Under the pieces are notes generated by a model, which was not told the DNA's origin, did no database searches, and saw nothing but the letters and a program-made list of their open reading frames with translations. A program made the position numbers and the translations under genes. A stretch of DNA of 62,141 nt from Bacteroidota bacterium. GTDB lineage: Bacteria; Bacteroidota; Bacteroidia; B-17B0; Aurantibacillaceae. Positions 1 through 62,141 of the stretch are shown piece after piece (position 1 is the stretch's first letter; each line of letters begins with the position of its first letter). The stretch is taken from positions 1-62,141 of the forward strand of contig JACCXH010000006.1 of the NCBI GenBank assembly GCA_013697245.1, given 5' to 3'.

Positions 1-2361
1 GTTGCGGCAGCAACCAACTTCACAGCCTGCCAGGCATCCAATGTAAATTTAACTTCAAGTGCTGCAGGTGCAATTTCATATTCATGGAATGGGCCCGGAG
101 CTTATACCTCTTCGGTTCAAAATCCAACACTCACTTCAATTCTTCCTTCATCGGCAGGTAATTATACTGCAATAGCGTTTTTTACTAATAGTATTTTAAC
201 CTGTACAACTTCTGCTATTGCTAATGTGTCGGTGGTTGCTACACCAACAACAACCATTAATTATCCTGCAAATATTTGTCAAAATAGTACAGCAAATTTT
301 ACGGCAGCAGCAACCGGTGCAATTTCTTATTCATGGGCCGGACCAAATAGTTTTACTTCAACTATTGCCACTCCGTCTATTCCAAATATTCAAACTAACG
401 GCTCTGGAATTTACACAACTACAACAATTTTCTCAATAGGGACAGTAAGTTGTGCGACCAATTCTACAAACCAGATAAGCGTAGTAGGAACAAACACTGT
501 AGCCGTTTCAACCAATTTTACTGTTTGTGCCGGCGCTAATGTAAATTTAACTTCCAATGCCGCCGGGGCAACTTCATATTCTTGGAATGGACCCGGAGCA
601 TATACATCCGCGGTTCAAAACCCAACAGTAAGCGGTATTCTTCCTACGGGTACTGGCAATTATACAGCAACCGCTTTTTTTACAAATGGTACCTTAACCT
701 GCACAACATCTGCGGTTGTTAATGGCTCTGTAATAGCTATCCCGCAATTGAGTGTTACTGCGGCAAGCAGTGTTATTTGTGCTTTGCAAAGTACTACTAT
801 TACTGCCAGCGGGTCTCTTAATTATACCTGGACGCCGGCAGCAACTTTAAATACCAGTAATGGGGCAACCGTAATAGCTAACCCATTAGTAGGCACAACG
901 GTTTACAGTATTACAGGTATGGATGCCAGTGGATGCCTGAAAACAAATACAATATCATTATTGGTTAACTCCTTACCCACATTAACAGCTATAAGCAACA
1001 CCATGTGTTTTGGAACAAGTGCTCCTTTAACAGTTAATGGAGCAACTGCTTACACCTGGACGCCTGCTGGATCGCTCAGCAGTGCCAATGGATCAAGTGT
1101 AACAGCAATGCCTGCAATAAACACCATTTATACCATAACCGGGGTTAGTAATAAAGGTTGTTTAAATACAACTACAACAAGTGTTTTGGTAAATCCATTG
1201 CCGGTATTATCAACCAATGATTATACAATCTGTTATGGCAAATCGGCAAACGTTAGTGTATCCGGTGCAACTAATTATACTTGGATACCTGCTACGGCTT
1301 TGAATGCCACTAATTTACCAAATGTTATTGCCAATCCTTTACTAACTACTACTTATTCCGTTATTGGTATGGATTTTAACGGATGCAAGCAATCAACCCT
1401 TTCAACGGTTGTTGTTAACCCGCTTCCTTTGATCAGTATCGCATCACCAAGCACAATTTGTAAAGGCCAAAGTGCATTAATGACTGCAAGCGGCGCTACA
1501 AGCTATACCTGGAACACCGGCCCCCTTACCTCTACTCAATCGGTTAGCCCCCTTGTGTCAACTACTTATAGTGCAGTTGGCCAGGATGCAAATGGATGTA
1601 TTAATACCGGTACTGTGCTTTTAAATGTATTGGTGCAACCAACTTTAAATATTACAGGAACGCCAACGGTATGTTTAGGAAATGTACTAACACTTACAGC
1701 GGCTGGAGGGCTTTATTATAACTGGAGTACAGGCGACAGTACAAATGTTGTTACGATCAATCCACAGGCAAACGTTATTTATACAGTAAGTTCTGGTATA
1801 TCACCCTGTAATTCTTCAACAATTTTTGCTGTTACAGTTTACACACCACAATCTCAAACACCGTCTGCAGATCCAGCCATTATTATTTATGGCGCATCCA
1901 GTGTTATCTATGGAAATGTTCCTACAGGCAATCCATTTAACTGGTCATTTTCTCCCGATATAAGTTGTAATACTTGCGAAACAAATACGGTTACACCAGC
2001 CGAAACAACTATTTATACAATAACTACTACGGATAATAATGGTTGTGTTGTTACAAATACAGTTTTAGTGCAAGTGGATGTAATTTGTGGAGATGTATTT
2101 GTTCCATCTGCATTTAGCCCCAATGGCGATGGGTTTAACGACACCTGGTGCGTATACGGAAACTGTATTTCATCTATGAGCATTCAACTTTATAACCGTT
2201 GGGGAGAAAAAATATATGAGAACGAGAATAAAAGTAGTTGTTGGGATGGAACCTTTAACGGGGTAAAGCAAAATGATGCTGTTTTTATTTACCAATTAAC
2301 TGCCAACTTTGTAAACGGAGAAAAAATAGTTAGAAAAGGAAATGTAACCTTGAAAAGATAA
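1..2361 (+). CDS. Giant T9SS-secreted Ig/PKD-like repeat adhesin, C-terminal part
   Basis: The frame is open from the first base, so the gene is cut by the window edge and at least 786 residues are visible. It is a chain of about 80-residue Ig/PKD-like units, each with a pattern like C-x-G followed by GATSYTW and a TTYxVxG motif. The last ~90 residues (FSPNGDGFND, YNRWGEKIYE, WDGTFNG, GNVTLKR) form the gliding-motility-associated C-terminal domain, the type B signal for the type IX secretion system. Proteins of this kind are exported across the outer membrane and act as adhesins or surface filaments. The PorP/SprF-like gene follows 44 bp downstream, as in the known sprB-sprF arrangement. The substrate is unknown. 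A GTG at 226 is inside the gene and is not its start. Confidence 0.9.
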   Translation, partial: VAAATNFTACQASNVNLTSSAAGAISYSWNGPGAYTSSVQNPTLTSILPSSAGNYTAIAFFTNSILTCTTSAIANVSVVATPTTTINYPANICQNSTANFTAAATGAISYSWAGPNSFTSTIATPSIPNIQTNGSGIYTTTTIFSIGTVSCATNSTNQISVVGTNTVAVSTNFTVCAGANVNLTSNAAGATSYSWNGPGAYTSAVQNPTVSGILPTGTGNYTATAFFTNGTLTCTTSAVVNGSVIAIPQLSVTAASSVICALQSTTITASGSLNYTWTPAATLNTSNGATVIANPLVGTTVYSITGMDASGCLKTNTISLLVNSLPTLTAISNTMCFGTSAPLTVNGATAYTWTPAGSLSSANGSSVTAMPAINTIYTITGVSNKGCLNTTTTSVLVNPLPVLSTNDYTICYGKSANVSVSGATNYTWIPATALNATNLPNVIANPLLTTTYSVIGMDFNGCKQSTLSTVVVNPLPLISIASPSTICKGQSALMTASGATSYTWNTGPLTSTQSVSPLVSTTYSAVGQDANGCINTGTVLLNVLVQPTLNITGTPTVCLGNVLTLTAAGGLYYNWSTGDSTNVVTINPQANVIYTVSSGISPCNSSTIFAVTVYTPQSQTPSADPAIIIYGASSVIYGNVPTGNPFNWSFSPDISCNTCETNTVTPAETTIYTITTTDNNGCVVTNTVLVQVDVICGDVFVPSAFSPNGDGFNDTWCVYGNCISSMSIQLYNRWGEKIYENENKSSCWDGTFNGVKQNDAVFIYQLTANFVNGEKIVRKGNVTLKR
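40..700 (+). repeat. 498-bp higher-order tandem repeat inside the adhesin gene
   Basis: The block starting near 40 (aatgtaaattt...) recurs at 538, an offset of exactly 498 bp or 166 codons, that is two Ig-like units. The two copies encode almost the same stretch around SYSWNGPGAYTS. The array probably continues upstream of the window. Confidence 0.75.
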
Positions 2362-2405
2362 GATCAGAAACAACAAATCGCATTTAAACAAATGCAAATT
2401 TGAAA

Positions 2406-3431
2406 ATGAAAAAAAATTATTTCATAATTTTTATACTGGTGGCTAAAAACATTTTTTGTCAGGACATTCACCTTACACAGTATTTTATAGCACCCCAAAC
2501 GATCAATCCGGCTGCGTTTGGCGTTATCAATTCTTTTGAGGCGGGGCTTCAGCATAAATCTCAATGGAATGCTTTTACAAAAGGATTTACTACCTACTCT
2601 GCATTTATAAATAAACAGATAACAGCAAAAACAACGGAAAATAAAGGCTATTTTTCAGCAGGGTTAAATTTCGGTTATGATAGATCTGGAGATGGTAATT
2701 TAACAACAATCGGAGGCTGTTTACCATTAAATTATTCTTTAAAATTAAATGATCACCAATTTTTAACTTCAGGCGTATCTATTGGCTTTGCTCAAAAATC
2801 AATAACAAGCCTTAATCAAACATGGGGTTCGCAGTTTGATGGTTTTAATTATAATTCATCGTTAGCAAGCGAAAATCAAGCGCAGCAATCAGTTACCGCA
2901 TTAGATCTTGGTACCGGAATAGCTTTGATTAATAAAAAGAATGGTAAAAAATTCGCGATGAATACAGAGCCTTCAAATACGCTTGGTTTTTCGGTTGCAC
3001 ATATCAATAAACCCAACTATTCTTTTTATAAAAACAGCAATGAACGGATGTTAATGCGTTTTAATTTATACGAATCGTTTAATTATAGTTTTGAGGGTTC
3101 GCGTTACTCTATCTCACCATCGCTTATGTTGCAATACCAAGGTAGAGCCACTGAAGCTATCTTAGGAGCTATGATCCATTATCGATCCGGTACCGATTCA
3201 TATATTACCGGCTTAAAAAAAACAAGTGTTATTGGATTTGGAGCTTATTACAGAGCTAAAGACGCGTTTGCGTTAAATGCATTTTTTGAAGTGAAAAAAA
3301 TAATTTTCGGCGCTTCTTATGATATAAACACTTCAACCTTACAAAAAACATCTAAAAGCAAAGGTGGACTTGAATTATTTATAAAAATAAAAAATGCCAG
3401 TCATCTTTATAAAGGTTTTGGTAAATGGTAA
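2406..3431 (+). CDS. PorP/SprF family type IX secretion membrane protein
   Basis: A 341-residue protein with an N-terminal signal peptide (MKKNYFIIFILVAKNIFCQ) and the family opening DIHLTQYFIAPQTINPAAFG, followed by alternating beta strands as expected of an outer-membrane barrel. PorP/SprF proteins partner with giant type B cargo and are needed for its export or surface attachment. This gene lies 44 bp after such a cargo gene and is probably co-transcribed with it. The ATG at 2406 is preferred over an in-frame TTG at 2400 because it begins the signal peptide directly. The cognate cargo is inferred from adjacency only. Confidence 0.88.
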   Translation: MKKNYFIIFILVAKNIFCQDIHLTQYFIAPQTINPAAFGVINSFEAGLQHKSQWNAFTKGFTTYSAFINKQITAKTTENKGYFSAGLNFGYDRSGDGNLTTIGGCLPLNYSLKLNDHQFLTSGVSIGFAQKSITSLNQTWGSQFDGFNYNSSLASENQAQQSVTALDLGTGIALINKKNGKKFAMNTEPSNTLGFSVAHINKPNYSFYKNSNERMLMRFNLYESFNYSFEGSRYSISPSLMLQYQGRATEAILGAMIHYRSGTDSYITGLKKTSVIGFGAYYRAKDAFALNAFFEVKKIIFGASYDINTSTLQKTSKSKGGLELFIKIKNASHLYKGFGKW

Positions 3432-3517
3432 ATTTTTCCTTTTAAGGATTTAACATTATTCTAAAACATAATATCTATAAATAGTGTTTAATTTATATCT
3501 CATCTCTCTTTAATATT

Positions 3518-3525
3518 TATATTTG
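3518..3525 (+). promoter_or_regulatory. Candidate -7 box (TATATTTG) of the DUF2911 gene
   Basis: TATATTTG matches the Bacteroidota -7 consensus TAnnTTTG and lies 37 nt before the ATG. No clear TTTG -33 box is seen at the usual spacing. Confidence 0.4.
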
Positions 3526-3562
3526 ACGACATTAAAACAGTATAAACTAAAACCAAAATATC

Positions 3563-4420
3563 ATGTTACAAAAATTACGATCTCTTTCTGCCGCAATAGT
3601 TATTACAGCTCTGAGCGCAACAAACATTGATGCACAGCAATTAAAAGTGCCGGCCCCCAGCCCATTACAAACCGTTAAACAAGCATTTGCTTTATCAGAT
3701 ATTACGATCGAGTACTCTCGTCCCAGTGCAAAAGGACGTATTGTTTTTGGTGATGTTGTTCCCTTTGGAAAAGTTTGGCGCACGGGTGCTAACGGTTCTA
3801 CAAAAATTACTTTTGGCGATGATGTAAAAGTTGAAGGCAATGATGTTAAAGCCGGAACCTATGCTCTATATACAATTCCAAACAAAGATAGTTGGGAAAT
3901 AATGTTGTATAAAGATCTTACTTTAGGAGGAAATGTAGCAGATTACAAAAAAGAAAATGAAGTATTGCATTTTGTGGTTAAGCCAACTATCATGAATGAT
4001 GACAAGGTAGAAACATTTACGGTTGATTTTTCTGATATAACTGCAACTACCGTTAAAATTGAATTGGTATGGGAAAAAACACGTGTACCTATTAATGTAG
4101 TGGCTGATATTGATACCAAGATCATGAAAACAATTGATGCAACTATTGTAAAAGACAGCAGGCCGTATTTCCAGGCAGCTTCTTATTATTATGACAATGA
4201 TAAAGACCTGAAATTGGCTAACGAATGGACTGATAAAGCTTTTGCAGCAAATCCAAAAGCCTATTGGGTATTGATGCTAAAAGCAAAGATCCAGGTAAAG
4301 CTAAAAGACTCTAAAGGAGCTGTAGCAACTGCACAAAAAGCATTAGCACTTGCAACTGAAGATAAAGACGATTCGTATATTGCGCAGGCAAATAAATTAA
4401 TTGCTGAGAACAAAAAATAG
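3563..4420 (+). CDS. Secreted DUF2911 domain protein with TPR-like tail
   Basis: 285 residues. A signal peptide ends near AQQ (about residue 25). The DUF2911 domain follows at about 30-180, with the characteristic YSRPSAKGR, GKVWRTGANGSTKITF and AGTYALYTIP segments. The last ~90 residues are helical and look like two or three tetratricopeptide repeats (residues ~195-280). DUF2911 proteins are common in Bacteroidota, are predicted to be periplasmic or extracellular, and have no established function. The gene stands alone, with its own promoter-like box upstream and a hairpin terminator downstream. Confidence 0.85.
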   Translation: MLQKLRSLSAAIVITALSATNIDAQQLKVPAPSPLQTVKQAFALSDITIEYSRPSAKGRIVFGDVVPFGKVWRTGANGSTKITFGDDVKVEGNDVKAGTYALYTIPNKDSWEIMLYKDLTLGGNVADYKKENEVLHFVVKPTIMNDDKVETFTVDFSDITATTVKIELVWEKTRVPINVVADIDTKIMKTIDATIVKDSRPYFQAASYYYDNDKDLKLANEWTDKAFAANPKAYWVLMLKAKIQVKLKDSKGAVATAQKALALATEDKDDSYIAQANKLIAENKK

Positions 4421-4470
4421 TTTTTTGTTATTCTCTGTCTTGAGCAAAAATTTCAGTACTAAAACATAAA

Positions 4471-4499
4471 AAATCCTGCATATCCAGCAGGATTTTTTT
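4471..4499. terminator. Bidirectional intrinsic terminator
   Basis: Perfect 9-bp stem AAATCCTGC / GCAGGATTT with a 7-nt loop, with A and T tracts on either side, between two convergent genes. The T run reaches the stop codon of the symporter gene. Confidence 0.85.
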
Positions 4500-6195
4500 A
4501 TGCTTTATGTGCACGGATATTATGAATTGTTTGTATCACAAAAGCAAACAACATTACCAACAAACAGCCGATTACATTCAACCATAAGAATGCTGTCAGA
4601 TCAACTATCCAAGCGTAAACAATAAATGCTTCGGCAATTAATGCAGCATAAAAAACAGCAGTTCCACCAATTTTTTTCATGTAAAATGCCACTAAAAAAA
4701 TCCCTAAAATGGTACCGTAAAATAAAGAGCCTAAAATATTAACTGCTTCAATTAAATTACCCAACCTACTTGCATAAAAAGCAATAACAATACAAAATAG
4801 TCCCCACAAAACAGTTGCCCAACGTGATGCTGATAAATATTTTTCATCACTTCCCTCTTTTTTAAATAATCGTTTATAAAAATCAACTACCGTTGTTGAC
4901 GCTAATGAATTCAAACCACTTGCGGTAGAACCCATGGCGGCTAAAAAAATTATGGCAATTAAAATACCCACTACTCCAATTGGTAATTGTTTGGTAACAA
5001 AATTCAAGAAAATATAATTCGTATCATTTACATCCGCTTTAGCATCATTTTTTTTCATTAATGAGGTTACCTCTGTTCTTATATCTTTAGTTATTTTATC
5101 CGCATCTTGTAGTTTAATGCGTGAAATATCAATTGCTTTTTCATCGTTATTGTGCAAGGCTGTAACTAAACTATTTACCTCTATTTGTTTTTGGCTATGT
5201 GCCGCTTGATAGCGGTTTTCTAATATTTTAAATTCTTCTTTATAAGCACTACTCTCAATTTTAGTTCTTTCTACCTCATTAAAAAAAACAGGAGGTTGAT
5301 GAAATTGATAAAAAGTAAAAACCAAAACACCAATTAATAAAATAAAAAATTGCATCGGTATTTTTATAAGTCCATTCATTATTAAACCTAATCTGCTTTG
5401 TGTTACTGAGCTTCCTGTTAAATAGCGCCCTACTTGAGATTGATCTGTTCCAAAATAAGAAAGTTGTAAGAAAAATCCACCAATAATACCCGACCAAATA
5501 TTATAGCGATTATTAAGATCAAAATTCGTATCAATAGCATTTAGTTTGTTCATTTTCCCGGCAATATGTAAGGCATCAAAAAAACTAACATCTGCAGGTA
5601 ATAAATGAATAACCATATAAGCTGCTAAAAACAATCCGCCAAAAATTATACTCATTTGCAATACCTGAGTGTATGAAACTGCTTTTGTTCCGCCATAAAC
5701 CGTATAGACAATTACAATTAGTCCGTTAAAAATAATGGTATAAAAAACATCCACTCCTAAAATGGTAGATAGAATAATGGCAGGCGCGTAAATTGCTATT
5801 CCGGTTGACAATCCTCTTTGTAATAAAAACAAAAAAGCCGTAAATGAACGGGTCTTATTATCAAAACGTTTTTCTAAATATTCGTAAGCGGTGTAAACAT
5901 TTAGTTTATGGAAAATTGGAATGAATGTAATACATAAAACAATCATCGCTAATGGCAATCCAAAATAGAATTGCACAAAACGTAAGCCGTCGCTATAGCC
6001 CTGACCTGGCGCGGATAAAAAAGTAATAGCGCTGGCTTGTGTTGCCATAACAGAAAGCCCAACGTGATACCACGGCAATTTTCTATCTGCCAACAAATAC
6101 CCGTCAATATTTTTTGTGCCCCGGCTTTTCCATATACCATAAAGTATAATAAACAAAAGCGTAACGCATAATACCAACCAATCTATTAAGCTCAT
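4498..6195 (-). CDS. Sodium:solute symporter (SSS family)
   Basis: 565 residues with about 13 hydrophobic segments. Family features include DGYLLADRKLPWYHVGLSVMATQ near the N-terminus and the long conserved stretch around GGTKAVSYTQVLQM. It imports a small solute (sugar, amino acid, sialic acid or similar) with sodium. The substrate cannot be told from the sequence. An unusual charged helical insert (about residues 305-395, many K/E/D) breaks the membrane core. Inserts of this sort occur in Bacteroidota SSS proteins. Its ATG overlaps the stop codon of a 37-residue membrane protein gene (ATGA), so the two are probably translationally coupled. Confidence 0.9.
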   Translation of the reverse strand: MSLIDWLVLCVTLLFIILYGIWKSRGTKNIDGYLLADRKLPWYHVGLSVMATQASAITFLSAPGQGYSDGLRFVQFYFGLPLAMIVLCITFIPIFHKLNVYTAYEYLEKRFDNKTRSFTAFLFLLQRGLSTGIAIYAPAIILSTILGVDVFYTIIFNGLIVIVYTVYGGTKAVSYTQVLQMSIIFGGLFLAAYMVIHLLPADVSFFDALHIAGKMNKLNAIDTNFDLNNRYNIWSGIIGGFFLQLSYFGTDQSQVGRYLTGSSVTQSRLGLIMNGLIKIPMQFFILLIGVLVFTFYQFHQPPVFFNEVERTKIESSAYKEEFKILENRYQAAHSQKQIEVNSLVTALHNNDEKAIDISRIKLQDADKITKDIRTEVTSLMKKNDAKADVNDTNYIFLNFVTKQLPIGVVGILIAIIFLAAMGSTASGLNSLASTTVVDFYKRLFKKEGSDEKYLSASRWATVLWGLFCIVIAFYASRLGNLIEAVNILGSLFYGTILGIFLVAFYMKKIGGTAVFYAALIAEAFIVYAWIVDLTAFLWLNVIGCLLVMLFAFVIQTIHNIRAHKA

Positions 6196-6305
6196 TTAAA
6201 AGATAACGTAAAAAAATAAAGGAAAATAATTACAAATATTAATACAACAATCACCACACCATATACAAAGGGCCAGCGTTTCATTATAGATTTGTTTTCG
6301 CTCAT
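6192..6305 (-). CDS. Small single-pass membrane protein coupled to the symporter
   Basis: A 37-residue reading frame, ATG at 6305 and TGA at 6192-6194. The stop overlaps the ATG of the symporter gene as ATGA. The protein has a short charged N-terminus (MSENKSIMKRW) and one long hydrophobic segment (about residues 13-35, FVYGVVIVVLIFVIIFLYFF). The exact overlap with a transporter start, the positive-inside charge pattern and the transmembrane segment support a real gene. It could be a small accessory subunit of the symporter; this is inference, with no family recognised. Confidence 0.65.
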   Translation of the reverse strand: MSENKSIMKRWPFVYGVVIVVLIFVIIFLYFFTLSFK

Positions 6306-6328
6306 AATTAATGCCAACAAGAGATGAA

Positions 6329-6394
6329 GTCACTAAGATACACAAAGAAGACTCTTAGTGCAACTCTTTGTCCGTAGTGTATTTGTGGTTAAAA
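6329..6394. repeat. Degenerate inverted-repeat element (CACTAAG...TTTGTGGTT type)
   Basis: GTCACTAAGATACACAAAG at the left and AGTGTATTTGTGGTT at the right form an imperfect inverted repeat. It resembles, from memory, a dispersed intergenic repeat found in many bacteria (AACCAC...AAGACACAAAG). It lies in the gap between two minus-strand genes. Confidence 0.5.
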
Positions 6395-6405
6395 ACATAT
6401 ACAGT

Positions 6406-8895
6406 TTATTTATTCTGCGGCAAGCTCAATAAATTTACAAATAGTCTGTATGCTCCAGGCACGCCGGCAGGCAGCTCCCTAAAGAATACCAATCCGGTAT
6501 AAACAAAATTACCTTTGCCATATTTACCAATTATTAAACTTCCATCGCTCGCTTTTTCATCGGGATCTTTTATTGTAAAAATAGTTTCGTATTCTTTATC
6601 AATTTCAGAAGCAAAATAAATTCCGCGTTCCTGGATCCATCCATCAAAATCTTTGGCAGTTATTAAATTCGGAAAATTTAAAGCAGCATGTTTTTCGTTA
6701 CTGAATTTCATTTCCGCTTTTTCATCCGTTACCCTGTCTCTTGAAATAGTAAATGGGTAGGGGCCAATATTGGCTTTAACAGGGCCAATGCGGTTATTAG
6801 TATTGTATTGAACGATCAGGTTCCCGCCATTTTTTACGTAATCCATTAATTTAGTATAATGTATCTGTAAACGCTCGTTAGTATTATAAGCGCGCACGCC
6901 GGTAACAATGGCATTGTATTTAGTAAGGTTATCATTCAATAATAATTCATCTGTAAGCATAGTAACATGATACCCAATTTGTTTTAATGCCGCCGGAACA
7001 TCATCACCAGCACCGAGAATATAACCAATGTTTGTTCCTCCTTTTTTAAGGTCAACATTCACTAAGCCCGCTTCGGCATCATTCAAAATAAATTGATAAG
7101 GAATATGATCATACTCTATTCGCTTAATGCTTTTATTAAACGCAACGTTGTTTGCTGCAACAGAAACTTCCAACTTACCATTCGCGGCATCTTTGCCGGC
7201 AGTAATAGTTGCTTCAATAACCACTTCATCGTTCTTATTTTTTAATTTAATGTTTGGATCTTTAATTGCAACATTCCATCCGGCGCTTGCCTTCAGTTGC
7301 AACGTTCCTTCAAAATTATTTTGGTTTGTTTTTACAGTTAAAAAAATAGTTTTTGGACTCGCGTCGCTAAATACAAAAACCTTTTCTGAAATATTTACTG
7401 TTACCGGCGGCAATACTTCAAACGGACGGTAGATCTCTCCTTTAACCGGATCAGTATATTTGTATACAAGATCGCGCCAAATCTTTAAGTTCAGATCTTG
7501 GATAGTAACATCGAAAGAAATTTTTTGTGCGGCATCGTTTTGAGGCTTGCCAATTAAAGATGAAGTTTTAACGGTATAAATACCTACATCATGTTTTTCA
7601 TTTAACCAATATGGATTTGAGAATGGCACATCACTAGAAATTTTTTCTTTACGTTTGAAAGTATATAATTCATTGGTTTTTAAAGAAAGTGAGGTAACGG
7701 TATCTGTTTGCAAATAGTTTATACTATTTAATTTTACAGTTCCTTTATTTCGATTAACTATTTGTGCAAACACCATTGTTTCTTGGCCGGGAATACCAAT
7801 ATAGTCAGAAGCAAAGGCCTCTAGCCACAAACCAGAACAAGCCAAAAGCAAGACCTCAGTTTCTTTTATCTTTTGTTTTTTCCAATAGTTGGTATAAGCT
7901 TCTTTTTCATCTAACAACTGCAATTGTTTATAGATGGCAACTAATTCAGGAAGACTATTTTCCGGAGACTGTGCGTTAAATTTTTTAATACAATCATCTA
8001 TTAATTTTTGAATTTTTTCTGTGTTCTTTATTCTATTCCACGAGATATTTATACCCTCAAAAAGATCAGTTTTAGTACTATCACCTTTTAATAATTTAAA
8101 GAACTCTGTATTTGAGCCGCGTTGTTTACCTGAGCCAAAACCCTGACTTTTGTGCATAGAGCGGCTTTCAGCCGCTATTTCGCCATAACTTTTTCCAAGT
8201 AATGGATTAAAAACACCCACATCTATTTTTAATTGATCGGGAGCTGTAGTATTTGGCCCACCAAAATTAAAAGTGTTCCAATAAATACGTTTTGCCTGCC
8301 AAACATCAGTATATTTTAATTGTTCAGGAAATTTTTTAGGATCTGCCGCTGCTGCAAATGCTTCAACTGCAAGAATAGCCGATGCCGTATGATGGCCATG
8401 CCCACCCTCGCCTGTAGTTGGAAAACGACAAATAATTACATCGGGTTTAAATTTGCGAATGGTTAAAACTACATCTGATAAAATACTGTCTTTGTTCCAA
8501 AATGTAAATGTTTCTTCCGGGTTTTTAGAATACCCAAAATCATTCGCACGGGTAAAGAATTGTTCTGCGCCATCAGTTCTGCGAGCAGCAAGCAACTCTT
8601 GTGTGCGGATAAGGCCTAACAACTCACCCTGCTCTTTACCAATTAAATTTTGCCCTCCATCGCCGCGCGTTAAAGAAAGGTAGCCTGTTCTTACCTTTTT
8701 TTCGTTGGCCATATAACCCAATAAACGCGTATTCTCATCGTCGGGATGCGCAGCAATGTATAATACGGAGCCAACCGTATTTAATTTTTTTAAATTTTGA
8801 ATGATCTCAGCGGAATTAAGCTGAACATTGGTTTGAGAAAATAAATTTGAAATGATAAGAATTGGCAATGCCAGTAATAAACGATAGTTGGTCAT
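6406..8895 (-). CDS. PIG-L family deacetylase fused to a C-terminal GATase-like domain
   Basis: 829 residues with an N-terminal signal peptide (ends near LFSQ). The N-terminal ~280 residues are a PIG-L/LmbE de-N-acetylase domain. The zinc motif AHPDDE is at 49-54 and a second metal-binding cluster GGHGHHTAS follows at about 163. The middle is predominantly beta (about 350-600). The end (about 620-829) resembles a class I glutamine-amidotransferase/ThuA-like fold with segments YNAIVTGVRAYNTNE and GGNLIVQYNTNNR. Relatives remove acetyl groups from GlcNAc-type sugars. The periplasmic or secreted location suggests glycan or cell-wall sugar processing, but the substrate is unknown. This architecture is recurrent in Bacteroidota. 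Confidence 0.85.
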   Translation of the reverse strand: MTNYRLLLALPILIISNLFSQTNVQLNSAEIIQNLKKLNTVGSVLYIAAHPDDENTRLLGYMANEKKVRTGYLSLTRGDGGQNLIGKEQGELLGLIRTQELLAARRTDGAEQFFTRANDFGYSKNPEETFTFWNKDSILSDVVLTIRKFKPDVIICRFPTTGEGGHGHHTASAILAVEAFAAAADPKKFPEQLKYTDVWQAKRIYWNTFNFGGPNTTAPDQLKIDVGVFNPLLGKSYGEIAAESRSMHKSQGFGSGKQRGSNTEFFKLLKGDSTKTDLFEGINISWNRIKNTEKIQKLIDDCIKKFNAQSPENSLPELVAIYKQLQLLDEKEAYTNYWKKQKIKETEVLLLACSGLWLEAFASDYIGIPGQETMVFAQIVNRNKGTVKLNSINYLQTDTVTSLSLKTNELYTFKRKEKISSDVPFSNPYWLNEKHDVGIYTVKTSSLIGKPQNDAAQKISFDVTIQDLNLKIWRDLVYKYTDPVKGEIYRPFEVLPPVTVNISEKVFVFSDASPKTIFLTVKTNQNNFEGTLQLKASAGWNVAIKDPNIKLKNKNDEVVIEATITAGKDAANGKLEVSVAANNVAFNKSIKRIEYDHIPYQFILNDAEAGLVNVDLKKGGTNIGYILGAGDDVPAALKQIGYHVTMLTDELLLNDNLTKYNAIVTGVRAYNTNERLQIHYTKLMDYVKNGGNLIVQYNTNNRIGPVKANIGPYPFTISRDRVTDEKAEMKFSNEKHAALNFPNLITAKDFDGWIQERGIYFASEIDKEYETIFTIKDPDEKASDGSLIIGKYGKGNFVYTGLVFFRELPAGVPGAYRLFVNLLSLPQNK

Positions 8896-9010
8896 AATGA
8901 TCTTAAAACAAGCTTTGAAGTTAAGAAATATTAAAAATAAACAACTGTATTAAAGTTAAAACACGTAAAAAAAATGGTTTTTACTAACAGCTTTACAAAT
9001 TTGTAAAATC

Positions 9011-9712
9011 TTAATTGATTGCTGCAAATAACTCATCTAACTCTTCTTTTGTAAGATCACGCCAATCGCCCAATTTGAGTTTTCCTAAATTAATATTCAT
9101 TACACGCACGCGCTGTAATTTTATTACTTGGTAATCGAACATGGTACACATACGGCGAATTTGCCTGTTCAAACCTTGCGTTAAGGTAATTCTAAAGATC
9201 CGTTTAGCGTTAGGCTCCAGGCTCACCACGCATGGTTTGGTTTTTACTTTTTCTCCCGGTAAAAGAACGCCTTCAGAAATATCTTTTAGAAATTGTTTTC
9301 TCACCGGAAAATTTAATGTTACAATATATTCTTTTTCGTGCCCATGTTCTGCATTGGCAATTTTATCAATGATCTCGCTATGATTTGTTAAGAGTATCAA
9401 TCCTTCCGATTCTTTATCCAGCCTACCAACCGGGTAAATATTTTGCGGGTGTTTAATGGCATCAACAATGTTATTGGCTATTTTTTCAGAAGTACACTCA
9501 ATGCCCTTTGGTTTATTATAAACAATGTAAGTTGGAACGTAGTCTTTTACTTCCATTTCTTTGCCATCAATTAAAATAACATCGCCTTCTTTTACAGTAG
9601 TGCTAATGGTAGCGATCTTTCCGTTAACCGTTACTTTTTTTTCATCTATTAGTTCGTTGGCTTTTCTTCTTGAAATAAAACCCGACTGGCCAATGTATTT
9701 GTCTATTTTCAT
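9011..9712 (-). CDS. rluF: 23S rRNA pseudouridine synthase RluF
   Basis: 233 residues. An S4 RNA-binding domain (1-50, ISRRKANELI) precedes the RluA/RsuA-type catalytic domain, with the active-site aspartate D99 in GRLDKESEG. The segment QGLNRQIRRMCTMFDYQVIKLQRVRVMNI matches RluF rather than RluB/RluE. RluF isomerises a uridine (2604 in E. coli numbering) of 23S rRNA. A TATATTTG box ends only 4 nt before the ATG, so the mRNA may be leaderless. Confidence 0.85.
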   Translation of the reverse strand: MKIDKYIGQSGFISRRKANELIDEKKVTVNGKIATISTTVKEGDVILIDGKEMEVKDYVPTYIVYNKPKGIECTSEKIANNIVDAIKHPQNIYPVGRLDKESEGLILLTNHSEIIDKIANAEHGHEKEYIVTLNFPVRKQFLKDISEGVLLPGEKVKTKPCVVSLEPNAKRIFRITLTQGLNRQIRRMCTMFDYQVIKLQRVRVMNINLGKLKLGDWRDLTKEELDELFAAIN

Positions 9713-9716
9713 CCGG

Positions 9717-9724
9717 CAAATATA
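9717..9724 (-). promoter_or_regulatory. Candidate -7 box (TATATTTG) before rluF
   Basis: Exact TAnnTTTG match ending 4 nt upstream of the rluF ATG. A transcription start a few bases further on would make the message leaderless. Confidence 0.45.
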
Positions 9725-9797
9725 ACAATAAAGGGCGCAGCCTAAGCCACACCCTTACATTAAAGGAAAATATCGAAAAACAAAGAAATAAGAAAAC

Positions 9798-10406
9798 TCA
9801 AAATCCAAAACTTAATCCAATGTCTAAACGAACATTTCCATTAAGATCTTTTTCGCCATTTGCTTTATAAACATCTGTAAGACTCTGGTAATACGTTGCG
9901 TCCATATTTAACCAAACAGCTCTTAATAAACGGTAGTTAAATCCTAAAGAGGCATTTGCACCAAGATCTGTTTTATTAAAACCGGGATTATCTTTTGTAT
10001 TTGTTAAAAAACCAATGGTTGGCCCAATGGCAACTTTTGGTCGAAAATCATTTTGATATGTTCTAAAAAAATAAATTGCCTTAACCGGAACGCGAACATA
10101 ATGAAGATCTATAGTTGACGTATTTTCAAGGTCTTTGAATTTTACACCCTCAACTGAATACGTCACATCTAAGCCAAAACCCCAATGCACAAAAGGCGAA
10201 TAGATAGCTGAAACGCCGGCATTCCAGCAAGGTTTAAAAGCCGGGTTGCTATAAGGTATTAAAAATGAATGTCCGAAACCACCTTTAACGCCAAATGAAA
10301 ATTTTGATTCTTCAATTGGCTCGGCAGGTATTTTGTTTAAGTTACTTTGCGAGAAGGACACAAATACTCCTGAAACAAACGCAAATATTAATACTAATTT
10401 TTTCAT
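9798..10406 (-). CDS. Outer-membrane beta-barrel protein (PorT/OMP_b-brl type)
   Basis: 202 residues. The signal peptide MKKLVLIFAFVSGVFVSFSQ is followed by alternating strands ending in the aromatic LDIGLSFGF, typical of an eight-stranded barrel of the outer-membrane-protein beta-barrel family in Bacteroidota. The function is unknown; such proteins are usually small porin- or PorT-like membrane proteins. It lies 85 bp upstream of rluF on the same strand and faces away from the IS element. Confidence 0.8.
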   Translation of the reverse strand: MKKLVLIFAFVSGVFVSFSQSNLNKIPAEPIEESKFSFGVKGGFGHSFLIPYSNPAFKPCWNAGVSAIYSPFVHWGFGLDVTYSVEGVKFKDLENTSTIDLHYVRVPVKAIYFFRTYQNDFRPKVAIGPTIGFLTNTKDNPGFNKTDLGANASLGFNYRLLRAVWLNMDATYYQSLTDVYKANGEKDLNGNVRLDIGLSFGF

Positions 10407-10685
10407 GATTTATTTTTATTAATTACTGCTTATTCTCTCAAAATATTATACCAAGTTTTTTTTGATTTTGATCGGGTTTTTTTCGGGAAATCATTCAACT
10501 AGCTATATAAATATGTAGAGAGCTTTCCTCACAATAGGGAAAAGAGAATTACCCTTTAAGGCCATAAACAAGCAAACAGGTTTTTTTTACTTGCATAATT
10601 TTTGCAGTATATCTATTTATAACCAATAGCGTCCTAAACGTTTATAATTAAAAAAAATAAGAGAAAGAATTTAAGTATCTCAAAT

Positions 10686-10693
10686 TATCTTTG
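10686..10693 (+). promoter_or_regulatory. Candidate -7 box (TATCTTTG) of the transposase
   Basis: Exact TAnnTTTG match inside the IS, ending 27 nt before the transposase ATG. No -33 TTTG box was found, which would fit weak expression. Confidence 0.4.
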
Positions 10694-10720
10694 AGTTGCA
10701 CAACAAAAAAACTTTCTCTC

Positions 10721-11890
10721 ATGACAAATATAACTTTGTTTTCTCAAATTATTTCAAAATTAGACCGATTAAAGTTTTCTAAACTAGTAAAACAAAAAGG
10801 CACAGATAAGCATCAAAAAGGCTATAATAGTTGGACACATTTGGTGTCGATGCTTTTTTGTCAATTTGCAAAAAGCCAATCAGTTCGAGATATTAGCAAC
10901 GGCTTACGTTCTGCAACGGGGAATCTTAATCATTTAGGCATTAACAAAGCTCCATCCAAATCAACTATAAGCTATCAAAATAAGCATCGTGATTGGGAAC
11001 TCTTTAGAGAATACTATTATCAGTTGCTTGGAAGTTTAGGACAGCAGGCAGAATTTAAACAGGTAAAATTTAGAATCAAGTCTAAAATATTTTTCTTAGA
11101 TGCCACCACAATTAGTTTGTGTTTAAGCATTTTTGATTGGGCAAAATACAAGACGGCAAAAGGCGCAGTTAAAATGCATACGTTGCTTGATTTTGATGGG
11201 AATTTACCATCGTATGTAAATATTACGGATGGCAAAACCGCTGACAATAAAGGTGCGTATGAAATTCCTTTGATGAAAGGGAGTGTAATTGTAGCTGACC
11301 GATTTTACAACGATTTTTATCTGTTAAATGTTTGGGACAGCAAAGGGGTTTATTTTGTCATTCGGCACAAAGACAACATTCAATACACCGTATTTAAAGA
11401 AAATGAACTTCCTCAAAATCGGCATGAGCATATTCTTAAAGATGAAATTATCGAACTCAAAAATAAATCATCGAACGAAAAGTACCCTAAAAAATTAAGA
11501 AGGGTTGCCGTTTGGGATGAAGTAAACAAACAAGTAATCGAACTCATTACTAATCATGTAACTTGGTCTGCAAACACTATTGGAGAGCTTTATAAAAGCC
11601 GTTGGAATGTGGAGATATTTTTTAGAGATATAAAACAACTGCTGCACATTAAATCCTTTATCGGCACTAGCCAAAATGCAGTAATGATACAAATCTGGAC
11701 TGCCTTAATAACAATACTTATGTTAAAGGCGTTAAAAGCTATGGCTAAATTTAATTGGAATCTTTCCAATCTGGTAGCCTTTATTAGGTTGAATCTTTTT
11801 GTAAAAATAAATTTACAACATTGGATTGACAAACCCTTTGAGGAGTATAATGATCCGCCAAAAGAATTTTTACAAGGGGCTCTTTTTTGA
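10721..11890 (+). CDS. IS4-family DDE transposase
   Basis: 389 residues from the ATG at 10721. An in-frame TTG at 10691 overlaps the promoter box and is less likely. The N-terminus resembles the DUF4372 domain found on IS4-type transposases (DRLKFSKLVKQKGTDKH). The catalytic aspartates are D127 (FLDATT) and D193 (VADRFYND). The IS4 signature Y-(2)-R-(3)-E-(6)-K is intact at Y291, R294, E298 and K305. There are no frameshifts, so the element should be able to move by cut-and-paste. Confidence 0.93.
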   Translation: MTNITLFSQIISKLDRLKFSKLVKQKGTDKHQKGYNSWTHLVSMLFCQFAKSQSVRDISNGLRSATGNLNHLGINKAPSKSTISYQNKHRDWELFREYYYQLLGSLGQQAEFKQVKFRIKSKIFFLDATTISLCLSIFDWAKYKTAKGAVKMHTLLDFDGNLPSYVNITDGKTADNKGAYEIPLMKGSVIVADRFYNDFYLLNVWDSKGVYFVIRHKDNIQYTVFKENELPQNRHEHILKDEIIELKNKSSNEKYPKKLRRVAVWDEVNKQVIELITNHVTWSANTIGELYKSRWNVEIFFRDIKQLLHIKSFIGTSQNAVMIQIWTALITILMLKALKAMAKFNWNLSNLVAFIRLNLFVKINLQHWIDKPFEEYNDPPKEFLQGALF

Positions 11891-12088
11891 AAAAGTTAAA
11901 TTATGTGTGATTTATGTAATGAAATCAATAGCTTTGTTTGTCTTAAAAAACGTTTAGGACGCTATTGATTATAAATATATAAATCAAAAATAATTCCAGT
12001 CTATTTTCCCTGCAAGCCTTAAATACCTTACTATAAGGCAAAAAAGCCCCTGTTTGGTACAATTTTGTATCTTTAAAATCGTTATAAT

Positions 12089-15000
12089 ATGGTGTATTTG
12101 CGGCGATTAGGCATTCTAATGGTGTTTTCTTTTATTATCTTAAAAGGAACTGCGCAGGTATTTAATCCCAACCAAAAAAAACTGTTTAAAACCTTAAGCG
12201 ATACTTTGGTTTTAGATAGTTTAAGTCTTGTGCCCGGAAGTGTCAATTTTAAAACTTTTCCGGAAGGTGATTCGCTTCATTTTCCAAAAGTAAACTATAA
12301 ATTGCATTCGCTTATTTTCACAAAAAAACCGGATAGTATTGTGGTGGCGTACAAACGTTTTCCATACAATTTTGAGCACCGTTATTTTCACAAAGATCCA
12401 AAGGCACTTTATACCGATCTGTCAAAACCAAATAATCCATTCACCATAAATTACAACAACGTTAATGCTAAACAGGATTATTTATTTCAGAACGATGGTC
12501 TAAATAAAAATGGAAACATTAGTCGTGGAATTTCGTTTGGTAATAACCAGGATGTAGTGGTCAATTCGAATTTAAATTTGCAGGTAAGCGGGAAGCTAAC
12601 CCCGGAGATTGATATGGTGCTGGCCGCCACCGATAATAACATTCCATTTCAGGCCGATGGAACTACCGCGCAATTACAAGAGTTTGATAAAGTATACATT
12701 CAATTGAACAATGCCACAACAAAATTAGTAGTGGGTGATTATCAATTATCGCGCCCACAAAATTCTTATTTCATGAGTTTTTATAAACGGGCGCAGGGCG
12801 CATATTTAGAAAATAATTATTTAGATAGCTCGGCAAAAAAACCGGTGCTTTTTAAAACGCAGGTTGCCGGTGCTGTATCACGTGGTAAATTTTCGCGGCA
12901 AATATTTTTTGGTACCGAAAATAACCAGGGGCCTTATCGTATGAAGGGCGCCGATAACGAACCCTTTATTATTATCTTAAGCGGAACAGAAAAAATTTAC
13001 ATCGATGGAAAATTATTACAACGTGGTCAGGAAAATGATTACATCATTGATTACAATACCGGTGAATTAACTTTTACAGCAAAGCAGATCATTACAAAAG
13101 ATAAACGTATTGTTGCCGAATTTCAATATGCCGAAAGGAACTACGCACGCTCTTTGTTTTTCTTTGGGGAAGAGATCCAGACAAAAAAAAGCTCTGTATT
13201 CTTTGATGTTTATAGCGAACAGGATAATAAGAACAAGCCCTTGCAACAAACATTAACACAACAACAAAAAAATGTATTAATAGCTATTGGCGATACTTTA
13301 GATAAAGCAGTTTACACCGGTGTAGAAACAGCGGCATTTAATAACAGCGATGTGTTTTATAGGAAAGTAGATTCTTTGGTAAATAGTATTATATATCAAA
13401 ATGTGTATGTATATAGTACCAATCCCGATAGCGCTAAATACCGTTTAAAATTTAGCAACGTAGGTGTAGGCAAAGGAAATTATAACCAAATAACTTCAGC
13501 GGCTAACGGACGTGTGTATGTTTGGACAGCACCTGTTGGCGGCATACTGCAAGGTAGTTTTGAGCCGGTAATTCCATTGGTTACGCCTAAGCAAAATCAA
13601 ATGTTAACCGGTGGTTTTAATTATTCGCTCACGGCAAATAATACTTTAAATGCGGAAGGTGTTTATACTAAAAATGACATTAACCGTTTTAGTAGAAGCG
13701 ATAAGGGTAATGATGAAGGTGCCGGTGTAAAGGTAAGCAGCAAGAACCAAAGTATCCTAAAAATTGATTCTTTAAAAAATCAAACTAAGTTCATTTATAA
13801 TTTTGGTTACGAGTTCCTGCAAAAGCGTTTTCGCCAGATAGAACGTTTTAGGAGTATTGAGTTTGATCGTGATTGGAACAGGCCACTAACTTCTGTACTT
13901 TTGAACGATCAAAACATTGCAAGTGCCGAGTTAGGTTTGCTAAACATAAAAGGCTCCACTTTAACTTATGGCCTTAACCTTTTTAATGAAGGCAACAATT
14001 ATCAGGGCGTGAGACAAACCGCAAACGTTACACATATTTTTAAAAAACTAACAACAAGCTACAACGGCAGCTATTTAACAACCAATGATAATTTAAATTT
14101 ACAAAATACCGAATTTTACCGGCACAAATCGCTTATCTCTCAGCGTATAAAAAAAGTAAAATTCGCATACAGTGATGTTTTTGAACATAATCTATTTAAG
14201 AACTCAACAGACAAGACCTTATTGCCAAGAGCCTACCAGTTCTGGGAATGGGAGGGAAGTGTATCTAACGCTGATAGTTCAAGGAATAACGTAAAATTAT
14301 TTTATAAAGAACGGAGAGATAAATTAGCGTACGGCAATCAATTAAAAGATAGTACGTTTGCCACCAATATTGGTTTACAGGCATCGGTGTATGCTATAAA
14401 AAATAACCCCTTCACTATTTTATTTACGTATCGTAAATTAGAATTAAGAAATGTGGTGGGCACTTTTTTAAAACCGGATAATACAGTACTAAGTCGTTTA
14501 GAATATAACCCGCGTTGGTTTAAAGGATTGATCACTTCTGGATTGTATTATGAGACCGGTTACGGTTTGGAAAACAAAAGAGAGTTTTATTACCTTGAAG
14601 TTGCGCCGGGCCAGGGCCAATATGCCTGGAACGATTATAACGGTAACACCATAAAAGAAATAAATGAATTTGAGATCGCGCAGTTTAGCGACCAGGCCCG
14701 CTACATTCGTATCTATACGCCAACCAATCAGTACGTAAAAGTATTGCAGAATCAATTAAGCGTTTCTATTTCATTAAGGCCGTCATCTTACATCAAACAA
14801 CCAAAAAATGGCGCGGCCCGTTTTATTAACCGTTGGGTAACACAAACTGTTTTTCGTTTGGATGGGAAGACAGCAGACAAAGGAGATATTTTAAATTTTA
14901 ATCCATTTTTAGATGTAAAAGATTCTTCTATTTTAGCGAGTAATAATAACTTAAGGCAAAGTGTTTTTTTTAATCAAAGCTCGGCTGTTTTTGGAATGGA

Positions 15001-15586
15001 TTATACTTACATCAACAATCAATCAAAACAATTATTGGTAAATGGTATCGAACGAAAAACTTTATTATCACACGAAGTAAAAGGTCGCGTTAATTTTTTA
15101 AAAGCCTGGGCAATAAATTCGAGCGGAACATTTAGTCAGAAAGCCAACGCATCACAATTCTTTTCAACACGTAATTATTTAATTGAGGCTTATGAAACAG
15201 AGAATAGATTGATCTTTCAGCCCAATACCTATTTTAGAATAAGCAGTATTTATAAATACACGCAAAAACAAAATAAAATTGAAGGCGGTTTTCAAACAGC
15301 TTTCATAAATACCTTTGCAGGCGAGATAAAATACAATCAGTCTGAAAAAGGAAGTTTAACCGGTAGAATGGATCTTGTTATTATTAAATATAATGATACC
15401 GAAAATTCGCCGGTTGCTTATGAAATGTTGAATGCTTTAAGTAAAGGTCAAAATGTGACCTGGGAATTAAGTTACCAGCGTAATTTAAGCAGCAACCTGC
15501 AAATAAGTATAAATTATAATGGAAGAAAAACACCAAACTCTAATGCAGTGCATTTAGGTGGAGCACAGATAAGAGCGTTTTTTTAA
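12089..15586 (+). CDS. Very large outer-membrane beta-barrel protein, function unknown
   Basis: 1,165 residues with a signal peptide ending near GTAQ. The remainder is rich in alternating aromatic and polar strands and ends NAVHLGGAQIRAFF, a typical outer-membrane barrel terminus. The N-terminal third has ordered motifs such as NGNISRGISFGNNQ, DYIIDYNTGELTFT and RIVAEFQYAERNYARS. These recall, from memory only, the N-terminal region of large Bacteroidota barrels such as the T9SS translocon SprA, but the protein is about half the length of SprA. It could be a secretion or assembly barrel, or an uptake protein. The IS element ends 121 bp upstream of its ATG and may separate the gene from its original promoter. 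Confidence 0.6.
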   Translation: MVYLRRLGILMVFSFIILKGTAQVFNPNQKKLFKTLSDTLVLDSLSLVPGSVNFKTFPEGDSLHFPKVNYKLHSLIFTKKPDSIVVAYKRFPYNFEHRYFHKDPKALYTDLSKPNNPFTINYNNVNAKQDYLFQNDGLNKNGNISRGISFGNNQDVVVNSNLNLQVSGKLTPEIDMVLAATDNNIPFQADGTTAQLQEFDKVYIQLNNATTKLVVGDYQLSRPQNSYFMSFYKRAQGAYLENNYLDSSAKKPVLFKTQVAGAVSRGKFSRQIFFGTENNQGPYRMKGADNEPFIIILSGTEKIYIDGKLLQRGQENDYIIDYNTGELTFTAKQIITKDKRIVAEFQYAERNYARSLFFFGEEIQTKKSSVFFDVYSEQDNKNKPLQQTLTQQQKNVLIAIGDTLDKAVYTGVETAAFNNSDVFYRKVDSLVNSIIYQNVYVYSTNPDSAKYRLKFSNVGVGKGNYNQITSAANGRVYVWTAPVGGILQGSFEPVIPLVTPKQNQMLTGGFNYSLTANNTLNAEGVYTKNDINRFSRSDKGNDEGAGVKVSSKNQSILKIDSLKNQTKFIYNFGYEFLQKRFRQIERFRSIEFDRDWNRPLTSVLLNDQNIASAELGLLNIKGSTLTYGLNLFNEGNNYQGVRQTANVTHIFKKLTTSYNGSYLTTNDNLNLQNTEFYRHKSLISQRIKKVKFAYSDVFEHNLFKNSTDKTLLPRAYQFWEWEGSVSNADSSRNNVKLFYKERRDKLAYGNQLKDSTFATNIGLQASVYAIKNNPFTILFTYRKLELRNVVGTFLKPDNTVLSRLEYNPRWFKGLITSGLYYETGYGLENKREFYYLEVAPGQGQYAWNDYNGNTIKEINEFEIAQFSDQARYIRIYTPTNQYVKVLQNQLSVSISLRPSSYIKQPKNGAARFINRWVTQTVFRLDGKTADKGDILNFNPFLDVKDSSILASNNNLRQSVFFNQSSAVFGMDYTYINNQSKQLLVNGIERKTLLSHEVKGRVNFLKAWAINSSGTFSQKANASQFFSTRNYLIEAYETENRLIFQPNTYFRISSIYKYTQKQNKIEGGFQTAFINTFAGEIKYNQSEKGSLTGRMDLVIIKYNDTENSPVAYEMLNALSKGQNVTWELSYQRNLSSNLQISINYNGRKTPNSNAVHLGGAQIRAFF

Positions 15587-15590
15587 ATCT

Positions 15591-15623
15591 CGTCATTGCG
15601 AGGAAGAATGACGAAGCAATCTC
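15591..15623. repeat. CGTCATTGCGAGG-type dispersed palindromic repeat
   Basis: CGTCATT (15591-15597) pairs with AATGACG (15607-15613) around a 9-nt loop, followed by AAGCAATCTC. The wording (CGTCATTGCGAGG...GCAATCTC) matches a widely dispersed bacterial intergenic repeat recalled from many genomes. Here it sits between the convergent ends of two genes and could act as a transcript end. Confidence 0.55.
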
Positions 15624-15652
15624 ATACATTGTTAATTTTTTTGAGTCATAAA

Positions 15653-16726
15653 TTAATAAACTACAATGTATGTATACATGTTTACTAAATTTTTAAAAGG
15701 AGATTCTTTATAATCCAGTCTAATTAAGTAATATTTATTCAAATCTGTATGCTCCTGAATATATTTCAATTCCTCGGGATGATCTTTTTTAAAGTAAAGA
15801 TCTTTTTCAATATTTAATAAATAAATTGAACATACTTTTTTATCAGGAAAATTAGTTTTTACCTTATATGCTAAGGGCGACCATTTTTTGTTTTTTATTC
15901 TTTTATCCTGAGCTTTTGGATCAAGACATATGTGTGCGCTTCCATTAATTGATATAATTTTGACTGGTACACTTTTTTCTATTTCATTTTTCACCATTTT
16001 ATACATAAATTCTTCCCTGAAATCTGAAAATCCTATTCCTTTTACATTTGGATCACAGTCACTTTCAATTGTTGCTTTTAAAGCCTCAAAATATTCCTTT
16101 ATTGCTACTGAATCAGAACCAAGGAATTTCATGTGTAACTCTCTATTTTTAGCATACTGTTCCAAAAAGCGGTCATATTTATTCATGTTTTTTATCACAT
16201 ACGGAGATTTCATCATGCCTATCTCTGAAAATTCTTTAATATTATTTATTACTTCCATGGGCTCTTCTTTTTTCGAATACAAGGCTAACACTAGATCTTT
16301 TGTAAAATCTTCTTTAGTTAAAACATCAATAGCCTTTGGAGTGATTTTTGAATTATAAAAAACTCTTGACAATTTTGATCCATACATATTATTTGAAAAA
16401 AGATTAACCGTGAGTGTATCTTTTTTGACGAAAAAATTGTTTAACAAATAATTTTGATCATATCCAAGTTCTAGTAAAACTTTTGTGTCCTTTTCTTTAA
16501 TCTTGGAAACTAAGAGAGCTTCAATTCTATCATTAGAATCGATATTATGCTGCTCACCAATAAATATGATATTGTATTTTTCAAAAATCGAATTGCTGAC
16601 TGTGTTTAATTCAATAATTTGAGATTTTATTTGAAAATTGAGTGCTAACAAACAAAAAAGAGTCAGAAAAAAAGTTGTTTTTGAAATATCTCTTGTGCCG
16701 TTAATATTATCAGGTACAAATATCAT
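15653..16726 (-). CDS. EreA/ChaN-like (GExH motif) secreted protein
   Basis: 357 residues. The N-terminus holds a hydrophobic signal sequence (about residues 17-36). It carries the motif FIGEQHNIDSND (GEQH at 57-60), a following VLLELGY, and a C-terminal ISINGSAHI. These are the recurring GExH, E and H positions of the erythromycin-esterase/ChaN/TraB superfamily, whose members are metal- or haem-binding proteins or hydrolases. A specific substrate cannot be assigned. The start of psd lies upstream on the same strand and the gap is 21 bp, so the two may form an operon. Confidence 0.6.
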   Translation of the reverse strand: MIFVPDNINGTRDISKTTFFLTLFCLLALNFQIKSQIIELNTVSNSIFEKYNIIFIGEQHNIDSNDRIEALLVSKIKEKDTKVLLELGYDQNYLLNNFFVKKDTLTVNLFSNNMYGSKLSRVFYNSKITPKAIDVLTKEDFTKDLVLALYSKKEEPMEVINNIKEFSEIGMMKSPYVIKNMNKYDRFLEQYAKNRELHMKFLGSDSVAIKEYFEALKATIESDCDPNVKGIGFSDFREEFMYKMVKNEIEKSVPVKIISINGSAHICLDPKAQDKRIKNKKWSPLAYKVKTNFPDKKVCSIYLLNIEKDLYFKKDHPEELKYIQEHTDLNKYYLIRLDYKESPFKNLVNMYTYIVVY

Positions 16727-16747
16727 TTAATATAATTGGTTTGAGTG

Positions 16748-17407
16748 TCAAATTTCTCCCAATACACTTTGCGAACCTTTCACTACATCACCAATTTTTA
16801 CATTCAGTTTTGTGCCGATAGGAAGAAAAAGATCAACGCGGGAGCCGAATTTAATAAAACCCATTTCGCCGCATTGTTCTGCCACATCGCCTTGTTTGCA
16901 ATACCAAACAATTCTGCGCGCTAAAGCGCCTGCAATTTGTCGAAATAAGATCTCGGTACCATTCTTATGTTTTACAACAACGGTTGTGCGCTCATTATCT
17001 GTGCTGCTTTTAGGCTCCCAGGCAGCTAAAAATTTACCCGGATGATATTTAAAAAAGCTAACACTACCGGCAATTGGATAGCGGTTAACGTGCACGTTGA
17101 GAGGGCTCATAAAAATGCTTACCTGTAAACGTTTGTCTTTAAAGTATTCATTTTCAGTGGTTTCTTCAATAACGACCACCTTTCCGTCAGCCGGAGCAAT
17201 TATCTGCTTCTCATTTATAGTGTGCTGACGTGTAGGGTGCCTGAAAAACTGCACAATTGTAATCGTTAAAAAAGCGCTTAAAGCGTATGCAAACCAATGG
17301 GCAACGGCAAATGCGGGAAAAAAATAATGGGCTATGAATGTAATAATGGCGCTAAAAACAAGCACTAAAAGCAAACTAACGTACCCTTCTTTATGAAATT
17401 TCATCAA
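16748..17407 (-). CDS. psd: Phosphatidylserine decarboxylase proenzyme
   Basis: 219 residues, the short PSD-A type. Two hydrophobic segments lie at the N-terminus (residues ~8-48). The APADGKVV box is followed by the segment FMSPLNVHVNRYP. The self-cleavage site is the Gly-Ser of KFGSRVDLFLP near the C-terminus, where Ser becomes the pyruvoyl prosthetic group. The enzyme converts phosphatidylserine to phosphatidylethanolamine at the inner membrane, the main Bacteroidota phospholipid. A TATATTTG box lies 13 nt upstream of the ATG. Confidence 0.92.
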   Translation of the reverse strand: MMKFHKEGYVSLLLVLVFSAIITFIAHYFFPAFAVAHWFAYALSAFLTITIVQFFRHPTRQHTINEKQIIAPADGKVVVIEETTENEYFKDKRLQVSIFMSPLNVHVNRYPIAGSVSFFKYHPGKFLAAWEPKSSTDNERTTVVVKHKNGTEILFRQIAGALARRIVWYCKQGDVAEQCGEMGFIKFGSRVDLFLPIGTKLNVKIGDVVKGSQSVLGEI

Positions 17408-17420
17408 AACTAAATTTGTT

Positions 17421-17428
17421 CAAATATA
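17421..17428 (-). promoter_or_regulatory. Candidate -7 box (TATATTTG) before psd
   Basis: Exact TAnnTTTG match on the minus strand, 13 nt before the psd start; no -33 partner at the usual spacing. Confidence 0.35.
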
Positions 17429-17463
17429 ATAGTTTAAAATCAATAATTATTGACCCAAAAAAC

Positions 17464-17493
17464 TTGGTTCTTACTCAACCTTTTCTAAATTTG
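17464..17493 (+). promoter_or_regulatory. Bacteroidota-type promoter of icd
   Basis: TAAATTTG (17486-17493) is an exact -7 box. A TTG at 17464-17466, 19 nt upstream, fits the -33 box. The icd ATG is 35 nt downstream. Confidence 0.55.
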
Positions 17494-17528
17494 TGAAGTA
17501 TTTTCAAAAAATTATTAAAAACTAATAT

Positions 17529-18758
17529 ATGAGCAAAATTAAAGTAGCAAATCCCGTGGTGGAACTTGATGGCGATGAAATGACCCGCATTATCTGGAAA
17601 TTTATTAAAGACAAATTGATCGTTCCGTATTTGGATATCGATATTAAATATTACGACCTAGGAATGGAGCACCGCGATGCCACTAACGACCAGGTTACGA
17701 TAGATGCGGCAGAAGCAATTAAAAAATATCAGGTAGGTATAAAATGTGCTACCATTACACCTGATGAAGCGCGTGTAAAAGAATTCAATTTAAAACAAAT
17801 GTGGAAATCACCAAACGGTACTATCCGTAATATTCTTGATGGTACTGTGTTTCGTGAGCCAATTGTTTGTAAGAACGTACCGCGTTTAGTTACAAACTGG
17901 ACATCCCCTATCATTGTTGGTCGTCACGCATTTGGCGATCAGTACAAAGCAACCGATTTTGTTATTCCCGGAAAAGGAAAATTAACCATGAAGTTTGAAG
18001 GCGAAGATGGAAAAGTAATTGAGCATGAAATTTTTAAATTTAACGGTCCTGGTGTTGCAATGGGAATGTATAATGTGGAAGAGTCTATACGGGGTTTTGC
18101 ACACTCATGTTTTAACGTTGCCTTAAATAAAAAATGGCCTTTGTATTTATCTACGAAAAACACCATCTTAAAAAAATACGATGGTCGTTTTAAAGATATT
18201 TTCGAAGAAATTTATGTTGCAGATTACAAAGCAAAATACGAAGCCGCAGGCATCGTTTATGAACACCGTTTAATTGATGATATGGTAGCGAGTGCTTTAA
18301 AATGGAACGGAAATTTTGTTTGGGCTTGTAAAAATTACGATGGCGATGTTCAGTCTGATTCAGTAGCGCAAGGTTTTGGTTCTTTAGGATTAATGACTTC
18401 TGTATTAATTACACCGGATGGAAAAATTATGGAAGCAGAAGCGGCACATGGAACTGTAACCCGTCACTTCCGCGATCATCAGGCAGGTAAACCAACTTCA
18501 ACCAATCCAATTGCATCTATCTTTGCATGGACCAGAGGTTTAGAATTCCGTGGTAAATTAGATGGTAATAAAGAATTGGTTCACTTTGCACAAACCTTAG
18601 AAAAAGTGTGTGTTGAAACTGTTGAAAGCGGCAAAATGACCAAGGATCTTGCCGTTTGTGCACATGGTAATAAGGTAAAACATGGGGAGCACTATTTATA
18701 TACCGAAGAATTTTTATCGGCAATTGATGAGAATTTAAATAAAGCCTTAAAAAAATAA
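17529..18758 (+). CDS. icd: NADP-dependent isocitrate dehydrogenase (eukaryote-like type II)
   Basis: 409 residues, collinear with the mammalian IDH1/IDH2 type. Isocitrate-binding residues fall at the same numbers as in human IDH1: T77, S94, R100, R109 and R132 (in GRHAFGDQY). The NADP-binding segment [10 protein letters not shown] is also present. It oxidises and decarboxylates isocitrate to 2-oxoglutarate in the TCA cycle and supplies NADPH. The gene stands alone between a good promoter and a strong terminator. Confidence 0.95.
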
Positions 18759-18776
18759 TTTTATTTTTTTCTTTTA

Positions 18777-18809
18777 AAAGCCTCGTCAAAAAAGACGGGG
18801 CTTTTTTTG
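18777..18809 (+). terminator. Intrinsic terminator of icd
   Basis: Stem AAAGCCTCGTC / GACGGGGCTTT (one G-T pair) with a 6-A loop, followed by a run of T. Confidence 0.88.
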
Positions 18810-18868
18810 TAAGCCTTAAGCGCACCAAGCTGTTGGGCCTCAAAGAATGTTTGGAGCCTTGATTTTTG

Positions 18869-18894
18869 CCAACTTTTTATCAAGAAAAAGTTGG
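18869..18894. repeat. Orphan perfect inverted repeat CCAACTTTTT / AAAAAGTTGG
   Basis: Ten-base perfect arms around ATCAAG, in the 207-bp gap between the icd terminator and rnr. It has no T tract of its own. It may be a mobile palindromic repeat or an RNA-structure element in the rnr upstream region. The rest of the gap holds nothing recognisable. Confidence 0.5.
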
Positions 18895-19016
18895 GCGAGA
18901 AGTAAAAAATTGTTCTAATATTTTCTTAGTTTTTAATTGATTTTTTCATTCCTTACTGTTAATAAACACTTAAACAGTCTAAGATAAAAGTTATAAAAGC
19001 TTAGTATCTTTAAGTT

Positions 19017-21368
19017 ATGTCTAAAAACAAAAAACCAACACGTTATTTATTTGAAGAAGTTTTAGACTTTTTAAAACATAACGATACAAAAGAATTTAAC
19101 TATAAACAGCTTGGTGCCTCCATGGAAATTAATACCGATGGCGAAAGGCTGGAATTGATCCAGGTTTTAGAAGCACTAAAACACCAAGGGTTTGTTCTTG
19201 AAAAGGAAACCGGCAAATATCAAATAAAAGAAAGCAAACAATATATTACCGGCACTATTGATTTTACAACGCAAGGTACTGCTTTTGTTGTATTTAGTGA
19301 ATCGGAAGATGATATCTATATTCCGCAATACAAATCAAAAAATGCATTACAAGGCGATCTTGTAAAACTGCAGCTTTTACAAAAACGCAGTGGCAAACGT
19401 AAAGAAGGCGAAGTGGTGGAAGTTATTAAACGTGCAAAGACCGAGTTTGTTGGTACGATAAAAATAAATCCAAAATTTGCATTTGTAATTCCGGATAGCC
19501 ATAAGATTCATGTCGACTTTTTTATTCACTCAAATGATATCAAAGGTGCAGAAGACGGACAAAAAGTAAAGATCAAATTAAAAGAATGGAAAGCGAACGA
19601 TAAAAATCCAATTGGGGTGGTAGAAGAGGTTTTTGGTTTTCCGGGAGTTCATAAAACCGAAATGAATGCTATCATGGCAGAATATGGTTTGCCCGAGCAT
19701 TTTCCGGAGGCAGTAGAAAACGAAGCGAAAAAACTAAACACTGCCATTACCAAAGAAGAAATCGATAAACGCAGGGATTTTAGAGAAGTATTAACTTTTA
19801 CGATCGACCCGGTTGATGCGAAGGATTTTGATGACGCACTCTCCATTCAAAAATTAGATAATGGTTTGTGGGAAATAGGTGTGCACATTGCAGATGTCAC
19901 TCACTTTTTAAAAGTAGGAAGCATACTTGATAAAGAAGCTGTAGAGCGTGCAACCTCTGTGTATCTTGTAGATCGTGTTATTCCGATGTTGCCCGAAGTA
20001 TTAAGTAATTTTGCCTGTTCATTGCGCCCTAATGAAGATAAATATTGTTTCTCTGCTGTTTTTCAGATGGATGATAACGCAGATATTTCAGATCAGTGGT
20101 TTGGAAAAACGTTGATACATAGTAATAAACGTTTCGCCTATGAAGATGTGCAAACAATTATTGAAACGGAAGAAGGAGAATACAAAAACGAAATTTTATT
20201 GTTGGATAAGCTGGCAAAAAAATTACGTGCAGAACGTACAAAACGCGGCTCCATCTTTTTTGATAAAGCAGAAGTGAAATTTAATTTAGATGAAGAAGGA
20301 AATCCAATAGGTGTATTTTTTAAAACCCAAAAAGATGCGCACAAATTGATTGAAGATTTTATGTTATTGGCAAATCGTTCTGTGGCTGAGTTTTTAGGTA
20401 AAGGCAGTAAGAACGATGAAAACCCAAAGCATCAAAATCAAAAAAAGAAAGACGATCCAAAAAATTTATGCGTTTACCGTATTCACGATACGCCAAGTGA
20501 TGAAAAGATGGCCGAGCTGAGTGGTTTTGTGGCGCGTTTTGGATACCAAATGCAATTAGGAAGCAAACAAAAAATGGCCCAATCTATTAATAAATTATTG
20601 GTAGATGTAAAAAATAAAAAAGAGCAGGGCATGATAGAAATGCTTGCCGTGCGCAGTATGCCAAAAGCGATTTACACTACAAAAAATGCCGGGCACTATG
20701 GTTTGGGTTTTGAATACTACACACACTTTACTTCGCCCATTCGTCGTTACCCCGATGTAATGGTACATCGTTTATTATATGAACGACTAGAAGGCCTTAA
20801 ACATCCTAGCCAGGACGAGCTGGAACAATTATGTAAACATAGTAGCGACCAGGAACGTGTGGCGGCAGAAGCAGAAAGAGCCTCGATTAAATATAAACAG
20901 GTAGAGTTTATGTCGGATAAAATTGGGCAAACATTTCCGGCACTTATTAGTGGAGTGACAGAGTGGGGCATTTATGCAGAAATAATTGAGAATAAATGCG
21001 AGGGTATGATCAAAAGTCGTGACCTTAAAGGCGATCAATTTTCTTTCGACTCTGATAATTACCGTTATGTGGGCCGCAATACCGGAAAAATATATACCCT
21101 TGGCGACCCTGTTGATATTGTTGTTGTGGATGCCGACCTGGTAAAAAAACAATTAAATTTTGCTTTTGCCGATTCAGAAAATGCGTCCGGCTCTTCAAAC
21201 TTTGGAGATAACCGTTCTAATTTTGATAGTAAGCATAGCAGGTCTAATTCAGGAAGTAGCAGAGGCGGAAACAAAAATAGTGGCAGTAATAAAGGTGGAG
21301 GAAGTAAAAGCCGCGGAGCCGATAAAAATAACAAAGGCGGCAGCAGCAAAAAAAGTAGAAGAAGATGA
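19017..21368 (+). CDS. rnr: Ribonuclease R
   Basis: 783 residues. Order: N-terminal helix-turn-helix region (1-70), cold-shock OB domains (about 75-210), RNB catalytic domain, S1 RNA-binding domain (about 645-725) and a long basic Ser/Gly/Lys-rich tail (727-783). The catalytic cluster is IDPVDAKDFDDAL, with acidic residues at 264, 267, 270, 272 and 273. The enzyme is a processive 3'-5' exoribonuclease that degrades structured RNA. The stop overlaps the start of the following esterase gene (ATGA). Confidence 0.95.
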   Translation: MSKNKKPTRYLFEEVLDFLKHNDTKEFNYKQLGASMEINTDGERLELIQVLEALKHQGFVLEKETGKYQIKESKQYITGTIDFTTQGTAFVVFSESEDDIYIPQYKSKNALQGDLVKLQLLQKRSGKRKEGEVVEVIKRAKTEFVGTIKINPKFAFVIPDSHKIHVDFFIHSNDIKGAEDGQKVKIKLKEWKANDKNPIGVVEEVFGFPGVHKTEMNAIMAEYGLPEHFPEAVENEAKKLNTAITKEEIDKRRDFREVLTFTIDPVDAKDFDDALSIQKLDNGLWEIGVHIADVTHFLKVGSILDKEAVERATSVYLVDRVIPMLPEVLSNFACSLRPNEDKYCFSAVFQMDDNADISDQWFGKTLIHSNKRFAYEDVQTIIETEEGEYKNEILLLDKLAKKLRAERTKRGSIFFDKAEVKFNLDEEGNPIGVFFKTQKDAHKLIEDFMLLANRSVAEFLGKGSKNDENPKHQNQKKKDDPKNLCVYRIHDTPSDEKMAELSGFVARFGYQMQLGSKQKMAQSINKLLVDVKNKKEQGMIEMLAVRSMPKAIYTTKNAGHYGLGFEYYTHFTSPIRRYPDVMVHRLLYERLEGLKHPSQDELEQLCKHSSDQERVAAEAERASIKYKQVEFMSDKIGQTFPALISGVTEWGIYAEIIENKCEGMIKSRDLKGDQFSFDSDNYRYVGRNTGKIYTLGDPVDIVVVDADLVKKQLNFAFADSENASGSSNFGDNRSNFDSKHSRSNSGSSRGGNKNSGSNKGGGSKSRGADKNNKGGSSKKSRRR

Positions 21369-22180
21369 AAAGATTTTTAGTTTTAATTTTAGTTTGTATT
21401 TCTTTTTTTGGGAACACTCAAACAGTAAATACTTCGCTGGTTTATAAAGTTAATGAGCCTGCAAAAAAAATAGATAAGCCAGCACCACTTTTAATTATGC
21501 TGCATGGTTATGGCAGTAATGAAGAAGATCTATTCGATATTGCTAAGGCATTGGACCCACGATTTATGGTGATCTCTCTTCGTGGGCCTGAAGCTTTGAA
21601 AGATGGCGGCTTTGGTTGGTTTGTGCTTGACCCCGTTGGCGATAAACCTTTTACTTATGATTATAAAAAGGCAAAAGAAAGCCGTATAAAGATTTTATCG
21701 TTTATTAGTAACGCTTGCAAAACACTTAAGCTGGATAGTACCAATGTTTTTATTATGGGTTTTAGTCAGGGCGCCATGATGTGTTATGACCTGGCACTTG
21801 CTGCGCCAAAAAAAATTAAAGGGGTGATGGTGCTAAGTGGAAAACTGATGACAGAATCAAAAGAGCAAAAAATCGATTGGACAACTGCTGCAAAAACAAA
21901 ATATTTTATTGCGCATGGCAATTCCGATAACGTTATAAAAATATCTGAAGCGGATAGTGCGGTAAAATTTTTAAAGTCAAAAAAAGTAAAAGAGCTTTCC
22001 TTTAATAATTATGAAATGCCACATTCTATCAACGGTAAAGAGTTAAACGATATAAAGATTTGGTTAAAAAAGGGAATCGATCCTCCTGAAAAGCCAGGCG
22101 TTGTTCCCACTACAACAACAGTTTCAACAGCTTCTAATATTGTTGCTCCTTTAAAACCCGAAGGCACAAAAAAGAAGTAG
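21365..22180 (+). CDS. Secreted alpha/beta-hydrolase, phospholipase/carboxylesterase type
   Basis: 271 residues with a signal peptide (MKRFLVLILVCISFFGNTQ). The catalytic triad is S134 (GFSQG), D188 (HGNSDNVI) and H220 (MPHSI); the oxyanion region is LHGYGSNEEDL. The family (YpfH/carboxylesterase 2-like) hydrolyses short carboxyl esters. The C-terminus is a Pro/Thr/Val-rich tail of ~30 residues that is not part of the fold. The start codon overlaps the rnr stop by 4 nt, so the two are translated from one message even though no functional link is obvious. Confidence 0.85.
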   Translation: MKRFLVLILVCISFFGNTQTVNTSLVYKVNEPAKKIDKPAPLLIMLHGYGSNEEDLFDIAKALDPRFMVISLRGPEALKDGGFGWFVLDPVGDKPFTYDYKKAKESRIKILSFISNACKTLKLDSTNVFIMGFSQGAMMCYDLALAAPKKIKGVMVLSGKLMTESKEQKIDWTTAAKTKYFIAHGNSDNVIKISEADSAVKFLKSKKVKELSFNNYEMPHSINGKELNDIKIWLKKGIDPPEKPGVVPTTTTVSTASNIVAPLKPEGTKKK

Positions 22181-22210
22181 CTTCGAAAAACTCAGCTACC
22201 ATTGTGTATT

Positions 22211-22268
22211 GGTTATTTTGACAAGCTCAGCTGCCATTGTATTATTTATTGAGCTTGTCGAAATAACC
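22211..22268. repeat. REPIN-like inverted repeat (GACAAGCTCA family)
   Basis: GGTTATTTTGACAAGCTCA (22211-22229) and TGAGCTTGTCGAAATAACC (22250-22268) are inverted copies with one mismatch in 19 bases around a 20-nt centre. A decayed direct copy (TCGAAAAACTCAGCTACCATTG) precedes it at about 22182-22204. The core TTCGACAAGCTCA is recalled as a common dispersed repeat in Bacteroidota. Confidence 0.7.
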
Positions 22269-22294
22269 TCCCTTCTTTACCAAAAAGATTCTCT

Positions 22295-22302
22295 TATCTT
22301 TG
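22295..22302 (+). promoter_or_regulatory. Candidate -7 box (TATCTTTG) before the MATE gene
   Basis: Exact TAnnTTTG match ending 7 nt upstream of the ATG, implying a leaderless or nearly leaderless message. No -33 TTTG box was found. Confidence 0.45.
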
Positions 22303-22309
22303 CCCCCGA

Positions 22310-23662
22310 ATGTTTAAAACATTTTTCAAAAATAGCCACACCAAAGCAACCATTTACCTTGCATGGCCACTTGTTATTACACAGGTAGGACATATCATTA
22401 CCGGTATGGTAGATACTATTTTTGTTGGAAGAATTGGCCCAACAGAACAGGCGGCTTGTATACTTTCAAATAACCTGTATGTATTGTTATTAGTATTTGG
22501 TATAGGCGTAAGTTACGCAACAACGCCTTTGGTAACAGATGCTCATCATAATAATGATGTGAAAAAAAAAGCATCGTTGTTTAAAAACTCATTGGTATTA
22601 AATCTTTCTGTTGCAGTAATCTGTTTTGTGATCTTATTTTTGGCATCCGATCTTTTAAAATATATGCAACAACCTGCTGAAGTAGTGGTGCTGGCAGTTC
22701 CCTTCTTTGATGTGTTGATCTTTTCGATGATCCCCGTTTCTTTATTCTTTACCTGCAAGCAATATTGTGAGGGATTAGCCAATACACGCATGGCACTTAT
22801 AATTAGTGTGGTTGGAAATTTAATTAACATCATTTTAAATTACCTTTTAATTTATGGCAAGTTTGGGTTTCCCGAAATGGGTTATTTAGGCGCTGCATGG
22901 GCATCATTTATTGCCAGGTTATTTATGGGTGTTTCTTTTTTGATCTTTATTTTCAGGTCGCCGCTTACAAAAGAAATCGGTGCTGTATACAAACAAGTAA
23001 AAATTAATTGGGTTGAGTTAAAAGATCTCGCCCGTATTGGTTTAAACTCCGGTGCGCAATTTACTTTTGAAGTAGCAGCATTTGCCATAGCAGGTTTAAT
23101 GGCCGGTACATTTGGTAAAGAACAAATAGATGCACATGGCATTGCTTTAAGTATTGCTGCATTTACTTATATGTTTGCAAGTGGTATAAGCAGCGCAGCA
23201 ACTATTCGAGTAAGTGTTTATAATGCGCAACAAAATTGGTTGGAAATAAAAAATGCCGGTTACACTGCACTAAAATTGGTTCTATTGGTAATGGGCGCTT
23301 TTGGCTTATTATTTTTAATTTTTAGTGCTGTTTTACCTTTAGGTTTTAGTAATGAAGTTGAAATTACGCGTTTAGCATCTAAGCTGTTAATTATTGCGGC
23401 CATGTTTCAGTTATTTGATGGCATACAAGTTGTGGCCATTGGCGCCTTAAGAGGTTTAGAGGATGTAAAATACCCAACACTAATTACATTAGTGGGATAT
23501 TGGTTAATTGCTTTGCCATTGGCTTATCTTTTAGCTTTTACTTTTAAAATGGAAACAATAGGCATTTGGATCGCATTACTTGCAGCTCTGGCTTTTGTTG
23601 CAGTCGCTTTATTCTGGCGCTTTAATTTTTTAGTGAAGAAAAATTTAAGGAGTAGTAAATAA
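22310..23662 (+). CDS. MATE family efflux transporter
   Basis: 450 residues with about 12 hydrophobic segments arranged as two six-helix halves. The MATE-type opening is AWPLVITQVGHIITGMVDTIFVGRIGP and the second half contains NSGAQFTFEVAAFAIAGLMAG. It is a cation-coupled exporter of drugs or metabolites in the inner membrane. Its end converges on recJ with a gap of only 2 bp. The substrate is not predictable. Confidence 0.9.
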   Translation: MFKTFFKNSHTKATIYLAWPLVITQVGHIITGMVDTIFVGRIGPTEQAACILSNNLYVLLLVFGIGVSYATTPLVTDAHHNNDVKKKASLFKNSLVLNLSVAVICFVILFLASDLLKYMQQPAEVVVLAVPFFDVLIFSMIPVSLFFTCKQYCEGLANTRMALIISVVGNLINIILNYLLIYGKFGFPEMGYLGAAWASFIARLFMGVSFLIFIFRSPLTKEIGAVYKQVKINWVELKDLARIGLNSGAQFTFEVAAFAIAGLMAGTFGKEQIDAHGIALSIAAFTYMFASGISSAATIRVSVYNAQQNWLEIKNAGYTALKLVLLVMGAFGLLFLIFSAVLPLGFSNEVEITRLASKLLIIAAMFQLFDGIQVVAIGALRGLEDVKYPTLITLVGYWLIALPLAYLLAFTFKMETIGIWIALLAALAFVAVALFWRFNFLVKKNLRSSK

Positions 23663-23664
23663 AA

Positions 23665-25380
23665 TTATTTACTCTGATTAACCTTTAGATCCTCGATCAT
23701 GAATTGAATAGTTGTTACGCCACGGTATTCGTTTTCCTGGATCTTAAAAACAATGTCCATTGGAATTTTGCGTTGGAAGAAATTAATATAATCTCCTTTA
23801 TCGTAAGCAATGGCTTGGAAACGAATATTAGGATTTGATTGTTGAAATAATTCTAATTTGAGATGATTGTTGCCAAACACTTTGCCCCAACCAGTTTCAA
23901 AAACATTCTTGCAATAAAAAGTAGGTGTCATGTTGTGCGGACCATGCGGCGCAAATTGTTTTAAAATACGAACAAGTTTATCGCTGATCTCATGAAATTC
24001 TAATTCAATATCAATATCTACTTTTGGAATGAGTTGGTCCGGTGTAATGCTTTCTGAAACTACTTTTTCAAACTTAGCAATAAAGGCTTCCAGGTTTTCT
24101 TTTTTCATAGTTAAACCGGCTGCAAATTTATGTCCGCCAAATTGCTCTAAAAGATCGCTGCATTTTTCGATGGCATTGTATACATCGTATTCTTTTACAC
24201 TGCGCGCACTGCCCGAAACTTTACCATCGCTTTCAGTAAGCACAATAGTAGGTCGGTAGTATTTTTCTATCAGGCGCGAGGCCACAATACCAACAACGCC
24301 TTTGTGCCAGGTTGGACTGAAAAGAACAGTAGATTTTTTTGCACCATTTAATTCAAGGCCTTCTATTTGTAATAAAGCTTCAGATGTAGTTCCCTGGTCA
24401 AGATCTTTTCGTTGAGTGTTTGTATCGTTAATGGCATTTGCAAATTCAGCTGCATGAATCTCGTCTTCACAGATCAGTAGCTCTACTGCCTTACTGCCGT
24501 GCTCAATTCGACCGGCTGCATTTATACGCGGAGCTAAAACAAACACTAAAGTAGTAATTGTTACAGCTTGTTTTAATTGGTTTAAGTTCAATAAAGCTTT
24601 TATGCCCGGCCTTGGTTCTTTATTTATTTTTTCTAAACCAAAATACGCCATTACACGGTTCTCGCCATTTAAGGGCACAATATCGGCAGCTATACTTACG
24701 GCAACCAGGTCTAAATAATTATAACAAACGTCTAATGGAAAATTATATTTTTTCGAAAAGGCCTCAATTAATTTTAAACCAATACCACAACCGCTTAATT
24801 CTTTGTAAGGATAATTACAATCATTTTGTTTTGGGTCAAGCACAGCAATGGCATGCGGCACTTCACTACCCGGCAAGTGATGATCGCAAATAATAAAATC
24901 TATTTTTTTTGCGTTGGCGTAGTCTATTTTTTCATTGGCTTTAATGCCACAGTCTAAGGCAATAATTAAGGAGAAATTATTTTCTTTTGCAAAATCAATA
25001 GCGGTAAACGAAATGCCATAACCTTCTTTATAACGATCAGGAATGTAATAATCAATTTTCGCAATGTGATCTTTAAAAAAACTGTAAACCACGCTCACGG
25101 CTGTTGTTCCGTCTACATCATAATCACCGTAGATCAAAACCTTTTCGTTTTTTTCGATGGCGGTGTTTATTCTTTCAATGGCCACATCCATTCCTTTCAT
25201 TAAAAAAGGATCGTGCAATTGGTTCAGGTCCGGGCGAAAAAAATCTTTGGCGTCTTTATAATTAAAAATTTGACGCTGTACTAATAATTTAGCAATGATG
25301 GGGTCAACATTTAATTTGTCCTCCAATTCCGAAATAGCAGTTGTATTGCTATTGTTATATATTTTCCATTGCTTTTCCAA
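23665..25380 (-). CDS. recJ: Single-stranded-DNA-specific exonuclease RecJ
   Basis: 571 residues. DHH phosphoesterase motifs are DYDVDG (86-91), ALDCG (141-145) and CDHHLPG (DHH at 166-168). The DHHA1 region has GGHKFAAGLTM, and a C-terminal OB-like domain follows. RecJ degrades single-stranded DNA 5'-3' in recombination and mismatch repair. It starts 5 nt after the stop of the YebC-family gene and is probably transcribed with it. Confidence 0.95.
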   Translation of the reverse strand: MEKQWKIYNNSNTTAISELEDKLNVDPIIAKLLVQRQIFNYKDAKDFFRPDLNQLHDPFLMKGMDVAIERINTAIEKNEKVLIYGDYDVDGTTAVSVVYSFFKDHIAKIDYYIPDRYKEGYGISFTAIDFAKENNFSLIIALDCGIKANEKIDYANAKKIDFIICDHHLPGSEVPHAIAVLDPKQNDCNYPYKELSGCGIGLKLIEAFSKKYNFPLDVCYNYLDLVAVSIAADIVPLNGENRVMAYFGLEKINKEPRPGIKALLNLNQLKQAVTITTLVFVLAPRINAAGRIEHGSKAVELLICEDEIHAAEFANAINDTNTQRKDLDQGTTSEALLQIEGLELNGAKKSTVLFSPTWHKGVVGIVASRLIEKYYRPTIVLTESDGKVSGSARSVKEYDVYNAIEKCSDLLEQFGGHKFAAGLTMKKENLEAFIAKFEKVVSESITPDQLIPKVDIDIELEFHEISDKLVRILKQFAPHGPHNMTPTFYCKNVFETGWGKVFGNNHLKLELFQQSNPNIRFQAIAYDKGDYINFFQRKIPMDIVFKIQENEYRGVTTIQFMIEDLKVNQSK

Positions 25381-25385
25381 AATAA

Positions 25386-26099
25386 TTAAGCAATATTATG
25401 GTAAACAGCTTCAATATCATCGTCCTCTTCCATTTTCTCTATCATGGCTGTTACCTCTGCTTCCTGCTCAGGGGTTAATTCTTTGGTAGTGGTTGGACTA
25501 TAAATTTTACTTGTTTCTAAAACAGGGATCTTTCGTTCCTCTAAAGCAGATTGCATTTTTCCAAAATCGGTAAATTGTGTTTGAATAATGAAATGATTAT
25601 TTTCTTCATCGTGCGAAATATCTTCTAAGCCAAAATCGATGAGTTCTAATTCAAGATCATCTTTATTTAAACCTGCCACATCAATTTTAAAAAGCACAAC
25701 ATGTTCAAACATAAAACTAACCGAACCGTTGGTGCCCATAGCGCCGTTAGCACGGTTAAAATATAAACGTACACTGGCAACCGTACGGGTTGGATTATTA
25801 GTAGTGCAGGCTACAAGAACAGGCACGCCATGTGGTGCATAACCTTCATAAATTATTTCGTCGTAATTACCTGAATCTTTTTCGCTGGCACGTTTAATGG
25901 CTGCATCAACATTTACCTTTGGCATATTTACAGCCTTGGCATTTTGCATGATCATTCTTAAACGCGGGTTATTTTCAGGATGTGGACCCCCTGCTTTAAC
26001 AGCCATTACAATTTCTCTTCCAATTTTTGTAAACGCTTTTGCCATTTTAGCGTAACGTTTAAACATCGTGGCTTTTCGTGTCTGAAATATCCGTCCCAT
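25386..26099 (-). CDS. YebC/PmpR (TACO1) family protein
   Basis: 237 residues, the full family length. It opens MGRIFQTRKATMFKRYAKMAKAFTKIGREI, followed by GGPHPENNPRLRMIMQNAKAVNMPKVNVDAAIKRA and the conserved YEGYAPHGVP. Family members are described as transcription regulators or, more recently, as translation factors that help ribosomes through proline-rich stretches. The YebB-like TSHAGSKW opening seen in one YebC subtype is not present, placing it in the other (YeeN-like) subgroup, tentatively. It heads a two-gene unit with recJ. Confidence 0.88.
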   Translation of the reverse strand: MGRIFQTRKATMFKRYAKMAKAFTKIGREIVMAVKAGGPHPENNPRLRMIMQNAKAVNMPKVNVDAAIKRASEKDSGNYDEIIYEGYAPHGVPVLVACTTNNPTRTVASVRLYFNRANGAMGTNGSVSFMFEHVVLFKIDVAGLNKDDLELELIDFGLEDISHDEENNHFIIQTQFTDFGKMQSALEERKIPVLETSKIYSPTTTKELTPEQEAEVTAMIEKMEEDDDIEAVYHNIA

Positions 26100-26119
26100 A
26101 AATTTTTATTTAATGATTA

Positions 26120-26127
26120 CAAAGATA
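26120..26127 (-). promoter_or_regulatory. Candidate -7 box (TATCTTTG) of the yebC-recJ unit
   Basis: Exact TAnnTTTG match on the minus strand ending 20 nt before the ATG; no convincing -33 box. Confidence 0.45.
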
Positions 26128-26276
26128 ATTTTTTTAATGAAATTTACTCAGCAATACAGCTGATTTTTTGCCATAGAATGTAGCAATTTGATGACTTTTG
26201 CCCTCTGTTAAGAACTATTATTCTTCAATCTTAAGCACAAAAGTGAATGTTTAGGGCTTATGGTAAAGATAAAAAA

Positions 26277-26424
26277 GCCACTAATTTTACCAATTTCACA
26301 AAGGATAAACTAATTTTAGTTTGTGTTTTGTGCTAATTATTTTCTTAAGAATTTACTCTTAAGAATAAATTCCACCAAACAAAGCATAAAAAAAGAATTA
26401 GCGTATATCAGTGAAATTAGCGGC
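26277..26424. repeat. Inverted-repeat element of the GCCACTAATT family (copy A)
   Basis: GCCACTAATTTTACCAAT (26277-26294) and ATCAGTGAAATTAGCGGC (26407-26424) are inverted copies matching at 14 of 18 positions, bounding a ~148-bp non-coding unit. Its centre contains a TTCTTAAGAA palindrome near 26342 with a second CTTAAGAA downstream. It fills most of the 325-bp gap 26100-26424 and its right edge touches the lnt stop codon. A related element lies at 32879-33032. Confidence 0.65.
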
Positions 26425-28044
26425 TTAATTTTTTATTATATGATTATTTTTAAACCTCAAAAAGATCGAAAATAAAATCAAAAGTACGGAAAGGCAGACC
26501 GATAAATAAGCAATAAGATCTCCAAATTTCGAGTAAAAAGTATGGTTATTGTTCTTATAAATATCTTTTTCTATTACAGCAGCTTCCCAATAATTAGTAG
26601 CCTGAGTAATAGTTCCAAACTCATCAATAAAACAACTAATACCGGTGTTAGCACTACGGGCTATTTGTAAACGGTTTTCGATGGCCCTTAAACGGGCATA
26701 ATATAAGTGTTCAACATGGCCAGGGGTATCGCCCCACCAACCATCGTTGGTAATAATAAAAATAACGTTGGCATTTTTTCTTACATATCCGGTAACATAA
26801 TCAGAATAAACGCTTTCGTAACATACCACGGGTGCAACATTAGTGGCGGTTATTTTATCTGTAAACACTGTTCTCTCATATTGTACACCAAGGCTGCCAA
26901 AGGTGCCGCCCATTTGTATGGCAAGCCCCTCTAAAGGTTTTAACAACCCCGGAAAAGGCATTTGTTCAACCCCTGGAACTAATTTTGATTTATGATATAT
27001 CTGAATTCCGGAAGCGTCTATTTGCAAAGCTGTATTATACGAATCGTAATAAACACCTTCCTCCTGATATGGTTTTGCAGTTGCAGAGATTTTATCTTTC
27101 GAGGTAAAAAAACGATAGCTATCTGCCCCGACAACAATTTTTAATTTCGGGAATTTACTTAGCAAGCTGTCTTTAAACCAACGTATGGCTTCGTTGTCAT
27201 CAATAATGTCTTCGTTAATGCCTTGGCCAACAATAAAAGTCTCGGGCAAAACAATATAATCAGTTTCGTTGGTTACTTTACCTTTTATCTGCTCTAGGAA
27301 TTTAAAAAACTGCATTTGAAAATCCATTACAAATTTATCGTTATAAGGATCGATATTGGGTTGTACTACCAACACTTTTAATTTATCTGCCGGATCTGAA
27401 AGTGGTTTTCTTATCATAAAAATTAAATAAGAAAATAAAATGGGTAAAATGATCGCTGCGGCAATTTTAAGAACAGGTTTCGAAATTATTTTTAGAGAAG
27501 TATTGTTCTTTAAAATATTAAAAATTAAAATATTTACAAATAACGCCCAAAGTGTTCCGCCGCTAGTGCCGGTAAATTCGAACCATTGGATCCAGTTTGT
27601 ATTAAAGGCAAATACATTGCCAAGTATTAACCAACTCCATGATAGGTCCCAGATGGTATGCACAAATTCATAACCTAGCCATAAAGGTATTAAGAGCCAA
27701 ATAGCAAATGGTTTATGGATCTTGTTCTTTAAATTCGAAAAAATAACAAAAATAATGGCCATGAATAAGGAATTAATAACAAAAGCAGCAATGGCACCTA
27801 CCATAGATGCCTGGCTAACCCACCATGTTGTTAAAAGGTTCCACACTAAAAAAGTGAAATAAACGTAGGCGAATAGTTTTAACTTCCTTTTTGGAACAGT
27901 AAGTTGTTTTGAAAGATCATCCTCCAGTTGTAACAATGGAACAAAAGCAAAGAAAATAAAAACGGATAAATGAAGCAGCCAACCGGCAGAGAACAAGATG
28001 GCCGAAAAAAGGCTTAAAAGCAGGTAATTGAATTTTTTTTGCAC
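26425..28044 (-). CDS. lnt: Apolipoprotein N-acyltransferase
   Basis: 539 residues. Six or so N-terminal membrane segments (to about residue 212) are followed by a nitrilase-fold domain in the periplasm. The catalytic triad is E268 (LPETF), K354 (HKSKLVPGVEQMPFP) and C408 (VVCYESVYSDY). A final membrane segment lies at the C-terminus. Lnt adds the third acyl chain to lipoproteins. The start is GTG at 28044; no in-frame ATG lies upstream. TATCTTCG, one base off the -7 consensus, ends 9 nt before it. Confidence 0.92.
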   Translation of the reverse strand: MQKKFNYLLLSLFSAILFSAGWLLHLSVFIFFAFVPLLQLEDDLSKQLTVPKRKLKLFAYVYFTFLVWNLLTTWWVSQASMVGAIAAFVINSLFMAIIFVIFSNLKNKIHKPFAIWLLIPLWLGYEFVHTIWDLSWSWLILGNVFAFNTNWIQWFEFTGTSGGTLWALFVNILIFNILKNNTSLKIISKPVLKIAAAIILPILFSYLIFMIRKPLSDPADKLKVLVVQPNIDPYNDKFVMDFQMQFFKFLEQIKGKVTNETDYIVLPETFIVGQGINEDIIDDNEAIRWFKDSLLSKFPKLKIVVGADSYRFFTSKDKISATAKPYQEEGVYYDSYNTALQIDASGIQIYHKSKLVPGVEQMPFPGLLKPLEGLAIQMGGTFGSLGVQYERTVFTDKITATNVAPVVCYESVYSDYVTGYVRKNANVIFIITNDGWWGDTPGHVEHLYYARLRAIENRLQIARSANTGISCFIDEFGTITQATNYWEAAVIEKDIYKNNNHTFYSKFGDLIAYLSVCLSVLLILFSIFLRFKNNHIIKN

Positions 28045-28181
28045 AAAAGCGAAGATACCAAATAATCTATTTACGCTATTTATTAAATCTTCTTAAAATT
28101 GTTTAAATCCTCATTAATTCTTAATAAAAAATGGTTGTATTTAGTTGATTTAGCCGTATATTCGCCAATTGCCATTTTTCT

Positions 28182-29693
28182 ATGATCAACGACAAAATTG
28201 AAGCAGCAGAACCCCGAAAACTTTATCCTTACCAGGAGCAAGCTGTAAACAATATTTTTAATCGTCTGGTTGAGCTGCCACCCAATGCCAATTTATTGTT
28301 TCAACTTCCAACCGGTGGTGGAAAAACAATTATTTTTAGTGAAATAGCAAAACGTTATATCCAGCAATTTGGACGAAAAGTATTGATCTTAACACATCGT
28401 ATCGAATTAGGCAAACAAACATCTGATGTTTTAGCAGAAGTAGGAATAAGCAATAAAGTAATTAATAGCGAAGTAAAACAACTGCCTCACCAGAGCGAAT
28501 ACCAAAGTTTTACAGCCCTTGTAGAAACATTAAATAATCGTTTGCAAGAGAACGATCAATTTTTAGAAGATATTGGTTTAGTGATCGTGGATGAGGCACA
28601 TAATAATTCATTCCGTAAGATCTTTCATTATTTTAATGATGTAAATATTTTAGGTGTAACTGCTACACCTTTAAGCAGTAATAAAAAACTTCCTTTATAT
28701 CAAACATATTCTGCCTTAATTGTTGGCGAAAGTATTTCGAATTTAATTGAGCAAGGTTTTTTATGCGAAGGACAAACTTATTCATACGATGTTAATTTAA
28801 GTTCCTTACGTGTTGGTAATAATGGTGAGTTTACTGTTGGTTCGCACGAAGTATTATACACCCAGGCCATTATGCAAAGTAAGCTTATTGAGGCTTATGA
28901 AGAAATGGGCAAGGGCACAAAAACCCTCATCTTTAATGCAGGTATCTTAACCAGCCGCGCTGTTTACGAAACATTTAAGAAGAAAGGTTATCCTGTTCGT
29001 CATTTAGATAGTACTTTTAGTGATAAGGATCGTGCAGAAACATTAGAGTGGTTCCGTAATACAAAAGATGGTGTTTTAACTTCTGTAAGTATTTTAACTA
29101 CAGGTTTTGATGAGCCGGAAGTGGAAACGATCATTTTAAATCGCGCTACAAAATCGCTTACGCTTTATCATCAAATGATAGGTAGAGGAAGTCGTATCCT
29201 GCCAACTAAAAAAACATTTAAGATCATTGATCTTGGATATAATTCGCGCCGTTTTAATTTATGGCAATACCCCATAGATTGGAAACATGTGTTTGCCGCA
29301 CCGCATTTATATTTAGAACACAGGTACAAAGACGAATGGAATTATGAATTAGAGAACGATTATGATATGCCTCCTGAAATTAAGGAGCGCTTCTTAAATT
29401 CAAGTGCCGAAGCTTTTATTGTAAAAGACCGTTATACCATGGCTTTACGCAAAGGGCATAAACCACAAACCGTTCTTGATCAAAGTTTAGAAGATCACTT
29501 TGCGCGTATTAAAGATAATGCTGCCGATTTTGATGAAGCATTAGAACTTTTTAATTTGTTGGGCGAAGAAATGAAATACCGTGTTCGTCAATACGGTAAA
29601 TGTATTAACTCTACCAATAACCACACCGATTGGCAATGCCAGACCTACGCCAGTAAATTGCGCAGGCGTTTAATGACCTATTACGCCGAGTAA
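28182..29693 (+). CDS. Superfamily 2 DEAH helicase, RadD-like
   Basis: 503 residues. Motif I is QLPTGGGKT (41-49), motif Ia ILTHRIEL, motif II VDEAH (136-140), motif III GVTATP, motif V STTGFDEPEV-like (SILTTGFDEPEV) and motif VI YHQMIGRGSRI. The layout matches RadD/YejH or SSL2-type helicases, which help DNA repair. The C-terminal ~130 residues are helical and lack the zinc finger seen in E. coli RadD, and three cysteines or histidines near the end (KCINSTNNHTDWQC) could still bind metal. A small membrane protein gene begins 2 nt after its stop codon. Confidence 0.85.
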   Translation: MINDKIEAAEPRKLYPYQEQAVNNIFNRLVELPPNANLLFQLPTGGGKTIIFSEIAKRYIQQFGRKVLILTHRIELGKQTSDVLAEVGISNKVINSEVKQLPHQSEYQSFTALVETLNNRLQENDQFLEDIGLVIVDEAHNNSFRKIFHYFNDVNILGVTATPLSSNKKLPLYQTYSALIVGESISNLIEQGFLCEGQTYSYDVNLSSLRVGNNGEFTVGSHEVLYTQAIMQSKLIEAYEEMGKGTKTLIFNAGILTSRAVYETFKKKGYPVRHLDSTFSDKDRAETLEWFRNTKDGVLTSVSILTTGFDEPEVETIILNRATKSLTLYHQMIGRGSRILPTKKTFKIIDLGYNSRRFNLWQYPIDWKHVFAAPHLYLEHRYKDEWNYELENDYDMPPEIKERFLNSSAEAFIVKDRYTMALRKGHKPQTVLDQSLEDHFARIKDNAADFDEALELFNLLGEEMKYRVRQYGKCINSTNNHTDWQCQTYASKLRRRLMTYYAE

Positions 29694-29694
29694 T

Positions 29695-29961
29695 ATGAGC
29701 CATCGCCTCGTTTATAAGATCTTGGGATATCTTTCGCTTGTTATTGGAGCTCTTGCGGCATTATCAATCTACAGGATCCAATTTTCTTTTTACGGAATTC
29801 TTTGCGGCCTTTTGGGATTTATTGTTGCGGGAATAAATATCTTTTTAAATACAAAATATTATTCTGAAGAAGAAAAATACCCTAAAGGTTATATAGGAAT
29901 GGTGTTAAGCTCTGTACCTGTTCTGTTCATGTTATTTGTGATAATGAAGCACCGCCATTAG
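29695..29961 (+). CDS. Small membrane protein, unknown
   Basis: 88 residues with three predicted membrane segments (about 8-25, 31-51 and 67-84) and a short charged loop SEEEKYPKG between the second and third. Its ATG lies one base after the helicase stop, so it is translated from the same message. No family was recognised. Confidence 0.7.
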   Translation: MSHRLVYKILGYLSLVIGALAALSIYRIQFSFYGILCGLLGFIVAGINIFLNTKYYSEEEKYPKGYIGMVLSSVPVLFMLFVIMKHRH

Positions 29962-30081
29962 ATATTTTGTCCCTACGGGACCCTTTTTATTTTGAAACTA
30001 AGATTTGTTTTTTTGCCCCGTTAAGTACAATCTAATTTAGAAGTAAAAAATGTTTAACAAAGTCCCATAGGGACGAAATAT
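29962..30081. repeat. REPIN-like element with GTCCCTAyGGGAC ends
   Basis: ATATTTTGTCCCTACGGGAC (29962-29981) and GTCCCATAGGGACGAAATAT (30062-30081) are inverted copies, 18 of 20 matching, around an ~80-bp AT-rich centre. Each end is itself palindromic (GTCCC...GGGAC), the doublet layout of REPINs. The element starts at the base after the preceding stop codon. No coding potential is seen in the rest of this 268-bp gap. Confidence 0.75.
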
Positions 30082-30229
30082 AAAGCCTACGTATTTCTGC
30101 GTATTTCAGGGTTTTCGCATCTTCTGTATGTTTGTAAAAACAGATGAAAACAAAAAAGACCCTATTCTTAGCATTTTATAAAAAAGTAATAGCCGTTTTA
30201 AAATATATTTATTAGTTTCAAGAAGTATT

Positions 30230-30877
30230 ATGATAAAGATAGCAGTAGTAGATGATATTAAAACCGTACGGTCAACAATCGTAAGTAAGATACAATTGTC
30301 TAAAGATATGCAGGTAGTAAAAGAATTTAGTAACGGCAAAGAAGTACTTCATGCTATGATGCAGGGATTGGAAGTGGATGTTATTATAATGGATATTGAA
30401 ATGCCCGAGATGGATGGTATAGAAGCCACAGAAAAGATCATTGCAAAATATGCAGATACAAAAATATTAATGTGCACAGTTTTTGATGATGAGACAAATT
30501 TATTTAAAGCAATATGTGCCGGAGCAAAAGGTTATTTATTAAAAGATGAAAAACCTGAAAAGATACATCGCGCTATTTTTGAAACTATGGAAGGTGGAAG
30601 CGCTATGAGTGCTAGCATTGCTTTAAAATCGTTGAACCTTATAAAGAATGCAACCATAAAAGTGAAGCAGGTCATAAATACTGACAGTAATCTTACCAAG
30701 CGCGAAATAGAAATGCTTGAACTAATTGCAAAAGGCCTGAGTTATGAGCAGGTAGCGGATAGCACCGGCATTAGTTATGGCACTGTTAGAAAACATCTTG
30801 AAAATATTTATAAAAAACTAAATGTTCATAGTAAATTAGAAGCAGTAAATAAAGCACAGAAAGATGGTTTGCTCTGA
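30230..30877 (+). CDS. NarL/LuxR-type response regulator
   Basis: 215 residues. Receiver domain 1-120 with phospho-acceptor D55 (IIMDIEMPEMDG) and K at the conserved KGYLLKD. LuxR-type helix-turn-helix at about 150-212 (LTKREIEMLELIAKGLSYEQVADSTGISYGTVRKHLENIYKKL). It is the DNA-binding output of the TPR kinase encoded 22 bp downstream. Targets are unknown. Confidence 0.93.
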   Translation: MIKIAVVDDIKTVRSTIVSKIQLSKDMQVVKEFSNGKEVLHAMMQGLEVDVIIMDIEMPEMDGIEATEKIIAKYADTKILMCTVFDDETNLFKAICAGAKGYLLKDEKPEKIHRAIFETMEGGSAMSASIALKSLNLIKNATIKVKQVINTDSNLTKREIEMLELIAKGLSYEQVADSTGISYGTVRKHLENIYKKLNVHSKLEAVNKAQKDGLL

Positions 30878-30899
30878 CTGGCACTAACATATTTATTTT

Positions 30900-32846
30900 T
30901 TGGAAAAACAAACATCACATTCACTTAACTTTTTGGTTGGAGTATTTTTATTCTTTACCATTTCTTGTTTTTCGCAGAATACGAGCGATGAGCTTAATAG
31001 AACAATTGATTCTGTTTTAAAAAAACTTCCCTCACTTTCCGGCGTAGAAAAAGTAAAAGCGTTGGATGACCTTTGTTATTATACTTCCAGCAGTAATGTT
31101 GATCTATCTATTAATTATGGTAATAAGGCACTTGCCCTTGCTAAAGAAATTGGTAGTGATTCTTTATTGATCGCCATGTGCATGAATGAATTAGGACTTA
31201 GTTATTATTATAAAGGAAATTTTGATAGTTGTGTCATTCTTGAGGAGGCGGCATATAGGATACGTTTAGCGAATCAGAAATGGCGTGATGCCGGAGCTAG
31301 TATGAGCAAAGCCGCTCTTGGCTATTACGAAAAAGGAAAATACGATATAAGCTTAGAAAAGAATTTAACTGCATTGGACCTTTTAAAAAAAGCCGGCTCG
31401 AAAGGAGAAACTTTTAAGCTCCAAAATAATATCGGTAGTATTTATGAGCGTAATAACCAGTTTGAGGAAGCAAAAAAAATGTACATGGCCTCTTCTGAAG
31501 GTGCCTTGGCGTTTAAAGATTATGAAGGCTACGTTACTGCAAAAAGTAATTATGCAATTGCTATGCAAACTCAGGGCGATGTAAAAGGCGCTGTTAAAAT
31601 CTTTAATGAAATGTTACCCATTTGCCAAAAGTATTGTCGCGAGGAGCTTATGTCGCAGATCTATCAGTGTCTTGGCGTTTCTGAAAGAAAGTTGGGTAAT
31701 ACCAAAAAAGGGTTGGAGTATTATTTAAAAGCAAAAGAAGTATATGATAGAATTGGTTCTATTAGTGGCATGTCTATTATTAACACTAACATTGGGCTCT
31801 GTTATATTGATCTTAACAGGTATACGGAAGCTAATGATTTTTTATTGCTCGGCTTAAAACAATCGCAAGAGATAAACAGCCTGCTTTGGCAAAAAAAGGC
31901 TTACCTTGGGTTATACACATTAGAGCATCATAAGCAGGATTATAAGCTGGCCAACTCGTACCTCGAGAAATACCAGAAGATCAACGATAGTATTTACAAT
32001 ATTGACACCCAGGATAAATTAGGAAAGCTGCAAACAGAATATGAAGTAGAACAAAAAGAGAATACCATACTGCTTCAAAAGAATACTATTGCAGAACATG
32101 AGTTAAGTATAAATGAACAAAATACTTTTTTAATTATTCTTATTTCCGCTTTTGCAGTTTTATTATTGCTGGTTCTCTTTATCATTCAAAGAAATAATAT
32201 TAAACGGAAAAAAGCAGAACTTGTTTTTCAAAAAAATATTCAGAAAGAACGTTCCAGGATCTCAAAAGATCTGCACGATAATATGGGCGCGGAGCTAACC
32301 ATTATTAGTTCGTCAATAGATATAAAAGCACATGGTATTGAGAAGGAGAAAGACAAGCAGGATCTTGAGAACATTTCAGATCAGGTTAGGAAAGCCTCTG
32401 CCTTAATGCGTGATACAATTTGGACAGTGAGCGAAGAAAAGATCTCGATGGTGCAATTTGGTATTAAAATAAAAGAGTTTGCCGACAGGACCTTTAAACA
32501 TAAGAACATTGCAGTTCATTTTAAAAATGCAAACGGCGAATTGAATTTGCGACCAGAAAGCACTTTAAATTTATTCAGGATAGTGCAGGAGGTGATCAAC
32601 AATGCTTCCAAACATTCTGAAGCAAAAAATTTTTATATTGATAATTTTTCAAGTAATGAGCGTGAAATAATATTGCAGGATGACGGCGCAGGCTTTGATA
32701 TGGCAATTGTTGAAAGAGGTTATGGTTTAAATAATATCATGCAACGCGCAAAAGATATAAATGGCAAACTGGATTTTGAAATTAAAAAAGACGCATATAC
32801 CAGAGTAAAAATTGTGATCAGCGAAGATTCTATTTGGCGTTCTTAA
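30900..32846 (+). CDS. TPR-containing sensor histidine kinase (HisKA_3 type)
   Basis: 648 residues. Signal sequence (8-25), periplasmic tetratricopeptide repeats (about 45-365), a coiled coil, one membrane span (409-430), then a HisKA_3 dimerisation domain with phospho-acceptor H459 (ERSRISKDLHDNMGAELT) and an HATPase_c domain (NNASKH, DDGAGFD). It phosphorylates the NarL-type regulator encoded just upstream. The start is TTG at 30900: a stop codon lies five codons upstream and the next ATG would delete the signal sequence. The TPR part suggests sensing through protein or peptide binding, signal unknown. Confidence 0.9.
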   Translation: MEKQTSHSLNFLVGVFLFFTISCFSQNTSDELNRTIDSVLKKLPSLSGVEKVKALDDLCYYTSSSNVDLSINYGNKALALAKEIGSDSLLIAMCMNELGLSYYYKGNFDSCVILEEAAYRIRLANQKWRDAGASMSKAALGYYEKGKYDISLEKNLTALDLLKKAGSKGETFKLQNNIGSIYERNNQFEEAKKMYMASSEGALAFKDYEGYVTAKSNYAIAMQTQGDVKGAVKIFNEMLPICQKYCREELMSQIYQCLGVSERKLGNTKKGLEYYLKAKEVYDRIGSISGMSIINTNIGLCYIDLNRYTEANDFLLLGLKQSQEINSLLWQKKAYLGLYTLEHHKQDYKLANSYLEKYQKINDSIYNIDTQDKLGKLQTEYEVEQKENTILLQKNTIAEHELSINEQNTFLIILISAFAVLLLLVLFIIQRNNIKRKKAELVFQKNIQKERSRISKDLHDNMGAELTIISSSIDIKAHGIEKEKDKQDLENISDQVRKASALMRDTIWTVSEEKISMVQFGIKIKEFADRTFKHKNIAVHFKNANGELNLRPESTLNLFRIVQEVINNASKHSEAKNFYIDNFSSNEREIILQDDGAGFDMAIVERGYGLNNIMQRAKDINGKLDFEIKKDAYTRVKIVISEDSIWRS

Positions 32847-32878
32847 CCTGAAAAGTTTTTAAGTCACACAATAAAACT

Positions 32879-33032
32879 GCCACTAATTTCACGAATGCCA
32901 CTAATTTTTTTTGGTTATTCAGTTTAGTGAAAATTATTACTTTGGCGACTTGTCGCCAAAGTAAATTAATTACACCAACAAGATAATTTTAATTTGCGTA
33001 AGTGATTTTGTGAAATTGGTGGAATTAGTGGC
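32879..33032. repeat. Inverted-repeat element of the GCCACTAATT family (copy B)
   Basis: GCCACTAATTTCACGAAT (32879-32896), followed by a second GCCACTAATT (32897-32906), faces ATTGGTGGAATTAGTGGC (33015-33032); the outer arms match at 16 of 18 positions. The centre holds a perfect 11-bp hairpin ACTTTGGCGAC / GTCGCCAAAGT with a 2-nt loop (32939-32962). It fills the gap between the convergent kinase and hemF genes and ends 18 bp from the hemF stop, like copy A beside lnt. Confidence 0.72.
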
Positions 33033-33050
33033 TTGATATTTAGTGCGAGA

Positions 33051-33989
33051 TTAAATCCAATCTATATCCTTTTTCAAAAGGCTTAGCGTCATTTCTTCTT
33101 CCGAATTTTTTTCCGGTTTAAAATCATACTCCCAACCGGCAGTTTTTGGCAAACTCATTAAAATTGATTCTACACGGCCATTAGTTTCCAAACCAAATTT
33201 TGTGCCTTTGTCATAGATTAAATTAAACTCTACATAACGGCCACGACGAAGTAATTGCCAGTCCTTATTTTTTTCAGTAAAAGATTTATGTTTATTTCTG
33301 GTGATGAGTTCGGTATAAGTAGGCGCAAATGCTTTTCCAACATCCTGCCAAAAAGCAAAGTTCTTTTCAAAATTCATATTACCTTCTGTATTTAAGCGGT
33401 CAAAAAATATACCGCCAATGCCGCGGGTTTCTTTTCGGTGACTGATATAAAAATAATCGTCGGCCCACTTTTTAAATTTCGAATAATAATCTTTATGATG
33501 TTTATCACAAAGGTTTTTTAATTGTGAATGAAAAAAAATAGCGTCATCATCAAAAATATAATGTGGTGTCAGGTCAATACCTCCACCTAACCATTTAACA
33601 CCACCATCCATTTCAAAATAACGGATGTTCATGTGAATAATAGGCACCATTGGGTTTTTTGGATGAATAACAATGGAAACGCCCGTTGCAAAAAATTGAG
33701 GCCGAATGCTAAACTCCCTCTCCTCTGGAGAGGGCTGGGGTGAGGCTGAATGTGCACTCTCTTTAAATAAAAAATCGGGCGTATCGCCACTAACAGCACT
33801 AAATAATACTCCGCCTTTTTCAATTATATTTCCTTCTTTAATAATGCGGGTTCTGCCACCACCGCCTTCTTTGCGGATCCAGTTCTCTTCTTCAAATTTC
33901 GATCCTCCATCTGCATTTTCTAACGAAAGGCAAATAGCATCTTGTAAATTCTTTAACCATTCAGAAATGGTTTCTTTATTTATTTCCAT
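33051..33989 (-). CDS. hemF: Oxygen-dependent coproporphyrinogen III oxidase with in-frame repeat insertion
   Basis: 312 residues. Family blocks include the Gly-rich GGGGRTRIIKEG (loop ~43-53), VIHPKNPMVPIIHMNIRYF (~107-125), GGGIDLTPHYIF and RGRYVEFNLIYDKGTKFGL. The enzyme oxidatively decarboxylates coproporphyrinogen III to protoporphyrinogen IX in haem synthesis. Residues about 80-96 (SASPQPSPEEREFS) are coded by a palindromic repeat element inserted in frame between two conserved blocks. The ATG lies within the end of the upstream LysM gene (10-bp overlap), so the two are coupled. Confidence 0.93.
   Translation of the reverse strand: MEINKETISEWLKNLQDAICLSLENADGGSKFEEENWIRKEGGGGRTRIIKEGNIIEKGGVLFSAVSGDTPDFLFKESAHSASPQPSPEEREFSIRPQFFATGVSIVIHPKNPMVPIIHMNIRYFEMDGGVKWLGGGIDLTPHYIFDDDAIFFHSQLKNLCDKHHKDYYSKFKKWADDYFYISHRKETRGIGGIFFDRLNTEGNMNFEKNFAFWQDVGKAFAPTYTELITRNKHKSFTEKNKDWQLLRRGRYVEFNLIYDKGTKFGLETNGRVESILMSLPKTAGWEYDFKPEKNSEEEMTLSLLKKDIDWI
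33714..33745. repeat. Palindromic repeat inserted in the hemF coding sequence
   Basis: CCCTCTCC (33716-33723) and GGAGAGGG (33727-33734) are perfect arms around TCT, followed by CTGGGGTGAGG. This string is recalled as a frequent intergenic repeat of Bacteroidota and other bacteria (CCCTCTCC...GGAGAGGGC.GGGGTGAGG). Its reading frame here gives SPQPSPEERE inside HemF without a stop. Confidence 0.75.
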
Positions 33990-35677
33990 CCTGTTTTTTG
34001 AAGCTGGTAGTTATTATATTTAAAAATATAAACACCACGGTTATCAAAACCGGTAGAATTGTCCGGCCTGTAAAATTTAAAGCGCATGTAATTTGTTTCA
34101 GCAGAAAGGTTGTTGAGGTTAAATACAAAATTCGGCCCCCATTCTTTCAAATTCTTTAAATAATAATTAGCAATATCGTTACCAATAAAATAAAATTCGG
34201 TAGGGTAAGTATCCTGCATTATCTTATAATTATCTATTAAAGCTGAATATGCTTTTGTATTACTCACATTATATTGATGCGGGAACGTAAAATGCAATGA
34301 ATTTAAATACTCCTGGTCGATATTATCTATCCCTGTTGTGTTTTGCCAGCCGCATAATACAATATCTTTCTTCTCAGAAAAGATGGCCAGTTGCGTTGTA
34401 AAATCAGCAATAAACACTTGGTTATTGCTTAATGCAATAATTATGTTTTTTGCATTTGGCGTGTATGCGCTTTTAATTCCATCCAAACCTCTTACAATAG
34501 TAACAGTATCTTTTGCCGGTTTACCAAGTTGCTGCTGCCTCTCGTTATAATATTTTTTAAAAGCATTTACATAGGCAATTTCTTTAGCATCTTTTTGAAA
34601 AGCAGAAACTAAAAATATTTTTGCATTATTACTTATTAACGAATCAATGCAATAATCAGCAAGGCTTTCTAATAAAGTAAATTGCGAGGGATTGGCCTTA
34701 GAAGCATACACATTGTTAAACAACATTTTGTTTTGCTGTGTTATTGGTGTAATAATTGGGATACTTAATTCTTTTGCCTTTTGTGCTATAGATTTAAAAC
34801 CGTTTGCGTAAAGCGGACCAAAAATAAAATCGATCTGTTTTGTTTTAAGATCGCTTAATAGTTGTGTATGTTTTAATGAATCCTTTTCATCTTCATCATA
34901 CAACTCTAAATTGATCTCAAAGCCTTTTGTAGATAAAGAATCGATAGCGCTTTTAAAACCTAAATAAAAATCAACGGCATAAGAAGAAACAAGTGGGAAA
35001 TTTATTTTGTTCTTGGCCATATTGTTAATGTCTAAGGCAAGAGTCTGGTCGAGCTTAAATGGAAGCACGAGTGCAATGTTATAGCTGCCTTTAATGGGTT
35101 TTGTTACCACCTTGGCTTTTGAAGTATCTATAGTTATTGGCGCAGTATTTGAAGAAATTGTATTGATGATCTCTTTGCCTTGCTTTCGTTTGTTCTTTTC
35201 ACTAATGGCGATCAATTGTCCTTCTTTTAAACCCTGTGTGGCAATATTTGGATTAAAAGCATTGAGTTGTGCTTCGGTAAGGTTAAATTTTTTGGTAATA
35301 GAATAAATGGTCTCACCTTTAGAGATTTTATACGTAAAATATCTTGAAGTATCTGCCTGCCCCGAAACCGGTATGTTTGTATTTATAGTTGTTGTTGGTA
35401 ACGCTTTAACTGTAGCAAAACCGGTTGGTATTTTTATTTCCTGGTTGGCTTTAACGCCATTTTTTAAGTCGGGATTATTATTATAAAGCTCGTCTAATGT
35501 AACATTATACAATTTTGTAATAGAGTATAGGCTTTGGCCTTTTTCTATTTTATGGATGTAATAACTTTTGCCATCAAAATTTTGAATGTTGGTTGATTTG
35601 GTTTGGGCCGAAATGATAAATGATACAAGACAAATGATGCAGGACAAAAAATATTTATTCAAATTGGTGTTTATCAT
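33980..35677 (-). CDS. LysM and periplasmic-binding-protein fusion
   Basis: 565 residues. Signal peptide (1-24), LysM 1 (about 38-82, KIEKGQSLYSITKLYNVTLDELYNNNPDL), LysM 2 (about 112-158, KISKGETIYSITKKFNLTEAQLNAFNPNI), then a type I periplasmic-binding-like domain (about 200-550) with ABC amino-acid-binding features (NIALVLPFKLDQ, DFIFGPLYANGFKSIAQKA). LysM binds peptidoglycan. Proteins of this architecture are common in Bacteroidota, probably anchored to the wall, with no known transporter partner here. The gene is the first of a pair with hemF. Confidence 0.87.
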   Translation of the reverse strand: MINTNLNKYFLSCIICLVSFIISAQTKSTNIQNFDGKSYYIHKIEKGQSLYSITKLYNVTLDELYNNNPDLKNGVKANQEIKIPTGFATVKALPTTTINTNIPVSGQADTSRYFTYKISKGETIYSITKKFNLTEAQLNAFNPNIATQGLKEGQLIAISEKNKRKQGKEIINTISSNTAPITIDTSKAKVVTKPIKGSYNIALVLPFKLDQTLALDINNMAKNKINFPLVSSYAVDFYLGFKSAIDSLSTKGFEINLELYDEDEKDSLKHTQLLSDLKTKQIDFIFGPLYANGFKSIAQKAKELSIPIITPITQQNKMLFNNVYASKANPSQFTLLESLADYCIDSLISNNAKIFLVSAFQKDAKEIAYVNAFKKYYNERQQQLGKPAKDTVTIVRGLDGIKSAYTPNAKNIIIALSNNQVFIADFTTQLAIFSEKKDIVLCGWQNTTGIDNIDQEYLNSLHFTFPHQYNVSNTKAYSALIDNYKIMQDTYPTEFYFIGNDIANYYLKNLKEWGPNFVFNLNNLSAETNYMRFKFYRPDNSTGFDNRGVYIFKYNNYQLQKTGWK

Positions 35678-35718
35678 TAATCCTAAATCTTATATCTTAA
35701 ATCAAAAAATCTTAATTA

Positions 35719-37248
35719 TTATTCCCACTCAATAGTAGCCGGAGGTTTAGAACTTATATCATAAACAACCCTATTAACACCTTTTACCTTATTAATAATT
35801 TCGTTACTCATTTTTGCTAAAAAATCGTAAGGTAAATGACACCAGTCGGCTGTCATGCCATCGGTAGATGATACAGCCCTTAGTGCAACAGCGTTTTCGT
35901 ATGTTCTTTCATCGCCCATTACACCAACACTTTGCACGTTCAATAAAATCGCTCCTGCCTGCCAAACGGTATTGTATAAATTATGCGTTCTTAATCCGTC
36001 AATAAAAATAGCATCTACTTCTTGTACAATTCTAACTTTTTCTGCGGTAATATCTCCAAGAATGCGAATGGCTAAACCCGGGCCCGGAAAAGGGTGTCGG
36101 CCCAATAAAGCTGCGTCAATATTTAATGCCCTGCCTACACGGCGCACTTCATCTTTAAATAAAGCGCGCAAAGGCTCAACAATTTTTAATTTCATGTAAG
36201 CCGGCAAACCACCCACGTTGTGATGCGATTTAATGGTGGCACTTGGCCCATTAACACTTAAACTTTCAATTACATCGGGATAAATAGTGCCTTGCGCTAA
36301 CCATTTTACATCTGTAATTTGGTTCGACTCCTCATCAAACACATCAATAAATACTTTGCCAATGGCTTTGCGCTTTAACTCCGGATCGCTCACTCCTGCA
36401 AGGGCAGAGTAAAATTTATCCTTTGCGTTAACGCCTTTTACATTAAGCCCCATGTTTTTATAGGAATCAAGTACTTGCTCAAATTCGTTTTTACGAAGAA
36501 GTCCGTTATCCACAAAAATGCAATATAAATTCTTACCAATGGCTTTATGCAATAATACTGCTGCCACACTGGAATCTACGCCACCAGATAGGCCCAGCAC
36601 AACCTTATCGTTACCGATGGTTTTTTTAAGTTCTGCAATGGTTGTGTCAATAAAGGAGTCGGAGGTCCACAAGCCTTTGCAGCCGCAGATCCCATAAACA
36701 AAGTTTTTTAATATCTTAGCCCCTTCATCAGTGTGGTAAACTTCGGGGTGAAACTGAATGGCATGTGTTTCCTCACCGGCTATGGCATAAGCAGCGATCT
36801 TAACGTCGTGTGTACTAGCAGTTATTTTATAATTTTCGGGAATCTTTAAAATTGTATCGGCATGGCTCATCCATACTACCGAATCGTCTCTAATATCATT
36901 GAATAATTTAGCATTCTTGTCTTTAATTTCGAGATGGGCTCTGCCATATTCGCGTGAGTTGGATTTGCCAACTTCGCCACCATAAAAATGGGCTAAATAT
37001 TGGGCGCCATAACAAATACCTAAAAGCGGTAATTTGCCTTTTATTTTTGAAAGATCGGGTTTAAGAGGCTCTTCCTGTCGCACGCTGTGAGGGCTTCCGG
37101 ATAGAATAACACCTTTAATATCCTGAGTAATTTCTGGAACTTTATTGTAAGGATGAATTTCACAATAAACGTTTAATTCGCGCAAACGACGAGCAATAAG
37201 TTGCGTAAATTGTGAACCAAAATCTAGAATAAGGATTTGCTCTTGCAT
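35719..37248 (-). CDS. guaA: GMP synthase (glutamine-hydrolysing)
   Basis: 509 residues from the ATG at 37248; an in-frame TTG three codons upstream is less likely. Glutamine amidotransferase triad is C79 (LLGICYGAQ), H167 and E169 ([10 protein letters not shown]). The ATP-pyrophosphatase P-loop is [10 protein letters not shown] (~218-227), and the C-terminal dimerisation domain ends [15 protein letters not shown]. It aminates XMP to GMP. A TATTTTTG box ends 6 nt before the ATG. Confidence 0.96.
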
Positions 37249-37254
37249 AGAAGA

Positions 37255-37262
37255 CAAAAATA
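37255..37262 (-). promoter_or_regulatory. Candidate -7 box (TATTTTTG) before guaA
   Basis: Exact TAnnTTTG match ending 6 nt upstream of the guaA ATG on the minus strand. No TTTG -33 box at 17-20 nt. Confidence 0.42.
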
Positions 37263-37332
37263 CAATTAAATTTTAGTCAATAATGCTTATAAACAAAGGG
37301 TTAAACAATATTTAAGAAAAAACGCCTGTTTT

Positions 37333-37362
37333 TTTGAAAGATTTAAAATTTATGTATATTTG
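37333..37362 (+). promoter_or_regulatory. Promoter of tRNA-Pro
   Basis: TTTG (37333-37336), 18-nt spacer, TATATTTG (37355-37362): both boxes match the Bacteroidota consensus exactly. The mature tRNA begins 28 nt downstream. Confidence 0.78.
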
Positions 37363-37390
37363 CACTCTCAATTTTTTGAGACATACACCT

Positions 37391-37464
37391 CGGGGTGTAG
37401 CGTAGCCCGGTATCGCGCCTGCTTTGGGAGCAGGAGGTCGTCAGTTCGAATCTGGCCACCCCGA
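37391..37464 (+). tRNA. tRNA-Pro (anticodon TGG)
   Basis: 74 nt. Acceptor stem CGGGGTG / CACCCCG with discriminator A, D arm, anticodon stem CCTGC / GCAGG around loop TTTGGGA (anticodon TGG at 37425-37427), T arm GTCAGTTCGAATCTGGC. No CCA is encoded. Debris of an integrated element lies directly downstream. Confidence 0.96.
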
Positions 37465-37473
37465 CGAAAGAGT

Positions 37474-37509
37474 AAAGCTTTCAGACTTTAATAGTTTGGA
37501 AGCTTTTTT
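37474..37509 (+). terminator. Probable terminator of tRNA-Pro
   Basis: AAAGCTTTC (37474-37482) pairs with GGAAGCTTT (37498-37506), one mismatch, followed by a T run. Confidence 0.6.
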
Positions 37510-37544
37510 CGTTTGTATTAATTCCAAAGTAAAAAGACAATTCT

Positions 37545-37566
37545 ACGCGCAAATTACGTGCAAATT
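37545..37566 (+). repeat. Tandem 11-bp direct repeats before the integrase remnant
   Basis: ACGCGCAAATT (37545-37555) is followed directly by ACGTGCAAATT (37556-37566), one mismatch. Short direct repeats between a tRNA end and an integrase gene are typical arm-type binding sites of tyrosine integrases; that role is inferred. Confidence 0.45.
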
Positions 37567-37598
37567 TTTTCATGTGAAAGCTACAAAACTATGTAGCA

Positions 37599-37739
37599 AT
37601 GATCACCATAAAATTATCAATTGATAAACGTAGGATAAAAAATGATGGAACCTACCCATTAGTATTTAAGTTACGTAACCAACATGATTCACGGGATATT
37701 CCTACTAGGTATTCAATTAGAGAATCGGATTGGAATTAA
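37599..37739 (+). pseudogene. Truncated tyrosine integrase (N-terminal arm-binding domain only)
   Basis: 46 codons from ATG 37599 to TAA 37737. The product opens MITIKLSIDKRRIKNDGTYP and continues LVFKLRNQHDSRDIPTRYSI then RESDWN. This is the arm-type DNA-binding domain (Arm-DNA-bind_5 pattern) that opens phage-type integrases of Bacteroidota. The catalytic R-H-R-Y domain is entirely missing. The following bases continue in a different frame with an unrelated coding fragment, so a deletion probably fused the start of int to another gene of the same element. Position 135 bp after tRNA-Pro is where an integrase at its tRNA attachment site is expected. Confidence 0.75.
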
Positions 37740-38077
37740 CTGCATTTAGGAAGTTTGAAAACGGAAGTACAGATGAAATTCTAATTTGTGATGATATAGA
37801 TTTTAAGAATGCTGGAAAAATAGTAAAGGTTTATTTAAAAAATCTGCAAGAAGTGATACCATTGCTTCCTAAATCTACAATTCCAGTCCGTGCTTTTGAT
37901 CAGAAAAAACTTTATGAAGTATTACCGGAGAATGAGGGATTAACCACAGCACAGATCCGTGCAATTGCTTTATCAAAAGGTGTTTGCAAAGAACGTTCAG
38001 TTGATAATTATATTAAAGGATTATATTCTAGTGGTTTGCTGACTCCAATATCTTACGGGGTCTATTTAAAAAAATAA
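37721..38077 (+). pseudogene. C-terminal fragment of a mobile-element DUF3987/primase-helicase-like protein
   Basis: An open frame with no proper start (a TTG at 37730 is available) encoding about 115 residues: TAFRKFENGS, then ILICDDIDFKNAGKIVKVYL and a winged-helix-like end AIALSKGVCKERSVDNYIKGL. The pattern recalls the C-terminus of DUF3987 proteins carried by Bacteroidota genomic islands; this is from memory and moderately uncertain. It is fused out of frame to the integrase remnant. A small independent HTH protein using the TTG is the alternative. Confidence 0.45.
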
Positions 38078-38171
38078 GCCTGCAAAGTTTGCATTTCTTA
38101 CAATGCCTAAACTTTAAAAAGTGTAGGCATTGTAGGATTTAAGTTTTTCCGCTACTAGAGTTTGTGAATAA

Positions 38172-38300
38172 TTAAAGAACAATATTTATTTTATTCCATT
38201 CTCGACCTTCTAAAGGAGGTAAATAACAATCTTTAAAATTCCATGATGGCGTGCTAGTAAATTCAAAGAAATTACCAATTAAGGCTTTCCAATAAGGTAT
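38172..38300 (-). pseudogene. Orphan coding fragment 1
   Basis: A 42-codon open stretch ending in TAA (38172-38174), with a stop codon just upstream of its first codon and no start. It reads protein-like (IPYWKALIGNFFEFTSTPSW, then NFKDCYLPPLEGREW). No family recognised; most likely the end of a gene lost with the integrated element. Confidence 0.35.
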
Positions 38301-38326
38301 AATTACTTAAAAAAATTATTGAGTAA

Positions 38327-38440
38327 AAGGTTACTTGTGAGGACAAGCAGTTATGGAACATATATAAAGAAAAAGATGGAGTAGGTTACGAAGTTTGCAA
38401 TTTATACAACTCTATGATTAAATATATACCTGTACCCTAA
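38327..38440 (+). pseudogene. Orphan coding fragment 2
   Basis: A 37-codon open stretch directly after a TAA, ending in TAA at 38438-38440 and followed at once by a terminator. The product contains LWNIYKEKDGVGYEVCNLYN. The stop-plus-terminator arrangement suggests the genuine 3' end of a lost gene. No family recognised. Confidence 0.35.
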
Positions 38441-38458
38441 AAAAGTACAGGTTTTTTT
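38428..38458 (+). terminator. Intrinsic terminator after the element debris
   Basis: ACCTGTAC (38428-38435) and GTACAGGT (38445-38452) are perfect arms followed by a T run on the plus strand; the T run ends at the stop codon of the convergent gene. Confidence 0.75.
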
Positions 38459-41400
38459 AATCTTTAATTACTTTGATATACTTTCTGTCCGTATCACTTT
38501 CCATGTAGAAAATATAAAGCCCGTAAGGGTACTCATTTATGTTAATTAAGCTACTGGTATTTTCTAATTTTGAATCGTAAAGTATTTTACCATTTACATC
38601 ATATATTTTTAGCAATATTTTCCCACCGTTTGGATTATCTATTGTAACAGAGTTATGCGAAGGATTAGGGTAAATGCTTACCATTTTAAGACTGGTTATT
38701 GGTATATCTGTGCATATTGATGAGTTTATTTCTGTACATATTGAATTGCTACAACTATTTACATCCGTATAAGTGTATAATACTGTGTAATTTCCTGTTG
38801 CTGGTAAAGAAAGAATATTTCCAGAAACATTAGGTCCTGAATAAATACCACCAAATGGTGTTCCAGTAAATGTCACTTGCGTGCCTACACAGGATGTATA
38901 ACTACTTGCGGCTATTTTTATACATGGAGTTTGATTCAAGGTTACAATGGTATTAGTTGATAAAACACAATTATTAGTATCTTGATACATATAACTCACA
39001 TTATAAGTTGCAGTAATATTGGAGTAAATAGTATTTGTTGGCACGCTATTTACAAATAAGGTGCCACCAGGAGGAGTTGCAGAATATGTAAGTGTATTAA
39101 GATTCCCAGAACATAATGGACTAGTTAAAGAAAATGATGTTGGAGAATAGACATTAATCAAAACGGTTTTGGTACTAGCGCAATTAAGTGTTGAAGAAGT
39201 TATAGAAAAAACTGTTGGCGTATTTACAGAAGTTGTAATAGTGGAACCCGTTGTATTACTATTCCATGTAAAACCATTACCACCAACTACAGTAGCCGAT
39301 AATGTGAATGATGAATTTAAGCATACTGTTGGCGACGATGGTGTAACGGTTATAGTAGGAGAATTTAACCCAACAATTATTGGGCTTGTAGCACTTGCTG
39401 TACAGCCACTGGCAGCTGAACCTATTACTGAATAAGCGGAGTTTATAGATGGTGTAATTGTAGTTACATTTCCAATTGTTGAATTACTCCAGGTATAAGT
39501 TAAAGCACCAGTTGCAGTTAAATTAAGTGTAGATGTTTTACAGATGTTATTATAAGGCGTATATATACCCACATAAGGATTCGGATTAATTGGAAAACTT
39601 AATAATGTATATGTTGAGCAACCATTTGTATAAGTGCCAGTAACTCCAATAATAACTGCAGTTGCCGAGTTATTTGTTGTTATGGCAAGTGTGTTTGTAT
39701 TACTTGAACCAAACATTGAGCCTATTACATATGAATTAGCGCCAGATACTGTTATGGTACTGGGACTACTTGTACAAAAGCTTGAAGGGTATATGGAATA
39801 TGATAGAACTGGTGGAAGAGATGGAATAACATTAATTGTAGTACTATAATTTGAAACACCACATGCCGGCGAATTTACAATAACACTATAAGTTGTTGTT
39901 GTAGTTGGTGTAACAACTATACTTTGTGTAGTAGCTCCCGTACTCCAAGAATATGTTCCTCCACTTCCAAGATTTGTAGCAGATAAAGTCAAGGTATTTG
40001 CGCCTAAACAAACAAATGTAGTATTTGGCGTTGCAGTTATGCCTGCTTGTTCTACTATAATAGGAAATGTAGTGGTGTTTGAACAGCCAAAACTATTTGT
40101 ACCTGTTAGAGCTACATTAAAATTATTTACTGCCACACCTGTTGTGTAAGTGCTTGATGCCTGAAAATAATCCCAAGTATATGAATTTGCTCCTAAAGCG
40201 TTTAATGTTGCTGATTGACCTGAACAAATAGCGGTACTGCCTGTCACCCCTAACGTAGGTGTTGGCAATAATGGCATAGTTATTATTGATTGAGTATTAC
40301 AACCGTTAGAACCCATAGCAATTGCTGTAAAAGTTGGATTTGCACTTGTTACATAGGCATTTACAGAATTACTGTAAGCAGCTTGGAAACCCCATTTCAT
40401 ATAAAAATTTGATCCTACACCTTGTACACTAAATGTCGTATTTGGGCAAACAGGGCTATTAAAATTAATCGTAAAAGAATTCGCAGCTGGGGCAGGCAAC
40501 ACACTAAAAGCGATTGGCAGAGTTACAGTAGGAGAACACATATTTGAAGCGATTACAGTAAAATTTGGATTTGCTATTGTGGGTTTTAAAAATTGACAAC
40601 AACTATTATAACCATTGCTCCATGTATAACTACTAGCACCTGAAACAGAAATATAGGATGAATCTCCTGAGCAAATAGGGTTGGTTGAGCCAGATAAAAT
40701 TATTGGGGTAGATGATACCCCTAAGATACTAAAAGTAGAGGGCGCAGTCTGACAACCCATACTGTTTGTTCCAACTACATGAAAATATCCTGCTCCATTA
40801 ATATTAACACTGTATGTTTGTGTAAATACGCTTCCATAATTCCAGTTATAACTAACCGCACCTGTAACGGATAAAACTGAATTGCCAGCACAAATAGTTG
40901 GAGTATATATTGGTGTTAATGAAGTTATTGGTAGCACAGCCATAACAATTGAAGTGGAATCAATACAATTAAAACCACCGCTTCCTATAACGGTAATTGT
41001 GGATGGATTTTGTGTAAGTGCCAGCGCTACTTGAATCGGCAATAGACTAGGGCTTCCATAGGGAGCAAAATATACATTATTAATTTTAACTGTATAACTC
41101 TTAGCGCCACTTAACGAATAATTTAATGAAGCAATAGGACAGACCGTTGCTGACGGAGGAGTAATTGATATTGTTGGCTTAACATTAATTTTAATCTCGT
41201 TATGAAAATCACATCCAGTTATGGGGGTTTCCGTTACATTATAAATACCACCCTCAGAAAGGGTAAAAGTATTACCAGGTGTCGTAGTATACACTCCGTT
41301 TGCTTGTTGACAAGCAATTCCCGTAATGGTATTTTGACATTGTAAAATGCTACTTTGGTTAAAACACTGGCTTGACACACCAACGCTATAGGTAAATGAG

Positions 41401-42290
41401 GTATTATTTATAGAAAATGCATTAGTTAAGGAAACATTTGATGGAAGGTATCCTAACTCCGCATCAAAATAGGCGTAACCAAAATGTCCCGTATATATAC
41501 AATCAGATACAATAACATTTAATTCAACAGTTTCCCCAATATAATTTCGCAAATCGAAACATACTTTTTTCCAGTCAGTCGCCGTATAATAACCTACGGA
41601 AGGGCTGAAAACCTTTTGATTAAAAAAACTTGGATTATACCCTGAACACATACCATAGTCGGGTATAAATAAATATTCTTTTATTAGATTGGTTCTGTTA
41701 CAGGCAAATAACTGTATCCTAAAATAAGGATTTCCAGAACAGGCATGTCCAACAGTAGCATGCACAAAAGAAAAAGCAGTTTTTAGAATATTATTAGAAG
41801 AGGTTACGACAAACTTAGTACTCATAAATGTTGCTTCGGTACTTGATATGGCATCATTTAATTTTATTACATTGTTCCCACTAAACGGAGAATTATACGA
41901 AAAACCTGTAATAGGATCAATTCCACTGGTTAATAAAATTTGGGAGGTGGCGGGCGAAATATTAATTATACTGTCATATATCGAGTTTATAATAACTCCA
42001 TGTTGTATGTTCCAATTTGAAAAATTCCCGAGCTCAAATCCAATGTTTTGAATATTATTATTACTATTATTTGACGAACCACAAGTTGCCAGACTACTTC
42101 GGCTTAAGGAGATTTCATTAGGTTGAACTATAAGATTTTTACGGAAGTTATAATAAGCTTCTGCTTCTTTTAATTCAATACTGTTGGTTTTAGAAATGTC
42201 TTTAATAGCTTCTTTTTTAGTCTGGCTATTTACCTTTAAATTAAAAAGGAGAAAGAATAAAAGGAAGAATTGGAAATGTCTGATTTTCAT
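38457..42290 (-). CDS. Giant T9SS cargo protein with Ig/PKD-like repeats and type A sorting domain
   Basis: 1,277 residues. Signal peptide (MKIRHFQFFLLFFLLFNLKVNSQ), a jelly-roll-like N-terminal domain (about 60-285), then around eleven Ig/PKD-like units with the C-SGxSxxxxxxGAxSYTW pattern also seen in the protein at the left edge of the window. The last ~75 residues (SIYPNPSHNSVTIDN, YDVNGKILYD, GLYIFYM) form the Por-type C-terminal sorting domain, so it should be exported by T9SS and attached to the surface or released. The two giant proteins carry different sorting signals (type A here, type B there). Ligand unknown. TAAATTTG ends 5 nt before the ATG. Confidence 0.9.
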   Translation of the reverse strand: MKIRHFQFFLLFFLLFNLKVNSQTKKEAIKDISKTNSIELKEAEAYYNFRKNLIVQPNEISLSRSSLATCGSSNNSNNNIQNIGFELGNFSNWNIQHGVIINSIYDSIINISPATSQILLTSGIDPITGFSYNSPFSGNNVIKLNDAISSTEATFMSTKFVVTSSNNILKTAFSFVHATVGHACSGNPYFRIQLFACNRTNLIKEYLFIPDYGMCSGYNPSFFNQKVFSPSVGYYTATDWKKVCFDLRNYIGETVELNVIVSDCIYTGHFGYAYFDAELGYLPSNVSLTNAFSINNTSFTYSVGVSSQCFNQSSILQCQNTITGIACQQANGVYTTTPGNTFTLSEGGIYNVTETPITGCDFHNEIKINVKPTISITPPSATVCPIASLNYSLSGAKSYTVKINNVYFAPYGSPSLLPIQVALALTQNPSTITVIGSGGFNCIDSTSIVMAVLPITSLTPIYTPTICAGNSVLSVTGAVSYNWNYGSVFTQTYSVNINGAGYFHVVGTNSMGCQTAPSTFSILGVSSTPIILSGSTNPICSGDSSYISVSGASSYTWSNGYNSCCQFLKPTIANPNFTVIASNMCSPTVTLPIAFSVLPAPAANSFTINFNSPVCPNTTFSVQGVGSNFYMKWGFQAAYSNSVNAYVTSANPTFTAIAMGSNGCNTQSIITMPLLPTPTLGVTGSTAICSGQSATLNALGANSYTWDYFQASSTYTTGVAVNNFNVALTGTNSFGCSNTTTFPIIVEQAGITATPNTTFVCLGANTLTLSATNLGSGGTYSWSTGATTQSIVVTPTTTTTYSVIVNSPACGVSNYSTTINVIPSLPPVLSYSIYPSSFCTSSPSTITVSGANSYVIGSMFGSSNTNTLAITTNNSATAVIIGVTGTYTNGCSTYTLLSFPINPNPYVGIYTPYNNICKTSTLNLTATGALTYTWSNSTIGNVTTITPSINSAYSVIGSAASGCTASATSPIIVGLNSPTITVTPSSPTVCLNSSFTLSATVVGGNGFTWNSNTTGSTITTSVNTPTVFSITSSTLNCASTKTVLINVYSPTSFSLTSPLCSGNLNTLTYSATPPGGTLFVNSVPTNTIYSNITATYNVSYMYQDTNNCVLSTNTIVTLNQTPCIKIAASSYTSCVGTQVTFTGTPFGGIYSGPNVSGNILSLPATGNYTVLYTYTDVNSCSNSICTEINSSICTDIPITSLKMVSIYPNPSHNSVTIDNPNGGKILLKIYDVNGKILYDSKLENTSSLININEYPYGLYIFYMESDTDRKYIKVIKD

Positions 42291-42295
42291 TATAA

Positions 42296-42303
42296 CAAAT
42301 TTA
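42296..42303 (-). promoter_or_regulatory. Candidate -7 box (TAAATTTG) before the giant cargo gene
   Basis: Exact TAnnTTTG match on the minus strand, 5 nt before the ATG; no -33 TTTG box found. Confidence 0.4.
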
Positions 42304-42322
42304 ATAAAATTATCGGAAAATC

Positions 42323-42505
42323 ATGATAATCTGTATTATAATGTATAGTAATGCAGGAAAAAAAGAATTTCGTGAGCTGGCATATATTATTCCCGATCTT
42401 TCAATGAAGCTGGGTTTGGTGTTATTTGCTATTCACGTTGGTCTTTTAATTATTGCTTATTTTATAAGAAGAAAAAATAAAATACAAAATTTAAATAAGA
42501 GTTAA
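42323..42505 (+). CDS. Possible small membrane protein
   Basis: 60 residues with one convincing membrane segment (about 28-49, MKLGLVLFAIHVGLLIIAYF) and a basic end (RRKNKIQNLNKS). It starts with ATG 33 bp from the divergent giant gene. No family recognised. It could instead be the tail of a decayed gene. Confidence 0.4.
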   Translation: MIICIIMYSNAGKKEFRELAYIIPDLSMKLGLVLFAIHVGLLIIAYFIRRKNKIQNLNKS

Positions 42506-42554
42506 AATTGATCCTCTCAAAAAAAACGCAGGTGTTTTAATAAATTAATAAAAA

Positions 42555-42884
42555 TTATTTCACACAAACCCTATCATAAAGCTTTATCGTTTTTTTAATA
42601 TTACGAATGATCAGTTTAATTGGAATATCTTTACTCGCATCAATAATAATGTTTTCATATTTATCTTTTAATTTAACACCTTCTTTTTTTAAATGAATAG
42701 TTTTATCCTCAGCAAATCCCATTTGGATCTTCTTTTTATTTACCCATAAATAACATAATTTTTTATCCTTGTAATAAAAAAAAGGAATTTGAAATTTACG
42801 TTGCTGTGTAATATTTGGATCGATCTCTAAAATAATTTTTTTTAGTGCCAATAAACAGCCTTGAATAGGTTCAGGCTGTTTCAT
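42555..42884 (-). CDS. DUF1801 domain protein
   Basis: 109 residues matching the short YdhG/DUF1801 fold (IQGCLLALKKIILEIDPNITQQRKFQIPFFYYKDKKLCYLWV, with K/R-rich centre and IKKTIKLYDRV end). Members are small cytoplasmic proteins of unknown function. Standalone gene between two unrelated neighbours. Confidence 0.72.
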   Translation of the reverse strand: MKQPEPIQGCLLALKKIILEIDPNITQQRKFQIPFFYYKDKKLCYLWVNKKKIQMGFAEDKTIHLKKEGVKLKDKYENIIIDASKDIPIKLIIRNIKKTIKLYDRVCVK

Positions 42885-43005
42885 ATAATAATTATCAAGT
42901 AAATTTTCTATAATGCTAAATTAATAAACTTAGAGGAAAAAGTGCATTTAACCTGGTTAAAATGACTATTGCCTGTTTGAATACAATTTATTAATTTCAA
43001 TCTCT

Positions 43006-45111
43006 ATGAAACGTATTATAATTTTACTTATTACGATCGCGCAAACGGCTTTCGCGCAATTTACAAAAGCAGATCTTGTTTATAAATGCGATTTTGAGTC
43101 AAACGATCCTTATTGGAAACCTTATAACGAAAAAGCTTTTATTTCGAGCGCGGCCAAAGGTAAATTTACACTGGAACATGTTGGAAAAGATGAAACGTGG
43201 AGTCAGACAAACGATATGATGTTTAACCCCATGTTTGATTATGAGGTAGAAGTATCTATGTGCCAACTAAGCGGCGCAGATAATAAGGGCTATGGCATTA
43301 TTTATAATTATAAAGGAAGTGATAATTCAAATGCGTTTTATATTAGTGCCAACGGATATTTTACAGTTAACCACTATACAAAAGGTGTTTTTACAGATGA
43401 TATTGCCTGGAAGGAATCGGATAAAATTATTAAAGGCCTTTCTAAATACAACAAATTAACTATTTCAAGAAGAGGAGATAATTTACATTTTTTTATTAAT
43501 GGTGTGGAAGTAGCATCCTTACCACATCCAAAATTTCAGGGTATTTTTACAGGTTTTTTTATTGGTGGTGTTATGAAAGCTGAAGTAGATTATGCCTATG
43601 CTTATCAAAAGAAGAGAGTCATTCGTTTGGTAGATAATCCTAATTCGTTTGGAGAAAAAATTCATTTGGGCACTACTATTAATTCAAGTGCCGCAGAAAT
43701 ATGTCCGGTGATAAGTGCAGATGAAAAATCTTTATTTGTAACGCGTACCTATTGTAAAGAAAATACGGGTGGTTACGATGATTATGATATTTGGAGCAGT
43801 ACATTGAATAAAGATAGCAGCTGGACACCTCTTAAAAATATTGGCTCGCCCCTTAACAACAAAGGCAATAATTTTGTGATCTCGGTTAGTCACGATAATA
43901 ATTCTTTGGTACTGGGCAATGTTTATCATGGCGAAGGCAAAGCACTATCTAATGGAATTTCTTATAGTCATAAAACTAAAACAGGATGGTCGTATCCTAA
44001 AGAAATGAAGATCAAGAATTTTTATAATAATAATGAGTATAACGAAGCCTGCTTGGCACCCGATGGTAAAACCATTTTATTATGTGTTGAAAGAGATGAC
44101 ACGCATGGGGATAAGGATATTTATTTTTCTCATTTATTGTCTGACAGTAGTTGGAGCGAGCCGGAGAATTTAGGGCCAATTGTAAATTCCTATTCAAATG
44201 AAACAGGCGCCTTTTTAGCCTCCGATGGAAAGACGCTTTATTTCTCATCCTCAGGTCATGTGGGTTACGGCAGCAACGATATTTTTATCACCAAACGTTT
44301 GGATGATACCTGGAAACATTGGACAGAGCCAAAGAACCTGGGCCCAAAAATAAACACCAAACACTGGGACGCCTATTATACAATGCCGGCTTCGGGTGAT
44401 TATGCTTATGTGATATCAACGCCAAAGAATACCGAAAATGCGGATATTTATAAGATCAAACAACCCGAAAGCGTAAAGCCCGAACCCGTTATATTAATTC
44501 ACGGCGTAGTACATAATAGTGATACAAAAAAACCAATGCAAGCAGTGGTGAGTTATTATGAATTGGGATCGAAAAAAACATTAGGAAGCGCAACTTCTAA
44601 TGTGGAGACCGGCGCTTTTACAATCGCTTTACCTAAAGGCAGAAAATATTGTTTTAATGCACAACACGAAGGATTCATTTCCGTTAACGCGAATACAGAT
44701 GCTACAGTCTTAGAAATATATAAGGAAGAGAATATTGATCTGTATCTTAGTCCTGTAAAAACCGGACAAAGTGTAGTGTTGCATAATTTATTTTTTGTGT
44801 CGGATGAACATAGGATCTTGCCGGAATCTTTTCCGGAGTTAGATAAACTTCATGATCTTTTGGTTGCACACCCTGAAATGAAGATAGAGGTTTCAGGTCA
44901 CACAAGTATCAATAGTTCCGGCGAGAAATACAATCACGATCTTTCTACCGGTAGAGCAGAGGCAGTAAAAAAATATTTGATTGCCAAAGGTATCAACGAA
45001 AAAAGGATCGCTGCAAAAGGCTATGGCTTCTCTAAACCAATTTATACTGATAAAACTGAAGTACACCAGGCATTGAACCGCCGGATAGAGTTTTCGATTG
45101 TGAGTTATTAA
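43006..45111 (+). CDS. OmpA-family outer-membrane protein with LamG-like and PD40 domains
   Basis: 701 residues. Signal peptide (MKRIIILLITIAQTAFAQ), a concanavalin/LamG-like domain (about 20-205), PD40/WD40-like beta-propeller repeats (about 225-490; ISADEKSLFV, LAPDGKTILLC, LASDGKTLYFSS), a carboxypeptidase-regulatory-like stretch (about 500-580) and a C-terminal OmpA domain (about 600-701; TGRAEAVKKYLIAKGI, NRRIEF) that binds peptidoglycan. It probably links the outer membrane to the wall. The LamG-LytS kinase gene follows 40 bp downstream on the same strand. Confidence 0.87.
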   Translation: MKRIIILLITIAQTAFAQFTKADLVYKCDFESNDPYWKPYNEKAFISSAAKGKFTLEHVGKDETWSQTNDMMFNPMFDYEVEVSMCQLSGADNKGYGIIYNYKGSDNSNAFYISANGYFTVNHYTKGVFTDDIAWKESDKIIKGLSKYNKLTISRRGDNLHFFINGVEVASLPHPKFQGIFTGFFIGGVMKAEVDYAYAYQKKRVIRLVDNPNSFGEKIHLGTTINSSAAEICPVISADEKSLFVTRTYCKENTGGYDDYDIWSSTLNKDSSWTPLKNIGSPLNNKGNNFVISVSHDNNSLVLGNVYHGEGKALSNGISYSHKTKTGWSYPKEMKIKNFYNNNEYNEACLAPDGKTILLCVERDDTHGDKDIYFSHLLSDSSWSEPENLGPIVNSYSNETGAFLASDGKTLYFSSSGHVGYGSNDIFITKRLDDTWKHWTEPKNLGPKINTKHWDAYYTMPASGDYAYVISTPKNTENADIYKIKQPESVKPEPVILIHGVVHNSDTKKPMQAVVSYYELGSKKTLGSATSNVETGAFTIALPKGRKYCFNAQHEGFISVNANTDATVLEIYKEENIDLYLSPVKTGQSVVLHNLFFVSDEHRILPESFPELDKLHDLLVAHPEMKIEVSGHTSINSSGEKYNHDLSTGRAEAVKKYLIAKGINEKRIAAKGYGFSKPIYTDKTEVHQALNRRIEFSIVSY

Positions 45112-45151
45112 GATTTTTTTATTATCTAAGATATTTTCATAATTTTAAAGG

Positions 45152-46672
45152 GTGTTACAAGCTCTCAGCATCAAATCTTTAATTTTAATAGCTTTCGTTT
45201 TTTCGATCGCAAATCTTTCTGCAATAAACGAAACAGATAGGTCTTTGGTTGCTAGGTTTACTTTTAAAGATGGCGAAGTAAATAGCTACCCTCTCGGTTT
45301 TACTGCTAAAACTGTTGGTGTGTCTTTGATTCAAGATAGGTTTGGCAATAACAATTCTGCCTTTTATCTACATGGCAATCCGGGAAGTTATATTAATATT
45401 GGCACCTCTAATAAACTAAAACCAACAAATGGTACAGTTGCGGTTTGGTTTAAAATTGATAACGAGGTTTTTAGTGGCAGGGGGGCTGCTTTTAATCCTA
45501 TAATATTAACTAAATCCCGGGCCGGTGACGATTTTTTTGAAGGCTACAGTATTTTATATGATGTTGCCAGCAGAAAGCTCGGTATTGCAGCTACCTTCTC
45601 AGAACTTAACCAGGTTTCTATTCGATCGGCGGATACAGTTAAATTAGGTAAATGGTACCATCTAGTAATTACTTACGATGATGATTTTTTGTGCCTATAC
45701 ATAAATGGTATTCTTGAAAACAAAATGCCAAAAAATTTTACAAGTCGTTTTTTAGAAGGCGACTCTGTAATGCTTGGTAACTCGGCTAATTATAAGAACG
45801 AACGATATTTTAATGGAACTATTGATGATTTTGAAATATATAATCGTGTATTATCACCCGAGGAAATAGTTCAATTATATAATGCCCCAAACCCAAACAA
45901 GTTTGCAATATATAAAGAGATAATAATCTATACTCTTACTGCAATTTGTGCGATCCTGGTTATTATATGGTTAGTGGTGTTGAATTACAGAAAGTTAATT
46001 GAGCGCAAGCGAGCACAGATAGATATTTCAAACCGCTTGTTGGAACTGGAAACAAAATCTGTTCGTACACAAATGAACCCGCATTTTATTTTTAACTCAT
46101 TAAATACATTGAACCGTTTTATTTTAGAGGCAGATCTTGCCAATGCGGAAATTTATTTATCAAAATTTTCTAAACTACTTCGTAAATTAATGGAGAGCAG
46201 TGCAGCTGACAAAATTTCTTTGGAAGAAGAGATCGAGATATTAAAAGGATATATCGAGATCGAAAAATTACGATTTTCTGATTCGTTCGAGTTTGAAGTG
46301 CAATGTTTCGTTAATAAAGCTGAAGATATCTCAATACCATTTATGCTGGTACAACCTTTTGTTGAAAATGCCATCTGGCACGGTTTGATCCCAAAAAAAG
46401 AGAATCGGTTCCTTAATATTTCGTTTTTACCTTTAGATGAAAATAGAATTACCTGTATAGTGAATGACAATGGCGTTGGACGTGAAGAGGCAGCGAAACA
46501 TAAAGACCCTTTGAAGAAAAAATCGTTGGCAATAGATTTTATAAAACAGCGTTTAGAGTTAATAACGAAGGCAAAAAATATTGCATGTTATTTTACCATG
46601 ACCGATAAAAAAGACGCTGAATTAAGAAGCCTTGGCACTAAAGTAGAAATTATAATCCCAATACTTAGGTAA
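45152..46672 (+). CDS. LamG-fused LytS-type sensor histidine kinase
   Basis: 506 residues. Signal sequence (1-24), a LamG/concanavalin-like extracellular domain (about 30-245, WYHLVITYDDDFLCLYING, GTIDDFEIYNRVLSPEE), one membrane span (about 256-279) and a LytS/His_kinase domain (QMNPHFIFNSLNTLNRF, phospho-acceptor H311) with HATPase_c (VNDNGVGR). The start is GTG at 45152, one codon after an in-frame stop. It should phosphorylate the LytTR regulator encoded 2 bp downstream. A glycan-binding sensor is inferred from the LamG fold; the ligand is unknown. Confidence 0.88.
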   Translation: MLQALSIKSLILIAFVFSIANLSAINETDRSLVARFTFKDGEVNSYPLGFTAKTVGVSLIQDRFGNNNSAFYLHGNPGSYINIGTSNKLKPTNGTVAVWFKIDNEVFSGRGAAFNPIILTKSRAGDDFFEGYSILYDVASRKLGIAATFSELNQVSIRSADTVKLGKWYHLVITYDDDFLCLYINGILENKMPKNFTSRFLEGDSVMLGNSANYKNERYFNGTIDDFEIYNRVLSPEEIVQLYNAPNPNKFAIYKEIIIYTLTAICAILVIIWLVVLNYRKLIERKRAQIDISNRLLELETKSVRTQMNPHFIFNSLNTLNRFILEADLANAEIYLSKFSKLLRKLMESSAADKISLEEEIEILKGYIEIEKLRFSDSFEFEVQCFVNKAEDISIPFMLVQPFVENAIWHGLIPKKENRFLNISFLPLDENRITCIVNDNGVGREEAAKHKDPLKKKSLAIDFIKQRLELITKAKNIACYFTMTDKKDAELRSLGTKVEIIIPILR

Positions 46673-46674
46673 TT

Positions 46675-47430
46675 ATGTTACATGCAGTTATAATTGATGA
46701 TGAAATGAACGGACTGGTTAGTCTTGAACTAATGATCAAAAAATACACACCCGAAATAAAGATCGTTGCAAAATGCGATGATGCTTTTGAAGGCGTGGAA
46801 GCAATAGACAATTACCGACCGGATATTGTTTTTTTGGACATTAATATGCCAAAACTAAATGGGTTTGAAGTGTTGGAGAAAGTAGACTTTAAAAAATTTC
46901 AGATTATATTTACTACCGCCCATGAAGAGTATGCCTTAAAAGCAATTAAAAAAAATGCTTTAGATTATTTATTAAAACCAATTAGTGCGGATGACCTGGT
47001 GAACGCCTTTAAAAGAGCAAATAAAAATTTGGGTAAAGAAAACTCCATGCAGAACGCCTTGCAGTTTTTAACCAATTTTAAAGAAAGTGATGAGTTCAAA
47101 GTGGGCGTGCCTGGAAAAAATGGCATTGATCTTGTTCCGGCAAGTGATATCATGTATATTGAAGCAAAGTCGAACCAAGCGGTGGTAGTTTTAAAAAACA
47201 AAAGCAAGATAGAGGTGAGCAGATCTTTAAAAGATTACGAAAAACAATTATGCTACAAAACAAGTAAATTTATACGCTTACATAATTCTTTTATTGTGAA
47301 TGTAAACTATGTGAGCCGCTATTTGCCGGAAGATGGTGGCTATGCTATGATACAGAGCGAGAAGTCGGTGCCGATCTCAAAAAATAAAAAAGAAGAATTT
47401 CTTTCTAAGATCAACTTTAATTTGCGTTAA
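46675..47430 (+). CDS. LytTR-family response regulator
   Basis: 251 residues. Receiver domain (1-125) with phospho-acceptor D55 (IVFLDINMPKLNG). LytTR DNA-binding domain (about 145-248; GIDLVPASDIMYIEAKSNQAVV, KFIRLHNSFIVNVNYVSRY). It is the output partner of the LamG-LytS kinase, 2 bp upstream. The upstream OmpA/LamG gene is a likely member of the same unit. DNA targets unknown. Confidence 0.93.
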   Translation: MLHAVIIDDEMNGLVSLELMIKKYTPEIKIVAKCDDAFEGVEAIDNYRPDIVFLDINMPKLNGFEVLEKVDFKKFQIIFTTAHEEYALKAIKKNALDYLLKPISADDLVNAFKRANKNLGKENSMQNALQFLTNFKESDEFKVGVPGKNGIDLVPASDIMYIEAKSNQAVVVLKNKSKIEVSRSLKDYEKQLCYKTSKFIRLHNSFIVNVNYVSRYLPEDGGYAMIQSEKSVPISKNKKEEFLSKINFNLR

Positions 47431-47614
47431 GCAATTGTGATCTTAATTTGTTTTTAATATTTCCTAAAACGATTTTATTTTTTTTGAGAATAAAACGCTA
47501 AAAAAATTCCACACTCAAATTTCTACCACTTGTTAAGTCAAAACAATTTTTGGCATTGTATTGCCTTTTTTGTTTCAAATAATGAAGTAGTTTAGCGGTA
47601 TAAAAACAAACAGT

Positions 47615-49759
47615 ATGAAAAAACTAATTACTATTATAAGCTTTTTAGGTGTTAATTCAATTTGCATTGGGCAGGTTTTAAATTGGAATACAAACGGCAA
47701 TGTTACAACAGCTGGAGATATACTTGGCACTACAAATCTTCAACCTATTAATTTTTCTACAAACAATACTGTGAAGATGGTATTAGGAACTAATGGTAAT
47801 TTAGGTATTGGTACAGCAAACCCATCTGCAAAATTAGATATTTTAGGTAGTTTTAGTGTAGATGGTGTTCGATATCGTTCCAATAATAATGGAGGAAATG
47901 CTTTTGAAATTCTTGTGGCAAACTCACCCACATATTCAAGATTTAAGACATTTGGAGACGGTAAAACATTTATTGGTCAGTTTACTAGCCCAGCAAATGA
48001 TTATGACGCTGCGGGAAGTATATTAACAGTGGGCCAACCTTTTCCTCTTAACTTGGCTTTTAATGTTGTAAGCAACACAAGTCCTTCAGCACCAACAAAT
48101 TTATTTAGTGTATATGGCAGCGGCGTTACCTCTATTAAAACAAATGTGGCTAATCTAACAGACGATGTATTTAGTATTACAAATACAAATGGCAATTCTA
48201 AAAATTTTGTCGTAAAAAATAATGGGCAAGTAGGGGTGCTTACAGCAAATCCTCAAGATGCATTTCATGTAACTTCTAACAATAATAATGGTATAACTAT
48301 AACGCAAACAACATTTGGCTCTAGTCTTTTATCACTTGATAATTTAACTTCTGGTGGTCACAAATTCGTTCTTGGCTCTACCGGTACTGGCAATAGCCAA
48401 GGTTCGGGGAATTTTTCTATTTATGATTATACTTCTGCGGCAGACCGTTTTTTAATTGATGGTCAAACAGGAAATATAACTCTGGGGGCAAAAATTTCAG
48501 GATCTTTGACTGGGGTATCCTCTGATTTAATTAAATTACATGTGCATAATGAAATGTATCCATATTCAACCTTTCCATATAATTCATATTCAAGGTACGC
48601 TTCATCATTCGATGGAGAAGTAAAGGAAAGTTTTCATCAATCAGGAGGAAGAGCTATAGGAGTTTCTGGTAACGCTTATGCTAACGGCACTGGTATTTAC
48701 GCAAATTGCGTTGGCGTTGCAGGAAACGCTAGTAATTATTATTCTAGTGCAGTTAATGTAGGTGTTGAGGCTGTTGCAAGTGGAGGACAAACAGCTTATG
48801 GGTTATACGCACAGGGTTATCAAGGGGCAACTAACGCAACTGGAGATGCTATAGGTATAGACTGTGAGGCAAATGCCAATGGAGGGAACGCCATCGCTTT
48901 TCAAGCAATAGGAGCAAGCACTGCGGGTTCAGGTATAGCTTTAGCGGGTTGGTTTATCGGGGATGTTCAAATGTATGGGGACCTTTTGGTAAGTACAATT
49001 CATTATACAAGTGATAGAAAACTTAAAAACGACATTAAACCTTTCATAAACGGGCTAAGCGCAATTAAACAACTAAAACCTAGCACCTATACCTTTAAAA
49101 CAGATGAATTCAAAGATATGAGGTTGCCAAAGGGTAATCAAATAGGATTAATTGCTCAAGAGGTTGAGCAGATATTTCCAGAGCTAGTTGAAGAAAGCCC
49201 TGCATTAACAAGAAAAAATAAGGAAGGAAAAATTACTACACAGGGTGTTGGGCATAAATCAATAAATTATGTTGGCTTAATACCGGTTATGATTTCCGGA
49301 ATCCAAGAGCAGCAAGTGCTTATTGAGCAACAAAATGAAAAAAACGATTCTTTAGTAAATCAAACAAATAAACTAGTGCAGCAAGTTAATGATCAACAAA
49401 AGCAAATTGATGAGTTAAAAGCAATAGTGCAGTCTTTAGCAAATAATACTGATGCCACAAAAAGTAATAATTCTTTAGCAATTAGTTTAAGCGATAAAAA
49501 CGCAATTGTTTTAAATCAAAATGTTCCAAATCCTTTAGCTGAAAGTACTGTTATATCTTATAGTATACCATCCGACTTTACAAAAGCACAAATAATTTTT
49601 ACTACAAATGACGGTAAAATCATCAAGTCAATTGATGTTATTGCAAAAGGTGAAGGCCGCTTAAATGTTTTTGCAAATGATCTTAGCAGCGGTATGTATT
49701 CTTACAGCTTAATAGTTGATGGAAAAATTATTGATACTAAAAAAATGATAAAGGAATAA
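47615..49759 (+). CDS. T9SS-sorted protein with endosialidase-type intramolecular chaperone
   Basis: 714 residues. Signal peptide (ends near CIGQ), an N-terminal TNLQPINFSTNNTVKM... LGIGTANPSAKLDILG region typical of Bacteroidota tail-fibre-like proteins, a long beta-rich body, then a peptidase S74 chaperone domain (about 468-560; TSDRKLKNDIKPFINGLSAI, GLIAQEVEQIFPELVEE) with the catalytic Ser conserved in SDRKLK. A coiled coil follows (about 570-620) and a Por-type sorting domain closes the protein (NVPNPLAESTVISYSIP). S74 domains trimerise and clip themselves off the mature fibre. Here the domain lies before the sorting signal, so it would stay on the C-terminal part. Confidence 0.87.
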   Translation: MKKLITIISFLGVNSICIGQVLNWNTNGNVTTAGDILGTTNLQPINFSTNNTVKMVLGTNGNLGIGTANPSAKLDILGSFSVDGVRYRSNNNGGNAFEILVANSPTYSRFKTFGDGKTFIGQFTSPANDYDAAGSILTVGQPFPLNLAFNVVSNTSPSAPTNLFSVYGSGVTSIKTNVANLTDDVFSITNTNGNSKNFVVKNNGQVGVLTANPQDAFHVTSNNNNGITITQTTFGSSLLSLDNLTSGGHKFVLGSTGTGNSQGSGNFSIYDYTSAADRFLIDGQTGNITLGAKISGSLTGVSSDLIKLHVHNEMYPYSTFPYNSYSRYASSFDGEVKESFHQSGGRAIGVSGNAYANGTGIYANCVGVAGNASNYYSSAVNVGVEAVASGGQTAYGLYAQGYQGATNATGDAIGIDCEANANGGNAIAFQAIGASTAGSGIALAGWFIGDVQMYGDLLVSTIHYTSDRKLKNDIKPFINGLSAIKQLKPSTYTFKTDEFKDMRLPKGNQIGLIAQEVEQIFPELVEESPALTRKNKEGKITTQGVGHKSINYVGLIPVMISGIQEQQVLIEQQNEKNDSLVNQTNKLVQQVNDQQKQIDELKAIVQSLANNTDATKSNNSLAISLSDKNAIVLNQNVPNPLAESTVISYSIPSDFTKAQIIFTTNDGKIIKSIDVIAKGEGRLNVFANDLSSGMYSYSLIVDGKIIDTKKMIKE

Positions 49760-49780
49760 TTTCTTTTTCTCTCTTCAAAA

Positions 49781-49809
49781 AAAAAGCCGCAATCCCATTG
49801 CGGCTTTTT
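49781..49809. terminator. Bidirectional terminator between convergent genes
   Basis: Perfect 13-bp stem AAAAAGCCGCAAT / ATTGCGGCTTTTT with a 3-nt loop; A and T runs serve both strands. Confidence 0.9.
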
Positions 49810-50190
49810 TTATTTCCTCCCAATAATTCGCTTTCTGTGTTTGCTTCCCCATTTATGTAATTCGCCAATAAGTGGTTTAAGTGTTTTGCCGTAAGTTGTT
49901 AATTCATATTCTACGGTAACGGGCGAGGTATCATAAACATGGCGGCTGGCAAGCTCATTCATCTCCAGGTCTTTTAATTCTTTCGATAGCATTTTTGGCG
50001 TAAGCCCCGGTATCTCGCGCTGAATTTGTTTGAATCTTTTTTTGCCAAAGGTTAATGAAAGTATGATCTGCAATTTCCACTTGCCACTTAAAATATCCAA
50101 AGCGTCTTTAACCGGTAATAGTCTTGTTTTGCATTCACCGGTTGATAAATGTGTTGGGCATTTACGTTTATCCTGTTCTATAATTTCCAT
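49810..50190 (-). CDS. HxlR-family winged-helix transcription regulator
   Basis: 126 residues. The HxlR core is KDALDILSGKWKLQIILSLTFGKKRFKQIQREIPGLTPKMLSKELKDLE (about 28-80). Cysteines at the N-terminus (KRKCPTHLSTGECK) may sense redox or quinones, as in related regulators. It is divergent from a nitroreductase/DoxX pair, the usual target type, and two inverted repeats lie in the shared 135-bp gap. Confidence 0.88.
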   Translation of the reverse strand: MEIIEQDKRKCPTHLSTGECKTRLLPVKDALDILSGKWKLQIILSLTFGKKRFKQIQREIPGLTPKMLSKELKDLEMNELASRHVYDTSPVTVEYELTTYGKTLKPLIGELHKWGSKHRKRIIGRK

Positions 50191-50197
50191 TGTATTA

Positions 50198-50205
50198 CAA
50201 ATATA
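50198..50205 (-). promoter_or_regulatory. Candidate -7 box (TATATTTG) of the HxlR gene
   Basis: Exact TAnnTTTG match ending 7 nt upstream of the ATG on the minus strand. Confidence 0.42.
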
Positions 50206-50228
50206 TTGCTTATTTACTATCTTTTTTA

Positions 50229-50286
50229 TACCGGTTTCCTAAAGTATATCGGTATCTTTTTGGAAAGCGGTACCATTTGTATACTT
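50229..50286. promoter_or_regulatory. Candidate HxlR operator region
   Basis: TACCGGTTTCC (50229-50239) and GGAAAGCGGTA (50262-50272) are inverted copies (10 of 11) 22 nt apart. A second perfect pair AAGTATA (50242-50248) and TATACTT (50280-50286) overlaps it. Both lie between the two divergent genes and upstream of the nitroreductase -7 box. Confidence 0.5.
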
Positions 50287-50294
50287 AATCTCTT

Positions 50295-50302
50295 TAGCTT
50301 TG
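50295..50302 (+). promoter_or_regulatory. Candidate -7 box (TAGCTTTG) of the nitroreductase gene
   Basis: Exact TAnnTTTG match 23 nt before the ATG; TTTG at 50276-50279 is a possible -33 box but the spacing of 15 nt is short. Confidence 0.4.
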
Positions 50303-50325
50303 ACCCAAATTAAAATAAATATAAA

Positions 50326-50952
50326 ATGGATGTATTAGAAAAATTAAACTGGCGTTATGCAGTAAAAAAATATACCAACGCTAAAATTCCACAAGATAAA
50401 TTAAACCGTATCCTCGAAGCGATTCGTTTATCGGCTTCATCAATAGGTTTGCAGCCTTATAGTGTTTTGGTAATTGAGAACCAAGAGCTAAGAAAAAAAT
50501 TGTTACCGGCGGGCAACAACCAACCTCAAATCATAGAAGCATCTCAACTAATTGTTTTTGCCGCCTGGGAAACGGTTACCGAAGAAAAGATAAGCGCTTA
50601 CATAAAAGACATTGCTGAAGTTAGAGGTGTAACAATAGAATCCTTAGAAGGATTTAAAGGAATGATGGCAGGTTTACCCGGGCGTGACGCTGAACAGAAT
50701 TTTAACTGGGCTGCCCGTCAAACATACATCGCTCTTGGCACGGGTTTGGTTGCTGCTGCCATTGAAGGTGTGGATGCTACACCTATGGAAGGGTTTAATG
50801 CCCCCGCATTTGACGAGATCTTAAATTTAAAAGAAAAAGGTTTAAGGTCCGTATCTATTATGGCGCTTGGTTATCGTGATGCGGAACGCGACCCATTTGC
50901 GAAACTTAAAAAAGTACGCCGCTCAAAAGAAAATTTATTTATTCATTTTTAA
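50326..50952 (+). CDS. NAD(P)H-dependent nitroreductase/quinone reductase (NfsB type)
   Basis: 208 residues. FMN-binding nitroreductase fold: LNWRYAVKKYTNAKIPQDKLNRILEAIRLSASSIGLQPYSVLVIEN at the start, a Gly-rich stretch near 115-140 and AALGYRDAERDP-like end (MALGYRDAERDP). The enzyme reduces nitro or quinone compounds with NAD(P)H. It is divergent from an HxlR regulator and followed 11 bp later by a DoxX-like gene, which suggests an electrophile/quinone stress unit. The substrate is inferred from family only. Confidence 0.88.
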   Translation: MDVLEKLNWRYAVKKYTNAKIPQDKLNRILEAIRLSASSIGLQPYSVLVIENQELRKKLLPAGNNQPQIIEASQLIVFAAWETVTEEKISAYIKDIAEVRGVTIESLEGFKGMMAGLPGRDAEQNFNWAARQTYIALGTGLVAAAIEGVDATPMEGFNAPAFDEILNLKEKGLRSVSIMALGYRDAERDPFAKLKKVRRSKENLFIHF

Positions 50953-50963
50953 AATTAAAAACT

Positions 50964-51335
50964 ATGTCAGCAAAAACAAAACGCATTATTTCAATTATTC
51001 TTATGGTAATACCTTCGTTAATGTTGCTTATGAGCGGGGTTATGAAAGTAATTAGCGCACAACAGGTAGTTGATGGGCTAACAAAAGCCGGGCTTGGTAA
51101 ACTCATTGTTTTAATTGGCGTTATAGAATTAGTATCAGTAGCTTTATTTCTCTACCCAAAAACATTTAAACTTGGTTTTTTATTATTGTGTTGTTATTTA
51201 GGCGGTGCATTGTGTATTGAATTAGCCGCAGGACAACCGCCTATGGCCGCCATCTTTCTTGTACTTATCTGGATCTCGGTTTATTTAAGAGATAGAAACA
51301 TGTTTTTTTCTTCAGACAGCACGGGTAAAGCTTGA
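50964..51335 (+). CDS. DoxX-like membrane protein
   Basis: 123 residues with four hydrophobic segments (about 8-28, 43-64, 68-88, 92-110). The layout and opening (ISIILMVIPSLMLLMSGVMKVI) match DoxX-like small membrane proteins often paired with redox enzymes. It is 11 bp after the nitroreductase stop and probably in its operon. Confidence 0.78.
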   Translation: MSAKTKRIISIILMVIPSLMLLMSGVMKVISAQQVVDGLTKAGLGKLIVLIGVIELVSVALFLYPKTFKLGFLLLCCYLGGALCIELAAGQPPMAAIFLVLIWISVYLRDRNMFFSSDSTGKA

Positions 51336-51433
51336 CTTTTTTTAAACACCTCAATTACAATGTGTTATAAGTCTTTTTTTATTTTCGCTATTTTTTCTAA
51401 ATTCATTTTAGTAAAAAACTGTATTTTGTTTAG

Positions 51434-51823
51434 GTGAAATTAATACAGGAAATAATTTTAGATCACGCAAAGGTGCAATTATTTGAATCTAACCTTGTGC
51501 GTATCGAAATTTTTTCGGACCACATTATCGCATTAGACGAATCAAGACAAATTAACGATGCCCTTGGTATACTCTCTAAAGGAAAACAAGCGCTTGTATT
51601 AATGGTGGCAGAAGAGTTTGCCCAATTTGAAAGAAGTGCTACTGATTTTTCGGCCAGCGATGAAGGCTTAAGGTACACTATTGCCGATGCATTGGTAGTT
51701 AAAAGTCTTTCGCATAAAATATTGGCAAATTTCTATCTTAAATTTAATAAACCTGCAAAGCCTACTAAAATTTTTACAAATGAGGTAGATGCTGTAAAAT
51801 GGTTATTTTCCTTAACCAATTAA
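51434..51823 (+). CDS. Hypothetical protein, possible STAS-like fold
   Basis: 129 residues. The body alternates strand and helix (QEIILDHAKVQLFESNLVRIEIFSD; ALVLMVAEEFAQF; EVDAVKWLFSLTN) in a way that resembles the STAS/SEC14-like fold, but this is weak. The start is GTG at 51434 just after an in-frame TAG, since the first internal ATG would remove most of the protein. It lies 4 bp before a hydrolase gene and is probably co-transcribed with it. Confidence 0.65.
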   Translation: MKLIQEIILDHAKVQLFESNLVRIEIFSDHIIALDESRQINDALGILSKGKQALVLMVAEEFAQFERSATDFSASDEGLRYTIADALVVKSLSHKILANFYLKFNKPAKPTKIFTNEVDAVKWLFSLTN

Positions 51824-51827
51824 TATC

Positions 51828-52511
51828 ATGCAAACAATAATTCTAACGCATGGCGCGCTTGGCTCAAAAGAGGATCTTGAGAATTTAAAATTGGCTCTGG
51901 TCAATAAAGAGTTTAATGTTCTTTCTTTTTCTTTTTCCGGGCATGGCGGTAACAATTTTGAAAACGATTTTGGAATTCATCAATTTTCTATAGAGTTAGA
52001 GAATTTTATTTTAAGTAATGAGCTTGTTCAACCTTCTGTTATTGGTTACAGCATGGGAGGTTACGTGGCTTTATATTTGGCATCTAGGCGCGCCGGCATC
52101 ATTCATAAAATTATTACACTGGCCACAAAATTTAACTGGTGCAAAGAAACGGTAGAAAAAGAAACGCGTATTTTAGATCCGGAGATCATGCTTCAAAAGA
52201 TCCCTGCATTTGCAAAGACGTTGCAAGTAAAACATGGCAATAACTGGAAAGAACTATTGGCTAAAACCTCGCAAATGATGTGGGACATTCACAAACAGGA
52301 TTACTTAAATCCCGAAGTATTAAAAAGCATTCAAAATAAAGCCTTGGTTGGCTTGGGCGATAAAGACCAAATGGTAAGTCTGGAAGAGACGGTAACTGTT
52401 TTTAAAAATTTGCCCAATGCTAATATGTATATGTTGCCCGGCACCAAGCATTCTGTTGAAAGCTTAAACCCTGTTGTGTTCGAAGCGCTTATTCATGATT
52501 TTTTGAAATAA
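51828..52511 (+). CDS. Alpha/beta hydrolase
   Basis: 227 residues. Nucleophile S75 in GYSMGGYV, HGALGSKEDLE and SFSGHGGN near the N-terminus, an aspartate in GLGDKDQMVS (~183-192) and a histidine in GTKHSVE (~207). No lid insertion of note. It has no signal peptide, so it is cytoplasmic. Substrate unknown; small esters or thioesters are typical. Confidence 0.85.
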   Translation: MQTIILTHGALGSKEDLENLKLALVNKEFNVLSFSFSGHGGNNFENDFGIHQFSIELENFILSNELVQPSVIGYSMGGYVALYLASRRAGIIHKIITLATKFNWCKETVEKETRILDPEIMLQKIPAFAKTLQVKHGNNWKELLAKTSQMMWDIHKQDYLNPEVLKSIQNKALVGLGDKDQMVSLEETVTVFKNLPNANMYMLPGTKHSVESLNPVVFEALIHDFLK

Positions 52512-52555
52512 TAGCCGTTATTAACTTTTTAGCGCAAAAAAAAGATTTGCAAATA

Positions 52556-52592
52556 ACTATAATTAATAGTAATTTTAAACTATAATTTATAG
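52556..52592. promoter_or_regulatory. Tandem operator dyads upstream of the LexA-like repressor
   Basis: Two similar dyads, ACTAT-AATTA-ATAGT (52556-52570) and CTATA-ATT-TATAG (52580-52592), centred 23 bp apart, about two helical turns; the second ends 2 nt before the ATG. Autoregulation by the adjacent repressor is the natural reading. Confidence 0.6.
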
Positions 52593-52594
52593 CA

Positions 52595-53362
52595 ATGAGC
52601 AAAATATCATCTAACATCCGTTTTTTACGCCAGTTAAAAGGCTTATCACAAGAGCAATTGGCCGACGATCTAAAAGTAACACGTTCGCGTATTGGCGGAT
52701 ATGAAGAAGCACGAAACGAACCACCCATTGATCTTTTGATCCGGCTTTCGGAATATTTTCATATTGCTATTGATGCATTAGTGAGAGGTGATCTTAAAAA
52801 AACTAATCTGGATGGTTTAATGAAAATAGGTAAGAACCGCATCTTATTTCCTATTTTATTAGATAGCGATGGTAATGATATGGTAGAATTAATTCCGCTA
52901 AAAGCTTCGGCGGGTTACACCAGAGGTTATGCCGATCCGGATTATATTGAAAAATTACCGCAAATGAAATTGCCTTTTTTACCTTCTGGCAAGCACCGCG
53001 CTTTTCCTATTAAAGGTGATAGTATGCCGCCTATAAGAGAGGGTTCTTTTGTTATTGCAAAATATTTAGAACGTTTTGAAGAGGTAAAATTTGGTCAAAC
53101 CTATATTATTGTTACCAAAGAAGACGGCCTATCCTATAAACGTATTATGAGCTTTAATAAAAAAGAAGCTGCTTACGAGTTACACTCCGATAATAAATCA
53201 TATGCGCCTTTTAAAGTAAAAGCCAGCGAAATTTTAGAGATCTGGGAATATACCTGTTGTTTGAACATGAACCAGTATCAGAACGATGAGCTTAATTTAG
53301 ACAGCATTATGAATATGCTTAAAGGCTTAAAGGTTGAGATCTCTGAAATTAAGAGAAAATAA
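52595..53362 (+). CDS. XRE-S24 (LexA/CI-like) transcription repressor
   Basis: 255 residues. HTH_XRE domain (about 6-62, LRQLKGLSQEQLADDLKVTRSRIGGYEEARNEP). Self-cleavage segment ASAGYTRGY with the Ala106-Gly107 bond, then an S24 peptidase domain with S143 (GDSMPP) and K182 (SYKRI), the catalytic dyad. These are hallmarks of LexA-like repressors that cleave themselves when RecA is active. Tandem dyads lie directly upstream. It stands outside any obvious prophage. Targets unknown. Confidence 0.88.
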   Translation: MSKISSNIRFLRQLKGLSQEQLADDLKVTRSRIGGYEEARNEPPIDLLIRLSEYFHIAIDALVRGDLKKTNLDGLMKIGKNRILFPILLDSDGNDMVELIPLKASAGYTRGYADPDYIEKLPQMKLPFLPSGKHRAFPIKGDSMPPIREGSFVIAKYLERFEEVKFGQTYIIVTKEDGLSYKRIMSFNKKEAAYELHSDNKSYAPFKVKASEILEIWEYTCCLNMNQYQNDELNLDSIMNMLKGLKVEISEIKRK

Positions 53363-53385
53363 AGAAGGCGAATAATTTATTATTC

Positions 53386-53393
53386 TATCTTTG
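53386..53393 (+). promoter_or_regulatory. Candidate -7 box (TATCTTTG) of the YidD-like cassette
   Basis: Exact TAnnTTTG match ending 17 nt before the ATG of the first cassette gene; no clear -33 box. Confidence 0.42.
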
Positions 53394-53410
53394 TTTTACT
53401 ATTCCTTATC

Positions 53411-53845
53411 ATGCGCTATTTGATTTTATTTTTATTGATCATGTATTTATCAACTTCATTCGGCCAAAATGAACAGAATAACATTAATCAAAAAATACTG
53501 AACGTTTCTTTTGAGAATAGTATTAAAAAAGGACCTATAAAAAAGAAATGGTTCTCTTTTACAAGAAAGAGCTCTTACTTTAATCCTTTAAACTACTTAG
53601 GTGAAAGCGTATTATTCGTTTATCAAAATATATTTTCTGAGCAAATACAGGCAAGTTGCAATTACGAAATAAGTTGTTCAGAGTTCACCAAACTTTCTAT
53701 CAGAAGATCAGGTTTTTTTATTGGCACATTAAAAGGCTTCAACCAATTGTCAGAATGCGCCCCCACGGCCAAATACGAACATCCGGCGGTATACTTAAAT
53801 AACGAAGGGAAAATAATAAACCATTTTGAAGAGGAGTCTAAATAG
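53411..53845 (+). CDS. YidD-like membrane protein
   Basis: 144 residues. A hydrophobic N-terminus (MRYLILFLLIMYLSTSFG) that could be a signal peptide or anchor, then CNYEISCSEFTKLSIRRSGFFIGTLKGFNQLSEC, which fits the YidD (DUF37) pattern with cysteines at 83, 89 and 116. Ordinary YidD is a ~80-residue membrane-insertion helper without a long N-terminal extension, so this is a divergent variant. It overlaps the start of the next gene by 20 nt and may be coupled to it. Confidence 0.72.
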   Translation: MRYLILFLLIMYLSTSFGQNEQNNINQKILNVSFENSIKKGPIKKKWFSFTRKSSYFNPLNYLGESVLFVYQNIFSEQIQASCNYEISCSEFTKLSIRRSGFFIGTLKGFNQLSECAPTAKYEHPAVYLNNEGKIINHFEEESK

Positions 53846-54584
53846 TTTTTTTTTAACTTTCTGCATTGCCTTTTCTTTTGCTCAAATTGATGTTAAGTTT
53901 ATTGATCACCTGGCAACAAACAATTTAATAAACGAACATACAAGCTATTTAAATTCCTTAACAACTATATCAGATTCGGTTTATTACTTTAAAGCAAAGT
54001 TCAATTTAAAATATGCCAACGATTCCGGTTTTATGGATAATTACGCTAAAAGCAAACTATTATGCCAGAAAGATACTTTATTGATCAATCAGGCAAGCGC
54101 TTACTTTCTAAATAACAACAATAAACTAGTCATTCAAACATGGTTTAACGGTTTAAATGAAAATACAAATACAGGATGCCTAGGTTTAACTATGGCCTAC
54201 AAAGCATCCCTTGACCCTAATTTATATACAAAAGAAACTTTTCCTTTTGAGTTGCAAAGGTCTTACTTAAAATACAAGCGTGTTTATAATAAAAAGCCGG
54301 TAGCTGCCGCATTTTTTTCTGCCATAATTCCGGGTTCAGGAAAACTATATGCCGGAAAAACAAAAACATTTTTTTTGACATTTCTTTTAAACGCTGCTTA
54401 TGCAGCACAAACCATGGAAAGTACAAAGAAATTAGGCATTAAAAATCCCCTAAGTATTATAAACGCCACAGCCTTTACAGTTTTTTATTTATCAAATATT
54501 TATGGGAGTTACAAGGCTGTAATTGATCTCAGGAAAGAACGGAAAAAACAATTTATTACAGATGCTACGAATTTTTATAATTAG
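53826..54584 (+). CDS. PGSG-motif membrane protein 1
   Basis: 252 residues from a TTG at 53826 that overlaps the previous gene; it opens MKRSLNSFFLTFCIAFSFAQ, a signal peptide. A mixed helical body (about 25-160) is followed by a membrane region containing SAIIPGSGKLYAGKTKTFFL and a second span near 190-230. This P-G-S-G-x-x-Y-x-G signature is shared with the third gene and resembles TM2/DUF5683-type membrane proteins. Function unknown. Confidence 0.62.
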   Translation: MKRSLNSFFLTFCIAFSFAQIDVKFIDHLATNNLINEHTSYLNSLTTISDSVYYFKAKFNLKYANDSGFMDNYAKSKLLCQKDTLLINQASAYFLNNNNKLVIQTWFNGLNENTNTGCLGLTMAYKASLDPNLYTKETFPFELQRSYLKYKRVYNKKPVAAAFFSAIIPGSGKLYAGKTKTFFLTFLLNAAYAAQTMESTKKLGIKNPLSIINATAFTVFYLSNIYGSYKAVIDLRKERKKQFITDATNFYN

Positions 54585-55386
54585 CATATTATTCTTTGGT
54601 AAAGGAATGGTTCTTTTGTCTCAAAACACATTGAGCGATAGTCTCCTGTATTATGAGTACGCTTATTATAAAAGCAACAACGATACTAGTAAACAAAAAA
54701 TACTATTAAAGAAAATAGACCTTTACCTAACAAAAAATATAACACACAGAGAGGTTTTTAATGAAATAAAACGGGTGAATTTAAATTATTTGTATGACAA
54801 AAAGATAAAAACAAATTTTTTGTGGAACGCCATTACAATTTCTTATTTAAACAATGAAACCGATAACGCAAGATATTTTTTAGCAGAATACAGTAATTTA
54901 AAACCAGACAGTTCAATGGCTTTTAACCTGCTATCAATACTTGTAAATAAATATACCGACACAAGCGATGTAAATAAAAGAATAAAGTATTTGTCAGGCA
55001 TTGATACAGTATTTAAAGGCCTGAATTGTTTTTGCGATATTGTAAATTATAATCGCAAACACCTGAACTTTTATTTAATATCTTCTGCTATTATACCGGG
55101 TTCAGGCACTGCGATGAATGGTTATATACTTGAGGGTGTACTTTCGCTAGCTATTATGGCCGGTTCGGTGTATGGCATAATAAAATTGGTACAATATGGG
55201 TTGTATATCAATGCAGTTCTATGGAGTACAGGCGTGGGACTTAAATTTTATACCGGTAATATAAAATTAACAGAACAAACTTTTTATAAAGCAGAAATAA
55301 ATAAAAAAAATAAGCTCACAATTATTTGTGAGCTTAAATTAAAAAATGTTTTGAATAAATATCCTATTACTTTAAAGGCGCTATAA
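54562..55386 (+). CDS. PGSG-motif membrane protein 2
   Basis: 274 residues from ATG 54562, which gives a proper signal peptide (MLRIFIISILFFGKGMVLLSQ); an ATG at 54523 is less likely. It overlaps the previous gene by 23 nt. The middle is helical and the end carries SSAIIPGSGTAMNGYILEGV, then a membrane region LSLAIMAGSVYGII, matching the layout of the preceding protein, so the pair are distant paralogues. The final codons overlap the convergent gene by 20 bp and contain a 10-bp hairpin. Confidence 0.62.
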   Translation: MLRIFIISILFFGKGMVLLSQNTLSDSLLYYEYAYYKSNNDTSKQKILLKKIDLYLTKNITHREVFNEIKRVNLNYLYDKKIKTNFLWNAITISYLNNETDNARYFLAEYSNLKPDSSMAFNLLSILVNKYTDTSDVNKRIKYLSGIDTVFKGLNCFCDIVNYNRKHLNFYLISSAIIPGSGTAMNGYILEGVLSLAIMAGSVYGIIKLVQYGLYINAVLWSTGVGLKFYTGNIKLTEQTFYKAEINKKNKLTIICELKLKNVLNKYPITLKAL

Positions 55387-57136
55387 CACCAATATAACCC
55401 GTTCCTTTGCGAGAATTACCCGATAAGAAAAGAACATAAAACACAGGAGGGCATAAGCAGGATAAAAATGTAAGAGGTTTTATTTTTGTACGCACACAAT
55501 CAGTGTACATTTTATTATCAAATACCTGAATGTTATCTGCGCTCACAAATTTTTTATCTGCTTTTTTAGCGTTAACAGTGTTTATCTGGTATTCTGACTT
55601 TTTAAAATCGCCGGTTTGCCCTGAAAATACCGCATACTCTAATCTATCGGTTAATTGTTTGCTAGACTTGCTGCTACGCCTGTTTTTCTTTTGGGCGTTC
55701 ATTTGATATGACGATCCGTAAACAACATAATAGCTTGAGTTGTTCTTCATTACATTAAGATCATAAACATTCCACCTGCTGTATGTGATCGAACGATCAA
55801 GGTTTTTTGCCCAAAGGATCTCTCCGCTATTATTTAACTTAAAGGTTGTAACATTACTTTTTGTACAATAGTAATAAGTATTACAAGTTGTGCCACCATT
55901 GCCATTACTTGTACACACAGTTCTTGACCAGTTCCTCATAATAGAACAGAATAATAAAATATCATTCCCGTCTTCAATTACTCTTTCGATCACATAATTG
56001 TCATCAATGCTTTCCTCATCAGATGCTTTGGCCTTATCACTTTTAAAGATGCCTTTGCCCTTTTTTTGATTTTCTTTATCCGCGGCATAAAGTTGATCCA
56101 GGAATGATTTTTCAAAATAAGCAAATTTGGTCTCATTCACTTTAAAGGTTTTGCTATCCAGGCTAATAAAAAAAGTTCCATGAGTATCATATCCTTTTTC
56201 ATCTTTAGTAAGATCACTAAAAAAGCCATAAAGCTTAATACCATTTTTTGTAACTAAAGAAGAAAAATTAAATGTATTTTTTTGAGCAAATTTTACTTTG
56301 TAATCCTGTATAGTTCCGCTCTCCATTTGTACCTGCATCAGATGAGGGTAAACAGAAGATTCACCTTTTTTTAATGATTTTTTTTCTTCATCGGAAGCTC
56401 TAACCATTTCCTGGATATATAGGTTGCCGTCATTGCCCAATTCGTAAGTGCAAATGTTATCGTCAAACGAAACAGATCCGCTGAAAAGACCTCTACGTCT
56501 TTTAGTAACCATAACAGGCAATGTTACCTGCTTTGCAGTGATGAATGAAAAATCGGGGTTTAACAATTTATATTCAACTTTTAAGTTCTCATTATCTTTA
56601 GTAGTGCCAAATTCTTTAGCTATTAAGATCTTATTATTAATTTGTTTATTATAAAGTATTATTAATTTATCTACTCCATTACCTTTTGAACCTCTATTTA
56701 ATTCATATATTTTTTTAAGGCCGTTTACTTTTTTTAGTTTAAGATCAAAAGATTGAACGTAAAGCTCAATAACTTCTTTTTCTGATTTTGTCCAGAACAC
56801 ATATATTAAATTATCTAAAGTAATTGTTTTATAATATTTATAATCTTCTTTATCAGTAGAATTGCCGTAGCCTTTTAATTCGGCATCGCCAACTTTTTTC
56901 ATAGTAGTTTTATCAAAAGCAACCAGCTTAATTTTTTTATCATGTTTTTTTGGCATTAAAGCCAGGTTACTAAACTTTCCATAAATGTAATTGCTGTTAC
57001 TGCCAATAAACTCGTCAAAAAAGCCGTCTTGTTTATTATCATAAATAAATTGATCGCTCCATTTTACATCAATTGTTTGAGCAGAAATGTTAATACATAG
57101 CAATAGCATTAACAAAGGGAAAAAGACCTTTTTCAT
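55367..57136 (-). CDS. Secreted protein of unknown function
   Basis: 589 residues with a signal peptide (ends near ISAQ). Beta-rich body that alternates short strands in a way that suggests a propeller or repeated sheet (YVFWTKSEKEVIELYVQSFD; FDDNICTYELGNDGNLYIQEM). Near the C-terminus a hydrophobic stretch (TFLSCLCPPVFYVLFLSG) could be a membrane anchor. A good promoter with both -33 and -7 boxes lies upstream. No family recognised. Confidence 0.65.
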   Translation of the reverse strand: MKKVFFPLLMLLLCINISAQTIDVKWSDQFIYDNKQDGFFDEFIGSNSNYIYGKFSNLALMPKKHDKKIKLVAFDKTTMKKVGDAELKGYGNSTDKEDYKYYKTITLDNLIYVFWTKSEKEVIELYVQSFDLKLKKVNGLKKIYELNRGSKGNGVDKLIILYNKQINNKILIAKEFGTTKDNENLKVEYKLLNPDFSFITAKQVTLPVMVTKRRRGLFSGSVSFDDNICTYELGNDGNLYIQEMVRASDEEKKSLKKGESSVYPHLMQVQMESGTIQDYKVKFAQKNTFNFSSLVTKNGIKLYGFFSDLTKDEKGYDTHGTFFISLDSKTFKVNETKFAYFEKSFLDQLYAADKENQKKGKGIFKSDKAKASDEESIDDNYVIERVIEDGNDILLFCSIMRNWSRTVCTSNGNGGTTCNTYYYCTKSNVTTFKLNNSGEILWAKNLDRSITYSRWNVYDLNVMKNNSSYYVVYGSSYQMNAQKKNRRSSKSSKQLTDRLEYAVFSGQTGDFKKSEYQINTVNAKKADKKFVSADNIQVFDNKMYTDCVRTKIKPLTFLSCLCPPVFYVLFLSGNSRKGTGYIGVIAPLK

Positions 57137-57166
57137 AAATTGTAGAGTTTTAAATTAAATTTTGAG

Positions 57167-57196
57167 TAAAGATAATATATAATATTAGATAGCAAA
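57167..57196 (-). promoter_or_regulatory. Bacteroidota-type promoter of the unknown secreted protein
   Basis: On the minus strand TTTG, 18-nt spacer, TATCTTTA (one base off the -7 consensus), with the ATG about 30 nt downstream. Confidence 0.55.
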
Positions 57197-57282
57197 TAAA
57201 AAAGGAAGAATCTAAATAATTTAGAAACCAGCCCTAAGCCATAACCAATGTAAAAGACGCATCAATGTTAGGAGCCTGCGGT

Positions 57283-58116
57283 TTAAAAGCCAAAACCAAA
57301 AATATACCCAAAATTAACTGCAGGAAAAATGCGGGCATACGTTTCAAAAGATATTTTTCTATAATACGAATTGGGCGAGCCGATTGAGGTTGTACCATCA
57401 ACTCTTTCAAATGAAGATAAGGTAAAAAATTTTGTTCCAAAGCTTGTAAAAAACTCGTGTATAAAATTATTCTTTCTACCCCCGGTGTATGTATAACCAA
57501 AGCCAAAATTATAAGCGTTCATTGTAAAACTACCATTGCGGGATCCATTTACAGGCCAGTCATATATTCGGGAGTTCAATAAAAAATCAGTCCGTTCATG
57601 AGCGTAATTAAAATCAACATAGCCGCCATCAAATGCTTTACCGGAATAATATAATCTTAAATGGACAGAGAGGTAAGGAGAGCTGCCGCTAAAACTTGAA
57701 TAGCCTAAAATGTCGCTTGGTGTAAGCGTATTATTTAGATGTCCTGAATTAAAAGTGGCAAAATAAGTATACTGTAAAAAATCTTTTCCAAATGCTTTTC
57801 CAACACCTATATTAAAAACAAGGCCTTTATAGATCTCCCTTTCATAATAAAACAAAACTCTTGACCGGAATAACGCGGTTGGGCAAAAATTGAGTCCGTT
57901 TTTAATTTCGATACTACTCGAATACGACTTTTCATTTTTTTTATTAAGCGAATTAAAGATAGAATTTTCGCTTGGCCTGTACTTTTTGTCTAATTCATTT
58001 TCAGGATTGATCTGTGCGACAGAAAGAACGGTGCGAAAAATTAAAACAAAAATGATTATTGATCTTTTTACAGATAATATTTTTATTTTATTTTTAAAAT
58101 CCAAAGCCAAAAACAT
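57283..58116 (-). CDS. Outer-membrane barrel protein, paralogue 2
   Basis: About 277 residues from the ATG at 58116; the ATG at 58149 would overlap the previous gene by 56 nt, and none gives a clean signal peptide, so the start is uncertain. The signal-like stretch is RSIIIFVLIFRTVLSVAQ. Barrel strands end NFGYIFGFGF. It resembles the preceding paralogue (NELDKKYRPSENSIFNSLN versus NEFDKKYTPAQNSLFNELN; shared SGKAFDGG and FGFGYT/FGFGHT). Function unknown; third gene of a protease-barrel-barrel operon. Confidence 0.65.
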   Translation of the reverse strand: MFLALDFKNKIKILSVKRSIIIFVLIFRTVLSVAQINPENELDKKYRPSENSIFNSLNKKNEKSYSSSIEIKNGLNFCPTALFRSRVLFYYEREIYKGLVFNIGVGKAFGKDFLQYTYFATFNSGHLNNTLTPSDILGYSSFSGSSPYLSVHLRLYYSGKAFDGGYVDFNYAHERTDFLLNSRIYDWPVNGSRNGSFTMNAYNFGFGYTYTGGRKNNFIHEFFTSFGTKFFTLSSFERVDGTTSIGSPNSYYRKISFETYARIFPAVNFGYIFGFGF

Positions 58117-58894
58117 AACCCATATTAAAAGAAGGAAGGATTCTACCATTCAATTCTGCAGAAGACCTCCTGTAATAAGTTTCGTACATCGATTCTACCT
58201 GATCGTATTTAGGATATTTAAAAAGTTTTATACCCAGGTTCATAAAAATTTCGTGCGTAATATTGTTTTTATGGCCTGTTACAAATGTATGCCCAAAGCC
58301 AAAACTAAAACTGTTCATTTTAAAACTCATGCTCTGCGAACCTTCTATCCGGCGACCGCTAACTTCCGGTTTTAAGATATAATCCATTCTTGAATACCTG
58401 TAGTTTAGATCTACAAAACCCCCATCAAAAGCTTTACCGGAGTAGTAAATCCGCATACCGGTTGATACTATCGGTGAACTGCCATTATAGCGCGAATTCA
58501 TTAAAAGGTCTCCGGGTAATAAAACATTAGGCTCGTACTGATCGGATAGACCATCAAAAAAGAATTGTTCAAACACATCAACACCAAACGCTTTGCCAAG
58601 CCCAAAATTAAAGCTTAAACCTCTATTGATCTGTACTTCATAAAAAAAAGTAACTTTTTGCCTGAAAATTTGCGTTGGACAAAATTTAATACTGTTTTTT
58701 ATCTCTACGCTGGTGTAAGAATTTGAAGTCTTATTTTTTGGATTAAGCTCATTAAAGAGGGAGTTTTGAGCGGGTGTATATTTTTTATCAAATTCATTAT
58801 CCTTATCGGTAATAATACCCTGACCAAATGAAAAAAGGGTATTAAATATGAGGCAGCTAAATAATATTAATTTTATTGACAGATAATCTTTCAT
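58094..58894 (-). CDS. Outer-membrane barrel protein, paralogue 1
   Basis: 266 residues with a signal peptide (MKDYLSIKLILFSCLIFNTLFSFGQ). Barrel strands and a terminal MGYVFGFGF typical of outer-membrane proteins. The ATG overlaps the stop of the protease gene (ATGA) and its own end overlaps the next barrel gene, so the three are translated as a unit. Paralogous to the following protein. No family recognised. Confidence 0.75.
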   Translation of the reverse strand: MKDYLSIKLILFSCLIFNTLFSFGQGIITDKDNEFDKKYTPAQNSLFNELNPKNKTSNSYTSVEIKNSIKFCPTQIFRQKVTFFYEVQINRGLSFNFGLGKAFGVDVFEQFFFDGLSDQYEPNVLLPGDLLMNSRYNGSSPIVSTGMRIYYSGKAFDGGFVDLNYRYSRMDYILKPEVSGRRIEGSQSMSFKMNSFSFGFGHTFVTGHKNNITHEIFMNLGIKLFKYPKYDQVESMYETYYRRSSAELNGRILPSFNMGYVFGFGF

Positions 58895-60537
58895 TTCACT
58901 TTTATCAATACAACATAATTTGTAAGCACTTTTATTTTTTCTTCTAAAGAAGAATTGATCATTGAGTTATCAGAGGGCAGGTCAACCTTATCCTGTAACA
59001 ATTCTATCAAATTTTTAATGTAATTTAATTTTATGGCGTAAGATACATTATCTGTATTTTTTATACTTGCATTTATAACGCCTACTAACTGGCCGGCATC
59101 GTTAAAAACAGGCCCACCGCTATTTCCTGGCTGCACAGGAATACTTGATTGAAATGAATTAACCGCGCCATCATAACCTGTTTTGGAGCTTACTTTACCA
59201 TCGGTAAATTTCGCATCCTTACCCATGCCTGTTAAAGCATGCGGAAAACCGATTGTAAAAACCGATCCGCCAACATCTAATTGTCCATTTTCTTTAAAAG
59301 AGTATTTAACAGAGGGAAGATTAACAAACTGATCATCTTTTATTTTTAATATGGCAAGATCATTTTCTTTATCTTGCGTAACAAGCTCTGCTTTATAATT
59401 TTTTTTATTTGAACTTTCTCCCACTTCCACAATAAATTTAGTGGAATTTTCAATAACGTGATGGTTGGTAATAATATACCCGCTTGTGCTAAAAATTATT
59501 CCTGAACCCGTTGCTTTAATATCTTTATCAGTAGTAGAGGAGTTGTTACCTGAGCCTGAGTTTGAAATATTAATTTCTTTAATTATAAATTTCTCTACTG
59601 TTAATTTGGTATTACCACCTAAAACAAAACCAAAATTGTTGCCAAACAACCTGTTTTCATTGGATGTATATTGTATCTCGCCATTTACAGAGTAATAACT
59701 CTTTTCGCCATTGCACAGAATTTTAATTGTGTTATTTTCGAGGGGATTAATTGCCGAACAAAACATGGCATCAACATCGGTTGCCTTTACGCCTTCGTAC
59801 ATGGAACCGATGTAAATATTTTTTTTTGTTATAGCCAGGTAATTGTAATTTTGCCAATCTTTAAAGCCATATATTATTCCCACTCTATCAGTTTCTTTAA
59901 GGTTTTTAATATTAAGAACAGCTTCAATTGTATATTCATCCGATTCCATAGGATAATTAATATATCTTGAGGTGCCTTCTTTTGAGGTGGAGGTTATTTC
60001 AAAAACTCCACCGGAAATACGTGCCGAACTTTTATCGCTTAAATATAGGTCCCACTCATTAAGGTTATTATTGAAATCCTCTTCAAATATTTTATTTTTA
60101 GAGCCATCTTCATTATACTCTGCAAATGAATTGCTTATAGGTTTACCATTTTTAAATTCGATCTCCTTCCAAAGCTTGCCTGATTCATAATAGCTTTTGG
60201 AAATACCTGTTTCTTCTCCTTTTTCTGTAAAGCTTTTTATTTGTTTGATATTACCATTTTTATAATACCAGGTACAGGTGCCTTTATAAATATTTTTGTT
60301 TTCATCGTCGGTAGCTGCAACTTTTATGTAGCCTTGGAAACAGGTTTTTCCATTGAGCGAAAAATAACTTCTGAAATAGCCTGCGGTGTCTGTTTCCTGT
60401 CTATAATAGTTTGAAACACCTTCCTCGCAACTTTTCCCTGATCTATCAAAATAATATTTTGTTTTACTATTTTGAGAAGATAGATCGGTAAAAACAGCAA
60501 GCAATAAAAATGCCGCCAGCAAACATTTTTTTTTCAT
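58891..60537 (-). CDS. Secreted trypsin-like protease with MORN and LamG-like domains
   Basis: 548 residues. Signal peptide (1-21), MORN-type YYxxGxxxxxxxFxxG repeats (about 28-145), a LamG/concanavalin-like domain (about 150-325), a short Ser/Gly linker and a DegP-type trypsin domain (about 340-510) with H360 (ITNHHVI), D393 (ENDLAILK) and S473 (QPGNSGGP). No PDZ domain follows, unlike HtrA. It should act in the periplasm or at the cell surface, with the N-terminal domains targeting it. The two barrel genes that follow may be its substrates or anchors; this is inference. Confidence 0.82.
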   Translation of the reverse strand: MKKKCLLAAFLLLAVFTDLSSQNSKTKYYFDRSGKSCEEGVSNYYRQETDTAGYFRSYFSLNGKTCFQGYIKVAATDDENKNIYKGTCTWYYKNGNIKQIKSFTEKGEETGISKSYYESGKLWKEIEFKNGKPISNSFAEYNEDGSKNKIFEEDFNNNLNEWDLYLSDKSSARISGGVFEITSTSKEGTSRYINYPMESDEYTIEAVLNIKNLKETDRVGIIYGFKDWQNYNYLAITKKNIYIGSMYEGVKATDVDAMFCSAINPLENNTIKILCNGEKSYYSVNGEIQYTSNENRLFGNNFGFVLGGNTKLTVEKFIIKEINISNSGSGNNSSTTDKDIKATGSGIIFSTSGYIITNHHVIENSTKFIVEVGESSNKKNYKAELVTQDKENDLAILKIKDDQFVNLPSVKYSFKENGQLDVGGSVFTIGFPHALTGMGKDAKFTDGKVSSKTGYDGAVNSFQSSIPVQPGNSGGPVFNDAGQLVGVINASIKNTDNVSYAIKLNYIKNLIELLQDKVDLPSDNSMINSSLEEKIKVLTNYVVLIKVK

Positions 60538-60830
60538 TATATAAGAAGGTTTTTTATTTTTTGAGTACTACAAGTATAAGGTTTTTTCGCCGAATTAATG
60601 TAAAACATGCTGAATAAAGCAATTTTCAAATAAGAAAACAAAAAAATATGAGATTTTTATAGCCTAAAGCGGTTTTTTTTAATAACAAATGAAAAACTTA
60701 TTGACTTTGAGCAACCTGTTTTTTTTTTGATCTTTATATTTACAACTGTTGTATAACCATTCTTATACGATCATTTATAAATACTAACCAAAATATCCCA
60801 GGCAATGGAATGGAATTGCGAAAAAAAATT

Positions 60831-61280
60831 ATGAAAAAAATATTATCAATTGTAGCTATTGCTACCGGAATTTTTTTAACAAGCTGTACGAACATTAATA
60901 AGAGCATGCGCGAACCAAACACACGTTTGAATTTAGAGAAGAAAGATTTTACTTTATCTGACCAGGTTACCGGTGAAGCAACTTCTACAAAGATCTTAGG
61001 AATAGATTTTAAACGTTTATTTTTAAAAGAAAGCGGTAGTCATATTAATGATAACGGAGGGAGTCTTCCTAGTTTAGCTTCTATTCCTGTTATTGGAGGT
61101 TTTATTGTGGATGGTACTGCGGGTTATGCCTTATATGATATGATGCAAAAAAACCCCGGATACGATGTGGTGCTTTATCCTCAATACGAATCAAAAGTTA
61201 AACGTCCTATTGGGATTGGGTTCTTCTATAAAATAACTACTGTTAAAGCAACAGCAAGATTAGGTAAACTAAATAAATAA
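60831..61280 (+). CDS. Lipoprotein, unknown
   Basis: 149 residues from the ATG at 60831; it opens MKKILSIVAIATGIFLTSCTN with a lipobox (LTSC, lipidated Cys about 18), so it is a lipoprotein exported to the membrane. The upstream ORF start would add seven unconvincing residues. A Gly-rich hydrophobic stretch (ASIPVIGGFIVDGTAGYALYDMM) lies in the middle. No family recognised. The 293-bp region upstream (60538-60830) holds no gene or clear repeat. Confidence 0.72.
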   Translation: MKKILSIVAIATGIFLTSCTNINKSMREPNTRLNLEKKDFTLSDQVTGEATSTKILGIDFKRLFLKESGSHINDNGGSLPSLASIPVIGGFIVDGTAGYALYDMMQKNPGYDVVLYPQYESKVKRPIGIGFFYKITTVKATARLGKLNK

Positions 61281-61320
61281 TTTTTGTTTTATAAAACAAA
61301 CTGAAACATAAGTAAATAAA

Positions 61321-61349
61321 AAAAGCCGCTATCAGCGGCTTTTTTTTAT
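61321..61349. terminator. Bidirectional terminator
   Basis: Perfect 10-bp stem AAAAGCCGCT / AGCGGCTTTT with a 3-nt loop and A/T runs, between two convergent genes. Confidence 0.88.
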
Positions 61350-61360
61350 TATTCGTTAAA

Positions 61361-61984
61361 TTAAAATTTAAATGATAGACCTCCGCTTATAAGTGGCGTT
61401 CCAATAGCCATTTCTAAATTAAGTCCCATTGCAGGAATAAAGAAATATCTTAAGCCAACCCCAGGTTTTAGCCCAAAAGGAATACCCGTATAATTTGCTT
61501 TAATAGCATACGGATCGTTAGAAGTAAAAGAAAATGTGGTACCTCTATACCCAGCGCTTACAAAACCATAGGCATCAAAATTCTCTGAATTTGTGAAGTG
61601 AAAATTTGCCCTGAACATAGCACGTATAGTGGCAAATTTATAAGTGTAATCATAAGAATTAGTAGAAGTTGTACCGGTTGTAGAGTTATAATTGGTCTCA
61701 ACATTTTTAAACGATACAGTAGTACTACCATATCCAATTTCAGCGCCAAGGCCTATTTTATCTACTACCAAATGCTCATAAACAATTCCGAATGGTCCGG
61801 CAGACTTTACACTCACATCTGTGGAGTAGGCATTTGTAACCGCCGTTTTAAAAACCGAAGTTAAAATGTTAACACCATAGTATACATTCACAATATTGTT
61901 TCCTTTAGTCGCAATGCCTTCCTGAGATCGAATTGTGTTTACCCCGAATAATAAAAGTAATGAAACTGAGATGATTTTTTTCAT
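61361..61984 (-). CDS. Outer-membrane beta-barrel protein
   Basis: 207 residues from the ATG at 61984 (an in-frame TTG five codons upstream lies in the promoter box). Signal peptide MKKIISVSLLLLFGVNTIRSQ, barrel strands, and a terminal GGLSFKF. Function unknown. TATATTTG lies 12 nt before the ATG. Nothing else is seen between 62005 and the window end. Confidence 0.8.
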   Translation of the reverse strand: MKKIISVSLLLLFGVNTIRSQEGIATKGNNIVNVYYGVNILTSVFKTAVTNAYSTDVSVKSAGPFGIVYEHLVVDKIGLGAEIGYGSTTVSFKNVETNYNSTTGTTSTNSYDYTYKFATIRAMFRANFHFTNSENFDAYGFVSAGYRGTTFSFTSNDPYAIKANYTGIPFGLKPGVGLRYFFIPAMGLNLEMAIGTPLISGGLSFKF

Positions 61985-61996
61985 AATTTGTTTTTT

Positions 61997-62004
61997 CAAA
62001 TATA
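61997..62004 (-). promoter_or_regulatory. Candidate -7 box (TATATTTG) of the last barrel gene
   Basis: Exact TAnnTTTG match on the minus strand, 12 nt before the ATG; no -33 box found. Confidence 0.42.
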
Positions 62005-62141
62005 TGATAAAATATTAATTAGGGTTCACTTAAACTCACAAAGTGTTTATAAATAAAGACCTTTAGGGATAAAAAAACAAAATAGATGCAAGACATTTGT
62101 AGATAACCTTAAAAAAAGCTTGCAGATGATTTGCGTAAAAG

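Follow-up and report, generated by a model that had tools for sequence, protein, structure and literature searches.

An in-frame hairpin repeat in the hemF gene of a Bacteroidota bacterium as a probable solo copy of a PIT/TM-type element linked to DUF559 nucleases

Main finding

The hemF gene of a Bacteroidota bacterium carries, inside its open reading frame, a 30-nt repeat composed of a perfect hairpin and a mirror tail. With a probability of about 70%, we regard it as a solo copy of a PIT/TM-type hairpin-plus-mirror-tail element belonging to a mobile family that joins such hairpins with DUF559 nucleases. The gene lies in the window, the whole analyzed DNA stretch of 62,141 nucleotides, and was compared with the 87 genomes of its family, some of them incomplete.

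The repeat within HemF

The minus-strand reading frame at 33,051–33,989 encodes oxygen-dependent coproporphyrinogen oxidase HemF (312 aa), scoring 398.9 bits on the profile NF003727, whose cut-off is 297. The only match to HemN_C in the same genome is weak (23.4 bits, cut-off 24). On the plus strand, positions 33,716–33,745 read CCCTCTCC-TCT-GGAGAGGG-CTG-GGGTGAGG. They comprise a hairpin (33,716–33,734) with a pyrimidine arm at 33,716–33,723, a TCT loop and a purine arm at 33,727–33,734, then a CTG linker of three nucleotides (33,735–33,737) and the mirror tail detected by a triplex-motif scan (33,738–33,745). Eleven HemF codons on the minus strand (33,714–33,746) translate this region as ASPQPSPEERE, within the loop that precedes FFATG (...HSASPQPSPEEREFSIRPQFFATG...), and the repeat is stop-free and in frame with the gene. 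Among 100 shuffles, the highest count of the perfect palindrome was 0. Both the palindrome with its tail and its in-frame location in hemF had been described in a first-pass annotation of this DNA, and both are confirmed here.

The same annotation supposed that the repeat adds about 17 residues, which is not the case: HemF has 312 codons compared with 307–308 in the five nearest hairpin-free relatives, a net gain of only 4–5. The hairpin has partly taken the place of an older HemF loop and is not a pure addition. In two other near relatives the HemF match spans 315 codons (G014, with a hairpin) and 321 codons (G034, with none).

A fold prediction for HemF (34-row alignment, mean pLDDT 83.3) places residues 70–97 in a loop flanked by strands 56–69 and 98–110. 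Mean pLDDT of the ten-residue blocks from 71 to 100 is 61, 55 and 71, and comparably low or lower values are found solely in blocks around 261–280. The model bears out the earlier placement of the repeat in a variable loop.

A comparison with Rfam yielded no identity for the repeat: positions 33,714–33,747 gave a sub-threshold hit of 14.3 bits (threshold 37, E 0.73) against the whole whalefall-1 model. The whalefall-1 family might perhaps be a repeat of the same kind.

Two other repeated structures were observed in the window. Inverted arms of 48 nt at 10,610–10,657 and 11,934–11,981, 83% complementary and 1276 nt apart, possibly represent insertion sequence ends; a direct repeat of 231 nt (11–241 and 509–739) has 74% identity.

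Mirror tail and triplex-type geometry

The window tail GGGTGAGG is the purine arm read in reverse (GGGAGAGG) with one T opposite A, so that only purine-motif triads occur. As a triplex motif, the repeat has a stem of 8 with 0 mismatches and a linker of 3; a motif of this kind with a stem of at least 7 occurs once in the whole window and 0 times in 40 first-order Markov windows. The dispersed copies follow a common rule, by which the tail mirrors the purine arm and T is permitted opposite A. Accordingly, the arm GGAGAGG is accompanied by the tail GGTGAGG, GGAGAAG by GATGAGG, GGGGAAG by GATGGGG or GAAGGGG, GGGGAGAG by GAGAGGGG and GGAAAGG by GATAGG. Arm and tail covary strictly in two of these pairs: 49 GGAGAGG arms have GGTGAGG, 28 GGAGAAG arms have GATGAGG, and there is zero crossing.

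Perfect mirrors are present in 102 of 143 hairpins with a G-rich flank, compared with a maximum of 62 in 1000 permutations that ignore the kinship of copies; a tail of a listed type is absent in 50 of the 143. Where the arms are asymmetric (n = 59), the tail is a mirror in 42 cases and a direct copy in 4. When palindromes were counted in both orientations, which dilutes the permutation test, the figure was 235 of 554, and permutation gave 177 at most. In nine representative elements, between 3 and 6 of the six reading frames are open.

The geometry of stem and tail is that of purine-motif intrastrand triplexes, and on these grounds the DNA may fold as a triplex. The repeat shares with PIT/TM (class II) elements a perfect hairpin, a purine 3′ arm, a mirror third strand of allowed triads and the dispersal of the unit in multiple copies through the genome.

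Dispersal in the genome

The core palindrome CCTCTCCNNNGGAGAGG has 8 copies in the 4.44 Mb genome (reversed control, 0), and a sister type, CTTCTCC/GGAGAAG, has 6 copies in the same genome. These counts uphold the earlier suggestion of a dispersed repeat and remove the objection that it might occur nowhere else. When the hairpin was searched together with CTGGGGTGAGG, allowing up to 3 mismatches, the window copy was the only match; the linkers of the other copies are different. Solo in-frame copies were also encountered in RmlB (L206) and ThiD (L203) of relatives.

Across four genomes, 49 copies of three palindromes were examined, of which 10 lie within long reading frames as counted by reading. 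When perfect stems alone are scanned, 3 of the 49 have another hairpin of this kind no more than 160 nt away; at L003 and L213, an imperfect second hairpin nearby was noticed by eye. The remaining 46 copies lack a near second hairpin in the perfect-stem scan, which suggests that the solo unit may also travel alone. We considered the idea that every solo copy is a relic of a two-ended element and dropped it, since solo copies are mostly unpaired. L005 and L209, from two genomes, share one hairpin with similar flanks, and so do L212 and L215; individual copies therefore seem to outlast speciation events.

Recurrent hairpins in the HemF loop

HemF was found in 71 of the 87 family genomes; 70 loci were read, leaving out a fragment, and 69 were aligned after one had been dropped for its short length. 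A clear hairpin is present in 6 of the 69 genes, always in the same variable loop, and most of the 69 have none. The residues are hence not common to all relatives, which disposes of a further objection to the annotation's claim. The six hairpins represent four element types, two orientations and three codon phases. The window copy and L098 belong to the CCTCTC type, with the pyrimidine tail coming first on the coding strand; L106 and L115 are of type CTTCCCC, L121 of type CTTCTCC and L155 of type CTCTCCCC, all four in the opposite orientation to the window and L098. Codon phases of the pyrimidine arm in the six hairpins are 1, 1, 1, 1, 2 and 0. In addition, the L145 hairpin is imperfect, the L111 copy is eroded, and short LGK-type peptides in L107, L108 and L114 may be old hairpin remains. 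A strict scan over 229,626 bp of HemF loci returned 8 hairpins, and this loop accounts for 5 of the 8 (L121 fails the G+C rule of that scan).

On a quick HemF tree built with the loop removed, the six hairpins require six changes. A single ancestral insertion is rejected (p-AU 1.2e-6, for a hairpin set chosen from the same sequences). One insertion shared by the window and L098 is compatible with the data (p-AU 0.68), and these two hairpins may stem from one event. Taken together, element type, orientation and codon phase suggest at least four arrivals in the HemF loop. In HemF rows from other families the loop is short and contains no hairpin (11 of 80 loci unplaced).

Alternatively, the HemF stretch might be functional, either as a peptide or as an mRNA hairpin that causes pausing or confers stability, instead of being a tolerated scar. 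In keeping with this, L106 and L115 share the same 19-nt palindrome amid diverged surrounding codons, and the CTTCCCC type (loop 3–4) has just three occurrences across the 87 genomes, two in HemF and the third in HutU. This reading nonetheless seems very improbable to us, as most HemF genes do without a hairpin, L111 is eroded, L107, L108 and L114 have only short peptides that may derive from a hairpin, and the protein loop is a low-confidence region of the model. Ribosome bypass of the insert was considered and seems unlikely: the six clear HemF hairpins stay in frame and stop-free, and a bypassed stretch needs neither.

No DUF559 domain was found inside HemF in the 71 matching family genomes, nor at the class level among the matches listed (193 of 395 genomes match; the longest listed open frame has 345 aa); the order-level search covers the same 87 genomes as the family. 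As none of these HemF matches showed a complete DUF559 insertion, the element is as likely to have arrived there solo as to be a relic.

DUF559 genes bordered by the hairpins

In the LeuRS gene of the relative G014, two inverted hairpin copies flank a DUF559 domain, all in a single open frame. DUF559 has 102 matches in 58 of the 87 family genomes, and the best 70 of the 102, located by a profile search, were analyzed for hairpins. Twenty-nine of these lie in open frames of at least 400 aa and 41 in short frames. The 29 in-frame domains are located in LeuRS at site A (15, including L279) and site B (5, including L263 from the window's own genome), in MetH at site A (3) and site B (3), and in HutU (3), the host enzyme families being confirmed on representatives. 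In G076, both LeuRS sites are filled.

A correctly oriented hairpin lies within 300 nt of 28 of the 29 in-frame inserts, at both ends in 17 of them, and hairpin density around these domains is 2.43 per kb near versus 0.12 per kb far. An oppositely oriented hairpin is also present at 5 of the 29. Among the 41 short-frame domains, the orientation is correct in 13 and opposite in 22, and 11 have no hairpin. At the genome level, 30 of the 32 genomes that carry the CCTCTCC type have DUF559, as do 28 of the 55 that lack the type (Fisher p 3.6e-5; Spearman 0.56; kinship uncorrected); the type occurs without a DUF559 match in two genomes.

The association extends to plasmids of Deinococcota, Cyanobacteriota and Pseudomonadota. 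A strict hairpin was present within 250 nt in 10 of 12 DUF559 genes, hand-picked from 38 records, against 2 of 144 control windows of 820 nt taken from six of the same records; a looser scan found a hairpin at all 12. On a Sphingomonas plasmid (L393), a DUF559 gene sits between transhydrogenase genes and is flanked on either side by hairpins that have no clear mirror tail.

Several sites occur in more than one state. Among 77 LeuRS loci, 14 have a full site A, one (L324) has a hairpin pair there without DUF559, 5 contain other dispersed-looking repeats and 50 show neither, with 7 unscored. The 5 encode the peptides VRHPELVSGSQEMLKQVQHD (HPELVSGS; L342, L346, L358) or FDSAQGD (L331, L349), which we take to be products of other dispersed repeats. 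Site B, in the same number of loci, is full in 5. L266 and L384 each show a clear solo hairpin at this site, and L320 and L332 a weaker one; the fifth locus flagged, L248, is the site A end counted a second time. MetH site A is full in L250, L254 and L259 with a solo hairpin in L237, and the HutU site is full in L268, L271 and L277 with a hairpin pair in L214. The presence of hairpins without nuclease at nuclease sites ties hairpins and DUF559 together.

An explanation in which hairpins have no dedicated mover would attribute their spread to replication slippage, template switching or gene conversion through folding, with the nucleases as bystanders. It can draw on E. coli, where PIT/TM loci are unstable and the motif was not found with mobile elements (PMC4666352). 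We judge it unlikely, because element types with their own mirror tail recur at unrelated sites and hairpins in one orientation bound 28 of the 29 in-frame DUF559 inserts.

Another explanation treats the hairpin as a REP-type unit that owes its movement to a Y1 (HuH) tyrosine transposase (RAYT/TnpA-REP), with DUF559 genes simply gathering beside hairpins. The window's own genome has four Y1_Tnp genes, REPs within genes are documented, and different REPs are described near the same recB site in two Xanthomonas species (PMC3733652). However, all four Y1_Tnp genes adjoin other hairpins, none of the window kind in the loci scanned, and no GTAG/GTGG tag lies 0–2 nt from the foot of the window hairpin on either strand. 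The variation of the tail with the stem and a hairpin–DUF559 link spanning four phyla likewise speak against REP/RAYT, which we consider an improbable source.

Three of these Y1 transposase genes, at L010, L011 and L012, are of the YI..QEEHH type and have their own G/C-rich hairpins adjacent; these flank the gene in L011 and L012 and lie upstream of it in L010. For a similar Y1 class, 1.2, no REPs are listed (PMC6006769).

Proposed mechanism

We hypothesize that a solo hairpin-plus-mirror-tail element inserted into a HemF surface loop, where translation runs straight across it. Hairpins of the same kind also form the ends of insertions carrying a DUF559 nuclease, which is homing-endonuclease-like (EDxHD/Vsr-like); the nearest solved chain to the domain is 3hrl, an endonuclease-like protein. 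The nuclease may cut DNA at hairpins or target loops, or close to them, or be guided by hairpins, and break repair could then copy the whole hairpin/DUF559 unit or single hairpins to new places. Within genes, a frame filter would limit survival to in-frame, stop-free copies in tolerant loops. The role of DUF559 as mover is a putative one, suggested by the arrangement of genes and hairpins, and HemF read-through is deduced from the frame; the SPQPSPEERE stretch would be present in the HemF protein, which presumably retains its activity.

In a broader form, to which we assign about even odds, PIT/TM repeats would represent recognition ends, and also solo derivatives, of widespread non-splicing DUF559 homing elements, with the HemF, LeuRS, MetH and HutU loops as recurrent docking sites. 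Such elements could persist in genes because, under the same proposal, translation of the host enzyme continues across nuclease or hairpin. This suggests a route by which mobile DNA enters conserved enzymes in frame and unspliced, so that the insert is not easily lost except by precise removal. It also carries a warning for annotation, as a short peptide like NPSPKERG within a conserved protein may stem from a read-through repeat and need not be a conserved domain. No intein domain was detected in five DUF559-bearing and five other host proteins (Pfam, E ≤ 1e-5), and 13 pattern matches to DUF559 in viral contigs included no relative.

Comparison with known systems

Rickettsia palindromic elements (RPEs) resemble the HemF repeat in being palindromic repeats translated in frame within genes, and the first-pass annotation named Rickettsia as the best-known case of mobile palindromes that tolerate translation. 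RPE units measure about 100–150 bp and come from another bacterial group; to our knowledge, they have neither a mirror tail nor a DUF559 link. By this description, we set an RPE identity aside on unit size and structure, and the 30-nt unit with its mirror tail places the repeat with PIT/TM instead.

PIT repeats were reportedly described by Hoyne and Maher, and we know of no mover for PIT/TM triplex repeats since their description in 2000. The likeness lies in a hairpin with a purine 3′ arm, short loops, a purine-motif mirror tail and dispersed G/C-rich units. According to Holder et al. 2015 (PMC4666352), the 23 PIT/TM copies of E. coli K-12 are all intergenic and not found with mobile elements, and some form inverted pairs, as here. 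The same source reports triplex formation by TM oligonucleotides in vitro by CD and NMR, an association of PIT/TM with genome instability and in vivo footprinting that did not show a stable triplex. The present repeats differ from these intergenic copies without a mobile gene in lying in frame in conserved enzymes and bordering DUF559. Among the papers listed in searches of a literature that left subscription journals mostly outside, none was seen to link DUF559 with triplex-type repeats.

REP/RAYT systems, with GTAG- and CGTC-tagged repeats, likewise have small palindromes, at times in open reading frames, and transposase genes flanked by their own palindromes (PMC3733652). They differ in the GTAG/GTGG foot tag, absent here, and in the mover, for which the candidate here is DUF559 and not a Y1 transposase.

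DUF559 is assigned to PD-(D/E)XK, Vsr-like nucleases (PMC12907096) and to EDxHD homing endonucleases (PMC9403480, citing Taylor 2011), and DUF559 segments are flagged as recombination hot spots in a study of Legionella evolution (PMC12308824). The inserts described here resemble EDxHD/DUF559 elements in having a PD-(D/E)XK-type domain at fixed sites in conserved genes, with some relatives free of the insert. They differ in having no intein domain (five scanned), in being bounded by triplex-type hairpins and in remaining open in frame with the host enzyme.
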